A stretch of DNA of 42,449 bases, taken from the NCBI GenBank assembly GCA_012718985.1, contig JAAYBG010000007.1, positions 1-42,449 on the forward strand, given 5' to 3'. Every line of letters starts with the position of its first letter. Position 1 is the first letter of the stretch. Shown here piece after piece: positions 1 to 42,449 of this stretch. A program made the position numbers and the translations under genes. The stretch is from Acholeplasmataceae bacterium (GTDB taxonomy: Bacteria > Bacillota_I > Bacilli_A > ML615J-28 > CAG-698). The notes beneath the pieces are model-generated. The model made no database searches. It saw only the letters and a list, made by a program, of their open reading frames with translations, and was not told the DNA's origin.

Positions 1-464
1 AATTTCTGGCGATCTAAAGTTGTCAATTTTCCTTTTTCCATTTCTTTAATGGTATCTTGCGCCTTATATCCTAAACAACAAGGATTACCCTTTATTAGTT
101 CTTGATAGATAGCATGGATATCCGTCCTTCTTATCATCGGTCGGGCTCCATCATGAATTAAAACCAAATTGCTCGTCGCCGCAAGCAACCCTTGATAAAC
201 ACTATCCTGTCTAGTTGCTCCACCAACCACCAATTTCAATTTTGTTTGAGGAATATCATAGGTATACCTCTCAACTATTTCCCTTTCACCTTCTCGATAA
301 ACAAGAATGATTTTATCACATTGTGGCACTTTTAAAAATTCATCTAGTGAATAGCGAAAAACAGGTTTTCCATTAATAGTATGAAAATTTTTATTGTACG
401 AAAGTTGTAATCGAGAACTATTACCCGCGATTAAAATGATTGCTTCAAATTTTTCGCTTGTCAT
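1..464 (-). CDS. ispD: IspD, 2-C-methyl-D-erythritol 4-phosphate cytidylyltransferase (partial, C-terminus outside window)
   Basis: I translated the minus strand from an ATG at 464; the frame is open to the window edge, giving about 154 N-terminal residues. Visible family features are the nucleotide-binding start (AIILIAGNSSRL, in place of the usual AAG.G.RM), NGKPVFRYSLDEF, the VVGGATRQDSVYQGL stretch and VLIHDGARP. IspD transfers CMP from CTP to MEP in the cytosolic isoprenoid (MEP) pathway; dxr of the same pathway lies at 18.3-19.5 kb. The start overlaps the end of the upstream PAS/GGDEF-like gene by 20 nt, so it is probably translated as part of the mgsA cluster. The Shine-Dalgarno sequence is weak (ACGAG). 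The glycine-rich loop is slightly atypical (NSSRL rather than GSGKRM). Identification is good; completeness cannot be judged. Confidence 0.9.
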   Translation of the reverse strand, partial: MTSEKFEAIILIAGNSSRLQLSYNKNFHTINGKPVFRYSLDEFLKVPQCDKIILVYREGEREIVERYTYDIPQTKLKLVVGGATRQDSVYQGLLAATSNLVLIHDGARPMIRRTDIHAIYQELIKGNPCCLGYKAQDTIKEMEKGKLTTLDRQK

Positions 465-2016
465 ATAAAAACTCGTTATTGATATCTACACGATATTTAT
501 CGAATTGATAATTGGGACGCTCTTCCCGTTTTTCTCGATAAATACTGAAAGGTCTACCATAATCAGGATTTGTTGCATAGGATAATGCTTCATAACCAGC
601 AACAATAAATCGCTCTGGACTTGGATTAAGGATGCTTTCACTCTTTACAATTCCCAATGCATTGGTCATCTGATATTTATTTCCATTAAAAACAATCTGC
701 ATACTCAACAAATCAGAGACATTGCTATTAATTTCACTAACAATTCTTTCATAATCCGCAGTTCCTGTAAACAGTAAACAATAATCAACATTAGACAGTT
801 TATATACACGGGTCTGATTCAATCTCGTTGATGTTAATTGAGCAAAGTAGCGATCAGTTAATACATTAGCGACATCTTTACCCAATTTTTCAGCGTAACC
901 AGCAATCTTTTTTAATGTCATAAACACCAAAACAAAATTGCGTTTACTATCTTGATTGAGTTTAATTTCATTTTCTAAAGCTTCCCTTGGCAAGTATTTC
1001 ATTTGTCGCGGTATAAATTTTGCCCAATGAATGATGTTATAGACATATATTCCTTCAAAGGTTCTCGTTTCTTCGAACCACTCAATTCCATTCACTGTCT
1101 TTAAACGATAATAATACTTGTTGCTTCCTTCTTTTTGAGTTAACATTCGTTTATAACTAGCAACATCTTCCTCAACAATATAATTCAACAAGTTTTCTCC
1201 CGTAATAACATCCTCATTGATACCGATGGTTTTTTTCATTGCCTCAGTAAGAATATAATGATTATTTGCACTATCAAAATAGGCCAACGGTTCATTTAAC
1301 GAATCAAAGAAATTAAACATATGAGAAGCATATTCTTTTACAACAGTATCTTTATACAATTGGCTTGGTGTTAACTTTTGATTATATAGTAAATATCCTC
1401 GTAGTTTTCCATTCTCAGTAATCATTGATTTTACTACTTCTTCTTTTACCGAAGCAAAATCGCTAAATACGATTTCAATATTGAATGTCTTTTCACCAAA
1501 CTCTCGCAAATGGTTCATAAACTTCTTATATGACATTTTTTCTCCATCGCAAATAATGTTCTTTACAAGACGATGCCATCTTTTCTTGTTTTGATAATCT
1601 TTAGGTAAGATATCATAAAACTGATCCGTAAACATCAATAGTTTCGATCTTTTATCAAAATAAGCATAGATGTTGCTTTCAATATTGGATGGCGTAAGTT
1701 GATAAAATTTCATTTTGTTTTTATATTTTAATGCTCTTATTAAAATAATAACATATAATAATAAACACGCAAAAATTAGTTCAGCCACTGTCCAAACGAT
1801 CAAATTAATTCCTAACAATGTTATGATTAATTCTCTGGTCAAATATTTTGTGAAAAAGAATAGACCTATCGATAGTAAAATTATCAATGTCTCAATGATT
1901 GGGACTTTTTTAAAAATCACAATCGTCGATATATATAATAGACCTAAAATTGTAAATCCTAAAATAGCAATATCATTTTGCTTTTGGATAATAAAATTTA
2001 TGATATTTTCTAACAT
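445..2016 (-). CDS. Membrane-bound PAS / degenerate GGDEF signalling protein
   Basis: The 523-residue protein starts with about four hydrophobic segments (roughly residues 15-95). Two PAS-like regions follow (about 105-200, around [20 protein letters not shown]; and about 235-330, around [19 protein letters not shown]). The C-terminal domain has the layout of GGDEF (start [10 protein letters not shown], then the region where DIDxFK and NDxxGH should be), but the GGDEF signature is replaced by SNVDY. It therefore should not make c-di-GMP. Membrane + PAS + degenerate GGDEF resembles the front part of GdpP, but the DHH/DHHA1 phosphodiesterase half is absent. A strong GGAGGG precedes the ATG, which overlaps the mgsA stop by 7 nt; its own end overlaps ispD. 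A sensory or nucleotide-binding role is inferred; the ligand is unknown. Confidence 0.7.
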
Positions 2017-2381
2017 GGTTTTCCCTCCAATCCAACGATCAAAGCCGCTGTTTTTTTGTTTGTCGCTAAAGGAATTTCATAAACATCACATAGCCGCAAC
2101 AAAGCAGAGACATCTGGCTCATGTGGTTGGGCTGTCAATGGATCGCGGAAGAAAAAAACAAGATCGACTTCCCCTTTGGCAATCCGTGCCCCTATTTCTT
2201 GATCACCACCAAGCGGCCCTGATTTGTGACAATGTATTTTTAAATTAGTATGTTCCATGATTAGTTTTCCTGTTGTTCCCGTTGCATATAGAGTATGACG
2301 GCTTAAATATTCCTCGTTTGCTTTTGCGAAAGCGAGCATATCCGGTTTTTTCTTATCATGGGCAATTAAAGCTATTCTCAT
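2010..2381 (-). CDS. mgsA: Methylglyoxal synthase
   Basis: This 123-residue protein is the normal size for MgsA, which converts dihydroxyacetone phosphate to methylglyoxal and phosphate as an overflow bypass of lower glycolysis. Diagnostic stretches are [12 protein letters not shown], the phosphate-binding [19 protein letters not shown] (with the catalytic Asp of GGDQ) and [19 protein letters not shown] (with the conserved His of PHEPD), then [11 protein letters not shown]. The ATG is preceded by AGAGG. It is the first gene of a cluster with the PAS/GGDEF-like gene (7-nt overlap) and ispD. A separate promoter lies just upstream, and the terminator of cdaA separates it from that operon. Confidence 0.97.
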
Positions 2382-2404
2382 AAGTTTCCTCTTCCTTTTA
2401 TATT

Positions 2405-2432
2405 ATTATACCATGTTTTTCTAATAAAACAA
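2405..2432 (-). promoter_or_regulatory. Promoter of the mgsA cluster
   Basis: On the minus strand TTGTTT (2427-2432) and TATAAT (2405-2410) are separated by 16 bp, 24 bases before the mgsA ATG. Located between the cdaA terminator and mgsA. Confidence 0.6.
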
Positions 2433-2463
2433 ATGTTGTTTATGGAAATAACTATATTTTCTT

Positions 2464-2497
2464 TGAAAAAAAAAGATTTAAGGTTTCCCTTAAATCT
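2464..2497 (-). terminator. Intrinsic terminator after cdaA
   Basis: A 9-bp perfect stem (AGATTTAAG / CTTAAATCT, 2474-2482 and 2489-2497, 6-nt loop) followed on the minus strand by a run of T. It lies immediately after the cdaA stop. Confidence 0.85.
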
Positions 2498-2501
2498 ATC
2501 A

Positions 2502-3302
2502 TCACTTGATTGCCAAATACTGATCAAGTATTTCCCGCAACCTTTCGTTTGTCAATTCTAAATTAATAACTCCAGAAATGGTAACTGATACATTCCCTGT
2601 TTCTTCAGAAACAACAATGGTTAATGCATCATATTTTTCACTGATTCCAATAGCTGCACGATGACGAGTTCCAAAAGATTTCGGGATATCGTATTTATCT
2701 GTAGAGGGGAAATATGCTCCAGCACACATAATCCTGTTTTTGCGGATAATGATTGCCCCATCATGGCAAGCAGTTCCCGGAGTAAATATAGTTGTTAAGA
2801 GTTCTTGAGTAATCACACCATTAATTGGAATTGCTTTTTCAATAAAAGTATTTAAACTATCTTCTCTTTCAAAGGTTATCAATGCTCCAATATGACGTTT
2901 AGATAAATAATCTACCGTTTGACTAATGGTATTAATAATAATTTGTTTTTCTTGAGCAGATGAAAATGCATTATCTACTTTTGACTTCACAAAAACTTCT
3001 TCCCATATATTTCTAATTTCTTGACCATAAATAATAATAAAGACTCCAATCATCCAAAAAGCGAAAACTTTAATGATTGCCTTAATCATTTTTAAATCAA
3101 ATAAAATCGTTAACAAGTAAATCAATAATAAAATTAAAAGGGCAAGAAGAAATTTTTTTGGTTTTATTCGTTTTTTAATTAAAAAATATAAGGCTATTAA
3201 TACACCCACTACTAACAATAAATCGGTTACCGCTCTAACAATCCCCAAAAGACTAAATTTGTCAGTATATTCTGATAAAATATCAATAAAATTATCAAAC
3301 AT
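2502..3302 (-). CDS. cdaA: Diadenylate cyclase CdaA (c-di-AMP synthase)
   Basis: Three N-terminal membrane segments (about residues 20-45, 52-70, 80-95) precede a DAC (DisA_N) domain with both signature motifs: DGA in CHDGAII (about residue 185) and RHR in FGTRHRAA (about 217). The enzyme joins two ATP into c-di-AMP, an essential messenger for potassium, osmotic and wall control in Bacillota. I start at the ATG at 3302, 8 nt after AGAAGG, rather than the GTG at 3311 that overlaps this site. In most Bacillota cdaA is followed by cdaR and glmM; here neither is adjacent. Instead it is the last gene after a helicase-like gene and an ankyrin gene whose end it overlaps by 8 nt, and a terminator follows. 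Confidence 0.96.
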   Translation of the reverse strand: MFDNFIDILSEYTDKFSLLGIVRAVTDLLLVVGVLIALYFLIKKRIKPKKFLLALLILLLIYLLTILFDLKMIKAIIKVFAFWMIGVFIIIYGQEIRNIWEEVFVKSKVDNAFSSAQEKQIIINTISQTVDYLSKRHIGALITFEREDSLNTFIEKAIPINGVITQELLTTIFTPGTACHDGAIIIRKNRIMCAGAYFPSTDKYDIPKSFGTRHRAAIGISEKYDALTIVVSEETGNVSVTISGVINLELTNERLREILDQYLAIK

Positions 3303-3873
3303 CTTTTTCACCTTCTCCGCTTAACATCAAATCTATTTGATTTTTTCTTTCCTGATCTAATTCTTGTTTACTCATAAGATATCGAATCATCTTTTCATCT
3401 TTTTCCTCAATTGCATAATCAATAGGTAAGCAATTAACCTCATCCAACATATTAACATCAGCCCCATGCTCTACTAAATACTTAACTATTTCAATATTAC
3501 CATTTAAAGCTGCTAAATGAAGCGGAGTCTGTTCTTGAGATGCACCAACATTCAAATCACACCCGCTATTTACCAAACTCCTGATAAATTTTAGTTTCCC
3601 TTCATTAACCGCTTTATGTAGCGGAGTATCGCCATACTCATTGGCAATATTCATATTTACTCCTGCTTTAATAAATAAATTGAATAGTTTAATATCGTTT
3701 AGTTTCAAAGCAACATGAAGTAAGGTTTGACCCAAGTACCCCTGTGTACTGACATCAATATTTTCTTCTTTTAATTTGGCTAAGGTACTTTTAATATAAA
3801 AATACCGATGAGGATCTTGTTTAACCGTATCAACAAATTCCTTGAATTTCTTTTTATCACCGCGTTTAATCAT
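3295..3873 (-). CDS. Ankyrin-repeat protein
   Basis: About 192 residues with four recognisable ankyrin units: QTLLHVALKLNDIKLFNLFI, DTPLHKAVNEGKLKFIRSLV, QTPLHLAALNGNIEIVKYLV and a diverged last one (LPIDYAIEEKDEKMIRYLM). There is no signal peptide or membrane segment, so it should be a cytosolic protein-protein adaptor. I use the ATG at 3873, 9 nt after GAGG; a TTG at 3891 is in frame but less likely. The ATG lies inside the last codons of the upstream helicase-like gene (8-nt overlap), and its end overlaps cdaA, so all three are probably translationally coupled. The function is unknown; a partner role for CdaA or the large ATPase is inferred only from position. Confidence 0.85.
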   Translation of the reverse strand: MIKRGDKKKFKEFVDTVKQDPHRYFYIKSTLAKLKEENIDVSTQGYLGQTLLHVALKLNDIKLFNLFIKAGVNMNIANEYGDTPLHKAVNEGKLKFIRSLVNSGCDLNVGASQEQTPLHLAALNGNIEIVKYLVEHGADVNMLDEVNCLPIDYAIEEKDEKMIRYLMSKQELDQERKNQIDLMLSGEGEKDV

Positions 3874-6800
3874 TACTAATAGCCTCAACAATTTTTTTTG
3901 CCGTATAATCCAACCCTTTAATCAAGGTGGTTTTTTCAATAACTACTATTTTCCAACCATTTTCAACATTCGCATAATATTTATCACGATAAATATTCAT
4001 GATTTCTATTCGATTAATCTCATCAAATAAAATGAGAACGCCATATAAAATATCATCCTTTTCTAAGATTAAATTTACATTATCGTTGTTTACATAAACC
4101 TGATAACCATAGTTTTTTATTTCTTGTGCTAGTAATTCTTTGCTAGTATCGCTGAAGTTTTCTGAAAAAATTTGGTCATATCCATCTAAAATATCTTTTA
4201 GACCAGCAGCAAATTTAAAATCCTGCTCTTCTTGTAAAATTTTGTTTTTGTCATAAATAATAACCTTTTTCTTGCACAACAATAAATTATCTAACATATT
4301 ATCATAAATATAATCAATATCAACCATATAGTAATCTTCATAATCGATGATGTTGTAGTCCGCATCGATAAGATATCCATTGGCAAGATCACAAATATTA
4401 ATGTTGTTTTTGAAAAAATGATTGATTTGTATGAAATTGTAGTTCTTCTTATTAAGCATTTTAGATATTTCTTGATAAGTAGATTGTTGTTTCCCCAAAT
4501 TCTTAATAAAGTAATTAATCTTTACGTTTTCATCGTTTCCCAACAATTCTAAAATATAGTCGTTTATGTTTTTCTCAATAATCATAAGGCCCATATTCGC
4601 CGAATAGGTGTTAGGGAAAAGACCTCTTTGCCCTTTCATAAAATGAATTAATCCCTTTGGCGTTAAAGAATAACGATAATCAAGATAAAACTTTTGTGTG
4701 TTTTTAATAATAGAAATCAAATTATTGGAAATAGATTCGTGTAATTGATACTCTCCAGAGATAATAAGCTGCGCTTTTGTTTGTGATAAAAACTGAAGAT
4801 TAGAACTTGGAATATGAGCATCATCAACAATAATCAAATCGAAATCATCTACGTTAATATATTTTTCGATTAATTTGGTACTGCCAAGAAAGATATGCTT
4901 TACCCCTTTTGTTCGGCGAATGTAATTTTGATAATCTAAATGCTTTAAGCCACTTAAATTCACACGATGAAAACTAAATTTTCGGATATCGTTTAAAACA
5001 TTTTTACTTTCTTGTGCGATAATACTTGTTTCAAGTTGATTAATTTCTTGTAAATAAACGTTAATATCACGAATTTCTGACAAAATTTGGTGATTAGTCA
5101 AATATCTATTATTTAATTCATTTAAATAAATAGAGCAAAAATCAGCTACAATTTTATCTTTTCTTTTCGTTGTAATAATATATTTAATCAATTTCCCCAG
5201 TTTATATTTATTTAAAACACCAAGGCCTTCTGTTATTGTTAAATAATTGAGTAATTCATCTTTTGAGTTTAATAGTTTAGTGGTATACTCTAGTGTTTCT
5301 TCAAAATCATTGTAATAGTAACGAGAAATTCCATCCTTAAAAATCTTACAATACATTTTAAATGTTTCGATTAAAGCATTACCAATCTCTTTACATGTAG
5401 TAATATGTGTTATAAGTAAAGCATGTCGTTTTGGATGAAAACTATTTACAAAAAAGCTAAGGTTTTTGAAACAATCCACGTAAGCTTCGAAATTTTGCAT
5501 TATTTTAGAAATTGATGAAACAACTGTTTTCTCATTGTTGTATAAAACTCCAAAAAGTCTTTTATACTTTTCATTATCTTTTAAATCATCAATTTTTTTG
5601 TTTTTCTCACGCAACATATCGCGAATATCCAAGTATGTTTCCGCTTTAATATAATCTTGCTCACTGGCTCTAATAACCGATAACATACGATCATTTGAAG
5701 AATATAAATCCTGAATGTACTTGAAGATATTATCGAGATTAAGTATTTTTTCGTAAGTATTATTCCCTTGTATCATCAAATCATATTTTGATAAATCTTC
5801 TATTAAATCGAATAATTCCAAATATGCTTTCTTATACATTAATAATGTTTTTAAAACTTTATCGTACTCTTCTGTTGCCATGATCTCTTTGTCTGTCAAA
5901 CGATAAAACATCTTGGTAATAATTCCCCGATATTCATAGCGAGTGATGTTAGAAAAATACTCTTTCAGTGTATCAAGTTCTCCTAACAAATCATTATTAG
6001 CGTCATATTTCACTTTCGTTAGATTGAAATATTGCTCTTTCAAGACTTTCAAACGATGAGAAGCGGCAATGTTTTGTTCCATTTCAAGAACAAAATCATC
6101 AATCTTAACTTTATTATACTTTTTACGTATGCTGTTTAACGCCTTATTCTTGGCTACATTCGAATCGATTTTCTTTATTTCTTTGATATTTTTCAAAATT
6201 ATTAAGCTCTCTTTAATCGTTAATTTTGGATATTTTCCTCGGAAATTATTAACGATTGTTATAAGTTCATCGATTTCTACTGTAACTTTATTCAGCTTAT
6301 TAGTAAATGAATCTTGTTGATTATTTACTACTATATTCACTAATTTACGATTAATTTTATGTGTACTAACATAATTAATAAATTTTATGATTTCTTCTAA
6401 TCCTTCATCTATTGCCCAAAATTCCCAATCAGAAAAAGCAAAGATTTTTTCTAGAGTCTTTAAAAAGATTTCTTTTTGAATTGCCCCTTTGTTAATCTTA
6501 ATTGTTACTTTTTTACGATTAGCATTTAAACTATCAATACTAGAAAAATCATTTTGTTTGAAATATTTCTGAAAAACCACCGCTATTTCATCTTCAATAT
6601 TGATTGAATCTAGGTTAGTATAACGCTGATTACAATAATTGTTGATTTCTTGGATTTTATTAATTTCGTTTTTAAGGTTTTTATATTCTGTTTGAGCTTC
6701 TTTAAATCCTTTCAAGGATTCTTCTACCCAACTTTTTGGTACTAATGCAATATCTAAATTTTCTAAATGATATAAAACATTCTTCAACATCGCATAATTT

Positions 6801-8179
6801 TCGATCTTTTTTATCCCAAAATTGGTTTCAAAATAATTCTTCTCTTCCAAGAAAGTTCTAAAGCACCGATTAATTTGATATATCAAGGTAATAATTTGAT
6901 TAGGATATTTAACATTATTTAAAACTGGGATTTCTTTCCATATGCTTTCTTTAAAGTTATCCATTTTTAATAATGCACCTTGAATCTTTTCTAAACTCGT
7001 TTTAATCGTAAAGTATTCATGTTTATATAAATCTTCAAGTTTGTCGATTTCTATTTTTTCTGTTGATGGATCACGGAATTTCAACAGTTCATCAACTACT
7101 TCTAAATACTGAAAATTAGCTATCCTTCCATTCATCGCTGTTTCGTATTCATTTAATTTTTGATAACGCTCAAATAAATCATCCTTCAACTCTTTTGGTG
7201 AAGAATAATTGCGGGAAATAATATCTACAGTGTTAGTCAGCAAGTTTGTAAATGGTATTGACAAATCTGCAACATAATTTTCCATATTTATTTGTTTCAT
7301 ATAATCAAGAATATCCGTTAATGTTTCTATCATATCGGAAATAAACAAAACCCGTTTTCCTTGATTTACTGCATTAATCATTACGTCTTTCAAAACCGTT
7401 GTTTTCCCCGTACCAAGTCGCCCAACAATAGAAAAACTTTTCCCTAAAACAGCATTGATTAAAATTTCTCGTTGTGTTTTGTTGAGTGGCAAAGAATAAT
7501 AGCAATCGGCTAAATCAGCTGAATATAATTTGTCCGATAACTTGTTTTCTATTTCCTTGTTCCTCTCCAATTTTGAAAAATCAATTAATACATCTTTCTT
7601 CCTGATATTTCCATAGGTTAGATAATTCTCCAAGCGAATGCTGAATCCTTCATTGTTGGCAAAACTCATACAGAATTGGTCAATTGCATAAACGCTGTCT
7701 AATTTGTTTCCCCATAAAATACTACTCTTTGTAACTTCAGTCAAGGTAGACAATAATAATGGATTTTCAATTGGCGAATTAACCAATTGAAAGTAGATGT
7801 TTTCAGAAACAACAAACAAATCAACAGGAATTAAAACAATCGGCATAAATACTTCTTTGTTATCATTGTTTGTATATGTTAGAATTCCATAACTAATAAT
7901 CAATTGTTTTAATTTATCCTTATCAACAATATTTTTAAAAAACAGATAGGGCATCTTATTGCTTAAATCTTTGTTTTGAATGTTCATTCGCCCAATACCC
8001 ATATTTTGAATAGAAAAATCAACAATATCATTTATGTTAATCATTTCATAATTAAGCAGTTTTTCAAGAACTTGATAATCTAAATTGCCTAATTCAAGAT
8101 AAGCGTCTGCACTAAATATACTTTTTAGATGTAAATTTTTAGATGATAGTCTTAAATTGGTAGCAGTATCTCTAGTCAT
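3866..8179 (-). CDS. Large DUF4011-type SF1 helicase-like ATPase with eroded motor and nuclease-like tail
   Basis: About 1437 residues. The N-terminal part has the DUF4011 pattern (GILTYTN...MPIVLIPVDLF...NSPIENPLLLSTL, about residues 98-148). LPLNKTQREILINAV and a Walker A GRLGTGKTT (about 253-261) follow, then VLFISD. About 800 Lys/Glu/Ile-rich, probably coiled-coil residues come next. LIIVDDAH (about 1119) and ISGEYQLHES are altered motifs II and III (normally DEAS and GD.QLPP). I find no arginine-rich motif VI. The tail (about 1355-1437) has the layout of the Vsr-like nuclease of this family (YGYQVYV, VNLIL, GWKIVVIEKTTL), but the metal-binding Asp positions look lost (VNL for IDL, FDE for CDG). 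ATG at 8179 is 8 nt from GAGG; the ATG at 8185 is too close. ATP binding is likely; unwinding and cleavage are doubtful. First gene of the operon with the ankyrin gene and cdaA. Confidence 0.75.
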   Translation of the reverse strand: MTRDTATNLRLSSKNLHLKSIFSADAYLELGNLDYQVLEKLLNYEMININDIVDFSIQNMGIGRMNIQNKDLSNKMPYLFFKNIVDKDKLKQLIISYGILTYTNNDNKEVFMPIVLIPVDLFVVSENIYFQLVNSPIENPLLLSTLTEVTKSSILWGNKLDSVYAIDQFCMSFANNEGFSIRLENYLTYGNIRKKDVLIDFSKLERNKEIENKLSDKLYSADLADCYYSLPLNKTQREILINAVLGKSFSIVGRLGTGKTTVLKDVMINAVNQGKRVLFISDMIETLTDILDYMKQINMENYVADLSIPFTNLLTNTVDIISRNYSSPKELKDDLFERYQKLNEYETAMNGRIANFQYLEVVDELLKFRDPSTEKIEIDKLEDLYKHEYFTIKTSLEKIQGALLKMDNFKESIWKEIPVLNNVKYPNQIITLIYQINRCFRTFLEEKNYFETNFGIKKIENYAMLKNVLYHLENLDIALVPKSWVEESLKGFKEAQTEYKNLKNEINKIQEINNYCNQRYTNLDSINIEDEIAVVFQKYFKQNDFSSIDSLNANRKKVTIKINKGAIQKEIFLKTLEKIFAFSDWEFWAIDEGLEEIIKFINYVSTHKINRKLVNIVVNNQQDSFTNKLNKVTVEIDELITIVNNFRGKYPKLTIKESLIILKNIKEIKKIDSNVAKNKALNSIRKKYNKVKIDDFVLEMEQNIAASHRLKVLKEQYFNLTKVKYDANNDLLGELDTLKEYFSNITRYEYRGIITKMFYRLTDKEIMATEEYDKVLKTLLMYKKAYLELFDLIEDLSKYDLMIQGNNTYEKILNLDNIFKYIQDLYSSNDRMLSVIRASEQDYIKAETYLDIRDMLREKNKKIDDLKDNEKYKRLFGVLYNNEKTVVSSISKIMQNFEAYVDCFKNLSFFVNSFHPKRHALLITHITTCKEIGNALIETFKMYCKIFKDGISRYYYNDFEETLEYTTKLLNSKDELLNYLTITEGLGVLNKYKLGKLIKYIITTKRKDKIVADFCSIYLNELNNRYLTNHQILSEIRDINVYLQEINQLETSIIAQESKNVLNDIRKFSFHRVNLSGLKHLDYQNYIRRTKGVKHIFLGSTKLIEKYINVDDFDLIIVDDAHIPSSNLQFLSQTKAQLIISGEYQLHESISNNLISIIKNTQKFYLDYRYSLTPKGLIHFMKGQRGLFPNTYSANMGLMIIEKNINDYILELLGNDENVKINYFIKNLGKQQSTYQEISKMLNKKNYNFIQINHFFKNNINICDLANGYLIDADYNIIDYEDYYMVDIDYIYDNMLDNLLLCKKKVIIYDKNKILQEEQDFKFAAGLKDILDGYDQIFSENFSDTSKELLAQEIKNYGYQVYVNNDNVNLILEKDDILYGVLILFDEINRIEIMNIYRDKYYANVENGWKIVVIEKTTLIKGLDYTAKKIVEAISND

Positions 8180-8197
8180 ATTCATTACCTCGTTATT

Positions 8198-8203
8198 ATT
8201 ATA
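8198..8203 (-). promoter_or_regulatory. Possible -10 element for the helicase-ankyrin-cdaA operon
   Basis: TATAAT on the minus strand just upstream of GAGG and the ATG. The -35 is poor (TTACTT at about 17 bp), and the implied 5' leader would be only about a dozen nucleotides. Weak support. Confidence 0.35.
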
Positions 8204-8272
8204 TCAAAAAAAACAAAAAAGTAATATAGTATTTTGAAATTAAGTTTTTCAGTTTTTTAATGAATATTTTCA

Positions 8273-8299
8273 ATGAAAAAATATCGCAAATATTTTCAT
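8273..8299. repeat. Inverted repeat upstream of nrdJ
   Basis: ATGAAAAAATAT and AATATTTTCAT flank a short centre (CGCA), an imperfect AT-rich palindrome about 35 bp upstream of the nrdJ -10. It does not match the NrdR box consensus. Could be an operator or chance in AT-rich DNA. Confidence 0.3.
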
Positions 8300-8309
8300 T
8301 TTTTTCTTC

Positions 8310-8338
8310 TTTTATTTTATCGTCTTTCATAGTATAAT
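8310..8338 (+). promoter_or_regulatory. nrdJ promoter
   Basis: TATAAT at 8333-8338 with a poor -35 (TTTTAT at 8310-8315, 17-bp spacer), 34 bases upstream of the nrdJ start. A Shine-Dalgarno AGAAAGGA lies at 8357-8364. No cobalamin riboswitch fits in this 187-bp gap. Confidence 0.5.
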
Positions 8339-8372
8339 TAGATAACCATTTTTTTTAGAAAGGATTTTTGTT

Positions 8373-10913
8373 ATGAACACTTTAGATAGGGTTTTCTATG
8401 ATGACCACATTATTGAAAAACTAAATAATGACATTCGAAATTTTTTTCCCCATTTATTTTTGATTGATAAAGAGAAAATGCACATGACCTTTACTGGTGT
8501 ATCTCGTTTAGTTTTACTGGATCGTTATTCTCAAAAAGATATCAATCATAGTACAATAGGAATTGGTGATGTTGTTATTTGCATCATAAAGGATGATCCG
8601 AAATTTCCAACTAGAGGAATTGGTTATATTCGCGAAATCGATTTTGAATCTGGTTGTTTGTATATAGAGGTTGAACAAGAATATGCAGCAATGTGCCTCG
8701 ATATCGATGAAAAAGGAATCATTAAACGTCACCTAAACGAAGTAGATAAACCTCTGGAGTTATTCTTTGAACAAATTTGTCATCGAGTAGCAAATAACTT
8801 AGGTCAAGGGGAAAAACTAGAAGTCGTAACCGACTTTTATCATGAGCTTTCGGAATTAAATCTTGTTCCTGCAGGAAGGGTTTTGTTTGGTGCTGGTTCA
8901 AATAGTGCCGTTACCTATTTCAATTGTTTTGTTATGCCTTTTATTCATGACTCACGAGGCGGAATTAGTATTCACCGCCAACAAGTTATGGAAATCATGT
9001 CTCGTGGTGGGGGAGTTGGTACGAACGGTTCAACATTGAGACCTAAAAATTCGCTGGCAAAAGGAGTGAATGGTAAATCAAGTGGTGCTGTAAGTTGGTT
9101 ACATGATTTATCTGAATTAACTCATCTAGTAGAACAAGGGGGCTCTCGACGAGGAGCTCAAATGATTATGCTGGCAGATTGGCATCCAGATATTATCGAA
9201 TTCATCATTAGTAAAATGCAAAATCCTAAAATCTTGCAATTTTTACTCAACAATCTTACCGATGAAGATATTATCCGCGAAGCAAAGAACAAACTTAAAT
9301 TTATTCCTCTTACCAATGAAGAAACAGAAATATATGAAGCTTTAATCGATATAGAAGGTACTCATCCTGGCACTGTAAGTAAAGCAACTTTAGAAAGAGC
9401 ACGAGAAATCTTATCTGTTGGTGGTAAATATCAAGTAAATAATCCTGATTTTCTTTCTGGTGCCAACATCTCAGTAGCGATTACGAAAGAATTTATGTAC
9501 GCCGTTGAGAATGACTTAGAATATCAATTAAAATTCCCTGATATTGATAACTATAATCCTGGCCAAAAAGAAGCCTATAATCAAAAATGGGCGGATGTTG
9601 GTGATGTCCGTGTATGGGAAAAAATGGGATATGGTGTTAAGGTATATAAAACCTTTAAAGCTAAAGAATTGTGGAATCTGATTAATATTTGCGCTACCTA
9701 TTCAGCTGAACCGGGAATTTTCTTTATCGACAATGCTAATGACATGACCAACGCTAAAGCTTATGGTCAACAAGTGGTATGTACCAACCCTTGTGGAGAA
9801 CAACCTCTTGCACCATATTCTGTTTGTAACTTAGCAGCAATCAATCTTGCAAATATGGCCGATCACAAAGCAAAAAATGTTAATTGGGAAAAATTAAAGA
9901 AGACAATTGATGTGGCAATAAGACTACAAGATAATGTTATTGATCGTACTACTTACTTTTTAGAAGAAAATAAAATCCAAGCTTTAGGAGAGCGAAGAAT
10001 CGGTCTTGGCGTTATGGGATTACACGACTTAATTATCTACTGCGATTTACGCTATGGCAGTAAAAAAGCCAATCGCTTTGTTGATAAATTGTTTGAATTT
10101 GTAGCAACTAACGCCTACAATGCTTCTATTAATCTTGCCAAAGAAAAGGGAAGTTTCCCGTTCCTTGACCAATATGGCTCACGCGCAAAATTTATCGAGA
10201 GTGGCTATATGAAGAAAATGCCTACTCAAATAAGAGAAGACATTCTAAAATATGGTATTAGAAACTCACACTTATTGACAATTGCTCCAACGGGTTCTAC
10301 AGGAACCATGGTTGGTGTGTCAACTGGTCTTGAACCATACTTCGCTTTTAAATATTACCGTAGTGGTCGTTTAGGTAAATTTATGGAAGTAAATGCTCCA
10401 ATTGTTGATAATTATATTAAACTTCATCCTGAGTGTGATATCAATAATCTACCAGATATCTTTATTTCCGCAATGGAATTATCTGCGGAAGAACATGCTG
10501 ATGTACAATGTGTCATTCAACGCTGGGTTGACTCTTCTATTTCCAAAACTGTTAATGCACCAAAAGGATATACAGTGGAAGATGTTGAAAAATTGTATAT
10601 GCGCTTATATAAAGGAAAAGCAAAAGGTGGAACCGTTTATGTTGATGGTAGTCGTGACACTCAAGTCTTAACCTTGAAGAAAGAAGACACTCTTCCAAAA
10701 CAAGTTGAACTTTCAGATTTGGGTATTGAAATTCAAGAAAATAAAGTGGAAAGAGGAAAGGATGAAATCAATCCTACCACCACGAAAGCTAATCGTAACA
10801 TTGGTGTTGAAGTAGGAGATACTTGTCCAATTTGCCTTCAAGGAGTTGTTGAAGACATTGGTGGTTGTAATACCTGTACTAACTGCAATGCTCAACTAAA
10901 ATGTGGTTTATAA
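8373..10913 (+). CDS. nrdJ: Adenosylcobalamin-dependent (class II) ribonucleotide reductase
   Basis: 846 residues; reduces ribonucleotides to deoxyribonucleotides using a cobalamin-generated thiyl radical, independent of oxygen. Catalytic residues are visible: Cys185 (TYFNCFV), Asn472/Cys474/Glu476 (NPCGEQPLAPYSVCNL) and Cys485. The loop SRGGGVGTNGSTLRPKNS and the phosphate-binding TIAPTGSTGTMVGV, then GLEPYFAFKYYR, also fit NrdJ. An N-terminal domain of about 130 residues (beta-rich, VVICIIKDDPKFPTRG) precedes the catalytic barrel. The C-terminus ends in a Cys-rich tail (CPICL...CNTCTNCNAQLKCGL) of the type that re-reduces the active site. AGAAAGGA precedes the ATG. It is monocistronic between its own promoter and terminator, divergent from the helicase operon. 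The cell must import or make B12. Confidence 0.97.
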   Translation: MNTLDRVFYDDHIIEKLNNDIRNFFPHLFLIDKEKMHMTFTGVSRLVLLDRYSQKDINHSTIGIGDVVICIIKDDPKFPTRGIGYIREIDFESGCLYIEVEQEYAAMCLDIDEKGIIKRHLNEVDKPLELFFEQICHRVANNLGQGEKLEVVTDFYHELSELNLVPAGRVLFGAGSNSAVTYFNCFVMPFIHDSRGGISIHRQQVMEIMSRGGGVGTNGSTLRPKNSLAKGVNGKSSGAVSWLHDLSELTHLVEQGGSRRGAQMIMLADWHPDIIEFIISKMQNPKILQFLLNNLTDEDIIREAKNKLKFIPLTNEETEIYEALIDIEGTHPGTVSKATLERAREILSVGGKYQVNNPDFLSGANISVAITKEFMYAVENDLEYQLKFPDIDNYNPGQKEAYNQKWADVGDVRVWEKMGYGVKVYKTFKAKELWNLINICATYSAEPGIFFIDNANDMTNAKAYGQQVVCTNPCGEQPLAPYSVCNLAAINLANMADHKAKNVNWEKLKKTIDVAIRLQDNVIDRTTYFLEENKIQALGERRIGLGVMGLHDLIIYCDLRYGSKKANRFVDKLFEFVATNAYNASINLAKEKGSFPFLDQYGSRAKFIESGYMKKMPTQIREDILKYGIRNSHLLTIAPTGSTGTMVGVSTGLEPYFAFKYYRSGRLGKFMEVNAPIVDNYIKLHPECDINNLPDIFISAMELSAEEHADVQCVIQRWVDSSISKTVNAPKGYTVEDVEKLYMRLYKGKAKGGTVYVDGSRDTQVLTLKKEDTLPKQVELSDLGIEIQENKVERGKDEINPTTTKANRNIGVEVGDTCPICLQGVVEDIGGCNTCTNCNAQLKCGL

Positions 10914-10938
10914 AGATCTCAAATCGAGATCTTTTTTC
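10912..10938 (+). terminator. Terminator of nrdJ
   Basis: AAAGATCTC (10912-10920), 5-nt loop, GAGATCTTT and a T run; the stem begins inside the stop codon. Confidence 0.9.
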
Positions 10939-11063
10939 TTTGAAAAACAACGGGAAAGTTTATCAAAATTATATGATTGATGTATAGGTAACCAACCAAA
11001 AAAATGGTCAATTTAACAACAAAGATTTTTTGAAGAGTGAAAAGGTTGTTGAAACGATATTCG

Positions 11064-11092
11064 TTGACTATTTTTATTGTGAATCGTATAAT
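11064..11092 (+). promoter_or_regulatory. hflX promoter
   Basis: TTGACT (11064-11069), 17-bp spacer, TATAAT (11087-11092); followed by AGAGG about 8 nt before the ATG at 11118. Confidence 0.85.
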
Positions 11093-11117
11093 ATTGATGG
11101 AAAAGAGGTAATCCACC

Positions 11118-12374
11118 ATGGAAAAAGCTATCATCATTGGCGTTAATACTTTAAGTGAAGATTATGTTTTCCTTGATGAGATTGAAGAATTAAAGAACTT
11201 ATGTTTGGCTTGTGATGTGGAGATTGTTGATGTTATAACGCAAAATCTAAATTATATAAATCCCTCAACTTATGTTGGTAAAGGAAAAATCGAAGAAATA
11301 AAAATAACTATTCAGAGTTTAGATATTGAGGCTTTAGTATTCAACGATGAATTAACTCCTTTACAAATCACCAATCTGCAAGAAGCATTGGAAATTACCA
11401 TTTACGATCGCACCTTCATCATTCTAGAAATTTTCAAACGTCGGGCAAAAACGAAAGAAGCCATGATGCAAGTAGAAATAGCAACATTAAAATACAGTCT
11501 TCCTCGCCTTACGGGACTAAGAAAAGGTCTTTCGCGGCAAAGAGGTACCGGTGGTGGCTTTGCCCATGGAAGAGGAGCAGGTGAAACAAAACTAGAACTT
11601 GATCGCCGTATTACTACTGACCGAATCACTGCCTTAAAAAAAGAACTCGAAGAAGTTACTCTTTTACGAAAACAACAAAGAAAAACGCGTAAGACGAATA
11701 ACATGCAAATAGTATGTTTAGTGGGCTATACCAATAGTGGTAAATCTAGTACCTTGAATGCACTTTTACATCGTTCAAAAGGGATAAAAAAAACAGTGTT
11801 CGAAAAAGATATGCTTTTTACAACACTGGAAACTTCAACAAGAGCTATCCAAACCGAAACGAATTTTCACTTTTTAGTAACAGATACCGTTGGATTTGTC
11901 AATAAATTGCCTCATCACCTGGTAGAAGCATTTAAATCTACCCTAGAAGAAATCAAAGAAGCAGATTTAATTATCCATATTGTCGATGCTACTAATCATA
12001 ACTATAAATTACAAATTGAAACTACTGAACAAGTATTACAAAGTATTGGCGTTAAAAATATCCCTACTATTTATGCTTTCAATAAAATCGATTTGCTTGA
12101 AGATTATCTATACATTCAACCTCAATATGAAAAAGCAATTAGAATTAGTGCTATCACCGATAAAAATATTGATAAACTCATTGAAATGATTCAAACGGAG
12201 TTAGAACACGACTTTATAACAATTCAACTTCAAGTTCCTTATCACGAACAAAAAATTATTGAGTTTCTAAAAGGTTCTGGGTATACAAAAGCCATTGATT
12301 ACCAAGAAAATCAGATTGAAGTTCTGGGGAAAATACCAAAACGCTTACTAAGTAAAGTTGAAAAATACTTATAA
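11118..12374 (+). CDS. hflX: GTPase HflX (ribosome rescue/splitting factor)
   Basis: 418 residues. The HflX N-terminal domain carries the diagnostic NPSTYVGKGKIEE and FNDELTPLQ...LE...YDRTFIILEIF. The glycine-rich linker GTGGGFAHGRGAGETKLE (about 143-160) is followed by a helical region and the G domain: G1 GYTNSGKSS (203-211), G3 DTVGF, switch LPHHLVEAFKSTLEE, G4 FNKIDLL. HflX binds the 50S subunit and splits stalled 70S ribosomes, mainly under stress. It has its own strong promoter and a terminator, and no operon partners. Confidence 0.97.
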   Translation: MEKAIIIGVNTLSEDYVFLDEIEELKNLCLACDVEIVDVITQNLNYINPSTYVGKGKIEEIKITIQSLDIEALVFNDELTPLQITNLQEALEITIYDRTFIILEIFKRRAKTKEAMMQVEIATLKYSLPRLTGLRKGLSRQRGTGGGFAHGRGAGETKLELDRRITTDRITALKKELEEVTLLRKQQRKTRKTNNMQIVCLVGYTNSGKSSTLNALLHRSKGIKKTVFEKDMLFTTLETSTRAIQTETNFHFLVTDTVGFVNKLPHHLVEAFKSTLEEIKEADLIIHIVDATNHNYKLQIETTEQVLQSIGVKNIPTIYAFNKIDLLEDYLYIQPQYEKAIRISAITDKNIDKLIEMIQTELEHDFITIQLQVPYHEQKIIEFLKGSGYTKAIDYQENQIEVLGKIPKRLLSKVEKYL

Positions 12375-12380
12375 AAACAC

Positions 12381-12410
12381 AAAACCCACTAGCAATTCCT
12401 AGTGGGTTTT
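12381..12410. terminator. Bidirectional terminator between hflX and the convergent operon
   Basis: 12-bp perfect stem AAAACCCACTAG / CTAGTGGGTTTT (12381-12392, 12399-12410) with a 6-nt loop. It lies after hflX and touches the end of the convergent membrane-protein gene; the T run is better on the minus strand. Confidence 0.8.
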
Positions 12411-13089
12411 ATAAAACAACATTAAATTCTTCTTCTATCATCAATCTGAAAATGATTTGCTTATCTAAATAAGCAAAATCCATATGAACCAATTCATATT
12501 TATTATAATTAGTAAAACCGAAATCATTTAAATCTGTGTTAATATCAATGATATAACAATGATAGACTTCCTTTTTTTTGTTTGTAATTGTTACTATACC
12601 ATATTTTTTAATTAGTTCTTCCGGTACTGTTAGTTTATATTTTCGATTACATTTTTCAATCATTTGATCAGCAAATGATCTTTTTTTCATTTTCAGTACA
12701 ATTCCCTTTTTATCCTTGAGAAATACTTGCGTGCCATGTTTATAAACCAAATATATATACTCGTTTTTATCGGTTGTATAGATAATTTTCTTTCCCTTAA
12801 AACTGAATCCTTCACGATTTCCCTTCAAAAATAATCTAGTGGGAATAATAATGGTATATAGCAAAGAACTCCCCGCAAACATAATGTATATTCGTGGATG
12901 ACAAAAAATTAAATAAACATAATTATCAAGGAAATACGCCAAAACGAATAATATCGTGAAAATCAATCCAATCGTTAAGTGGATGGCGCCTCTGATTTTT
13001 GGATTAATCGTCGTAATCATCCCATTTATAATAAAAAATAATAATCCCAGTCCCAAAACAGCACTAGCTGTTTCGCGTATATAAATCAT
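12409..13089 (-). CDS. Membrane protein of unknown function
   Basis: 226 residues. The N-terminal third holds three or four hydrophobic segments (about 10-27, 36-54, 66-88). The remainder is a basic cytosolic domain with the layout xxYLVYKHGTQVFLKDKKG...FADQMIEKCNRKYKLTVPEELIKKYGIVTI...VYHCYIIDI. This is faintly reminiscent of a Nudix fold that has lost its catalytic box, but the resemblance is weak and I do not claim it. It is the last gene of the uppS operon, 14 nt after the M20 peptidase gene. Real by context and by a reading frame that ends at the shared terminator. No function assigned. Confidence 0.7.
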   Translation of the reverse strand: MIYIRETASAVLGLGLLFFIINGMITTINPKIRGAIHLTIGLIFTILFVLAYFLDNYVYLIFCHPRIYIMFAGSSLLYTIIIPTRLFLKGNREGFSFKGKKIIYTTDKNEYIYLVYKHGTQVFLKDKKGIVLKMKKRSFADQMIEKCNRKYKLTVPEELIKKYGIVTITNKKKEVYHCYIIDINTDLNDFGFTNYNKYELVHMDFAYLDKQIIFRLMIEEEFNVVL

Positions 13090-13103
13090 ATTCCATCATC
13101 CTA

Positions 13104-14267
13104 TCATTTCATATATTGAAGAATAGCTTTTAAATATACCTCTACCCCGATTATAAAAACATCCTCATCGACGTTAAAGCGAGAATTGTGTAGGGGATAA
13201 ATGCAATCTTTTTCTTCATTGCGAACCCCCAAACTCATCATTGCCCCTTTTGCTTTATCAACATAATAAGCGAAATCATCAACTCCCATAGAAACAGTGT
13301 CCAATTCTATGTAGTTATCTATTCCAATCGTATCAACAACTACCTGTTTTAATACTTCACAAACTTCTGGTGTATTAATTGTTGGAATAACTCCATCACG
13401 GTATTCTAGTTCATAATCCCCTCGGTGAAGATTTACTACATTTCTAACAATCTCTTCTATTTGTTTCTTAATTTTCTTTTTGATTTCTTTATTATAAGTT
13501 CTTACTGTTCCTTTTAAATAAGCATAGTCAGGAATAATATTGAATGCTTTTCCTGCTTCCATAACACAAATAGAAATCACTGCTTTTTGAGTCTGATCTA
13601 ATTGTCTATTTTTCATGTTTTGAATCAATTGATATACTTCTACAGCCATTTGAATAGGATCAATTGATAGATGAGGATAAGCAGCGTGCCCTGATTTTCC
13701 TATTAATTTAATAGTAAAGTCATCACAACTGGCATTAAATTCACCAAATTTAATCCCGATTTTTCCTGCTGCTATCGATGGGTCAACATGAAAAGCAAGA
13801 AATACATCAACATCATCCATTAATTTATCTTGGCAAACCAATTCGCCACCGGATGTTGGTCCTTCTTCTGCTGCTTGAAAGATAAACTTTAATTGTCCTT
13901 TTAGTTCAACTTTTTCTTCTACCAAATATTTAATCAAGGTAAGAAGAATCGCACCATGAACATCATGTCCACAAGCATGCATTCTTCCCTTAATCTTTGA
14001 TCGATATTCTATCTGATTCTTTTCTTCAATTTCCAAGGCATCTACATCGGCACGAAAACCAATAGTAGGTTTTTTTGTTTTTTCCCCGAGAATAGCAACA
14101 ATACTACTTTTCCCTATTCCTGTGTAATACTTTACACCTAGTTTATCGAGTTCCCCAGAAATAAATTTTACTGTATTATCAATTTCATATCCTATTTCAG
14201 GATACATATGTAGTTGTCTTCTTACCCAAACTGCATATTCTTGATATTTTTTTTGATTTTCCAACAT
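13104..14267 (-). CDS. M20D-family amidohydrolase (N-acyl-amino-acid / N-acetyldiaminopimelate deacetylase-like)
   Basis: 387 residues, standard for the M20D hippurate hydrolase / aminoacylase group. Metal-site motifs are present: RADVDALEI, HACGHDVHGAIL, FQAAEEGPTSGG, AFHVDP and the C-terminal LHNSRFNVDED. The family hydrolyses N-acyl bonds with two metal ions; substrates include N-acetyl amino acids, N-acetyl-diaminopimelate and hippurate, and sequence alone does not decide between them. It starts 10 nt after the nagA stop with GGAG before the ATG. The nagA neighbour suggests deacetylation of scavenged wall-derived N-acetylated compounds, but this is inference. Cytosolic; no signal peptide. 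Confidence 0.88.
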   Translation of the reverse strand: MLENQKKYQEYAVWVRRQLHMYPEIGYEIDNTVKFISGELDKLGVKYYTGIGKSSIVAILGEKTKKPTIGFRADVDALEIEEKNQIEYRSKIKGRMHACGHDVHGAILLTLIKYLVEEKVELKGQLKFIFQAAEEGPTSGGELVCQDKLMDDVDVFLAFHVDPSIAAGKIGIKFGEFNASCDDFTIKLIGKSGHAAYPHLSIDPIQMAVEVYQLIQNMKNRQLDQTQKAVISICVMEAGKAFNIIPDYAYLKGTVRTYNKEIKKKIKKQIEEIVRNVVNLHRGDYELEYRDGVIPTINTPEVCEVLKQVVVDTIGIDNYIELDTVSMGVDDFAYYVDKAKGAMMSLGVRNEEKDCIYPLHNSRFNVDEDVFIIGVEVYLKAILQYMK

Positions 14268-14277
14268 TTACTTCTCC

Positions 14278-15420
14278 TTAATAGATTGAATTATAAATGA
14301 TGTTTCCTTTGCTGATGGTCATATAGACATTTAAGTCTTTATCGATAACCGTTAAATCAGCATGCTTTCCTAAAGCGATAGAACCTTTTATATGGTCAAT
14401 TCGTAAATTTCTTGCAGGATTAATGGTTGCTAAGTCTATAGCTTTCTCCAAATTTATTCCTAAAACATTTTTAATGTTCTTAATTGCTTGGTTCATTTTT
14501 AGTGTGCTTCCAGCTAATGTCCCATCAGCCAAACGCGCTTCTCTTCCTTTAACCGTTACTTCTTGGCCACCTAAACTATAGGTACCATCTGGTAAATGTT
14601 TTGATTCAATGCCATCTGTTACCAAAACGATTTTATCTAATCCTTTAATTTTACATAACACTTTAATAGCTTCCGGACTAACATGCACTAAATCGGCAAT
14701 CAATTCCGCGTAAATCGTATCAGCTAGCATCACACCTCCTACTGTACCTGCTTCACGATGATGAAGAGGTTTCATAGCGTTGTATGTGTGTGTCGCAGAA
14801 GTAACTCCATTCTTAGCCGCTTCTAATACTTCTAAAGCAGTAGCGTTTGTATGCCCGATACTGGCAACAATTCCTTGTGATAATAAATAATTACACAAAT
14901 CTTTTCCATTTTCTTCGTACGCTAAGGTGACTTGTTTGATATTATTTCCACTCACCGCTTGATAGTGCATAAACTTTTCAACACTGCAAGGAACTATATA
15001 TTGTTCTGGTTGAGCACCTTTAAACTTCGGCGAAATGAACGGTCCTTCAAGGTGAGTACCCAAGACAAATGCCCCATCCTTATTCTTTTTTTCGATGTAT
15101 TCTTTGATGTTCTTCAAAGCTTTATCGATGTTCTCCTCGCTTTGTGTCATCGTTGTTGGCATATATGATGTCACGCCTTCCCGAGCAATCGTTTTGGAAA
15201 TGTTTTTAATATCCTCCAAACTAGGATACATAGCATCTGAATGGTTCGCTCCATGAATGTGTTTATCAATAAAACCGGGAACAACAATAAGATCTTCTCT
15301 CAAAGTCATCAAATCTTTTGTTTCGTCAAAAGAAGCTATTTTGCCATTTTCAATAACCAAAGAACTCTTTACAATCCCTTTTCCCTCAATATAAATATTT
15401 GCATTTTTAAAACCTTTCAT
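14278..15420 (-). CDS. nagA: N-acetylglucosamine-6-phosphate deacetylase
   Basis: About 380 residues. NagA removes acetate from GlcNAc-6-P, feeding aminosugars to wall synthesis or glycolysis. Seen: FIDKHIHGANHSDAMY, GTHLEGPFISPKFKGAQP, SIGHTNA, TSATHTYNAMKPLHHREAG, LVTDGIESKHLPDG and a C-terminal NPARNLRIDHIKGSI. The metal-binding Glu of HLEGP and His of GHTNA are intact. I start at the ATG at 15420, 6 nt after GGAGGG; an in-frame TTG at 15432 lies within that Shine-Dalgarno site. It lies 15 nt after proS. No nagB or phosphotransferase gene is in the window. Confidence 0.96.
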   Translation of the reverse strand: MKGFKNANIYIEGKGIVKSSLVIENGKIASFDETKDLMTLREDLIVVPGFIDKHIHGANHSDAMYPSLEDIKNISKTIAREGVTSYMPTTMTQSEENIDKALKNIKEYIEKKNKDGAFVLGTHLEGPFISPKFKGAQPEQYIVPCSVEKFMHYQAVSGNNIKQVTLAYEENGKDLCNYLLSQGIVASIGHTNATALEVLEAAKNGVTSATHTYNAMKPLHHREAGTVGGVMLADTIYAELIADLVHVSPEAIKVLCKIKGLDKIVLVTDGIESKHLPDGTYSLGGQEVTVKGREARLADGTLAGSTLKMNQAIKNIKNVLGINLEKAIDLATINPARNLRIDHIKGSIALGKHADLTVIDKDLNVYMTISKGNIIYNSIY

Positions 15421-15435
15421 AAATCCCTCCAATTT

Positions 15436-16683
15436 TTATCGTTTAAAGTTCATTGACATCATTTCAGAGAAAGTAATTTCTTTTGTGATATTTTCTTTTA
15501 TATCTTTAAATTCAAAGATTCCTTCACTAGCTCTACGACCAACAACAATTCTATTTCTAACACCAATCAAGTCAGCATCTTTAAACTTTACTCCTGGACT
15601 CTCCTGGCGATCATCGAATAAGCAATCATATCCAGCTTTATTTAGTTTATCATAAACTTCTAAAGCAATGTCATAATTTGCTGTTTGTTCTTTATCTAAA
15701 GGTAAAATATGGACATCAAATGGACGAACTTCTCGTGGCCAAATCGCCTTTTCATCGCGATAATGTTGTTCCAGAATTGCCATTAATAAACGACTAATCC
15801 CCATACCATAACAGCCCATAATGATCGGTTTTGTGATTCCATCTTTATCGATAAAATTTGCTTTCATCGGCGATGAATATTTCGTGCCGAGTTTAAAAAT
15901 ATGCCCGGCTTCAATTCCCTTTGCATGCAAAATATGTCCTTTTCCATCAGGTGAAGGATCGCCAACTTGAAGGTTATAGAGTTCAAAATTACTGGCAAAT
16001 TCACTCTCATCGCTGTAGACAATCGTATCTTCACCAATATCGCACAAAATCATGAACTCTTCACTAGAAGAACCACCAATATTTCCACTATCGGCACTGA
16101 CAATACGATAATGTAATTCCATTCGATCGAGAATGTTCTGGTATGCTTTTCTAACTTTTAAATACCATTCATCTAAATCTTCTGGTGTTGCATGAAAAGT
16201 ATACAAGTCTTTCATGATGAACTCACGACCGCGCATTAAGCCAAATCTTGGTCTGAATTCATCCCTGAATTTTGTTTGAATTTGATACAAAGCCAAAGGA
16301 AGCTTCTTGTAACTATTGATGAAATCACGAACAATACTCGTTACAACTTCTTCATGAGTTGGTCCCAAACAAAAATCTCGCTCATGTCGATCTTTAAGAC
16401 GCATTAGCTCTTTACCATAAGCTTCCCAACGCCCACTCTCAACCCATAAATCTTTAGATTGCAACGCTGGCATTAATAATTCACTACAACCTATTTTATC
16501 TAATTCCTCACGAATAATATTTTCAATTTTTTTAATGATTTTATACCCCAAAGGCAAATAAGAATATACACCTGCTGTGCTTTGCTTTACATAACCACCT
16601 CGAAGCAAAATTTTGTGACTAACAACTTCAGCTTCTTTAGGCATATCCCTTAATGTGGGAACGAATAATAATGATTGTTTCAT
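15436..16683 (-). CDS. proS: Prolyl-tRNA synthetase, short form lacking the INS editing domain
   Basis: 415 residues, against about 565-575 for usual bacterial ProRS. All synthetase landmarks are present: TAGVYSYLPLG, class II motif 2 (KFRDEFRPRFGLMRGREFIMKD), the SGNIGGSSSEEF stretch, motif 3 (GCYGMGISRLLMAILEQ) and the anticodon-binding domain (LFDDRQESPGVKFKDADL). The INS domain, which hydrolyses Ala-tRNA(Pro), should lie between motifs 2 and 3; only about 40 residues are there. The reading frame is uninterrupted, so this is a short form of the kind known in alphaproteobacteria rather than a damaged gene. Separate trans-editing (ybaK/ProXp type) would be needed for proofreading. It sits 3 nt after rseP, in the usual rseP-proS order. 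Confidence 0.96.
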   Translation of the reverse strand: MKQSLLFVPTLRDMPKEAEVVSHKILLRGGYVKQSTAGVYSYLPLGYKIIKKIENIIREELDKIGCSELLMPALQSKDLWVESGRWEAYGKELMRLKDRHERDFCLGPTHEEVVTSIVRDFINSYKKLPLALYQIQTKFRDEFRPRFGLMRGREFIMKDLYTFHATPEDLDEWYLKVRKAYQNILDRMELHYRIVSADSGNIGGSSSEEFMILCDIGEDTIVYSDESEFASNFELYNLQVGDPSPDGKGHILHAKGIEAGHIFKLGTKYSSPMKANFIDKDGITKPIIMGCYGMGISRLLMAILEQHYRDEKAIWPREVRPFDVHILPLDKEQTANYDIALEVYDKLNKAGYDCLFDDRQESPGVKFKDADLIGVRNRIVVGRRASEGIFEFKDIKENITKEITFSEMMSMNFKR

Positions 16684-16686
16684 ATG

Positions 16687-18294
16687 TTAACCTCTTATTC
16701 CTAATAATCTTAATATATCACCAAATGTTACCACGATCATTAATCCAAATAATAGCAGCATGGTAATGGTAATCAATGCTACCTCAACCTTTTGATTTGG
16801 TTTTTTCTTTGTAATTGCCTCATAAGCTAAAAAGAGAAGTCTTCCTCCATCAAGTGCAGGGATTGGCAACAAATTAAGTAGCCCTATATTAACGCTTAGT
16901 AACCCCGTCAAATTAAGAATTGGGGCTATTCCTTGAGAAGCCACATTTTTTGTTAGACTGAAAATACCAACAGGTCCGGATAAGTTTTGAATACCCACAT
17001 CCCCACTAAACAATAAATCAAAGGTATCGATAATTGCCGTAAATGATGCTAGAGTTCTTTTTCCACTATAACTAAAACTCTTGATTAAAGAAAATTTATA
17101 GGTTGGAGAAATTCCCATCGCCACTTTAACTGCCGGAATTGCTTCACCAGAAGTAGTCGTTTGCTTTTCCAATAAAGTCTTACTGTATGGTTTGATTTTT
17201 ATTTCCTTTTCCTTGCCTTCACGTATTACTTTTAAACGCAACCAATTTTCTTCTTCACCACTATAATTTTCAAAGACGTGGTAAACATCTCCCCAAGAAG
17301 TTACCGCTTGCCCCTCAATTTCAACAATTTGATCGCCAGCCAACAACTCAACATTATTTGCCAGATTGTTTTCTACTTTAGATACCAGCAATACGACTAC
17401 TTTATTAGTAATGGTATAATCTCCAACAAATCCACCATTATATACATATACAGCCGGTGTTAAGGTTGTTGTTTTTTCCGCATTATCACGAAGATAGGTT
17501 ACTTTTATCAATGATAATTCACCTAAAGCTTGGTAATCATCCATAAACTGAGAAATATCTTCCCAGACTTTAACTTCCTGAACAATGGTACTACTTTCAA
17601 GTTTGATGATTTCATCTCCATCTCGCAACCCAGCAATATATGCTGGTGTTTCTTCAGTCAAATTATCCACTACAGAAGAATCATAATTGGCAAATCCTTG
17701 AATTAAACCCGCTAAAAAGAATACAACAAGAGCGAGTAGAAAATTCATTAATGGTCCCCCAAACATAACCATCGCTCTTTCTCTTTTTGTTTTCGCATTA
17801 AGAGTTCTGTTATATGGAGCGATTTGAAACTCGCTTTTCTTTTCGTAAATTATTGCTTGAGGATCAACTGGATACTTGGTAATCATCTCCCCATCGACAA
17901 CTTCCATATAAAGAAAACCGGTTTCTTCAGGATCAAAAATATCATAACTAATAATTTTATAGATTGGATAATCTATTTTTATATCCTCTACATCTAGATA
18001 AAATCCAGTAATTTTTCCGTCTTCAATTTTTAATTTAATGGTCTCTCGATTTTTAAAAGGATCATTTTCTAATTCCTCCCCTGCAATCGCACAAAGACCA
18101 CCAATGGGAAATGCTCTAATGGTATACAGAGTTTCTCCCTTTTTCTTTTTCCATATAATAGGTCCCATACCAAAAGCAAATTCACGACATAAAATGTTCG
18201 CTCTTTTAGTAAAGAAATAATGCCCACCTTCATGAACTAAAACGATAACTCCTAAAACAAAAACAAATGCAATTAAACCAATAATATAATCCAC
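16687..18294 (-). CDS. rseP: RseP/RasP site-2 intramembrane metalloprotease
   Basis: 535 residues. Zinc motif HEGGH at 21-25 in the first membrane helix; second metal site NLLPIPALDGGRLLF near the C-terminus; four or so membrane segments; PDZ-like regions between (AYIAGLRDGDEIIKLE and LLAGDQIVEIEGQAV). The enzyme cuts membrane proteins such as anti-sigma factors and remnant signal peptides. It is longer than the roughly 420-450-residue Bacillus-type form because of an extra stretch at about 75-160 before the helix with GGPLMNFLLA. The start is GTG, one base of which is shared with the dxr TAG, with GAGGTGG just upstream; coupling to dxr is likely. Confidence 0.96.
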   Translation of the reverse strand: MDYIIGLIAFVFVLGVIVLVHEGGHYFFTKRANILCREFAFGMGPIIWKKKKGETLYTIRAFPIGGLCAIAGEELENDPFKNRETIKLKIEDGKITGFYLDVEDIKIDYPIYKIISYDIFDPEETGFLYMEVVDGEMITKYPVDPQAIIYEKKSEFQIAPYNRTLNAKTKRERAMVMFGGPLMNFLLALVVFFLAGLIQGFANYDSSVVDNLTEETPAYIAGLRDGDEIIKLESSTIVQEVKVWEDISQFMDDYQALGELSLIKVTYLRDNAEKTTTLTPAVYVYNGGFVGDYTITNKVVVLLVSKVENNLANNVELLAGDQIVEIEGQAVTSWGDVYHVFENYSGEEENWLRLKVIREGKEKEIKIKPYSKTLLEKQTTTSGEAIPAVKVAMGISPTYKFSLIKSFSYSGKRTLASFTAIIDTFDLLFSGDVGIQNLSGPVGIFSLTKNVASQGIAPILNLTGLLSVNIGLLNLLPIPALDGGRLLFLAYEAITKKKPNQKVEVALITITMLLLFGLMIVVTFGDILRLLGIRG

Positions 18295-19451
18295 TAAGCC
18301 ACCTCATATGCTTGATAAACATCTTTTTTCACTTTTTTATCTATCTTTAATATCTTATCTAAAGTGATTGCCATCTCATTATTGTCTTGGTATTTTTCAA
18401 CCATTTCAAAAATGATTTTTTCAATATCAAGAAACCTTATTTTTTTCCTTATAAATAAATCAACCGCTGCTTCATTGGCTGCATTGTATACTGTAGGCAG
18501 TAATCCACCGCTTTTTCCTACTCGATATGCTAATTCCAACATAGGAAATCTTGAAAAATCCATTTCTTGAAAAGTTAAATTTTTTATGCTGGATAAATTC
18601 AGTTTTTTCAAATTCTCATTTTCTATATGACGAGGATAAGTCAATGCATACTGAATGGGTAACATCATATTAGGATATGACATCTGGGCAATGACAGAAC
18701 TATCATTATATTCTACCATCGAATGAATAATGCTTTCGGGATGAAGAATCGTTTTGATTTTCTCGTAAGGCATTTGAAACAAATGATGGGCTTCTATTAC
18801 TTCTAATCCTTTATTGACCATGGTTGCGGAATCGATAGTGATTTTCTTTCCCATAGACCAATTTGGATGCTGTAAGGCTTCTTCAACCGTAATATCAATT
18901 AGCTCTGCTCTGGTTTTGTTGCGTAAAGCTCCTCCGCTTGCAGTGATAATTAGATTGGCAACATCTTGTTTATTCCCTGATAAGAGGCATTGGTAAATAG
19001 CACTATGTTCACTATCAATTGGAAAAATATTCACCTTATACTGTTTGGCAAGGGTCATAACCAATTCTCCACCTACTACCAGTGTTTCCTTATTAGCCAG
19101 TAAAATATCTCTTTTCTTCTTAATAGCTGCAATTGTTGGTGCTAAACCCACGATTCCAACAAGTGCATTCACTAACAATCCTTCATCATCACCATAAGTA
19201 GCAACATCAATTAGCCCTTGCTCTCCATGGGAAAATTTAATCTGAGGATATTTTACTTGTAAATATTCTTTATCTTTCTGGCAAGCAACACTGACAAACT
19301 CCGGCTTAAATTCATCGATGATAGCAATAGCAGCATCGATATTATATCCTACCGATATTGCCTTTAAAGAATATTCTTTGCTATTTCTAATTATAGCCAA
19401 GGTTTGTTGTCCAATTGAACCACTTGCCCCTAGCAAAAATATATTTTTCAT
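18294..19451 (-). CDS. dxr: 1-deoxy-D-xylulose 5-phosphate reductoisomerase
   Basis: 385 residues, normal length. NADPH-binding LLGASGSIGQQTLAI at the start; substrate and metal motifs LANKETLVVGGELV, IDSEHSAIYQCL, ASGGALRNK, HPNWSMGKKITIDSATMVNKGLEVIEA (shown in the usual order), HPESIIHSMVEY and SYPNMMLPIQYAL. It converts DXP to MEP, the first committed step of the MEP isoprenoid pathway that also uses IspD at the left edge. GGGAG precedes the ATG, which is 1 nt after cdsA ends. It is followed without gap by rseP. Confidence 0.97.
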   Translation of the reverse strand: MKNIFLLGASGSIGQQTLAIIRNSKEYSLKAISVGYNIDAAIAIIDEFKPEFVSVACQKDKEYLQVKYPQIKFSHGEQGLIDVATYGDDEGLLVNALVGIVGLAPTIAAIKKKRDILLANKETLVVGGELVMTLAKQYKVNIFPIDSEHSAIYQCLLSGNKQDVANLIITASGGALRNKTRAELIDITVEEALQHPNWSMGKKITIDSATMVNKGLEVIEAHHLFQMPYEKIKTILHPESIIHSMVEYNDSSVIAQMSYPNMMLPIQYALTYPRHIENENLKKLNLSSIKNLTFQEMDFSRFPMLELAYRVGKSGGLLPTVYNAANEAAVDLFIRKKIRFLDIEKIIFEMVEKYQDNNEMAITLDKILKIDKKVKKDVYQAYEVA

Positions 19452-19452
19452 T

Positions 19453-20373
19453 TTAAGCTCCCATCAGTAATAATTCAGTTATTTGAACAATCAAGTAAAA
19501 CCAAATACCTGCATATAATAAACTATCGAAACGATCAAGAATACCACCGTGTCCTGGAAACAAATTAGAAAAATCTTTTATCTGATAGCCTCTTTTTATT
19601 TTTGAAGCGATTAAATCTCCTATTTGAACCGTAATCGATAAAAATGCTGATAATCCCAAAACCACTAATACAGTTAAGAAAATTTCATTTGCTTCTGGAT
19701 TTACGATTTTCATTAAAAAAGCCGTAGTTGTTCCGACTACAACACCTGCAATAGAACCTGCAATTGAACCTTCAATTGATTTTTTAGGACTTATTTCGGG
19801 ACATAATTTATGCTTGCCAAATTTGATACCAATGAAATAAGCAAACAAATCAGTAGCAACTACGATAGAATAAACATAGATAAAACTCTTTACTCCATTT
19901 AATTCAACCAATGTTTGATTCAGGTTGATCGGTTTTAAGTACCTAATACTCATCGCATAACCAAAAATCAAACCAGCATAAACCAAGCTGGCAAGACAGC
20001 CGAAAACCTCTTTGGTCGTTGTATGCGGTTTAAAAATTAATAATCCTAAGGTGATTGCACTAAATGTTAGGAAAGCTATTAATACATATAAATGATAAAT
20101 AAAATATTCATTGAAAAACCTTATCTCTCCTGATTCTTTAGTTGCTAGACAAGCGAGTGCAGTAATTACACCAGAAAATAATGGAACAAAATAGCGGAAT
20201 GTTTTCATCGATGATGATTTCTGATACATCATATTAATTAACTCATAGGTTCCTATGATACTAAAGGCAATCGCCACAGCAAAAAATCCCCACTCGGCAA
20301 TTGGATGGTCAATTACCGCTAAGGGTAATAAGGTAATAATCATGAAAAAAGCCGTTATTGTTCTTTGTTTCAT
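19453..20373 (-). CDS. cdsA: Phosphatidate cytidylyltransferase
   Basis: 306 residues with about eight hydrophobic segments. The C-terminal CDP-alcohol signature is clear: SPKKSIEGSIAGSIAG, then VQIGDLIASKIKRGYQIKDF and FPGHGGILDRFDSLL. It makes CDP-diacylglycerol from phosphatidate and CTP at the membrane, the branch point of phospholipid synthesis. The ATG overlaps the uppS stop (TAATG), with GGAGG inside the last uppS codons, so it is translationally coupled. The order uppS-cdsA-dxr-rseP-proS is the conserved Bacillota cluster. Confidence 0.97.
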   Translation of the reverse strand: MKQRTITAFFMIITLLPLAVIDHPIAEWGFFAVAIAFSIIGTYELINMMYQKSSSMKTFRYFVPLFSGVITALACLATKESGEIRFFNEYFIYHLYVLIAFLTFSAITLGLLIFKPHTTTKEVFGCLASLVYAGLIFGYAMSIRYLKPINLNQTLVELNGVKSFIYVYSIVVATDLFAYFIGIKFGKHKLCPEISPKKSIEGSIAGSIAGVVVGTTTAFLMKIVNPEANEIFLTVLVVLGLSAFLSITVQIGDLIASKIKRGYQIKDFSNLFPGHGGILDRFDSLLYAGIWFYLIVQITELLLMGA

Positions 20374-21086
20374 TAAAGTCCTCCAAAGCGACGATTACGC
20401 TTTTGATATTCATCGATAGCTTTATCCAAATCTCTTCTTCTAAAGTCTGGCCATAAAGTATCCGTAAAATACAATTCACTATAGGCAATCTGCCAAAGCA
20501 TAAAATTGCTGATTCTTATTTGGTTGCTTGTTCTAATCAACAAGTCGACCATAGGTAAATCCTTTGTATATAAATAATGGTAAAACAAATTTTCATCAAG
20601 ATCTTCGAGCTTAATTTTATTTTCTTTTACATCTATTGCTATCTTTTTAGCTGCGTTAACAATTTCATCTTTTCCCCCATAATCGAAAGCCAGTGTAAAA
20701 TGAATGTTATTATTTTCTTCTGTTTCTATTTCTAATTCTTTAATTTTCTTTAGAAGATCTGCTTTAAGATTATCTTTACGACCAATTACCCGAAATCTTA
20801 CACCATTATCACACATTGTCTTACGATAGGTTTCCAAAAACTGTTCGGGTAATTTCATCAAATAGTCAACTTCTTCTTTTGGCCTTGACCAATTTTCTGT
20901 ACTAAAGGCAAAAACAGTTAAGTACTCTATGCCAATTTGTTGGCAATATTTAATCGTATTAATTAAAGTCTGAACACCTTTTCGATGTCCTAGATTTCGT
21001 GACAATCCTCGTTTTTTTGCCCAGGTACCATTACCATCCATGATTATGGCAATATGTTTTGGCAATTTATCTTTTGTATTATCCAT
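20373..21086 (-). CDS. uppS: Undecaprenyl diphosphate synthase
   Basis: About 237 residues. Cis-prenyltransferase motifs: HIAIIMDGNGTWAKKRG, NLGHRKGVQTL, YLTVFAFSTENWSRPKEEV, FDYGGKDEI and DLLIRTSNQIRISNFMLWQ with YSELYFTDTLWPDF. It makes the C55 lipid carrier for wall precursors. The catalytic Asp of MDGNG is present, but the Arg that normally follows (DGNGRW) is Thr; the codon is a clear ACC. I start at the ATG at 21086, 8 nt after AGAAGG; a GTG at 21095 is also in frame. First gene of the envelope operon; two overlapping TATAAT-like boxes lie 12-30 nt upstream but no good -35 is evident. Confidence 0.95.
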   Translation of the reverse strand: MDNTKDKLPKHIAIIMDGNGTWAKKRGLSRNLGHRKGVQTLINTIKYCQQIGIEYLTVFAFSTENWSRPKEEVDYLMKLPEQFLETYRKTMCDNGVRFRVIGRKDNLKADLLKKIKELEIETEENNNIHFTLAFDYGGKDEIVNAAKKIAIDVKENKIKLEDLDENLFYHYLYTKDLPMVDLLIRTSNQIRISNFMLWQIAYSELYFTDTLWPDFRRRDLDKAIDEYQKRNRRFGGL

Positions 21087-21171
21087 CAATTTCACCTTCT
21101 ATCTATTATACATTATATTCGTGGTTTTTTCTAGTTATATTATATTTTAATTCAGTAAAAATTAAAAATGT

Positions 21172-21204
21172 TATAAAAAGAGCGCTTGATTTTATGAGCG
21201 CTCT
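21172..21204 (-). terminator. Terminator of pyrG
   Basis: AGAGCGCT / AGCGCTCT stem (21179-21186, 21197-21204; 10-nt loop) followed by TTTTTAT on the minus strand, 5 nt after the pyrG stop. Confidence 0.85.
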
Positions 21205-21208
21205 AAAT

Positions 21209-22810
21209 TTATTTTTGTTTTTTTATACAAGCTTCAAGAAATCCAACGAACAAAGGATGTGCTCGTTGTGGTCGTGATAAAAATTCAGGATGAAACTGAC
21301 AAGCGACAAACCAAGGATGAGCCACAATTTCCACTATTTCTACAAGGTTTGTTTGAGGATTTATTCCTGAAGCAATCATTCCAGATTTTTCTAAAACTTC
21401 TAAGTATTGATTATTGAGTTCATAATTATTACGATGGCGTTCTTTTATTTCTGTTTTCTGATAAGCGTGATAAGCGCGAGTATCTTTTTTAATCTTACAA
21501 TCATATAAGCCTAGACGCATGGTACCTATTAATGAAATATTCTTATATTGTTCTGGTAAATAATCAATGACTGGATCTTTCGCCTTTTCATCAAACTCGG
21601 TCGAATTGGCATTTTTCAAGCCAACAACGTTTTGCATATATTCAATAACAGCAATTTGCATCCCTAAACAAATACCAAAATAAGGGATTTTGTGTTTGCG
21701 AGCATAATTACATGCTAGAATTTTACCTTCAATTCCCCGAGGGCCAAAACCACTAGGAACTAAAATTCCATGTGCATTTTGCAATAATTCAGCTACATTT
21801 TCTGAATTTACCTTTTCAGAATTAATCCAGTCGATATTTATTTTTTTCCCAAAATAATAACCAGCATGTTTTAATGCTTCACTGATAGATAAATAAGCAT
21901 CGCGTAAATCTGTATATTTTCCTACTAACGCAATTTTAACTTCACCCTGTAATTTTTTAACCTTTTTAATTAATTCATTCCATTCTTTCATGTTTATAGG
22001 AGCTGTTTCAAATCTAAAATGATGGCAAATATACTGATCCACTTTCTGCTTTTCCAATTCGCAAACCATTTCATAAAGAATATTAACATCCTTGGCAATA
22101 ACAACAGCATCTCTATCAACATCACAGAACAAGGAAATTTTATCGCGATATCCGTTATCAATATCAACTTCCGAACGTAAAACTATCATGTCTGGTTGAA
22201 TTCCCAACGACCTTAATTCTTTTACACTATGTTGGGTCGGTTTTGTTTTTATTTCATTTGCAGAACGTAAAAAAGGAACCAATGTCGTATGAATATAAAA
22301 TGTGTTTTCATAACCGACTTCACGACGCCACTGTCTGATTGCTTCTAAAAAGGGTTGTGATTCAATATCACCAACAGTTCCACCAATTTCTGTAATGATA
22401 ACATCCGCCTGTGAATGTTCAGCAGCACTACGAATTTTATTTTTAATCTCATTAGTAACATGAGGAATTACCTGTACTGTACCACCATTATATTCGCCAC
22501 GTCGCTCTTTTTCGATAACTGTTTTATAAATTTTTCCAGAAGTAATATTGGAATCTTTTGATAAGTTTTCATCGATAAAGCGTTCATAATGGCCCAAATC
22601 TAAATCCGTTTCTGCGCCATCATCGGTCACAAAAACTTCTCCATGTTGGTAAGGACTCATTGTTCCTGGATCAACATTGATGTAGGGATCAAATTTTTGC
22701 ATAAAGACTTTCAAACCTCTATTTTTTAATAGTCTTCCTATACAAGATGCTGTAATCCCTTTTCCTAAACTGGAAACAACACCTCCAGTAACAAAAATGT
22801 ACTTTGCCAT
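21209..22810 (-). CDS. pyrG: CTP synthase
   Basis: About 533 residues. The N-terminal amidoligase domain has [40 protein letters not shown] and [17 protein letters not shown]. The C-terminal class I glutamine amidotransferase has [13 protein letters not shown], the nucleophile Cys in FGICLGMQ and the His of QFHPEF. It makes CTP from UTP, ATP and glutamine. I start at the ATG at 22810, 6 nt after GAGGAGG; the frame remains open 48 nt further upstream, but that part is the attenuator. Expression is probably controlled by the leader described at 22828-22919. It is separate from the uppS operon. Confidence 0.98.
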
Positions 22811-22827
22811 ATGATTCCTCCTCATTA

Positions 22828-22855
22828 TATAAAAAAATCTTCCATAGGGAAGATT
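22828..22855 (-). terminator. pyrG attenuator (CTP-sensitive)
   Basis: On the minus strand AATCTTCC-CTAT-GGAAGATT followed by TTTTTTT forms an intrinsic terminator about 30 nt after the start site and just ahead of the pyrG Shine-Dalgarno sequence. The 5' arm is a pyrimidine tract (CUUCCCU) able to pair with a poly-G 5' end, as in the known Bacillus-type pyrG control. Confidence 0.85.
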
Positions 22856-22882
22856 CATTTTCTTATTGCGCGTTCTTTGGCG

Positions 22883-22919
22883 CCCTCATTATTATAGCAA
22901 ATTTTTTCCTGTAAATCAA
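22883..22919 (-). promoter_or_regulatory. pyrG promoter with GGGC start
   Basis: TTGATT (22914-22919), 17-bp spacer, TATAAT (22891-22896), then AATGA and GGGC, with the first G at 22885. A GGGC start permits reiterative G addition when CTP is low; the position relative to the -10 is right for transcription initiation. Confidence 0.85.
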
Positions 22920-23176
22920 GATATTTTTTTAATCTGTTTTTTATTTTGCTAGCTAGGACAATCACAAATGCTGATGTTAAGGCCTGATTATTAAATGTCT
23001 GTTGTGAAATATTGCTTTGTCACTCCCTAAACAAAAAAAGCAAAACCATACTTATCTGGTCTTGCTTATCCTCTGAATGATTATCCGTGGTGGTGAACAA
23101 AGTATTTTAACTACTTCCCTTGATAAAATTTGTATATTAGGAAGCATCTGTTTTTTAAAATTATAAAATTCAAATC
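22920..23176. other. Gap between ileS and pyrG
   Basis: Apart from the ileS terminator at 23032-23066 I see no open frame with a ribosome binding site, no tRNA and no clear structured RNA here. Confidence 0.6.
23032..23066 (-). terminator. Terminator of ileS
   Basis: On the minus strand AGCAAGACCA / TGGTTTTGCT (one G-U pair; 8-nt loop) followed by seven T. It lies about 110 nt beyond the ileS stop. Confidence 0.75.
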
Positions 23177-26100
23177 TTAGCGTAATTGTTTCAAACCAAT
23201 CTTCACATTTTCTCCATTGATATTGAATTCTTTTGATGATTCAATATCTTTATCAAAATGTACTGTGATTGCCAGAACATCTCGTTTAATACTATCGATA
23301 TTCTTTTCCATAATTTCTTTAATTTTATCATTACCAGAAACATAGATTTCAATGTAATCCATTACGTTGAAATCAGACTCTTTTCGCGTTGTTTGAATTT
23401 TACTGATAATTTCTCGAACAAAACCCTCTTCAATTAATTCTGGTGTCAATCTTATATCCATAACAACGGCTATATAATTATCAGATAACGCTGAAAATCC
23501 TTCTTGTTGGATAACTTCAATTTGTAGGTCTTCTTTGACTAATTCAACATCAATATCTTTCACTTTCAGCTTTAAACTACCTGTAGAGTCTAGTTCCCTT
23601 TTTGCTTGAACTCCATCTATTTCCAGTAATGCGCTCTTTATATCATTGATATATTTACCATATTTCGGACCAACAGTCTTAAAGTTTGGCTTAAAACTAT
23701 AAGATATGAATGAACTTATACTATCTGTAAATAAAACTTCTTTCACATTCAATTCTTCTTCAATAATCTCTACATAGAATTTTTCTAATGGTTTTGCCGT
23801 TTTCACATACATTTTGCTGATTGGTTGACGATTCTTTATATTACAATTATTTCTAACCGCTCGTCCCATTACAACAATATCTAATACTGATTCCATATTA
23901 TTCTCTAAATCCCTATCAATCCATTCTAAAACTGGAGTTGGATAATTGCATAGATGAATACTTTCTTTTGCTTTTTTATCGACACTTCTTACCAAATTTT
24001 GATAAATATCTTCAGTCATAAATGGAATCATCGGTGCAGCTACCTTAGCAATGGTTACTAGTGCTGTATACAAAGTCATATAAGCATTAATCTTATCTTG
24101 TTCCATTCCTTGAGCCCAGAAGCGTTCACGAGAACGACGAACATACCAATTACTCATTTCATCAACGAAATCTTGTAAGATTCTTGCTGTTTCAGTAATC
24201 TTATAGTTAGCAAGATTGTTATCTGCTTCTTTCACAACTGTATTTAGTTTAGATAATAGCCATTTATCCATTACTGAAAGTTGTTCGTATTTTAAATCAT
24301 ACTTCGTTGGATCAAATTGATCAATCTCTGCATATAGGACATAAAATGCATAGGTATTCCATAATGTCCTTAAGAATTTTCTTTGTCCTTCAACAACTGC
24401 ATCTTTATGGAAACGATTAGGAAGCCACGGAGCACTATTCTCATAAAAATACCAACGAATAGAATCCGCACCAAATTCAGCCAAGACTTCCATAGGATCA
24501 ACGGCATTTCCCTTTGATTTACTCATTTTTTGTCCGCTCTCATCCTGAACATGGCCTAAGACAATCACATTACGATATGGTGCTTTGTTGAAAACGAGTG
24601 TTGATATTGCTAGTAATGAGTAAAACCATCCTCTTGTCTGGTCAACAGCTTCCGATATGAAATCAGCAGGGAATTGCTCTTTAAACATTTCTTGATTTTC
24701 AAATGGATAATGCCATTGAGCAAATGGCATTGCCCCTGAATCATACCAACAGTCAATTACCTCTTCTACTCGATGCATTTCTTGCCCACATTTAGGACAA
24801 GTAATCGTTACAGCATCAATATATGGACGATGAAGTTCAATATATTCAGGACAGTTATTAGACATTTCTCTTAACTCGCTAATAGAACCAATTACATGTT
24901 TATGACCACATTGGCACTCCCAAACTGGAAGCGGAGTTCCCCAATAACGGTTACGACTAATACCCCAGTCTTGAATATTTTCTAACCAATCACCAAATCT
25001 CCCCTTACCAATGCTTTCAGGAATCCAGTTTATCGTATTATTGTTTCTAATCAAATCCTCTTTTACATCTGTCATCTTAATGAACCAAGATTCACGAGCA
25101 TAATAGATTAGTGGGGAAACACAACGCCAACAATGAGGATAGCTATGTTCATACTTGTAAACTTTAAATAACAGTCCCCGTTCTTTCAAATCTTTTAAGA
25201 TTAATTTATCAGCTTTCTTACAGAACATTCCCGCCCAATCGGTTTCTTCCGTTAATTCTCCCCGAGCATTGACATATTGCACCATTTTTAAACCGTATTT
25301 TTTACCAACATTATAGTCATCTTCACCAAACGCTGGAGCCATATGAACAATTCCTGTTCCATCTTCTAAGGTAACAAAATCACCACAGGTAACAAAAAAG
25401 GCATTCTTTGCTTTTTCACTAAAGTGAAATAGAGGTTCATAATATTTATACTCTAGGTCTTTTCCTAACATTTTTTCTAATACAAGATAATCGCTTTCTA
25501 GTACTTTCTCTAGCAAAGCTTCTGCCATATAATAGACTTCACCATTCTTTTTTGCTTTTACATAAGTCGTTGTAGGATTTACACAAAGCGCTACGTTAGA
25601 TGGTAGTGTCCAAGGAGTTGTTGTCCATGCAAGAAAATAGGCATTTTCCTCCTCCAATTTGAATTTAACAATAGCCGATTCTTCTTTTACATCTTTATAC
25701 CCCTGTGCTACTTCGTGAGATGAAAGCGGAGTTCCGCAACGAGGGCAATAGGGAGTAATCTTGTAACCTTTATATAATAATTTTCTATCCCAAACCTTTT
25801 TTAAACTCCACCAAACTGATTCAATATACTCATTATGGTAGGTAACGTAAGGATTTTCATTATCTACCCAATAACCTACAATATCAGAAAAATCTTCCCA
25901 CATTGCTTTGTATTTCCATACACTTTCCTTGCATTTTTCAATGAATGGGGCGATTCCGTATTCTTCAATTTGCTCTTTGCCATCAATTCCCAAAGATTTT
26001 TCTACTTCAATTTCTACTGGTAAGCCATGAGTATCCCATCCAGCTTTTCTTAATGCATAAGCTCCTTTCATAACATGGTATCGAGGTATCATATCCTTGA

Positions 26101-26290
26101 TTACTCTTGTTAGAACATGTCCTATATGCGGTTTTCCATTTGCTGTTGGTGGACCATCATAAAATGTATAATTTCTATTTCCTTCTTTTTCAGAAATACT
26201 CTTTTCAAAAATCTTATTTTCTTTCCAAAAATCCCGTACTGTTTTTTCTCTTTCAACAAAATTTAAATTTGTTGGTACTTTTTTATACAT
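23177..26290 (-). CDS. ileS: Isoleucyl-tRNA synthetase, long (type 2) form
   Basis: 1037 residues. Class I signatures HIGH (55-58, in TANGKPHIGHVLTR) and KMSKS (in SGQKMSKSKGNAVDP). Editing (CP1) domain includes AWTTTPWTLPSNVAL and GTGIVHMAPAFGEDDY; zinc-binding clusters TPYCPRCGTPL and ITCPKCGQEM. The length and the stretch YDGPPTANGKPHIGHV with ALRKAGWDTHGLPVE fit the eukaryote-like type-2 enzymes (about 1030-1050 residues) rather than the 910-940-residue type 1. The ATG follows GGAGGG. It stands alone behind a T-box leader and its own promoter, so it should be induced by uncharged tRNA(Ile). Confidence 0.97.
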   Translation of the reverse strand: MYKKVPTNLNFVEREKTVRDFWKENKIFEKSISEKEGNRNYTFYDGPPTANGKPHIGHVLTRVIKDMIPRYHVMKGAYALRKAGWDTHGLPVEIEVEKSLGIDGKEQIEEYGIAPFIEKCKESVWKYKAMWEDFSDIVGYWVDNENPYVTYHNEYIESVWWSLKKVWDRKLLYKGYKITPYCPRCGTPLSSHEVAQGYKDVKEESAIVKFKLEEENAYFLAWTTTPWTLPSNVALCVNPTTTYVKAKKNGEVYYMAEALLEKVLESDYLVLEKMLGKDLEYKYYEPLFHFSEKAKNAFFVTCGDFVTLEDGTGIVHMAPAFGEDDYNVGKKYGLKMVQYVNARGELTEETDWAGMFCKKADKLILKDLKERGLLFKVYKYEHSYPHCWRCVSPLIYYARESWFIKMTDVKEDLIRNNNTINWIPESIGKGRFGDWLENIQDWGISRNRYWGTPLPVWECQCGHKHVIGSISELREMSNNCPEYIELHRPYIDAVTITCPKCGQEMHRVEEVIDCWYDSGAMPFAQWHYPFENQEMFKEQFPADFISEAVDQTRGWFYSLLAISTLVFNKAPYRNVIVLGHVQDESGQKMSKSKGNAVDPMEVLAEFGADSIRWYFYENSAPWLPNRFHKDAVVEGQRKFLRTLWNTYAFYVLYAEIDQFDPTKYDLKYEQLSVMDKWLLSKLNTVVKEADNNLANYKITETARILQDFVDEMSNWYVRRSRERFWAQGMEQDKINAYMTLYTALVTIAKVAAPMIPFMTEDIYQNLVRSVDKKAKESIHLCNYPTPVLEWIDRDLENNMESVLDIVVMGRAVRNNCNIKNRQPISKMYVKTAKPLEKFYVEIIEEELNVKEVLFTDSISSFISYSFKPNFKTVGPKYGKYINDIKSALLEIDGVQAKRELDSTGSLKLKVKDIDVELVKEDLQIEVIQQEGFSALSDNYIAVVMDIRLTPELIEEGFVREIISKIQTTRKESDFNVMDYIEIYVSGNDKIKEIMEKNIDSIKRDVLAITVHFDKDIESSKEFNINGENVKIGLKQLR

Positions 26291-26305
26291 ACTTCCCTCC
26301 TATTT

Positions 26306-26540
26306 AATAAAAAAACTCCCACCCTAAAAAGGATGAAAGTTCGGATTTCATTATACCACCTTTTTACATACTGACATATGCTATCCTAATAACGGGGGAT
26401 ACCGGCACAGCTTACTATTTTCAGCCTGCAACTCCAGAGTGATTTTCATAAAGGCATACTTTTGCTAGTTTTCCACCACCACTAGCTCTCTAAAAATTTT
26501 TGCGGTTACTACTTTCTCTATCTTTGTCTTTCTTTTTACC
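26306..26540 (-). promoter_or_regulatory. T-box leader (tRNA-Ile) of ileS
   Basis: On the minus strand the order is: Stem I apex AGAGAGCTAGTGG...AAAACTAGC (26464-26493), specifier ATC followed by A (26442-26444; ATC = Ile) ahead of CTCTGGAGT, then the T-box region AAAAAGGTGGT (26355-26365) with UGGU. UGGU would pair with an ACCA tRNA end, i.e. discriminator A. The terminator is AACTTTCATCCT / AGGGTGGGAGTT (26314-26341, with G-U pairs) plus T run. The antiterminator alternative pairs AAAAAGG (26359-26365) with CCTTTTT (26326-26332). This is the classical transcription-attenuation T-box that reads uncharged tRNA(Ile). Confidence 0.92.
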
Positions 26541-26545
26541 TTATT

Positions 26546-26574
26546 ATAATACTCTAAAGCACGGATTTTGTCAA
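26546..26574 (-). promoter_or_regulatory. Promoter of the ileS T-box transcript
   Basis: TTGACA (26569-26574), 17-bp spacer, TATTAT (26546-26551). Perfect -35, near-consensus -10. Confidence 0.85.
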
Positions 26575-26604
26575 GTGAATATTTCAGTGACAAATAGAAT
26601 GTGC

Positions 26605-26633
26605 TTGGCATAAAACACCATTTTTGCTATAAT
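26605..26633 (+). promoter_or_regulatory. Promoter of the PD-(D/E)XK-like gene
   Basis: TTGGCA (26605-26610), 17-bp spacer, TATAAT (26628-26633) with an extended TGC just before the -10; divergent from the ileS promoter. Confidence 0.8.
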
Positions 26634-26658
26634 GAAATTAACAAGAAGGATCTTTGTT

Positions 26659-27405
26659 ATGAATGAAAAAAAATTCTTTGCTATTACCGCTTCATTAGTT
26701 AACAGTAATGATGTAACAAAAAAAATTGGAACCTTGCAAGAAAAGCTATTACATCGAATTATTAAACATTATTTTGAGAACGATATCAGTTACCATGAAA
26801 TAAAAATAGGACCATTTTATGCCGATATTCTAAAAGAAAAAGAGATTGTTGAAATCCAAACGCGTTCCTTTAATAAGCTAAGAAAAAAACTCGATTTCTT
26901 TTTACCAAACTACCGCGTTACAATTGTATATCCTATTCCTCATATAAAATGGCTTTACTGGATAGATGAAAATACTGGCGAAATTTCTAGTAAAAGAAAG
27001 AGTCCAAAAAAGGGAACAATTTACGATGCTATTTTTGAGCTATACAAAATCAATCCCTATTTAAACCATCCCAATTTAAGAATATGTCTATTGTTAATGA
27101 ATATGGAAGAATATCGTTACTTAAATGGTTGGAGCACGGATAAAAAAAGAGGCTCTAGTAGGTATAATCGCATCCCAACAGAATTAATTGATGAAGTTTA
27201 TTTCAATTCGCCTTTTGATTACCAAGCGTTTCTTCCTAGTAATCTTCCTCTCCACTTTACTTCTAAAGATTATCAACAATTATCACCAATAAATCAGCGC
27301 AAAGCACAAATAGCCTTAAAGATTCTAACCGATTTAGAATGTGTTATCAGAGTAGGAAAACAAAAAAATTTAATCATTTATCAAAAAAACAAGCAAGACC
27401 GATAA
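26659..27405 (+). CDS. Conserved hypothetical protein, probable PD-(D/E)XK-like nuclease fold with winged-helix tail
   Basis: About 248 residues from the ATG at 26659, 8 nt after AGAAGGA; the in-frame ATG at 26632 overlaps the -10 and is excluded. The N-terminal half has a pattern seen in PD-(D/E)XK folds: helix EKLLHRIIKHYF (Glu about 28), YHEIKIGPFYADIL (Asp about 56), then IVEIQTRSF (Glu65, Gln67) and a helix followed by a YRVTIVYPI strand. A middle basic stretch GEISSKRKSPKKG follows. The C-terminal 60 residues (FTSKDYQQLSPINQRKAQIALKILTDLECVIRVG) look like a winged helix. I recall similar proteins only as uncharacterised ones in Bacillota. A DNA-directed role is inferred; no partner gene is near. 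It shares a bidirectional terminator with the GH18 gene. Confidence 0.7.
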   Translation: MNEKKFFAITASLVNSNDVTKKIGTLQEKLLHRIIKHYFENDISYHEIKIGPFYADILKEKEIVEIQTRSFNKLRKKLDFFLPNYRVTIVYPIPHIKWLYWIDENTGEISSKRKSPKKGTIYDAIFELYKINPYLNHPNLRICLLLMNMEEYRYLNGWSTDKKRGSSRYNRIPTELIDEVYFNSPFDYQAFLPSNLPLHFTSKDYQQLSPINQRKAQIALKILTDLECVIRVGKQKNLIIYQKNKQDR

Positions 27406-27418
27406 GTCTTGCTTTTTT
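27391..27418. terminator. Bidirectional terminator
   Basis: AAGCAAGAC / GTCTTGCTT (27391-27399, 27406-27414), 6-nt loop, T run on both strands; serves the plus gene and the convergent GH18 lipoprotein gene. Confidence 0.85.
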
Positions 27419-27424
27419 CATGCA

Positions 27425-29566
27425 CTAATTATTAAATTCTTGATAAATTGCGCTTAGTAATGTTCCCGTTAAATCATGGCCATAATCCCAATACATGACA
27501 CCTGCCAAGCCTTGATTTTCGGCGTACTGGCATTTTAATTTCACCGATTGTTGATTATCATAAGAAGCATAGGTCGTTCCATCATACCAATAATAAGAAC
27601 TTGTATTTGGATCAAAGTATTGATATTGTTGGTTCGCGTTAAAGTAATTCGATAGGAACGATGCATAACCGATAGAACGAGCACTTGTCATTGGCAAACC
27701 AAATGGGTTGACAGGGTTTCCACTCACTGTTCCCATTCTTACGTAAAACTGAATTCCAAAAGTCATTTTACTCTTTGGAAAGCCTTGACTAGAATATTTA
27801 TTAACAGCATAATCTACTGAATAAGTTACTCCTGAACCCGAGTATAGAGCCGTTTCATGAGTTACTCTAGAAGTACTACCCATACCATAGGTCATAATAT
27901 GTAAATAATCAAGATAATTTGCTAATGTTCTCGCATCAAAGGCATTTGTTGCCACACCTACAGCAGCACTTAAAATTAATTTTCGATTATACTTATCAAA
28001 AGCTTCTCGCAGTTCCTTACATAAAAGATTAAAATTAGTCGTATTAACATTAATTTCCCAGTCCAAATCAAGACCATCCAATTGATATAAATCTATTACT
28101 TCCATAACAGAATTAATAAAGACCTTACGACTGATTGGAGAGGCAGACATAATATTAAAAGCATTGGCGGTATCATTGGATACACCATCGACTACAATCA
28201 CAACCCGTATTCCTTTTTGCCTTAATGTTAAGACATTATTTAGATTGGTTAATCCCGAAACACTTAGTTTACCACCAGAAATCTTTGCAAATGAATAATT
28301 AATAACATCAAGCATATTGTAGTCACGGTTATAAAGTACATCTTGATTTCCGTCTTTGTTACGCATGTAAGCGAAGGTAATTTTCTTACCTGGTTCAAAA
28401 TCTGGCATCACTATTTCACCAACTCCTTTCACAATCACATTTTTGCTATATGTTTCTAAATACTTCCCTCTGGTAATTCTTACTGTAATGGTAACATTAC
28501 GATCTTTTGCTGGTTTTACTACTTGACCAAGATAGTTAATAGAACTATCTCCTGTCGACCAAAATAGCGTTAAATCGACTCCATTAATTACATAACTGGT
28601 AAAGAAGTCAACATTCTCTATAATTTCATCAGGAATATAATCCTCTAAATATACTTTCAAATCCTCCATAGCTTGTGGAGTTCTTTGGTTCAAATCCTCT
28701 TTAATTAATTCTTGAATTTCTAATTCATAATCTTCAAGTAATAATAAATCATCAAATTCTACTGCATTTTTTTGCCATGTTGCTAATTCATTGAATTGAT
28801 TACGCAATGATACAACCCTAGTCTCATCAGCAAGTGTCAATTGACTAATTGGTGGTAATTCATGCAATTTTGCAACAAAATTTGCTATTTCTAAAAGACC
28901 AACCAAACGATTATGATACCTCATTAATATTTGTAAATAAGATTGGTCAACCAGTAATTGAATATCATTAGGTAGGGCGTCATATTCATCAATGATATTC
29001 TCTACTACATCATAATCAGCAATAGTTATTGATTCCAAAGTCGGTAATCCCAAAATATCATCAATAATTTTTTGAGCTTTCGCTTGTTTATTCTGTTCAT
29101 GAAGGATAAGCAATTGTTCCTCTGCTTTTTCCAAAGTAAGCAATGCTTCTTCTACCAATACCTTAATATCACTTGCCAAATCGTTATAATAACTACGAAT
29201 AGAAGCAATATAGGCTTCATCATCAAGAGAAATGTCATTTAAAGAAGGTATTTTTGCTACTGCTATTTGAAAATCTTTCGCTTCAATCTCTTTAGCTTGT
29301 TCTAATTTCAATTCTTCTATTTTAGCTTCCAATTCAGTTAATTTTTCTAAATTATGAATTGTTATTTTGCTTTTATCTTCAGAAGATAAGGTTTCATATT
29401 GATTACGAACTTCAATAATTTTTTCTTCATCTTCTAATATCAATCCATCTAGACTTGGTAAGCCATTAAATACATCGTTTGGGTCTTTTGGTTCTTCAAC
29501 CGGTTTACAACCCCCAACACTAAATAATAAAATAATGAATAATCCTAGCGCGAATATTTTTTTCAT
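27425..29566 (-). CDS. Lipoprotein with four helical repeats, an Ig-like domain and a GH18 glycosidase domain
   Basis: About 713 residues. Signal peptide with lipobox SVGGC (Cys20) predicts a lipid-anchored extracytoplasmic protein. Residues about 35-310 hold four related helical units of roughly 50-70 residues with the pattern LP.L..L.L.DE..V..IR..Y..L (for example IPSLNDISLDDEAYIASIR and LPPISQLTLADETRVVSLR). A beta domain like an atrophied bacterial Ig follows (INGVDLTLFWSTGDSSI, about 325-395). The C-terminal TIM barrel (from about 405) is GH18: YMRNKDG, the intact catalytic LDGLDLDWE (about 495-503), HIMTYGMG and GVMYWDYG. GH18 enzymes cleave beta-1,4 GlcNAc-containing chains. I start at the ATG after GAGGAG (29566). 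The natural substrate (chitin, peptidoglycan or glycoprotein glycan) cannot be read from sequence. Confidence 0.9.
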   Translation of the reverse strand: MKKIFALGLFIILLFSVGGCKPVEEPKDPNDVFNGLPSLDGLILEDEEKIIEVRNQYETLSSEDKSKITIHNLEKLTELEAKIEELKLEQAKEIEAKDFQIAVAKIPSLNDISLDDEAYIASIRSYYNDLASDIKVLVEEALLTLEKAEEQLLILHEQNKQAKAQKIIDDILGLPTLESITIADYDVVENIIDEYDALPNDIQLLVDQSYLQILMRYHNRLVGLLEIANFVAKLHELPPISQLTLADETRVVSLRNQFNELATWQKNAVEFDDLLLLEDYELEIQELIKEDLNQRTPQAMEDLKVYLEDYIPDEIIENVDFFTSYVINGVDLTLFWSTGDSSINYLGQVVKPAKDRNVTITVRITRGKYLETYSKNVIVKGVGEIVMPDFEPGKKITFAYMRNKDGNQDVLYNRDYNMLDVINYSFAKISGGKLSVSGLTNLNNVLTLRQKGIRVVIVVDGVSNDTANAFNIMSASPISRKVFINSVMEVIDLYQLDGLDLDWEINVNTTNFNLLCKELREAFDKYNRKLILSAAVGVATNAFDARTLANYLDYLHIMTYGMGSTSRVTHETALYSGSGVTYSVDYAVNKYSSQGFPKSKMTFGIQFYVRMGTVSGNPVNPFGLPMTSARSIGYASFLSNYFNANQQYQYFDPNTSSYYWYDGTTYASYDNQQSVKLKCQYAENQGLAGVMYWDYGHDLTGTLLSAIYQEFNN

Positions 29567-29583
29567 AAAAAACTCCTCAACCA

Positions 29584-29752
29584 TTATATTTTGTGTATTA
29601 ATTTATAACAAGTGATAGTATAAAAAGTGCTTTTTTTGATGTTTATCCATACTTTTCCGATGTAATTGGCATCGATAAATACTTCTTTATCTTCATCAAA
29701 TGCCAATACAGAAATTCTTTTACAATCATCCGTTTTTCTTTTTTTTACACAT
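29584..29752 (-). pseudogene. Possible small protein gene interrupted by a frameshift in an A8 tract
   Basis: On the minus strand a frame of about 50 codons ends at 29584, 17 nt before the GH18 start, and reads like protein (ISVLAFDEDKEVFIDANYIG, then KVWINIKK). The only plausible ATG (29752) is one base out of frame; a run of eight A directly after ATGTGT would restore the frame if it had seven. A TATAAT (29757-29762) sits so close that the transcript would be nearly leaderless. It may be a relic, a phase-variable gene, a sequencing error or chance; no homologue is recognised. Confidence 0.25.
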
Positions 29753-29759
29753 AGGTGTA

Positions 29760-29849
29760 TTATAGCAAATTCTTTTTAAAAAACCTATACCTTTATATAA
29801 TTATAACCTTTTTGGGAATGCTTTTTTTAAAAATATTTATGTTTTTCTA
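29760..29849. other. AT-rich intergenic stretch without clear content
   Basis: Together with the preceding small frame this completes the roughly 300-nt gap between the GH18 and SIS genes. I see only AT-rich sequence and a TATAAT on the minus strand. Confidence 0.4.
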
Positions 29850-29879
29850 TTAAAAAACTACCGCTTGAAAGCGGTAGTT
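29850..29879 (-). terminator. Terminator of the MurQ/GKRP-like gene
   Basis: AACTACCGCT / AGCGGTAGTT (29856-29865, 29870-29879), 4-nt loop, then TTTTTA on the minus strand. Confidence 0.9.
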
Positions 29880-29888
29880 AAATAATAA

Positions 29889-31676
29889 TTACTTAATTTT
29901 ATCTTTTTGTTCGAAACCTAAACGTTTTAACGTTTCAATAACATATGATTCGCGATATTCATCTTCAGGCTTACGATTGTAATAAGAATAGAAGAATTCT
30001 TCGTTTGCTTTTTCATAAGGAAGTCCTGAAATGAAAGAAATAATTCTTGTGCTACGGTCGATTAATTTTTTATTTGTTGGTAGAACTTGAACCATCCAAT
30101 TTCCCCACACTCTTCCCATTTTTGCCATTGTCGCTGTGCTTAATAAATTGAATGTCAATTTAACCATTAAATGAGGAAGTAAATCCATTATTGTATTAGG
30201 TAGGTCAACAGGAATGTGGATTTCATGTTCTGCAATTTTATTGCTTGGAATATGACCTAAGCGGATTGCTACACCTTCGCTAAACTTAAGAGCATTTTTT
30301 TTGAACCATTCCACCGATTTTTCATTTGCAGAGCCATTGATATCAATGCAAATTAATCTAGATGGCTTACGTGAATAACGAGATGGATCATCTTCATTAC
30401 CAATAACATAATCTGTTACTTCTGTTGCGCCAACTTTTGGTGGTTTATTGATGATGTCTTGTGCTGCTTTCATTCTAATATAGTCTTCAACTGTCCATTC
30501 TAAACCTTTGATTGGTCGACGGAAAACATGTTGCCAAGCAACCTCATTTGGATATAAAGGGTTTTTAATATATGCCCAACTAATTGGACTTACTTTATCA
30601 TTGAATTTTCTAAATGGTGGTAATGTGAATGTTGGTTGACGTTCTGTAGTATCTGTCATGATATCGATAAAATACTCTGAAGTAACATAAGTAACCAAAC
30701 CATTTTGATTATACGTTTCTGTTTCCAAATCAACCGCAGAAGCTAGACCTTTTAAGGCTTCTCCTTTTGATAGTTTATCCAATAATTTTTGGAATTCATC
30801 TGAATATTCACTTAATTCTAATGCTTTTGAGCCGATTGCTTCTAATTCTTTTTCGCTTAAATTTTCTTTTAGCCAACGCCAGCTAGCAACTTCCATTGCT
30901 GCTCCAACAGCTAATAATTCAACTGTGGTAACTTGCATTCTTGTTGAACCAGCAACAGCCATATTACCCACGAATAGAGGTATTTTAATGATGTCTTTTC
31001 TTTCAAAAACAACTCTTACTCGGTCAAGGTGCTTACAAAGAATTTCTTCTGGATTACAGAATATATAATATGTTGTACAACCTCTTTCAATGGCTTCTAA
31101 AACAGAGCCATTTATACTAGCTGATAAACCACACTCTGCTAAACCAACAACAACGTCACCAGGTCCTACACCTGCTTCAACAACTTGTTGACGACCAAAA
31201 GTCATATAATCTTCAAAGTTTTCAACTGCTCTAACAAGCGCTCTGTCCCCACCAGTCATCAAGCTATCCGTGATTTCACTTATTTCAATCAATTGTGATC
31301 TTCTAACTGGTAATTTTAAGCCTAATTCTGTCCAGAATTTTCGCCATGTAGCATCTAGTTGTAGCGCCATTCTTCCACTGGCACCAACACTCGAGAAAAG
31401 TATCTTTTTCTTGTTTATAATAGCTTTATATATATCATCAACAAATCTTTTAAATTCTGGAGTTTCAAAAGCCTTTTTAGTTACAGATGGAATATTTACA
31501 TCTGCTGATAAAATTGTTTTAATCCCTTCGGCAGTATTTTGAGCAATGATGTAACTCATGTTTTTTGTTAATGGATTCGACTGCTCAGTAGGAATTACTC
31601 CCAAATGAAATTGCTTTTCATTTTCTAAAAAGTCTTTGCTCGCCTCTTTGTAATTTTTAATCGTTTTATAAATCAT
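29889..31676 (-). CDS. Double-length SIS-domain protein related to MurQ and glucokinase regulatory protein
   Basis: 595 residues, about twice MurQ (N-acetylmuramic acid 6-phosphate etherase, about 300). The N-terminal half follows MurQ: IPTEQSNPLTKNM, SVGASGR (96-102), LMTGGDRALVRAVENFEDY (Glu152 matches one MurQ catalytic Glu), DVVVGLAECG, FCNP, and GSTRMQVTTVELLAVGAAME. The second catalytic Glu of MurQ (DASECPPTF) is Trp111 here (DATWRKFW). About 240 inserted residues, including TERQPTFTLPPFRKFNDKV, precede a second MurQ-like end (LMVKLTFNLLSTATMAKMGRVWGNWMVQV, in that order). The two-SIS layout and length match animal GKRP, a sugar-phosphate-binding regulator. Sugar-phosphate binding is likely; etherase activity is doubtful. 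It has its own promoter and terminator; a PfkB kinase gene lies just upstream. Confidence 0.8.
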   Translation of the reverse strand: MIYKTIKNYKEASKDFLENEKQFHLGVIPTEQSNPLTKNMSYIIAQNTAEGIKTILSADVNIPSVTKKAFETPEFKRFVDDIYKAIINKKKILFSSVGASGRMALQLDATWRKFWTELGLKLPVRRSQLIEISEITDSLMTGGDRALVRAVENFEDYMTFGRQQVVEAGVGPGDVVVGLAECGLSASINGSVLEAIERGCTTYYIFCNPEEILCKHLDRVRVVFERKDIIKIPLFVGNMAVAGSTRMQVTTVELLAVGAAMEVASWRWLKENLSEKELEAIGSKALELSEYSDEFQKLLDKLSKGEALKGLASAVDLETETYNQNGLVTYVTSEYFIDIMTDTTERQPTFTLPPFRKFNDKVSPISWAYIKNPLYPNEVAWQHVFRRPIKGLEWTVEDYIRMKAAQDIINKPPKVGATEVTDYVIGNEDDPSRYSRKPSRLICIDINGSANEKSVEWFKKNALKFSEGVAIRLGHIPSNKIAEHEIHIPVDLPNTIMDLLPHLMVKLTFNLLSTATMAKMGRVWGNWMVQVLPTNKKLIDRSTRIISFISGLPYEKANEEFFYSYYNRKPEDEYRESYVIETLKRLGFEQKDKIK

Positions 31677-31715
31677 GCTTGACGCTCCTTTTATTTTTAT
31701 TTGTTAACACAACTC

Positions 31716-31744
31716 ATTATAACATACTCGCTTTTGATTTACAA
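31716..31744 (-). promoter_or_regulatory. Promoter of the MurQ/GKRP-like gene
   Basis: TTGTAA (31739-31744), 17-bp spacer, TATAAT (31716-31721); AAAGGAG follows before the ATG at 31676. Confidence 0.8.
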
Positions 31745-31788
31745 TGAAAAAAACGATTTTACTTTATCAAACTAGTGTATAAATCATT
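31745..31788 (-). terminator. Probable terminator of the sugar kinase gene
   Basis: AATGATTT / AAATCGTT on the minus strand (one U-G pair, long 21-nt loop) followed by eight T; the stem overlaps the stop codon. Weak stem but good T run. Confidence 0.5.
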
Positions 31789-32671
31789 TTATTATTTCTT
31801 CTCGATATGGAATCGATGGCATTACATAATCTTTGGTTACACTAAGTCCTGAAGCTTTAAGGGCAAACTTTGTTGCTTCTAATAATGTCATTTTTTCTCC
31901 TAATCCCACCACTAAAGCCGCATTGAAGATATCTCCTGCACCTGTAGTATCAACTACTTTCACTTTTATCGCCGGTAAATGATGAACCTTACCTTCTTCT
32001 AGTACTAAAGCCCCCTCTTTTCCCAGTGTTACAACCATTCTTGGAAAATTAAGTTTTGGCAGTACAGAAATTAAATCATCTAAATGATGGACCTCATTAA
32101 GAGCGAATAATTCCCTGACTTCATGCCAATTAGGAGTAATAAGCCATGCATATTGTATAATTTGCGATGTAAATGAAGTTACTGGTGCGGGATTAAGAAT
32201 AACTTTTATCTTGTTTTTTTTAGCCCATTCAAGAACACTATTCAAAACAGTTGGAGGAATCTCTTGATTTAAAAGTAAAAAATCAAAGTCATTCCCTTCT
32301 TTAAAAAATATGGGCAAATCTTTTTCTTCGAGCGTGTTACCCGGATAAACCGTCACTTGATTGTTTCCATTTTTATCGCGAAGAATTACCGCTAAAGCCG
32401 TTTTCCCTGGTTTTTTTATAATACCATGTTTGATTCCTTGATTAGTTAAGTAATCACAGCAATTGTTACCATAGGTATCATTGCCAACTGCACTCAAAAA
32501 GTAGGGCTCTCCCCCTAGCCTTTTCACTGCAACAGCTTGATTATAACCTTTCCCCCCCACTTCTTGATGAACATCAGAAGCATGAAGCGTTTCTTCTGGC
32601 TTATGGAAATGATTAATCCGCATGAAAATTGATTGTCCACATAAACCGACAATTCCAACTTTAGTTTTCAT
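31784..32671 (-). CDS. rbsK: PfkB-family sugar kinase, ribokinase-like
   Basis: About 295 residues. PfkB landmarks: the N-terminal GGKGYNQAVAVKRLGG, substrate loop, AVGNDTYG, the LNPAPV stretch typical of ribokinases, ITPNWHE, VVTLGKEGALV, and the C-terminal anion hole and base VVDTTGAGDIFNAALV with Asp. It phosphorylates a sugar, probably ribose, at a terminal hydroxyl. The ATG at 32671 lies 6 nt after GGAG; an earlier in-frame ATG at 32683 lacks a good site. It is transcribed alone from its own promoter. No ribose transporter or rbsD is nearby, so the ribose assignment rests on motifs only, and the SIS-protein neighbour leaves open another sugar. Confidence 0.82.
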   Translation of the reverse strand: MKTKVGIVGLCGQSIFMRINHFHKPEETLHASDVHQEVGGKGYNQAVAVKRLGGEPYFLSAVGNDTYGNNCCDYLTNQGIKHGIIKKPGKTALAVILRDKNGNNQVTVYPGNTLEEKDLPIFFKEGNDFDFLLLNQEIPPTVLNSVLEWAKKNKIKVILNPAPVTSFTSQIIQYAWLITPNWHEVRELFALNEVHHLDDLISVLPKLNFPRMVVTLGKEGALVLEEGKVHHLPAIKVKVVDTTGAGDIFNAALVVGLGEKMTLLEATKFALKASGLSVTKDYVMPSIPYREEIIK

Positions 32672-32699
32672 ATTATTCTCCATCTTTTACCACGTATTA

Positions 32700-32728
32700 A
32701 TTATACTATGGCCAAACAACATTTTCAA
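32700..32728 (-). promoter_or_regulatory. Promoter of the sugar kinase gene
   Basis: TTGAAA (32723-32728), 17-bp spacer, TATAAT (32700-32705). Confidence 0.8.
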
Positions 32729-32729
32729 G

Positions 32730-32760
32730 AAATAAAAAGCATCGTTTGAATGATGCTTTT
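32730..32760 (-). terminator. Terminator of the polyamine operon
   Basis: AAAAGCATC / GATGCTTTT (32735-32743, 32752-32760) with an 8-nt loop, followed on the minus strand by TTATTT, just after the aguB stop. Confidence 0.8.
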
Positions 32761-32764
32761 AATT

Positions 32765-33634
32765 TTACTTATGTGCTTTTCCATCTAAATACATAATTGT
32801 TTCGTACATTTCTGGACGGCGATCGCGAAAAACTCCCCAATAACGCCGTTTTTTATTAATTTCATCTAAATCAAATTCAGCAATCAAATACCCTTCTTCT
32901 TCACGATTCAAAGAATTAATAATTTCACCATCAGGACCAGAGATAAACGAAGACCCATAGAAAGTCATTGTTGAATTGTCTTGAACCTCTTGACCAACTC
33001 TATTAGAAGCAACCACAGGAATAATATTTGCCGCTGCATGCCCCCTCATAACATTTTGCCAATGTAACATACTATCTTGAGGCAAAATTGGTTCAGTTCC
33101 TATCGCTGTTGGAAACAGTAAAATCTCTGCTCCTTGTAATGTTAATATTCTAGCTGTTTCAGGAAACCATTGGTCCCAACAAATACCTATACCAACCTTA
33201 CCAAATTTTGTATTAAATACTTTATATCCAGTATCACCAGGAGAAAAATAAAATTTTTCTTCATAACATGCTCCTGTTGGAATATGAGTTTTACGATAAA
33301 GACCTAAATTGGTACCATCAGCATCAATCATAACCAAAGAATTAAAATAATTATTGCCTGATCGCTCAAATAAGCTAATTGGCAAAACAACATTATTTTC
33401 CTTTGCTACTTTTTGAAATTCTTTTATTAACATCGAAGACTCTATCTCTTCTGCTAGAGAAAAATAATCATAATTTTCTGTCTGACAGAAATAAGGCGTT
33501 TTAAAAAGTTCTTGTAATAAAATAATATTAGCACCTTTTTTAGCACATACTTCTACCATTTTTTTAGCTTTTTTAATATTATCATCAATATTCCAAGAAA
33601 TTTTCATTTGTGTTGCTGCAACTTTTATTTTCAT
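32765..33634 (-). CDS. aguB: N-carbamoylputrescine amidase
   Basis: 289 residues of the nitrilase superfamily with the Glu-Lys-Cys triad: Glu42 (LLQELFKTPYFC), Lys115 (YRKTHIPTG) and Cys152 (GIGICWDQWFPE). The stretch HIPTGACYEEKFYFSPGDTG and TEPILPQDSMLHWQNVMRGHA are characteristic of the AguB group. It hydrolyses N-carbamoylputrescine to putrescine, CO2 and ammonia. The ATG is 8 nt after GGAGG and 13 nt after the stop of the decarboxylase-deiminase fusion gene, so it finishes the pathway started there. The terminator follows directly. Confidence 0.95.
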   Translation of the reverse strand: MKIKVAATQMKISWNIDDNIKKAKKMVEVCAKKGANIILLQELFKTPYFCQTENYDYFSLAEEIESSMLIKEFQKVAKENNVVLPISLFERSGNNYFNSLVMIDADGTNLGLYRKTHIPTGACYEEKFYFSPGDTGYKVFNTKFGKVGIGICWDQWFPETARILTLQGAEILLFPTAIGTEPILPQDSMLHWQNVMRGHAAANIIPVVASNRVGQEVQDNSTMTFYGSSFISGPDGEIINSLNREEEGYLIAEFDLDEINKKRRYWGVFRDRRPEMYETIMYLDGKAHK

Positions 33635-33647
33635 AAACGAATCCTCC

Positions 33648-36248
33648 CTATAATTTTGTCGGAATCTGCATTGTCATACAGTGGATATTACCACCGCCCA
33701 ATAAAATCTCCCTTGTGTTAATTTGGATAATTTCCTTTTCAGGATAATTTTGTTTCATAATATTATAAGCTATTTCATCCTCAGGAACTCCGAATGCAGG
33801 CAAAATGACATAAGCATCAGATTGATAGAAGTTGATATAACTAGCCGATAAACGCGAATTAACCAAACGTTCTTTGCTTGTATGTTCACGATTATCAATT
33901 CCTTTTGCTTCTTCTTCAGTCATGTATAAAGGTTTTGGTAATGGTATCTTCACAATCTCAAATTTTCTCCCTTTAGAATCGGTTGTTTCGCTTAACGTGT
34001 TGTAAGCATCGACACACATTTGATATTGTGGATCATTAACATCATCACACCATGCAAGAGCAATCTTGCCAGGTGCTAAGAAACATGCCATATTATCGAT
34101 ATGTTCATTTGTTTCATCAAGATAAATTCCATTTTTTAACCAAATTACTTTTTCCACATTTAAATTTTCTTTGAGAATGTTCTCAATTTCTTCTTTAGTT
34201 AGAGTTGGATTTCTTCCTTCGCTTAGTAGGCAAGCCTCTGTTGTTAGACAAGTTCCTTCACCATCAAAGTGAACACTACCCCCCTCTAAGATAAATCCTT
34301 TATTCAAATAGTAAGAAAAACCTAGTTTCTCGCAAACCTTTTTTGCTAGGGCATCATCAAAATCCCAATTAGTATATAAACCATCGACATTTCCACCCCA
34401 TGCGTTGAAGCCAAAATCAATTCCTCTAATCTCTTTTTCGTTTACTACGAAGATTGGCATATTATCCCGTGACCAAGCATCATTATATTCAATTTTTAAA
34501 ATTTTAACATTCTTGATTCTGAAATCCTTCGCTACTTTTGCATAGATACTCGGATCAATGCCTAAATATACAGGTTCGTATTTGGCAATTGCTTCAATAA
34601 TCTCCTTTAAATTGTTTCTTGCATAGGTACCACTATTACGCCATATATCTTTACGATATGGCAATAACATCAAAGTAGCTAAGTGTTTACGTCCCTCAAA
34701 AGGAACAATAAAACCATCTTCTTTTGGAGTAGTCAATACACGTGAATAATACCCCTCTATCTTACGATGATAGCGAGAATAATTTGTCCATGATTTTTGG
34801 TCAATTACAGAGACACTACCATCATCATAATCGCTAAGAATAGTAGAACCAGTTCCTTTATAATATTCAATACGACGCACTAATTCCTCTGTAAAGACCT
34901 CACCTGGAACAACAAGCGGAATACCAGGAGGGTATACCATAATCGATTCTTTAGAAATTTCATCAATCGCATCCGCTAATTTTACTCGTTTCATCGCTGC
35001 ATGATAAGCAGTACGTGGTCTTAACAGTGCAATTGGGAATTCAATATTGAAGTGATGTCGTGGATAATTCATTTCTCCAACAAAATATTCACTCGAAATT
35101 TCTTTTAGTGCTTTTACTAAATTATTAATATGTTCCTCTTTCGTGCCTATACCGATAATTCCTAAAACAACATAGGTTTCCGCTAGTTCCATTTGTACAT
35201 GGTACTTGTCTTTCAACAGATTATATAATTCAAAACCAGTCAACTTCATCATGTCTAGTTCAATAACCAACTTAGTTTGATCATAATCAAAGCAACCCAT
35301 ACTTTGAAAATGGTCTTTTCCTCGTGCTTTAAAGCCAGGAATTTTATTAATTTCTTCTCGTGCATAATTGGCAAAAGCAATTGCTTGATCGACTTTTTCT
35401 TTTCCTTCTATGACCATAAACTTTCTTGCAGCATCTAGACTTGCCATTAAAACAGAAGATGGGCTTGTTGAATTGATTGCATTTAAAGTCTTACGAATAT
35501 CATAATCTGAAACTCGATTGCCTTTTCTTAATAAAATAGAAGATTGTGTTAATGATCCCCCCATTTTATGAAGACTGACTGCGCTCATGTCAGCACCGCA
35601 TTCCATAGCGCTAAGTGGAGCATTTTCTGTAAAGCCAAAGTGAGCACCATGTGCTTCATCAACCAGACACAACATTGAATTATCATGTGCTAATTTTACG
35701 ATTCTTTGTAAGTCTCCTACAGCGCCAAAATACGTTGGATTGATAACAAACACGGCTTTAGCACTTGGATGTTTTTTTATCATGCGTCGATAATCTTCAA
35801 ATGTCGGTTGATTTGCAATTTCTAAATCTGAATCCAATTCAGGCATGATAAAAACAGGCATTGCACCACTTAAAATTAGTCCATTGATTATCGATTTATG
35901 ACAATTTCTTGGTATGATGATTCTATCATTAGCTTTACAAGCGGTCATAATCATGGTAATAATCCCACTGCTCGTTCCATTAATTAAAAAGAAAGCTTGG
36001 TCAGCTCCAAAAGCATCTGCCATTAACGCTTCCGCTTCTTTAATAACCCCCGCTGGACGATTCAAGTTATCTAGTCCTCTAGGTCCATTCACATCCGCTC
36101 TATAGACACTGATTCCTATATAACGACTTAAGTCATTCTCAACATTCCCCATATGGTGACCTGGCACATCAAAAGGTGATATTCCTTCCTCCATATATTT
36201 TTTTAATGCAGTTAAATATGGTGTTTTATTATGATCTAATTGTGCCAA
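33648..36248 (-). CDS. Fused arginine decarboxylase - agmatine deiminase
   Basis: 866 residues in one uninterrupted frame. Residues 1 to about 490 are a fold-type I Orn/Lys/Arg decarboxylase of the short Gram-positive type: TPYLTALKKYMEEGISPFDV, VPGHHMG, FFLINGTSSG, VDEAHGAHF, the PLP lysine K228 in SAVSLHKMGG, and YPPGIPLVVPGE with GTGSTILS. Residues about 502-866 are a full-length agmatine deiminase: TPKEDGFIVPFE, NDAWSRDNMPIFVV, DFGFNAWGGNVDGLY, VLEGGS-like FILEGGSVHFDGEGT, LLSEGRNP, DETNEHIDNMACF (catalytic His) and GGGNIHCMTMQIP (nucleophile Cys857). Reactions: arginine to agmatine, then N-carbamoylputrescine plus ammonia. The start codon is TTG with GAGG 7 nt before it; the first ATG would cut into the conserved N-terminus. 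aguB follows 13 nt downstream. Arginine rather than lysine specificity follows from the fused partner. Confidence 0.93.
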   Translation of the reverse strand: MAQLDHNKTPYLTALKKYMEEGISPFDVPGHHMGNVENDLSRYIGISVYRADVNGPRGLDNLNRPAGVIKEAEALMADAFGADQAFFLINGTSSGIITMIMTACKANDRIIIPRNCHKSIINGLILSGAMPVFIMPELDSDLEIANQPTFEDYRRMIKKHPSAKAVFVINPTYFGAVGDLQRIVKLAHDNSMLCLVDEAHGAHFGFTENAPLSAMECGADMSAVSLHKMGGSLTQSSILLRKGNRVSDYDIRKTLNAINSTSPSSVLMASLDAARKFMVIEGKEKVDQAIAFANYAREEINKIPGFKARGKDHFQSMGCFDYDQTKLVIELDMMKLTGFELYNLLKDKYHVQMELAETYVVLGIIGIGTKEEHINNLVKALKEISSEYFVGEMNYPRHHFNIEFPIALLRPRTAYHAAMKRVKLADAIDEISKESIMVYPPGIPLVVPGEVFTEELVRRIEYYKGTGSTILSDYDDGSVSVIDQKSWTNYSRYHRKIEGYYSRVLTTPKEDGFIVPFEGRKHLATLMLLPYRKDIWRNSGTYARNNLKEIIEAIAKYEPVYLGIDPSIYAKVAKDFRIKNVKILKIEYNDAWSRDNMPIFVVNEKEIRGIDFGFNAWGGNVDGLYTNWDFDDALAKKVCEKLGFSYYLNKGFILEGGSVHFDGEGTCLTTEACLLSEGRNPTLTKEEIENILKENLNVEKVIWLKNGIYLDETNEHIDNMACFLAPGKIALAWCDDVNDPQYQMCVDAYNTLSETTDSKGRKFEIVKIPLPKPLYMTEEEAKGIDNREHTSKERLVNSRLSASYINFYQSDAYVILPAFGVPEDEIAYNIMKQNYPEKEIIQINTREILLGGGNIHCMTMQIPTKL

Positions 36249-36285
36249 TTTCTTACCTCGTTTTCTATAGATTTATAACGCATAA

Positions 36286-36314
36286 ATTGTATACTAATTA
36301 ATTCATTTATGCAA
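36286..36314 (-). promoter_or_regulatory. Promoter of the polyamine operon
   Basis: TTGCAT (36309-36314), 17-bp spacer, TACAAT (36286-36291), about 38 nt before the TTG start. Further upstream, TTTCAATAT (36344-36352) and ATATTGAAA (36393-36401) form a widely spaced inverted repeat of unknown meaning. Confidence 0.6.
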
Positions 36315-36477
36315 TATATTTTTTTATTTTTTAAAAAATATTCTTTCAATATAAACTAATTAAAAAAACGCAAAGGAAAAACTTTTTAAACAATATTGAA
36401 AAGGAAATTATCACTTAGTATTCTATAAACTGATGTTGTTTTTTTAGCTTATATTTAAAGGAATAACCTGTGTAATT

Positions 36478-36507
36478 AATAAAACCTCATTTAGAAACGA
36501 GGCTTAT
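36478..36507 (-). terminator. Terminator of the malic enzyme gene
   Basis: AAGCCTC / GAGGTTT on the minus strand (10-nt loop) followed by TATTAAT; modest stem just after the stop. Confidence 0.6.
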
Positions 36508-36515
36508 TAATCAAC

Positions 36516-37712
36516 TTATTTTGTTATTGTTTTCCTATTTACTCTTGTTTTAATCGCAGCTTGACTAACAGCTTGACTCACAACTGTCGCAACTCTTTCA
36601 TCAAACGCTGCCGGAATAATATTTTTCGAGTTTAATTCTTGACTGGAGATTAGATTAGCTATCGCATAAGCAGCAGCTAGTTTCATTTCTTCATTGATTT
36701 CTTTTGCTCTGACATCAAATGCTCCACGAAAAACGCCAGGGAAGGCTAAGACATTATTAATCTGGTTGGGATAGTCACTACGACCTGTTGCTACAACAGC
36801 TGCTCCCCCCTTGATTGCATCTTCAGGAATTATTTCAGGATTAGGATTTGCACACGCAAAAATGATTGCTTTTGGAGCCATAGTTTTTACCATTTCTGTT
36901 GTTAGAACATTGGCTGCAGAAACACCAATAAACACATCTGCATTGATAAGCACATCCTTTAAAGTACCTTCTTCATGGTATAAGTTGGTAATTTTTGCTA
37001 ATTCTTCCTTACTACTATTCATACCTTCAAGTCTACCTTGATAAATCGCTCCTGACCTATCACAAATAATAATATTAGTAAATCCGGCAACTAACATTAA
37101 TTTGGTAATGGCCGCACCAGCTGCTCCAGCACCATTAATAATCACTTTAACTTCTTCTTTTTTCTTATCAACTACTTTTAAAGCATTAATTAATCCCGCT
37201 AAAGTTACGATTGCTGTACCATGTTGGTCATCATGGAAGATAGGAATATCACAAATTTTTTGTAATTTTTGTTCTATCTCAAAACAACGTGGAGCTGATA
37301 TATCTTCAAGATTGACACCACCAAAACTACCTGAGACTAAATAAATAGTTCGTACAATCTCGTCTACATCTTTTGTTTTAAGGCACATTGGAAAAGCATC
37401 AACGCCACCGAAGGCCTTGAAAAGAGCCGCCTTTCCTTCCATAACCGGCATTGCTGCTTCAGGGCCAATATCACCTAATCCTAAAACAGCAGTTCCATCA
37501 GTAACTACTAAACACATATTCCATCTTCTAGTTAATTCATATGATAAATCGATATTTTTTTGAATTTCTAAACATGGAGTAGCAACACCAGGAGTATAAG
37601 CTAGTGATAAATCCTCTCGATTAGCAACAGAAACCGTTGATACCACTTCTATTTTCCCCTTTTTTTGATAATGTAATTCCAGGCTTCGCTCAGCAATTGT
37701 TTTTGTTTTCAT
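36516..37712 (-). CDS. Malic enzyme (NAD(P)-dependent, oxaloacetate-decarboxylating)
   Basis: 398 residues, the short bacterial form without a phosphotransacetylase tail. Seen: LAYTPGVATPCLEI (Tyr of the active site), VVTDGTAVLGLGDIG, MPVMEGKAALFKAFGGVDAFP (Lys), LEDISAPRCFEIE and FHDDQHGTAIVTLAG (metal site), the Rossmann INGAGAAGAAITKL, and FACANPNPEI. It converts malate to pyruvate and CO2, giving NAD(P)H. The Asp in ICDRSGAI after the Rossmann glycines mildly favours NAD. The ATG has a weak upstream GAGAAAA; a stronger AAAGGAG lies about 50 nt upstream before a short ATT-initiated frame. Monocistronic with its own promoter and a leader of about 140 nt. Confidence 0.94.
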   Translation of the reverse strand: MKTKTIAERSLELHYQKKGKIEVVSTVSVANREDLSLAYTPGVATPCLEIQKNIDLSYELTRRWNMCLVVTDGTAVLGLGDIGPEAAMPVMEGKAALFKAFGGVDAFPMCLKTKDVDEIVRTIYLVSGSFGGVNLEDISAPRCFEIEQKLQKICDIPIFHDDQHGTAIVTLAGLINALKVVDKKKEEVKVIINGAGAAGAAITKLMLVAGFTNIIICDRSGAIYQGRLEGMNSSKEELAKITNLYHEEGTLKDVLINADVFIGVSAANVLTTEMVKTMAPKAIIFACANPNPEIIPEDAIKGGAAVVATGRSDYPNQINNVLAFPGVFRGAFDVRAKEINEEMKLAAAYAIANLISSQELNSKNIIPAAFDERVATVVSQAVSQAAIKTRVNRKTITK

Positions 37713-37857
37713 GATTTTCTCGTATAATCAATTAAAATAGATTAATATCTTAATGATTAACTCCTTTCTTTCAATTGGTTGATTGTACTCTTTATTTAAT
37801 AGATATTATGATAAATTTCCCTATGAATCATTTTCAGTGTTTTTATTGCACAAAAAC

Positions 37858-37886
37858 ATTATAGAGCTTTTTTTATAAAATATCAA
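37858..37886 (-). promoter_or_regulatory. Promoter of the malic enzyme gene
   Basis: TTGATA (37881-37886), 17-bp spacer, TATAAT (37858-37863). Gives a roughly 140-nt leader containing AAAGGAG (37761-37767). Confidence 0.75.
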
Positions 37887-37944
37887 TATAATACTATTTT
37901 GGAAATTTTTTTAAATCTTGGCTCATATTAAAAGGGTTAAATGA

Positions 37945-37968
37945 AAAACTCCTTTCAAGGAGTTTTTT
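37945..37968. terminator. Hairpin with T/A runs between malic enzyme and GGDEF genes
   Basis: AAAACTCCT / AGGAGTTTT (37945-37953, 37958-37966), 4-nt loop, with T-rich flanks on both strands. No plus-strand gene ends here, so it probably backs up the terminator of the GGDEF gene. Confidence 0.65.
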
Positions 37969-37999
37969 CGTTTCTTATGGTAAAGAACTGATAGATATA

Positions 38000-38025
38000 A
38001 ATAAAACCCTTATGCTAAAGGGTTT
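38000..38025 (-). terminator. Terminator of the GGDEF gene
   Basis: AAACCCTT / AAGGGTTT (38004-38011, 38018-38025), 6-nt loop, then TATTTATA on the minus strand. Confidence 0.75.
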
Positions 38026-38042
38026 CATTTTTCTCTTGATTA

Positions 38043-39182
38043 CTAATCTTTTTTTGCATATCGCAATGCTTTCTGTTCATACATTTTCTGATCTAACTGA
38101 TGGAAAAAGTGGTCTAGACTAGTTCCTACTGTTTGACTGGTTGAATATCCCATAGAAACGGACAACAAATATGGCTTTCCTTCCGTTTTGTTGAACTCTG
38201 ATACTCGTTCATTAATCGTTGAACATAATTGCTCCATATCAGCTTCTGTTCCGTCCATAAGAAGAATGACAAATTCATCACCACCGACGCGGAAAGCAAC
38301 TGTATTATCCGTGACGATGTTCATCAAAATCCAACCAATACTTCGAATAGCATCATCACCAACAGAATGACCAAATTCATCATTTATGGACTTAAATCGG
38401 TCGATGTCCATCATAATGGCACCTATAGTATGGTCTTTTTTGCTACCTGTCAGTTTTTCAACCATCCAAACAAAATATTTACGGTTATATAATCCCGAAA
38501 GTTCATCTTCATATGCGTTTTGATTTGAAATATGCAACTGGACAAACAACAGCGCAATACTTAAACATAGCCATCCTGCAGATAAGCCATAAAACATACC
38601 TTGAACAAGGGTTCCTAAAAGAGAAGGTATCACAAAGTAATGAACTGGGAAAAAACGAATATGTCCGTTTCGCTTTACAGCGAAATTCGCAAGAACTAAA
38701 GTTATAAAATAACAACAAAATACGAAAGCGTAGGTTAAAATTACAAGTTCGCCTCGCTGATATACATTCTGTTCATTGATTGAGAAGATTATACCTGTCC
38801 CGAAAAAGTCACACACAATTAACACAATTAAGGCAACATAAGGAATGCTAAGAACCTTGACCCACCTTTTGATTCGGGTAATACTACGGGAAATACGAAT
38901 ATCAACGAATAACACCCAAAGTATACCCACACAACTAGAGGCAAGGAAAAGATAGGCGTTAGTCGCATATTGTAGGAAGTGAACCACAGTTCCTGGCTTC
39001 CCATCTAATAGGAAAGTTACCGTTTCCAGAATCAAAGCAAAGAAAGTTAGCATCATCATTCCATCAAATATTCTTCCACTTAGGTGTCTTTCTTTTTTTA
39101 TTTCAATTTTAGATAGCATAGAAACAATCAGCACGAGTAAACCGACTGAATTAGCTACGAGAATTTCTTCCAATACAACCAT
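38043..39182 (-). CDS. Membrane-bound diguanylate cyclase
   Basis: 379 residues. The N-terminal 215 residues hold about seven membrane segments with no recognised sensor family. A complete GGDEF domain follows: LSGLYNRKYFVWMVE, MMDIDRFKSINDEFGHSVGDDAI and FRVGGDEFVILL (GGDEF at about 300-304), then SVSMGYS. All residues for GTP and metal binding look intact, so it should make c-di-GMP from two GTP. I see no RxxD inhibitory site at the expected place before GGDEF. The ATG is 10 nt after GAGAGGG. It is transcribed alone; no EAL/HD-GYP phosphodiesterase or PilZ gene is in the window. Confidence 0.9.
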   Translation of the reverse strand: MVVLEEILVANSVGLLVLIVSMLSKIEIKKERHLSGRIFDGMMMLTFFALILETVTFLLDGKPGTVVHFLQYATNAYLFLASSCVGILWVLFVDIRISRSITRIKRWVKVLSIPYVALIVLIVCDFFGTGIIFSINEQNVYQRGELVILTYAFVFCCYFITLVLANFAVKRNGHIRFFPVHYFVIPSLLGTLVQGMFYGLSAGWLCLSIALLFVQLHISNQNAYEDELSGLYNRKYFVWMVEKLTGSKKDHTIGAIMMDIDRFKSINDEFGHSVGDDAIRSIGWILMNIVTDNTVAFRVGGDEFVILLMDGTEADMEQLCSTINERVSEFNKTEGKPYLLSVSMGYSTSQTVGTSLDHFFHQLDQKMYEQKALRYAKKD

Positions 39183-39243
39183 TTTTGCACTGCCCTCTCA
39201 ATTTCTTAATTATTTACCTCACCTAGATAGATAACTTTTGTAT

Positions 39244-39272
39244 ATTATAATACAAAAACGATAAAATTGCAA
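39244..39272 (-). promoter_or_regulatory. Promoter of the diguanylate cyclase gene
   Basis: TTGCAA (39267-39272), 17-bp spacer, TATAAT (39244-39249). Confidence 0.75.
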
Positions 39273-39301
39273 CAAAATCGAATAAAATTTACAATTGCAC
39301 G

Positions 39302-39319
39302 ATTTCCAGGCTTGGAAAT
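39302..39319. repeat. Palindrome upstream of the diguanylate cyclase promoter
   Basis: ATTTCCA / TGGAAAT with a 4-nt centre (GGCT), about 30 bp upstream of the -35. Possible activator or repressor site; no T run, so not a terminator. Confidence 0.4.
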
Positions 39320-39788
39320 TTATTTATTAATATTAAAAAAATTTCATAACAATACTACCAAAACGACATTATAAACAATAAAACATTTCTTTTTTAAAAC
39401 AACTGTCGTAATCAATAAAGCTTGAGTCAATAACTCCCTATATAGAATAAGTTAAGGATTTAACTCGTGGCGATATTGCGAAATCAAATAATTTTAAAAA
39501 TTGTTTATGAGAAAGGTGATATATTAGCCTTGTTTACTTTATATCTGCCATAGTATTCCTTTAAAAAACAAAAAAAAGAAAATTATAAATAGCATTAAAA
39601 CTTTCTATTACAAGCCTCTTGAAAATTGACGGATAAGATTTTTTTACCTTTTCCGCCAAAGAAAAAGATTCTCAATTGATCAATTTCGCACAACTCCATT
39701 TTTCGTACCCCTTAGTTTTAAAGCATAACCTAAAAATTGCGAGTGAGAATGCTGGTAATATTTCCTCAAAAAATGCAGCATAATATAG
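39320..39788. other. Gene-free stretch
   Basis: AT-rich, with stops in all frames and no open frame with a ribosome binding site. One imperfect hairpin (CGGATAAG ... CTTTTCCG, about 39632-39656) is visible. I see no transposase remnant, tRNA or inverted terminal repeats. Confidence 0.5.
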
Positions 39789-39846
39789 TTATGTGCCAAA
39801 AAGTGTGATTTTTGTAAAATCTTATGTGCCGAAAAGTGTGATTTTC
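39789..39846 (+). repeat. Two tandem direct repeats upstream of the DUF4143 ATPase gene
   Basis: TTATGTGCCAAAAAGTGTG (from 39789) and TTATGTGCCGAAAAGTGTG (from 39822), each continuing ATTTT; 23 of the first 24 bases are identical and the copies are 33 bp apart, close to three helical turns. The second abuts the -35 element. Confidence 0.85.
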
Positions 39847-39875
39847 TTGATTTTTAATACATTTAATGATATTAT
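39847..39875 (+). promoter_or_regulatory. Promoter of the DUF4143 ATPase gene
   Basis: TTGATT (39847-39852), 17-bp spacer, TATTAT (39870-39875), then GGAGG 6 nt before the ATG at 39899. Confidence 0.75.
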
Positions 39876-39898
39876 ATATGTAAGAAGCGGAGGAAAAT

Positions 39899-41194
39899 AT
39901 GAAACGGAAAATTTACCAAGATTTATTAATTTGGAAAAACTCTAATGATAGGAAGCCTTTAATATTACAAGGTGCTAGGCAGGTTGGCAAAACGTATATT
40001 GTTAATTTGTTTGGAGCTGATAATTATGCTAATGTGGTTTATTGCAATTTTGAAAAAGAGCCCGGTCTAGCAGACTTTTTTACCGATTTAAAACCAAAAA
40101 ATATTTTAGAAAAATTAGGCAATTACAAACGAAAGGAAATTTTACCTTCTCACACATTAATTATTTTTGATGAAATACAAGCCTGCCCTGAAGCTTTAAC
40201 TTCCCTTAAATACTTTTGCGAAGAAGCAAATGAATATCATTTAATTGCAACAGGTTCTTTACTAGGAGTTTCCGTTAATCGAAAAGAATCATCATTCCCT
40301 GTCGGAAAGGTCGAATTTCTGAATATGTATCCCATGGATTTTGAAGAGTTTTTGATGGCTAATGATACTAGTTATTTAATTGATGAAATTAGGAAGTGTT
40401 ATAACTTAGATAAGCCGATGGCAGATCCTTTCCACCAAGAAGCTTTGAAATTATATAAAATATATTTGTTTACTGGAGGAATGCCTGAAGTTGTTAGAGA
40501 GTATTTAAAAAATAAAAACTATGACCTGGTTAAAATAAAACAACTAGCAATATTAGAAGCCTACTTCAACGATATGGGTAAGTATAACAAAGCAAGCGAG
40601 ATTCCAAAAACAAAACAAGTTTATAAAAATATAAGCACTCAACTTGCAAAAGAAAATAGGAAATTCAAGTATTCTTCCATAAAAAGTGGGGGAAGAGCAA
40701 GCGAATTTGCAAATGCTATTGAATGGTTATGTTTAGCAGGTATTGCCAATCAACTATATAGACTTGAACAAATCAAACTCCCATTAAACGCTTATAAATC
40801 ACTAAACGACTTCAAGTTTTATATGAATGATGTTGGATTATGCTCTGCCAGTCAAGATGTTTTTATTAATGACATCTTGTTTGACAATCCATCATTCAAT
40901 GACTTTAAAGGTGGGTTAACAGAAAATTATGTTAATAATCAATTGATAGCTAACAAGTTTAACAATTTTTATTGGACAAGTGGAAATCAAGCAGAAATAG
41001 ATTTTATTATCCGAATAAATAATGACATTATTCCTATTGAAGTGAAATCTAGCGACAACATCAAATCTAAAAGTTTAAATGAGTATGTAAATAAGTTTAA
41101 CCCACAATATTCAATTAGAATTTCGTCGAAAAACTTCGGTTTTGAAAACAATATAAAATCAGTTCCTCTATATGCTGTATTTTGTATAAAATAA
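39899..41194 (+). CDS. AAA-family ATPase with DUF4143 domain
   Basis: 431 residues. AAA_14 ATPase part: Walker A GARQVGKT (25-32), VVYCNFEK, Walker B TLIIFDEIQACP (about 86-97) and sensor LIATGSLLG. Then FPVGKVEFLNMYPMDFEEFL, typical of this family. The C-terminal DUF4143 part ends in a PD-(D/E)XK-like motif (ENYVNNQL, GNQAEIDFII, IIPIEVKSS). These proteins are widespread, patchily distributed and functionally uncharacterised; many genomes hold several copies. It is monocistronic behind a repeat-bearing promoter, between a gene-free stretch and a terminator, which fits a recently acquired gene. GGAGG precedes the ATG. Confidence 0.92.
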   Translation: MKRKIYQDLLIWKNSNDRKPLILQGARQVGKTYIVNLFGADNYANVVYCNFEKEPGLADFFTDLKPKNILEKLGNYKRKEILPSHTLIIFDEIQACPEALTSLKYFCEEANEYHLIATGSLLGVSVNRKESSFPVGKVEFLNMYPMDFEEFLMANDTSYLIDEIRKCYNLDKPMADPFHQEALKLYKIYLFTGGMPEVVREYLKNKNYDLVKIKQLAILEAYFNDMGKYNKASEIPKTKQVYKNISTQLAKENRKFKYSSIKSGGRASEFANAIEWLCLAGIANQLYRLEQIKLPLNAYKSLNDFKFYMNDVGLCSASQDVFINDILFDNPSFNDFKGGLTENYVNNQLIANKFNNFYWTSGNQAEIDFIIRINNDIIPIEVKSSDNIKSKSLNEYVNKFNPQYSIRISSKNFGFENNIKSVPLYAVFCIK

Positions 41195-41247
41195 TTAACT
41201 TCAATTCAAATAATTATCATTATTAACAACTCTATTAAACCAATGAA

Positions 41248-41291
41248 AAAGTGCAAACGAAAGCGAAGACTGAATGCTTAGTTTGCACTTT
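41248..41291. terminator. Bidirectional terminator
   Basis: AAAGTGCAAAC / GTTTGCACTTT (41248-41258, 41281-41291), perfect 11-bp stem with a small inner AGC/GCT pairing in the loop; between the convergent DUF4143 and DUF3021 genes. Confidence 0.75.
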
Positions 41292-41327
41292 GTATTATTG
41301 TCACAATAACAGATAACTTAATCGTAA

Positions 41328-41798
41328 CTAGTTGTTTTTTTCTTTTATTTTGGCGTTAATTACTTTAATTTGGCGACGAATAACAAAATAATTAATCACC
41401 CAAATAATCATAAAGATAACTGTAAACTGCCCAATGAAGATCAACACATTCAAAACATTAAATTCAAACCAGCGAAGTAACATAGCCGCTAGAAACATCG
41501 GGATAAATGTTGCTGAATAGTAAACAGCAGTTCTTGTTAATAAACTCCATTGTTCCTTGCGCCACACTTCATTGGCCACCGCAAAGATAGTACCAATAGC
41601 ACCATAAACAAGTGCTGCTACAAGGGCCGCAACAAACATATTCCCACCCATCATCGTTACAAATGCAGGGACTACAACACTATAATCTGTGCCTTTAGTA
41701 ATAATCGCCGACACTATGATAGAGATTAGATGACCAATACCAATCCCGCTGAGAAAACTAAACACAACACTTAACGCCAAGACTTTTTTTCTACTCAT
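41328..41798 (-). CDS. DUF3021 membrane protein
   Basis: 156 residues with four membrane segments (about 7-30, 42-70, 85-107, 114-138) and a basic C-terminal tail. Length, topology and position after a LytTR gene match DUF3021 proteins of Bacillota, which are thought to hold the LytTR regulator inactive at the membrane. It starts 11 nt after the LytTR gene, with GGAGG before the ATG. The signal sensed is unknown. Confidence 0.85.
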   Translation of the reverse strand: MSRKKVLALSVVFSFLSGIGIGHLISIIVSAIITKGTDYSVVVPAFVTMMGGNMFVAALVAALVYGAIGTIFAVANEVWRKEQWSLLTRTAVYYSATFIPMFLAAMLLRWFEFNVLNVLIFIGQFTVIFMIIWVINYFVIRRQIKVINAKIKEKNN

Positions 41799-41809
41799 GA
41801 TATCCCTCC

Positions 41810-42250
41810 TTAAATTCCTAAGTATTTTTTTACATCTTTTAATTTACGTCTCGAAACATAGACAACATCGCCATTAATCATTTCGACACTGATTGTCCCG
41901 ACAAAAGTAAAATCAAATCCTTTTACTTTTTTAAAATTAATAATGTCGGAGCGAGAAATGCGAATGAAATTGGTTTTATTTAGGAGCTCTTCTAATTCCC
42001 CAAGAGTTGTTTTCGTCAGATATTCTTTGGCTTTAGTGACGATATAAACATTCCCCATATTCGCATACACTCTTATAATGTCTTCTTGACTAATAAATTC
42101 AAGACGATAGTTATCAAATCCGGCTATCGCATGGGACTTAATGCTCGCAATATTTCGCTGCAGTTCGAAAATATCGTCATTTAATTCCTTTGCTAGTATA
42201 AGCACGGTTGTTTCTAGAACATCCTTGTCAATTTTTACTTCTACTTTCAT
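41810..42250 (-). CDS. LytTR-family DNA-binding regulator
   Basis: About 146 residues. The N-terminal 50 residues are a short alpha/beta stretch (MKVEVKIDKDVLETTVLILA), without a receiver domain. The C-terminal LytTR domain is clear: EDIIRVYANMGNVYIVTKAKEYLTK, LEELLNKTNFIRISRSDIIN (FIRISRS is the usual anchor) and VYVSRRKLKDVKKYLG. I start at the ATG at 42250, 4-5 nt after GGAG; a TTG at 42280 lies in a promoter-like repeat. It forms an operon with the DUF3021 gene, a common stand-alone regulator-plus-membrane-partner pair. Repeats at its promoter suggest autoregulation. Confidence 0.92.
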   Translation of the reverse strand: MKVEVKIDKDVLETTVLILAKELNDDIFELQRNIASIKSHAIAGFDNYRLEFISQEDIIRVYANMGNVYIVTKAKEYLTKTTLGELEELLNKTNFIRISRSDIINFKKVKGFDFTFVGTISVEMINGDVVYVSRRKLKDVKKYLGI

Positions 42251-42270
42251 AACACTCCACTTCCTTTCTT

Positions 42271-42311
42271 TTGTTGTCAACTAATTTTATCAAACGTGTA
42301 CTTGTTGTCAA
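42271..42311 (-). promoter_or_regulatory. LytTR operon promoter with two direct repeats
   Basis: On the minus strand TTGACA (42306-42311), 16-bp spacer and TAAAAT (42284-42289). The -35 is part of TTGACAACAA (42302-42311), which recurs at 42271-42280, 31 bp away, downstream of the -10. Placement suits repression or autoregulation by the encoded LytTR protein; not proven. Confidence 0.6.
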
Positions 42312-42449
42312 TATAATATTGATAAGCGGTTATAATTTACCAATGAACGGTTAATCTACCAGATGGTCAATCTTACATCATTTGCAATAAATTTATATGA
42401 ATTTAAAATATCTATATAATATTAAAACAAAAAAGGTTCAATACTATTA
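42312..42449. other. Right edge, no gene seen
   Basis: AT-rich; no open frame with a ribosome binding site. Confidence 0.5.

Follow-up and report, generated by a model that had tools for sequence, protein, structure and literature searches.

In the order ML615J-28, whose uncultured members are relatives of the wall-less Bacilli, the relic of a helicase (BIG) is encoded next to the membrane-bound diadenylate cyclase CdaA, usually with an ankyrin-repeat protein (ANK) between them, and this arrangement suggested a new mode of c-di-AMP control. We propose, with close to even confidence, that BIG and ANK are the partner and controller of CdaA and replace CdaR and mostly GlmM; the contact and its effect on the cyclase are what we infer. 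The order retains the cyclase throughout, without CdaR and mostly without GlmM, and keeps the pseudo-helicase and usually the ankyrin protein in the operon through deep divergence.

The features of the locus in the window (the whole stretch of 42,449 nucleotides that was analyzed) are collected in Table 1. The preliminary description had read BIG, ANK and CdaA as a three-gene operon with 8-nt overlaps and one terminator at its end, and the coordinates confirmed this layout. A second in-frame ATG lies two codons upstream of the BIG start listed. Terminator-like sites numbered four in 6.7 kb, compared with 2.0 +/- 1.8 in shuffles, and the site adjoining cdaA is one of the four.

Table 1. Features of the BIG-ANK-cdaA locus in the window (feature, position, strand, remark)
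BIG, helicase-derived, 1437 aa	3866..8179	(-)	start ATG at 8179
BIG DUF4011-like region, approx. residues 87-220	7520..7921	(-)	hhalign to DUF4011 helicases
BIG Walker A, residues 253-260, GRLGTGKT	7400..7423	(-)	G253, G258, K259 and T/S260 each 38/38
BIG motif II (Walker B), residues 1113-1122, FDLIIVDDAH	4814..4843	(-)	D1119 38/38
BIG motif III remnant, residues 1142-1149, GEYQLHES	4733..4756	(-)	G1142 38/38, other positions variable
BIG motif IV-like arginine R1169 (DYRY)	4673..4675	(-)	R in 35/38
BIG Vsr-like (MTES_1575-like) tail	3869..4177	(-)	hhalign; catalytic glutamate gone
BIG/ANK overlap, 8 nt, ATGATTAA	3866..3873	(-)	
ANK, ankyrin-repeat protein, 192 aa	3295..3873	(-)	Pfam Ank E = 3e-26
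ANK/CdaA overlap, 8 nt, ATGTTTGA	3295..3302	(-)	
CdaA, membrane-bound diadenylate cyclase, 266 aa	2502..3302	(-)	TIGR00159 above cut-off
CdaA DAC catalytic domain	2571..2921	(-)	PF02457
Intrinsic terminator 3' of cdaA	2474..2497	(-)	hairpin + T-run
Context: methylglyoxal synthase	2010..2381	(-)	
Context: membrane protein, PAS + degenerate GGDEF	445..2016	(-)	downstream of cdaA in several families

The preliminary description had named a gene order peculiar to this strain as grounds for its refutation. The neighborhood survey instead showed BIG and cdaA to be lastingly linked, in 43 genomes of ML615J-28 and in four of another order. BIG and CdaA were unbroken, with at most ANK between them, in all 42 genomes of the order whose contigs reach both genes (the contigs of G022 break between BIG and CdaA, which places it outside this count). 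The order BIG, ANK, CdaA was also found in 4/4 examined genomes of family f4, which belongs to another order; the contig of one of them, G078, ends inside cdaA. ANK adjoined BIG in 41 of the 43 genomes and was missing in genus g14. The distance between first ATG codons was -62 to +6 nt from BIG to ANK in 39/41 genomes and -26 to +19 nt from ANK to CdaA in 37/40, with an early GTG in both ANK exceptions and in one of the three CdaA exceptions.

The main rival to control of CdaA is operon inertia, under which BIG and ANK would serve unrelated housekeeping, such as nucleic-acid handling, in a region that is rarely rearranged. HflX, RNR, the PAS protein and IspD/IspF often hold their positions around cdaA, and CdaA, PAS and IspD stay together in families f10, f13, f15, f21 and f22, which have no BIG at that site (in a set of 25 genomes that had a CdaA match, 20 neighborhoods were read, as were those of G056 and G067). 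Since synteny of the region extends to families that lack BIG, part of the linkage of BIG and cdaA may be inertia. However, breaks have occurred on both sides of the operon and none was seen between BIG and CdaA: six genomes (G006, G011, G014, G033, G037 and G039) have no divergent HflX or RNR within 3 kb or more upstream of BIG, and in four genomes from three genera (G006, G014, G015 and G024) the usual genes downstream of cdaA were not found within 6 to 8 kb while BIG-(ANK)-CdaA was intact. The overlaps or short gaps are moreover preserved in two families and in a second order as well. Inertia is a serious but unlikely reading.

We then analyzed the motif states of BIG, which has a DUF4011-like N-terminus, an SF1 domain 1A split by an insert of approximately 800 aa, a domain 2A remnant and a Vsr-like tail. 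Motifs were counted in alignment A1, which comprises 38 of the 47 BIG pieces available (the other 9, partial or split, were dropped), and the patterns for motifs III, V and VI were checked against 7 intact relatives as a control. The GDxxQxPP pattern of motif III was found in 0/38 BIG proteins and 6/7 intact relatives, motif V (QGDERD) in 1/38, as a chance site elsewhere in the protein, and 7/7, and a wide pattern for motif VI (NVAxTRA) in 0/38 and 6/7. Residue 1120, the Glu in motif II of an active SF1 helicase, is Asp in 37/38 and Glu in 1/38, the DDAH of the window being residues 1119 to 1122. In the Vsr-like tail, the column of the catalytic glutamate, 1382, has E in 0/38 (L1382 in the window), and the column of the first Asp, 1369, has D in 17/38 (N1369 in the window).

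The sequences GRLGTGKT, DDAH and GEYQLHES and the absence of motif VI had all been reported for the window protein, and each was found again, motif VI being absent order-wide along with motifs III and V, so that intact helicase motifs had not been overlooked. The description of BIG as an eroded helicase is right for these three motifs but does not extend to the ATP site, which is intact across ML615J-28 in both Walker A and D1119. Likewise, of the Asp residues described as absent from the tail, the first is indeed missing in the window, as is the glutamate, but that Asp persists in nearly half of the proteins aligned. The erosion is not confined to this strain; an identical state throughout the order makes motif loss in BIG an old, conserved condition and not recent decay.

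In family f4, Walker A is lost from BIG and the operon is retained. ATP binding therefore cannot be the whole function of BIG. The same results bear on the possibility that BIG or ANK is an effector, with c-di-AMP as its ligand and DNA, RNA or something else as its target. Effectors are frequently encoded next to their cyclase, and the invariance of Walker A and of the motif II Asp in ML615J-28 would suit such a role. On the other hand, no known c-di-AMP binding domain was among the family matches, and f4 keeps the operon without a nucleotide site. We consider an effector role improbable.

To place BIG among known proteins, its profile was aligned by hhalign with DUF4011-SF1-MTES_1575 proteins, and the match had a probability of 100 and E = 2.1e-39 over profile columns 92 to 1433; matches to these proteins covered 1066 to 1142 columns, also at a probability of 100. 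The closest PADLOC model was PDC-S37 (E = 1.3e-18), for which the scanned intact relatives reach 189 to 1028 bits. BIG is derived from DUF4011-SF1 helicase-Vsr-like proteins, as the preliminary description had suggested. Single-domain searches fell short: Pfam DUF4011 stayed below the cut-off for BIG (13.1 bits vs 22.2, E = 0.099; 0/1 in the search of its own genome), and neither AAA_12 (domain 2A) nor MTES_1575, both found in 7/7 intact relatives, matched the window BIG at E up to 1. In a sequence search of the PDB, the best solved relative was IGHMBP2/SMUBP-2 (4b3f; whole-match E = 8.3e-9), and matches beyond the ATP site of BIG looked like chance coiled-coil only. AlphaFold models of residues 1-300 and 1080-1437, built on an alignment of three sequences only (the window, L001 and L002), had mean pLDDT values of 34.6 and 47.5, too poor for use.

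BIG was found in 43/43 genomes of ML615J-28. In a draw of 296 genomes from the class, all 39 genomes of the order had BIG; outside the order, G056 and G078, both of family f4, were alone among the matches listed in covering most of the BIG profile, and G067 of the same family matched over residues 262-658. Absences in this draw are soft, since G044 (f4) had no match there and its BIG was later located by context at E = 8.6e-33. A draw of 392 genomes from the phylum at E <= 1e-24 gave matches in 11 genomes of the order and in five f21 genomes, the latter over part of the profile. The three proteins extracted from f21 were ordinary DUF4011 helicases.

Alignment A2 has 40/41 ANK rows and A3 20/43 CdaA rows. 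Trees were compared for 36 genomes with long BIG, ANK and CdaA. The BIG and CdaA trees have 27 of 33 splits in common, compared with a mean of 0.3 and a maximum of 2 after shuffling, and among the 30 BIG splits with support of at least 0.9, one clashes with a supported CdaA split and five with ANK. The trees indicate that BIG has been vertically inherited within the order.

This distribution weighs against a defense system in which BIG, as a relative of DUF4011 defense candidates, would use c-di-AMP as an alarm signal. The PDC-S37 matches of BIG and its intact relatives speak for that idea, but the defense origin that the preliminary description considered is possible only insofar as the intact relatives match a candidate defense model. 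But BIG is universal rather than patchy in the order, its tree is largely congruent with that of CdaA, the helicase and nuclease residues are lost, the cyclase is of the ordinary CdaA type, and elsewhere in the window genome a c-di-AMP riboswitch precedes the gene for a probable ion transporter (an antiporter as judged by eye). A present defense role is very improbable, and universality with vertical inheritance rules out that BIG is now a typical defense-island gene.

The dN/dS values were 0.12-0.15 for BIG, 0.02-0.06 for ANK and 0.05-0.06 for CdaA (RNR rows were disregarded because the L073 coordinates were wrong and one identity exceeded 1). They show purifying selection, and BIG evolves faster than its neighbors. 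A single open BIG frame of at least 1397 aa is present in 38/43 genomes, and several of the remainder are contig ends. That BIG is a dead or dying coding sequence, as the loss of several catalytic motifs and the split frames in G012 and G078 (perhaps assembly errors) might suggest, is scarcely credible, and a recent pseudogene is ruled out because the reading frame and motif state are common to the order and dN/dS is low.

We also examined CdaA and its usual partners. The window CdaA scored 205.5 bits against TIGR00159 (cut-off, 188.8), and the DG(A/G) and RHR motifs were present in 46/46 CdaA proteins checked. CdaA is the sole diadenylate cyclase in 41/43 genomes of the order and the sole DAC match in the window genome. 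CdaR is missing in 41/43, the two positives being bins with 5-6% contamination. GlmM was above the cut-off in 1/43 genomes of the order, on another contig than cdaA. BIG is no simple stand-in for GlmM, since G024 and the f4 genome G056, with GlmM above the cut-off, and G018 and G025, with GlmM nearly so, all have BIG. CdaR is also missing in 9/17 genomes from other orders, and BIG does not adjoin cdaA in G047, G048, G050 and G053, among other examples; CdaR loss alone thus does not require BIG.

Under the proposed control of CdaA, BIG and ANK would assemble with membrane-bound CdaA and set its activity, substituting for CdaR and, in most lines, for GlmM. BIG would be a former DUF4011-type helicase-nuclease with decayed strand-separating and nuclease parts, now a large scaffold that in ML615J-28 is likely to have kept ATP binding, and perhaps binds nucleic acid as well. 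ANK would bridge BIG to the cytosolic cyclase domain, and the complex would favor or block the active CdaA oligomer. How much c-di-AMP is made, and with it ion balance, could thereby be tied to the state of a nucleotide or nucleic acid. The complex, the bridge, the effect on the cyclase and the state sensed are all inferred. Neither ANK nor ATP binding is indispensable, since ANK is gone in g14 and Walker A is lost in f4.

A more detailed history, which would make the locus a new class of control over a second messenger, is possible but less likely than not. An inactivated helicase-nuclease from a family that contains defense candidates may have been recruited in the ancestor of several Bacilli families near the wall-less lines and, with an ankyrin adaptor, have taken over standing control of the sole diadenylate cyclase after CdaR and, later and in most lines, GlmM had disappeared; one branch would then be a pure scaffold without ATP binding. 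If BIG and ANK do control CdaA, the locus would show how cyclase control is rewired when wall-linked partners are lost and how a defense-type enzyme turns into a regulator.

Our literature searches found no paper on the BIG-ANK-CdaA arrangement. The DUF4011-AAA_11/AAA_12 (SF1)-MTES_1575 proteins (PDC-S37; related to Hhe) have the domain order and long insert in common with BIG, whereas in BIG motif II reads DD in place of DE, motifs III, V and VI and the nuclease glutamate are missing, and the protein is universal in its order and adjoins cdaA. The Upf1-like SF1B helicase IGHMBP2/SMUBP-2 matches BIG in motif I and, weakly, in motifs II and III, and this match is limited to the ATP-site region. 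In the cdaA-cdaR-glmM operon of Firmicutes, genes for expected regulators likewise accompany that of a TIGR00159-type CdaA; here, CdaR and GlmM lie outside the operon and are mostly absent from the genome, and BIG and ANK precede cdaA. RadA belongs to another helicase family and is functional, and the cyclase DisA is soluble and binds DNA, whereas BIG is SF1-derived and degenerate and CdaA is a membrane protein. The RadA helicase gene lies upstream of disA and RadA lowers the cyclase activity of DisA (PMC8573169), and a helicase-type ATPase gene directly upstream of a cyclase gene is the position that BIG has. RadA-DisA is the nearest working precedent for the proposed control of CdaA by BIG and ANK.

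In the window (contig C27; draft genome of 1.45 Mb, completeness 95.6%), a protein related to helicases (BIG), an ankyrin protein (ANK) and the membrane-bound diadenylate cyclase CdaA are encoded in one operon. The BIG and ANK genes overlap by 8 nt (ATGATTAA), as do the ANK gene and cdaA (ATGTTTGA), and a hairpin and a T-run lie directly 3' of cdaA. The preliminary description had the three overlapping genes and their single terminator right.

Features of the window, of other contigs (C) and of loci extracted from genomes (L)
Feature	Location	Strand	Remarks
BIG	window 3866-8179	-	1437 aa
ANK	window 3295-3873	-	192 aa; clear ankyrin repeats (Pfam)
cdaA	window 2502-3302	-	266 aa; over the TIGR00159 (CdaA) equivalog cut-off
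PAS protein	window 445-2016	-	membrane protein; PAS and degenerate GGDEF
T-box leader	window 26326-26533	-	upstream of the tRNA synthetase gene
Class I (I/L/M/V-type) tRNA synthetase	window 23177-26290		
Orn/Lys/Arg decarboxylase fused to Porphyromonas-type peptidyl-arginine (agmatine) deiminase	window 33648-36248	-	866 aa
c-di-AMP riboswitch	C98:1439-1559 (= L167:1439-1559)		78.2 bits; window genome
Two tandem DHH/DHHA1 proteins	L168:1571-3494		316-327 aa; candidate c-di-AMP or pApA breakdown enzymes
Second ankyrin-repeat protein of the window genome	L169:1563-2873		436 aa; adjoins HU-type DNA-binding protein-like and XTP pyrophosphatase-like genes
Protein of about 780 aa	L137:6195-8546; L142:7415-9760; L146:6668-9019		families f22/f13

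BIG was found in all 43 genomes examined of the order ML615J-28, of which 28 belong to family f1 and 15 to family f2, with identity to the window protein falling to 16% within the order. When 296 genomes of the class were drawn, 39 of them from this order, the remaining long matches came from f4, a family of another order, in which BIG was present in 4/4 genomes examined (including G067, and G044, which was located by context). A draw of 392 genomes of the phylum gave no additional full-length match at E <= 1e-24; since the profile search missed G044, absences of BIG are soft. The arrangement is conserved far more strongly than could be known from the single contig.

ANK directly followed BIG in 41/43 genomes of the order, and nothing but ANK lay between BIG and CdaA in any of the 42 genomes with informative contigs; in G022, one contig breaks inside ANK and a second just upstream of cdaA. 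Measured to the first ATG, the BIG-ANK gap was -62 to +6 nt in 39/41 genomes and the ANK-CdaA gap -26 to +19 nt in 37/40, with an early GTG in both ANK exceptions and in one of the three CdaA exceptions. A whole-genome search did not find ANK in G015 and G024, where 57-60 nt separate BIG from CdaA.

Such linkage could also arise if BIG and ANK did an unrelated housekeeping job and stayed beside cdaA through the general synteny of a region that rarely rearranges. CdaA, the PAS protein and IspD do occur together, with no BIG adjoining, in families f10, f13, f15, f21 and f22, and HflX and RNR (read by eye) also precede cdaA in f13 and f15. However, the surroundings of the unit vary while the unit stays intact. 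The usual downstream genes were not found within 6-8 kb of cdaA in G006, G014, G015 and G024. In 28/43 loci, HflX or RNR is encoded ahead of BIG in divergent orientation, several of the rest being short contigs; no such gene was found over at least 3 kb in G006, G011, G014, G033, G037 and G039. Rearrangement breaks therefore flank BIG-CdaA on both sides and none was seen within, and we consider synteny of the region the main alternative, less likely than a regulatory role.

The PAS protein, which looks like a GdpP reduced to its front half, with no DHH phosphodiesterase, is encoded downstream of cdaA in f1, f2, f4, f10, f13, f15, f21 and f22. Genome G137 (locus L137) has CdaA and the PAS protein, with no BIG in that neighbourhood. 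In f22/f13, with no BIG at this locus, the gene for another protein, some 780 aa long, lies between cdaA and that of the PAS protein. It immediately follows cdaA in L137 and L146, and in L142 one gene intervenes. Weak matches to FAD/NAD(P)-binding domains were found at the start of two of these three proteins, which are possibly another lineage-specific CdaA neighbour.

In the window genome and its two nearest relatives, rough dN/dS values, with dS near saturation, were 0.12-0.15 for BIG, 0.02-0.06 for ANK and 0.05-0.06 for CdaA. Across 36 genomes, the BIG tree shared 27/33 splits with the CdaA tree (mean 0.3 and maximum 2 in 200 label shuffles) and 23/33 with the ANK tree, and the f1/f2 split was fully supported in all three. 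The three genes were mostly co-inherited by descent.

Alone, BIG matched Pfam weakly (DEAD, 25.9 bits, cut-off 26; DUF4011, 13.1 bits, cut-off 22.2). When 38 relatives from the order were combined into a profile, it aligned over nearly full length, with probability 100, to seven intact proteins of the DUF4011-AAA_11/12-MTES_1575 type from the same class, six of which have a called DUF4011 domain. The closest solved protein by sequence was the Upf1-like helicase SMUBP-2, through motif I and, weakly, motifs II-III. G253, G258, K259, T/S260, D1114, D1119 and G1142 were each kept in 38/38 BIG proteins and R1169 in 35/38, with the motif II Glu replaced by Asp in 37/38. In contrast, the patterns of motif III (GDxxQxPP; 0/38 versus 6/7 intact relatives), motif V (QGxExD; 1/38, a chance site, versus 7/7) and motif VI (NVAxTRA; 0/38 versus 6/7) were lost; Glu was found in 0/38 at the column aligned to the nuclease Glu, and Asp in 17/38 at that of the first nuclease Asp. 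Because the ATP site is strictly kept while motifs III, V and VI and the nuclease Glu are lost, BIG, which derives from a helicase, is probably capable of binding ATP and, as judged from its motifs, is missing much of the unwinding and cutting machinery.

In f4, the operon order is the same, and the GxxGxGKT position reads AKQGTRK (G056, which G078 resembles), ATYQHEV (G067) or VENRHHK (G044), with DGAE, DGIE and DEIE, respectively, at motif II. Since the P-loop was lost and the operon kept, the part of BIG needed beside CdaA in f4 is not the ATP site.

CdaA, whose catalytic motifs were intact in 46/46 proteins checked, is the sole DAC protein in 41/43 genomes of the order, and CdaR (PF07949) was not found in these 41. 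The other two bins are 5-6% contaminated: G039 has two extra cyclases adjoining CdaR, and G017 has one adjoining CdaR and one adjoining a second BIG (locus L071, without ANK). Their extra cdaA-cdaR pairs are carried by separate contigs, consistent with mixed bins. G024 was the only one of the 43 genomes in which GlmM exceeded the cut-off of 447.6 bits; it scored 416 bits in G018 and 397 bits in G025. Further families keep the classical cdaA-cdaR-glmM order (for example, G046, G049, G052, G054 and G055). In the window genome, a c-di-AMP riboswitch precedes a putative cation/proton antiporter gene (read by eye), which indicates that c-di-AMP signalling is in use; with stricter filters, the riboswitch was found in 9/43 genomes of the order. 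No GdpP-sized frame was evident among five DHHA1 matches.

With CdaR and mostly GlmM gone, BIG and ANK, directly ahead of cdaA, are natural candidates for the missing control. A simple swap is opposed by f4 genome G056, which has BIG and GlmM over cut-off, and by other families of the class that lost CdaR without BIG beside cdaA; both points slightly weaken the case for regulation and slightly strengthen that for synteny of the region. That BIG and ANK are regulatory partners of CdaA is nevertheless the best supported reading, unproven and held tentatively, at close to an even balance. BIG would act as a scaffold or sensor and ANK as a bridge, the binding, the direction of the effect and the signal sensed being what we infer.

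In open-licence literature, no paper combining diadenylate cyclase, c-di-AMP and ankyrin was found, those on c-di-AMP and ankyrin did not concern such a system as judged from titles and abstract openings, and the matches listed for cdaA context and for mollicutes held nothing alike. One study of Pseudomonas takes a DUF4011 gene as the core flank for a defence hotspot. CdaA is reported to be active only as higher oligomers, with GlmM blocking oligomerization and CdaR acting via the membrane part (PMC8573169). The same source describes RadA, a helicase whose gene lies immediately ahead of disA, as binding DisA and lowering its activity.

What the first reader, a model, noticed from the sequence alone, without database searches (positions are those of the whole stretch)
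33648..36248. Arginine decarboxylase and agmatine deiminase fused in one protein, next to aguB
Seen: one open frame joins a complete PLP decarboxylase (K228 in SLHK) to a complete agmatine deiminase (His in NEHID, Cys857 in GGGNIHC) with a linker of about 15 residues and no internal start or stop. Known: these are normally separate proteins (SpeA, AguA). Inference: the fusion channels or co-regulates agmatine, and with aguB 13 nt downstream the whole route from arginine to putrescine sits in a two-gene transcript with a TTG start. I do not know of a description of this fusion.
Basis: partly seen in the sequence, partly recalled or inferred. Interest (0 to 1): 0.75.

Follow-up and report, generated by a model that had tools for sequence, protein, structure and literature searches.

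The report
Arginine decarboxylase–agmatine deiminase fusion enzyme
Uncultured, mostly gut-associated bacteria carry one gene whose protein joins the first two enzymes of the arginine-to-putrescine pathway, with the third enzyme's gene directly behind it; the join is real, conserved in about 60 genomes searched and apparently undescribed, but both halves look like ordinary known enzymes.

Summary
Window 33648-36248 (-) is one 866-codon frame: a short ("ancestral", AAT-fold) Orn/Lys/Arg decarboxylase joined to an agmatine deiminase (AguA), with aguB 13 nt downstream. It is not an assembly error. The same fusion is intact in a sister genome (88% identical), in 59 genomes of a second family of the same class (about 52-59% identical), and in a single-contig 1.06-Mb genome. 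All 25 distinct fusions examined are followed on the same strand by aguB, and all catalytic positions checked are kept. Related lineages keep speA, aguA and aguB as separate but overlapping genes whose decarboxylase tail is homologous to the fused "linker". Genomes with the fused or split AguA module lack agmatinase (0/14 have it), while relatives with a lone decarboxylase have it (4/4), which points to arginine as substrate. Best reading: a bifunctional enzyme (arginine → agmatine → N-carbamoylputrescine), completed by AguB to putrescine. AlphaFold2 folds both domains confidently, but their relative placement is not determined (pTM 0.63), so channelling remains unsupported. No description was found in the open papers searched; the nearest is the Fusobacterium ODC–arginase-like fusion. 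New variant of a known kind; activity is inferred, not assayed.

The parts
33648..36248 (-). Fused gene (866 aa, TTG start): arginine decarboxylase (SpeA-like) + agmatine deiminase (AguA)
34803..36248 (-). Decarboxylase part, residues 1-482 (OKR_DC_1 9-322, OKR_DC_1_C 398-464, C-terminal strands to ~482)
35565..35567 (-). K228, PLP-binding lysine in SLHK
   Evidence: alignment with PDB 2X3L; invariant in 20 fusions
34734..34802 (-). Junction, residues 483-505 (D483, W487, helix 490-503); homologous to the C-terminal tail of unfused decarboxylases in related split operons
33651..34733 (-). Agmatine deiminase part, residues 506-866
34464..34481 (-). D590-x-W592-x-R594-D595, substrate/guanidine-binding motif of AguA
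34095..34103 (-). H716-I-D718, catalytic His and Asp
33678..33680 (-). C857, catalytic Cys in GGGNIHC
32765..33634 (-). aguB, N-carbamoylputrescine amidase (TIGR03381), 13 nt downstream; same-strand next gene in all 25 fusions examined
36482..36505 (-). Terminator-like hairpin after the upstream malic-enzyme gene
   Evidence: pattern match only
32735..32760 (-). Terminator-like hairpin after aguB (readable on both strands)
   Evidence: pattern match only

Best explanation
A genuine bifunctional enzyme. The N-terminal PLP domain decarboxylates L-arginine to agmatine; the C-terminal pentein domain hydrolyses agmatine to N-carbamoylputrescine plus ammonia; AguB, encoded next, hydrolyses that to putrescine. 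The two-gene unit replaces the arginine decarboxylase + agmatinase route used by relatives. The fusion most likely arose by loss of the stop or frame boundary between overlapping speA and aguA genes, and its main effect is fixed 1:1 production and co-localisation of the two enzymes. Shown: the fused frame, its conservation, intact catalytic residues, operon context, module replacement. Inferred: both activities, arginine specificity, direction of evolution. Not shown: channelling.
For: Full-length fusion in the sister genome G001, in G059, in 59 of 196 genomes of family f7 in one open frame, and in a single-contig genome (OX437086.1). Every one of 25 distinct fusions has aguB next on the same strand. 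AguA positions D590/W592/D595/E655/H716/D718/C857 invariant in 25/25, matching residues in the Medicago/Arabidopsis enzymes (PMC6447857). PLP lysine and DEAHGAH conserved. dN/dS below 0.1 in both domains and the linker between sister genomes, though dS is saturated. Agmatinase family present in 0/14 fused or split genomes but in 4/4 lone-decarboxylase relatives, next to the decarboxylase in G010. AlphaFold2 mean pLDDT 91.9; the AguA part matches PDB 3H7C/2JER with TM 0.96 to target and 41-42% identity.
Against: No biochemical data. This decarboxylase family also contains ornithine and lysine decarboxylases (PMC8503589), and specificity was not read from residues. In the nearest described fusion (Fusobacterium ODC-arginase-like) the second domain appears inactive (PMC8503589); here the residues are intact, but activity is untested. 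The window's assembly is a 136-contig draft; no reads were available.
Confidence: 0.87

Rival explanations
1. The fusion channels agmatine: the two active sites exchange agmatine without release, or the ADC and AguA oligomers build a joint particle that keeps agmatine low.
Against: Domain placement not confident (pTM 0.63, linker pLDDT ~66); the junction is inherited decarboxylase tail, not a new docking element; split operons do the same chemistry without fusion.
Confidence: 0.15
2. Only one half is active; the AguA half, or the decarboxylase half, is a structural or regulatory remnant, as in the Fusobacterium ODC-arginase-like fusion.
For: Precedent in PMC8503589.
Against: All catalytic residues checked in both halves are invariant across 20-25 fusions; aguB always downstream; no other full-length AguA or decarboxylase of this family in the window's genome and no agmatinase.
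Confidence: 0.07
3. Assembly artefact or sequencing error joining two genes.
For: Draft MAG; related lineages have overlapping separate genes.
Against: Independent genomes, including a single-contig one, carry the same fused frame; purifying selection across the junction.
Confidence: 0.01
4. The decarboxylase half acts on ornithine or lysine, so the two activities serve different routes.
For: The AAT-fold ancestral family includes ODC and LDC (PMC8503589).
Against: Fusion to AguA and linkage to aguB; lone relatives pair with agmatinase instead. PMC8503589 suggests that class Bacilli may encode only ADC activity in this family.
Confidence: 0.04

Closest known systems
SpeA, ancestral-form AAT-fold arginine decarboxylase (Bacillus subtilis type)
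   Same: Same domains, length (~480 aa) and PLP motif as the N-terminal half; relatives 40-64% identical
   Different: Normally a separate protein, often paired with agmatinase SpeB
AguA, agmatine deiminase (TIGR03380; Enterococcus 2JER, Arabidopsis 3H7C, Streptococcus 2EWO)
   Same: Same fold (TM 0.96 to target), ~42% identity, all catalytic residues
   Different: Normally a separate protein; here it is the C-terminal half, with PFEG/LPYR in place of the GEFE/WPER motifs of typical AguA
Fusobacterium nucleatum ancestral ODC-arginase/agmatinase-like fusion (PMC8503589)
   Same: Same decarboxylase family fused at its C-terminus to a domain of a guanidine-processing family
   Different: Ornithine decarboxylase; the partner is an unrelated metallo-hydrolase fold lacking metal ligands and probably inactive; confined to Fusobacteriaceae
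SpeD-SpeD-derived ODC fusions (PMC10407285)
   Same: Two polyamine-pathway activities in one chain, demonstrated biochemically
   Different: Pyruvoyl enzymes of one fold; other steps of the pathway
Overlapping speA-aguA-aguB operons of Anaeroplasma/Acholeplasmatales-like MAGs (L042-L047, L066-L068, L145)
   Same: Same three predicted activities in the same order; closest relatives of both halves
   Different: Three separate reading frames with short overlaps

Membership tests
Ancestral AAT-fold arginine decarboxylase (SpeA) | OKR_DC_1 plus OKR_DC_1_C domains without N-terminal receiver domain | tested here: met
   N-terminus begins directly at the decarboxylase domain
Ancestral AAT-fold arginine decarboxylase (SpeA) | PLP lysine in S-x-HK and DEAHGAH motif | tested here: met
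Ancestral AAT-fold arginine decarboxylase (SpeA) | Arginine rather than ornithine/lysine as substrate | not testable with these tools
   only indirect: context and agmatinase replacement
AguA agmatine deiminase (TIGR03380) | Score above the equivalog cut-off | tested here: met
   455.2 vs 381.8 bits, (the subfamily model NF010070 is narrowly missed, 471.6 vs 483)
AguA agmatine deiminase (TIGR03380) | Catalytic Cys-His-Asp and guanidine-binding Asp/Glu | tested here: met
AguA agmatine deiminase (TIGR03380) | Pentein fold | tested here: met
AguA agmatine deiminase (TIGR03380) | Deiminates agmatine | not testable with these tools
   needs an assay
Substrate-channelling bifunctional enzyme | Active sites linked by a tunnel or fixed proximity | tested here: inconclusive
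   pTM 0.63, weaker linker; monomer model only

The most novel reading that the evidence does not exclude
The fusion makes a joint ADC/AguA assembly that hands agmatine from one active site to the other, so the cells make putrescine with almost no free agmatine pool; to my knowledge this would be a first such case in polyamine synthesis.
Probability: 0.12. Interest if true: 0.65.

Novelty: new variant of a known kind. Interest (0 to 1): 0.42.

Why it matters
It adds an apparently unreported domain architecture to polyamine biosynthesis, gives a compact way to recognise arginine-to-putrescine capacity in uncultured rumen and gut Bacilli (where automated annotation may show only one of the two functions), and offers a natural series (separate genes, overlapping genes, fused gene) for testing what enzyme fusion gains. 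Both halves are ordinary enzymes, so the surprise is moderate.

Tried and rejected
Assembly artefact: rejected by recurrence. Internal start for separate AguA: TTG at residue 505 is not conserved. Number of fusion events: window-genus fusions, f7 fusions and split operons form an unresolved three-way split; one clade of all fusions is not rejected (p-AU 0.676 on ADC, 0.451 on AguA), nor are the two alternatives. So one fusion, two fusions, or fusion followed by fission cannot be told apart, and horizontal transfer into the window's genus is likewise only possible. Downstream use of putrescine: no SpeD in 14 genomes, no NspC above cut-off, no SpeE hit in the window's genus and weak hits elsewhere; end use unknown. 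A Pfam scan of neighbouring genes failed on coordinates and was not repeated.

Full report
What is there. The minus-strand frame 36248-33648 encodes 866 residues without an internal stop. Residues 9-464 match the Orn/Lys/Arg decarboxylase domains, residues 506-863 match agmatine deiminase (TIGR03380 above cut-off), and aguB (TIGR03381 above cut-off) begins 13 nt downstream behind GGAGG. The TTG start has a GAGG motif 7 nt upstream and is also TTG in the two other genomes of the genus. A terminator-like hairpin lies between the upstream malic-enzyme gene and the fusion, and another directly after aguB, so a two-gene transcript is plausible; these are pattern matches only.

It is real and conserved. 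The window is the whole of contig C27 of a 1.45-Mb draft genome. The sister genome G001 carries the same fusion at 88% identity; G002 carries both ends of the gene, broken by contig ends. In a second family of the same class (f7), 59 of 196 sampled genomes have the full-length fusion in one frame, three more have it cut by contig ends, and none shows the two domains as separate complete genes: the others have a lone decarboxylase, a lone AguA, or no match at the threshold used. Named records include rumen and horse-faeces MAGs labelled Erysipelotrichaceae or Bacilli, and OX437086.1, a single 1.06-Mb contig. Between the window and G001, dN is 0.06-0.11 in both domains and the junction against dS above 1.5 (saturated), so the junction is under purifying selection like the rest.

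Anatomy of the join. In nine related operons (L042-L047, L066-L068, L145) speA, aguA and aguB are separate, with neighbouring frames overlapping by a few to some tens of bases. In several of these the decarboxylase ends in a tail such as VSVIDFDTWDLYEKHKKDLEEYYESIK, homologous to the fused stretch VSVIDQKSWTNYSRYHRKIEGYYSR, which in the fusion runs almost straight into the AguA start TTPKEDGF. The linker is therefore mostly inherited decarboxylase tail. Trees of each half place the window-genus fusions, the f7 fusions and the split operons in an unresolved three-way split; a single origin of the fusion is compatible with the data but not demonstrated, and the split state may be either ancestral or secondary.

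Function. All AguA catalytic positions checked are invariant in 25 fusions and correspond to residues described for the Medicago and Arabidopsis enzymes (PMC6447857). The PLP lysine and surrounding motifs of the decarboxylase are invariant in 20 and align with PDB 2X3L. aguB is the next gene, same strand, in all 25. Genomes with the fused or split AguA module have no arginase/agmatinase-family gene (0 of 14), while the four sampled relatives with a lone decarboxylase all have one, in G010 directly beside the decarboxylase. This replacement pattern supports arginine as the substrate and putrescine as the product. SpeD is absent from all 14 genomes, NspC gives no hit above cut-off, and SpeE has no hit in the window's genus, so the classical spermidine routes seem missing; what the putrescine is used for is unknown.

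Structure. AlphaFold2 gives mean pLDDT 91.9 with a weaker stretch at about residues 490-510 and pTM 0.63: two well-folded domains whose relative placement is not determined. The C-terminal half matches solved agmatine deiminases at TM 0.96 to target; the N-terminal half matches decarboxylases of the same fold. This neither shows nor excludes channelling.

Literature. Searches of the open library found separate ADC and AguA enzymes, pyruvoyl SpeD-ODC fusions (PMC10407285) and the Fusobacterium ODC-arginase-like fusion whose second domain is probably inactive (PMC8503589), but no ADC-AguA fusion. Most subscription journals and the protein annotation databases could not be searched, so 'undescribed' is provisional.

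Verdict. A genuine, conserved fusion gene, most likely encoding a bifunctional enzyme: a new variant of a well-known kind (fusion of consecutive pathway enzymes). The channelling idea is untested and is not needed to explain the data.

Noticed in passing
L042-L047, L066-L068, L145: speA, aguA and aguB in overlapping frames; in several f21 members AguA starts at PYEG/PFEG and lacks the usual TPxxDGF N-terminus, which could mean they derive from a fused ancestor by fission.
   Followed up: partly
G000, G001, G059, G010, G011, G281, G181 and others: AguA/AguB module and agmatinase are mutually exclusive among the 18 genomes checked.
   Followed up: partly
window 29889-31676 (-): 595-aa SIS-domain protein resembling N-acetylmuramic acid 6-phosphate etherase but about twice as long and below family cut-offs, next to a PfkB-family kinase (31784-32683).
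   Followed up: no
G162, G476, G454 (family f5): Genomes whose AguA-like genes contain many in-frame TGA codons (TGA probably read as Trp) carry two AguA-like genes each.
   Followed up: no
window 34734-34736 (-): In-frame TTG at residue 505, exactly at the AguA domain start, not conserved in the sister genome.
   Followed up: yes
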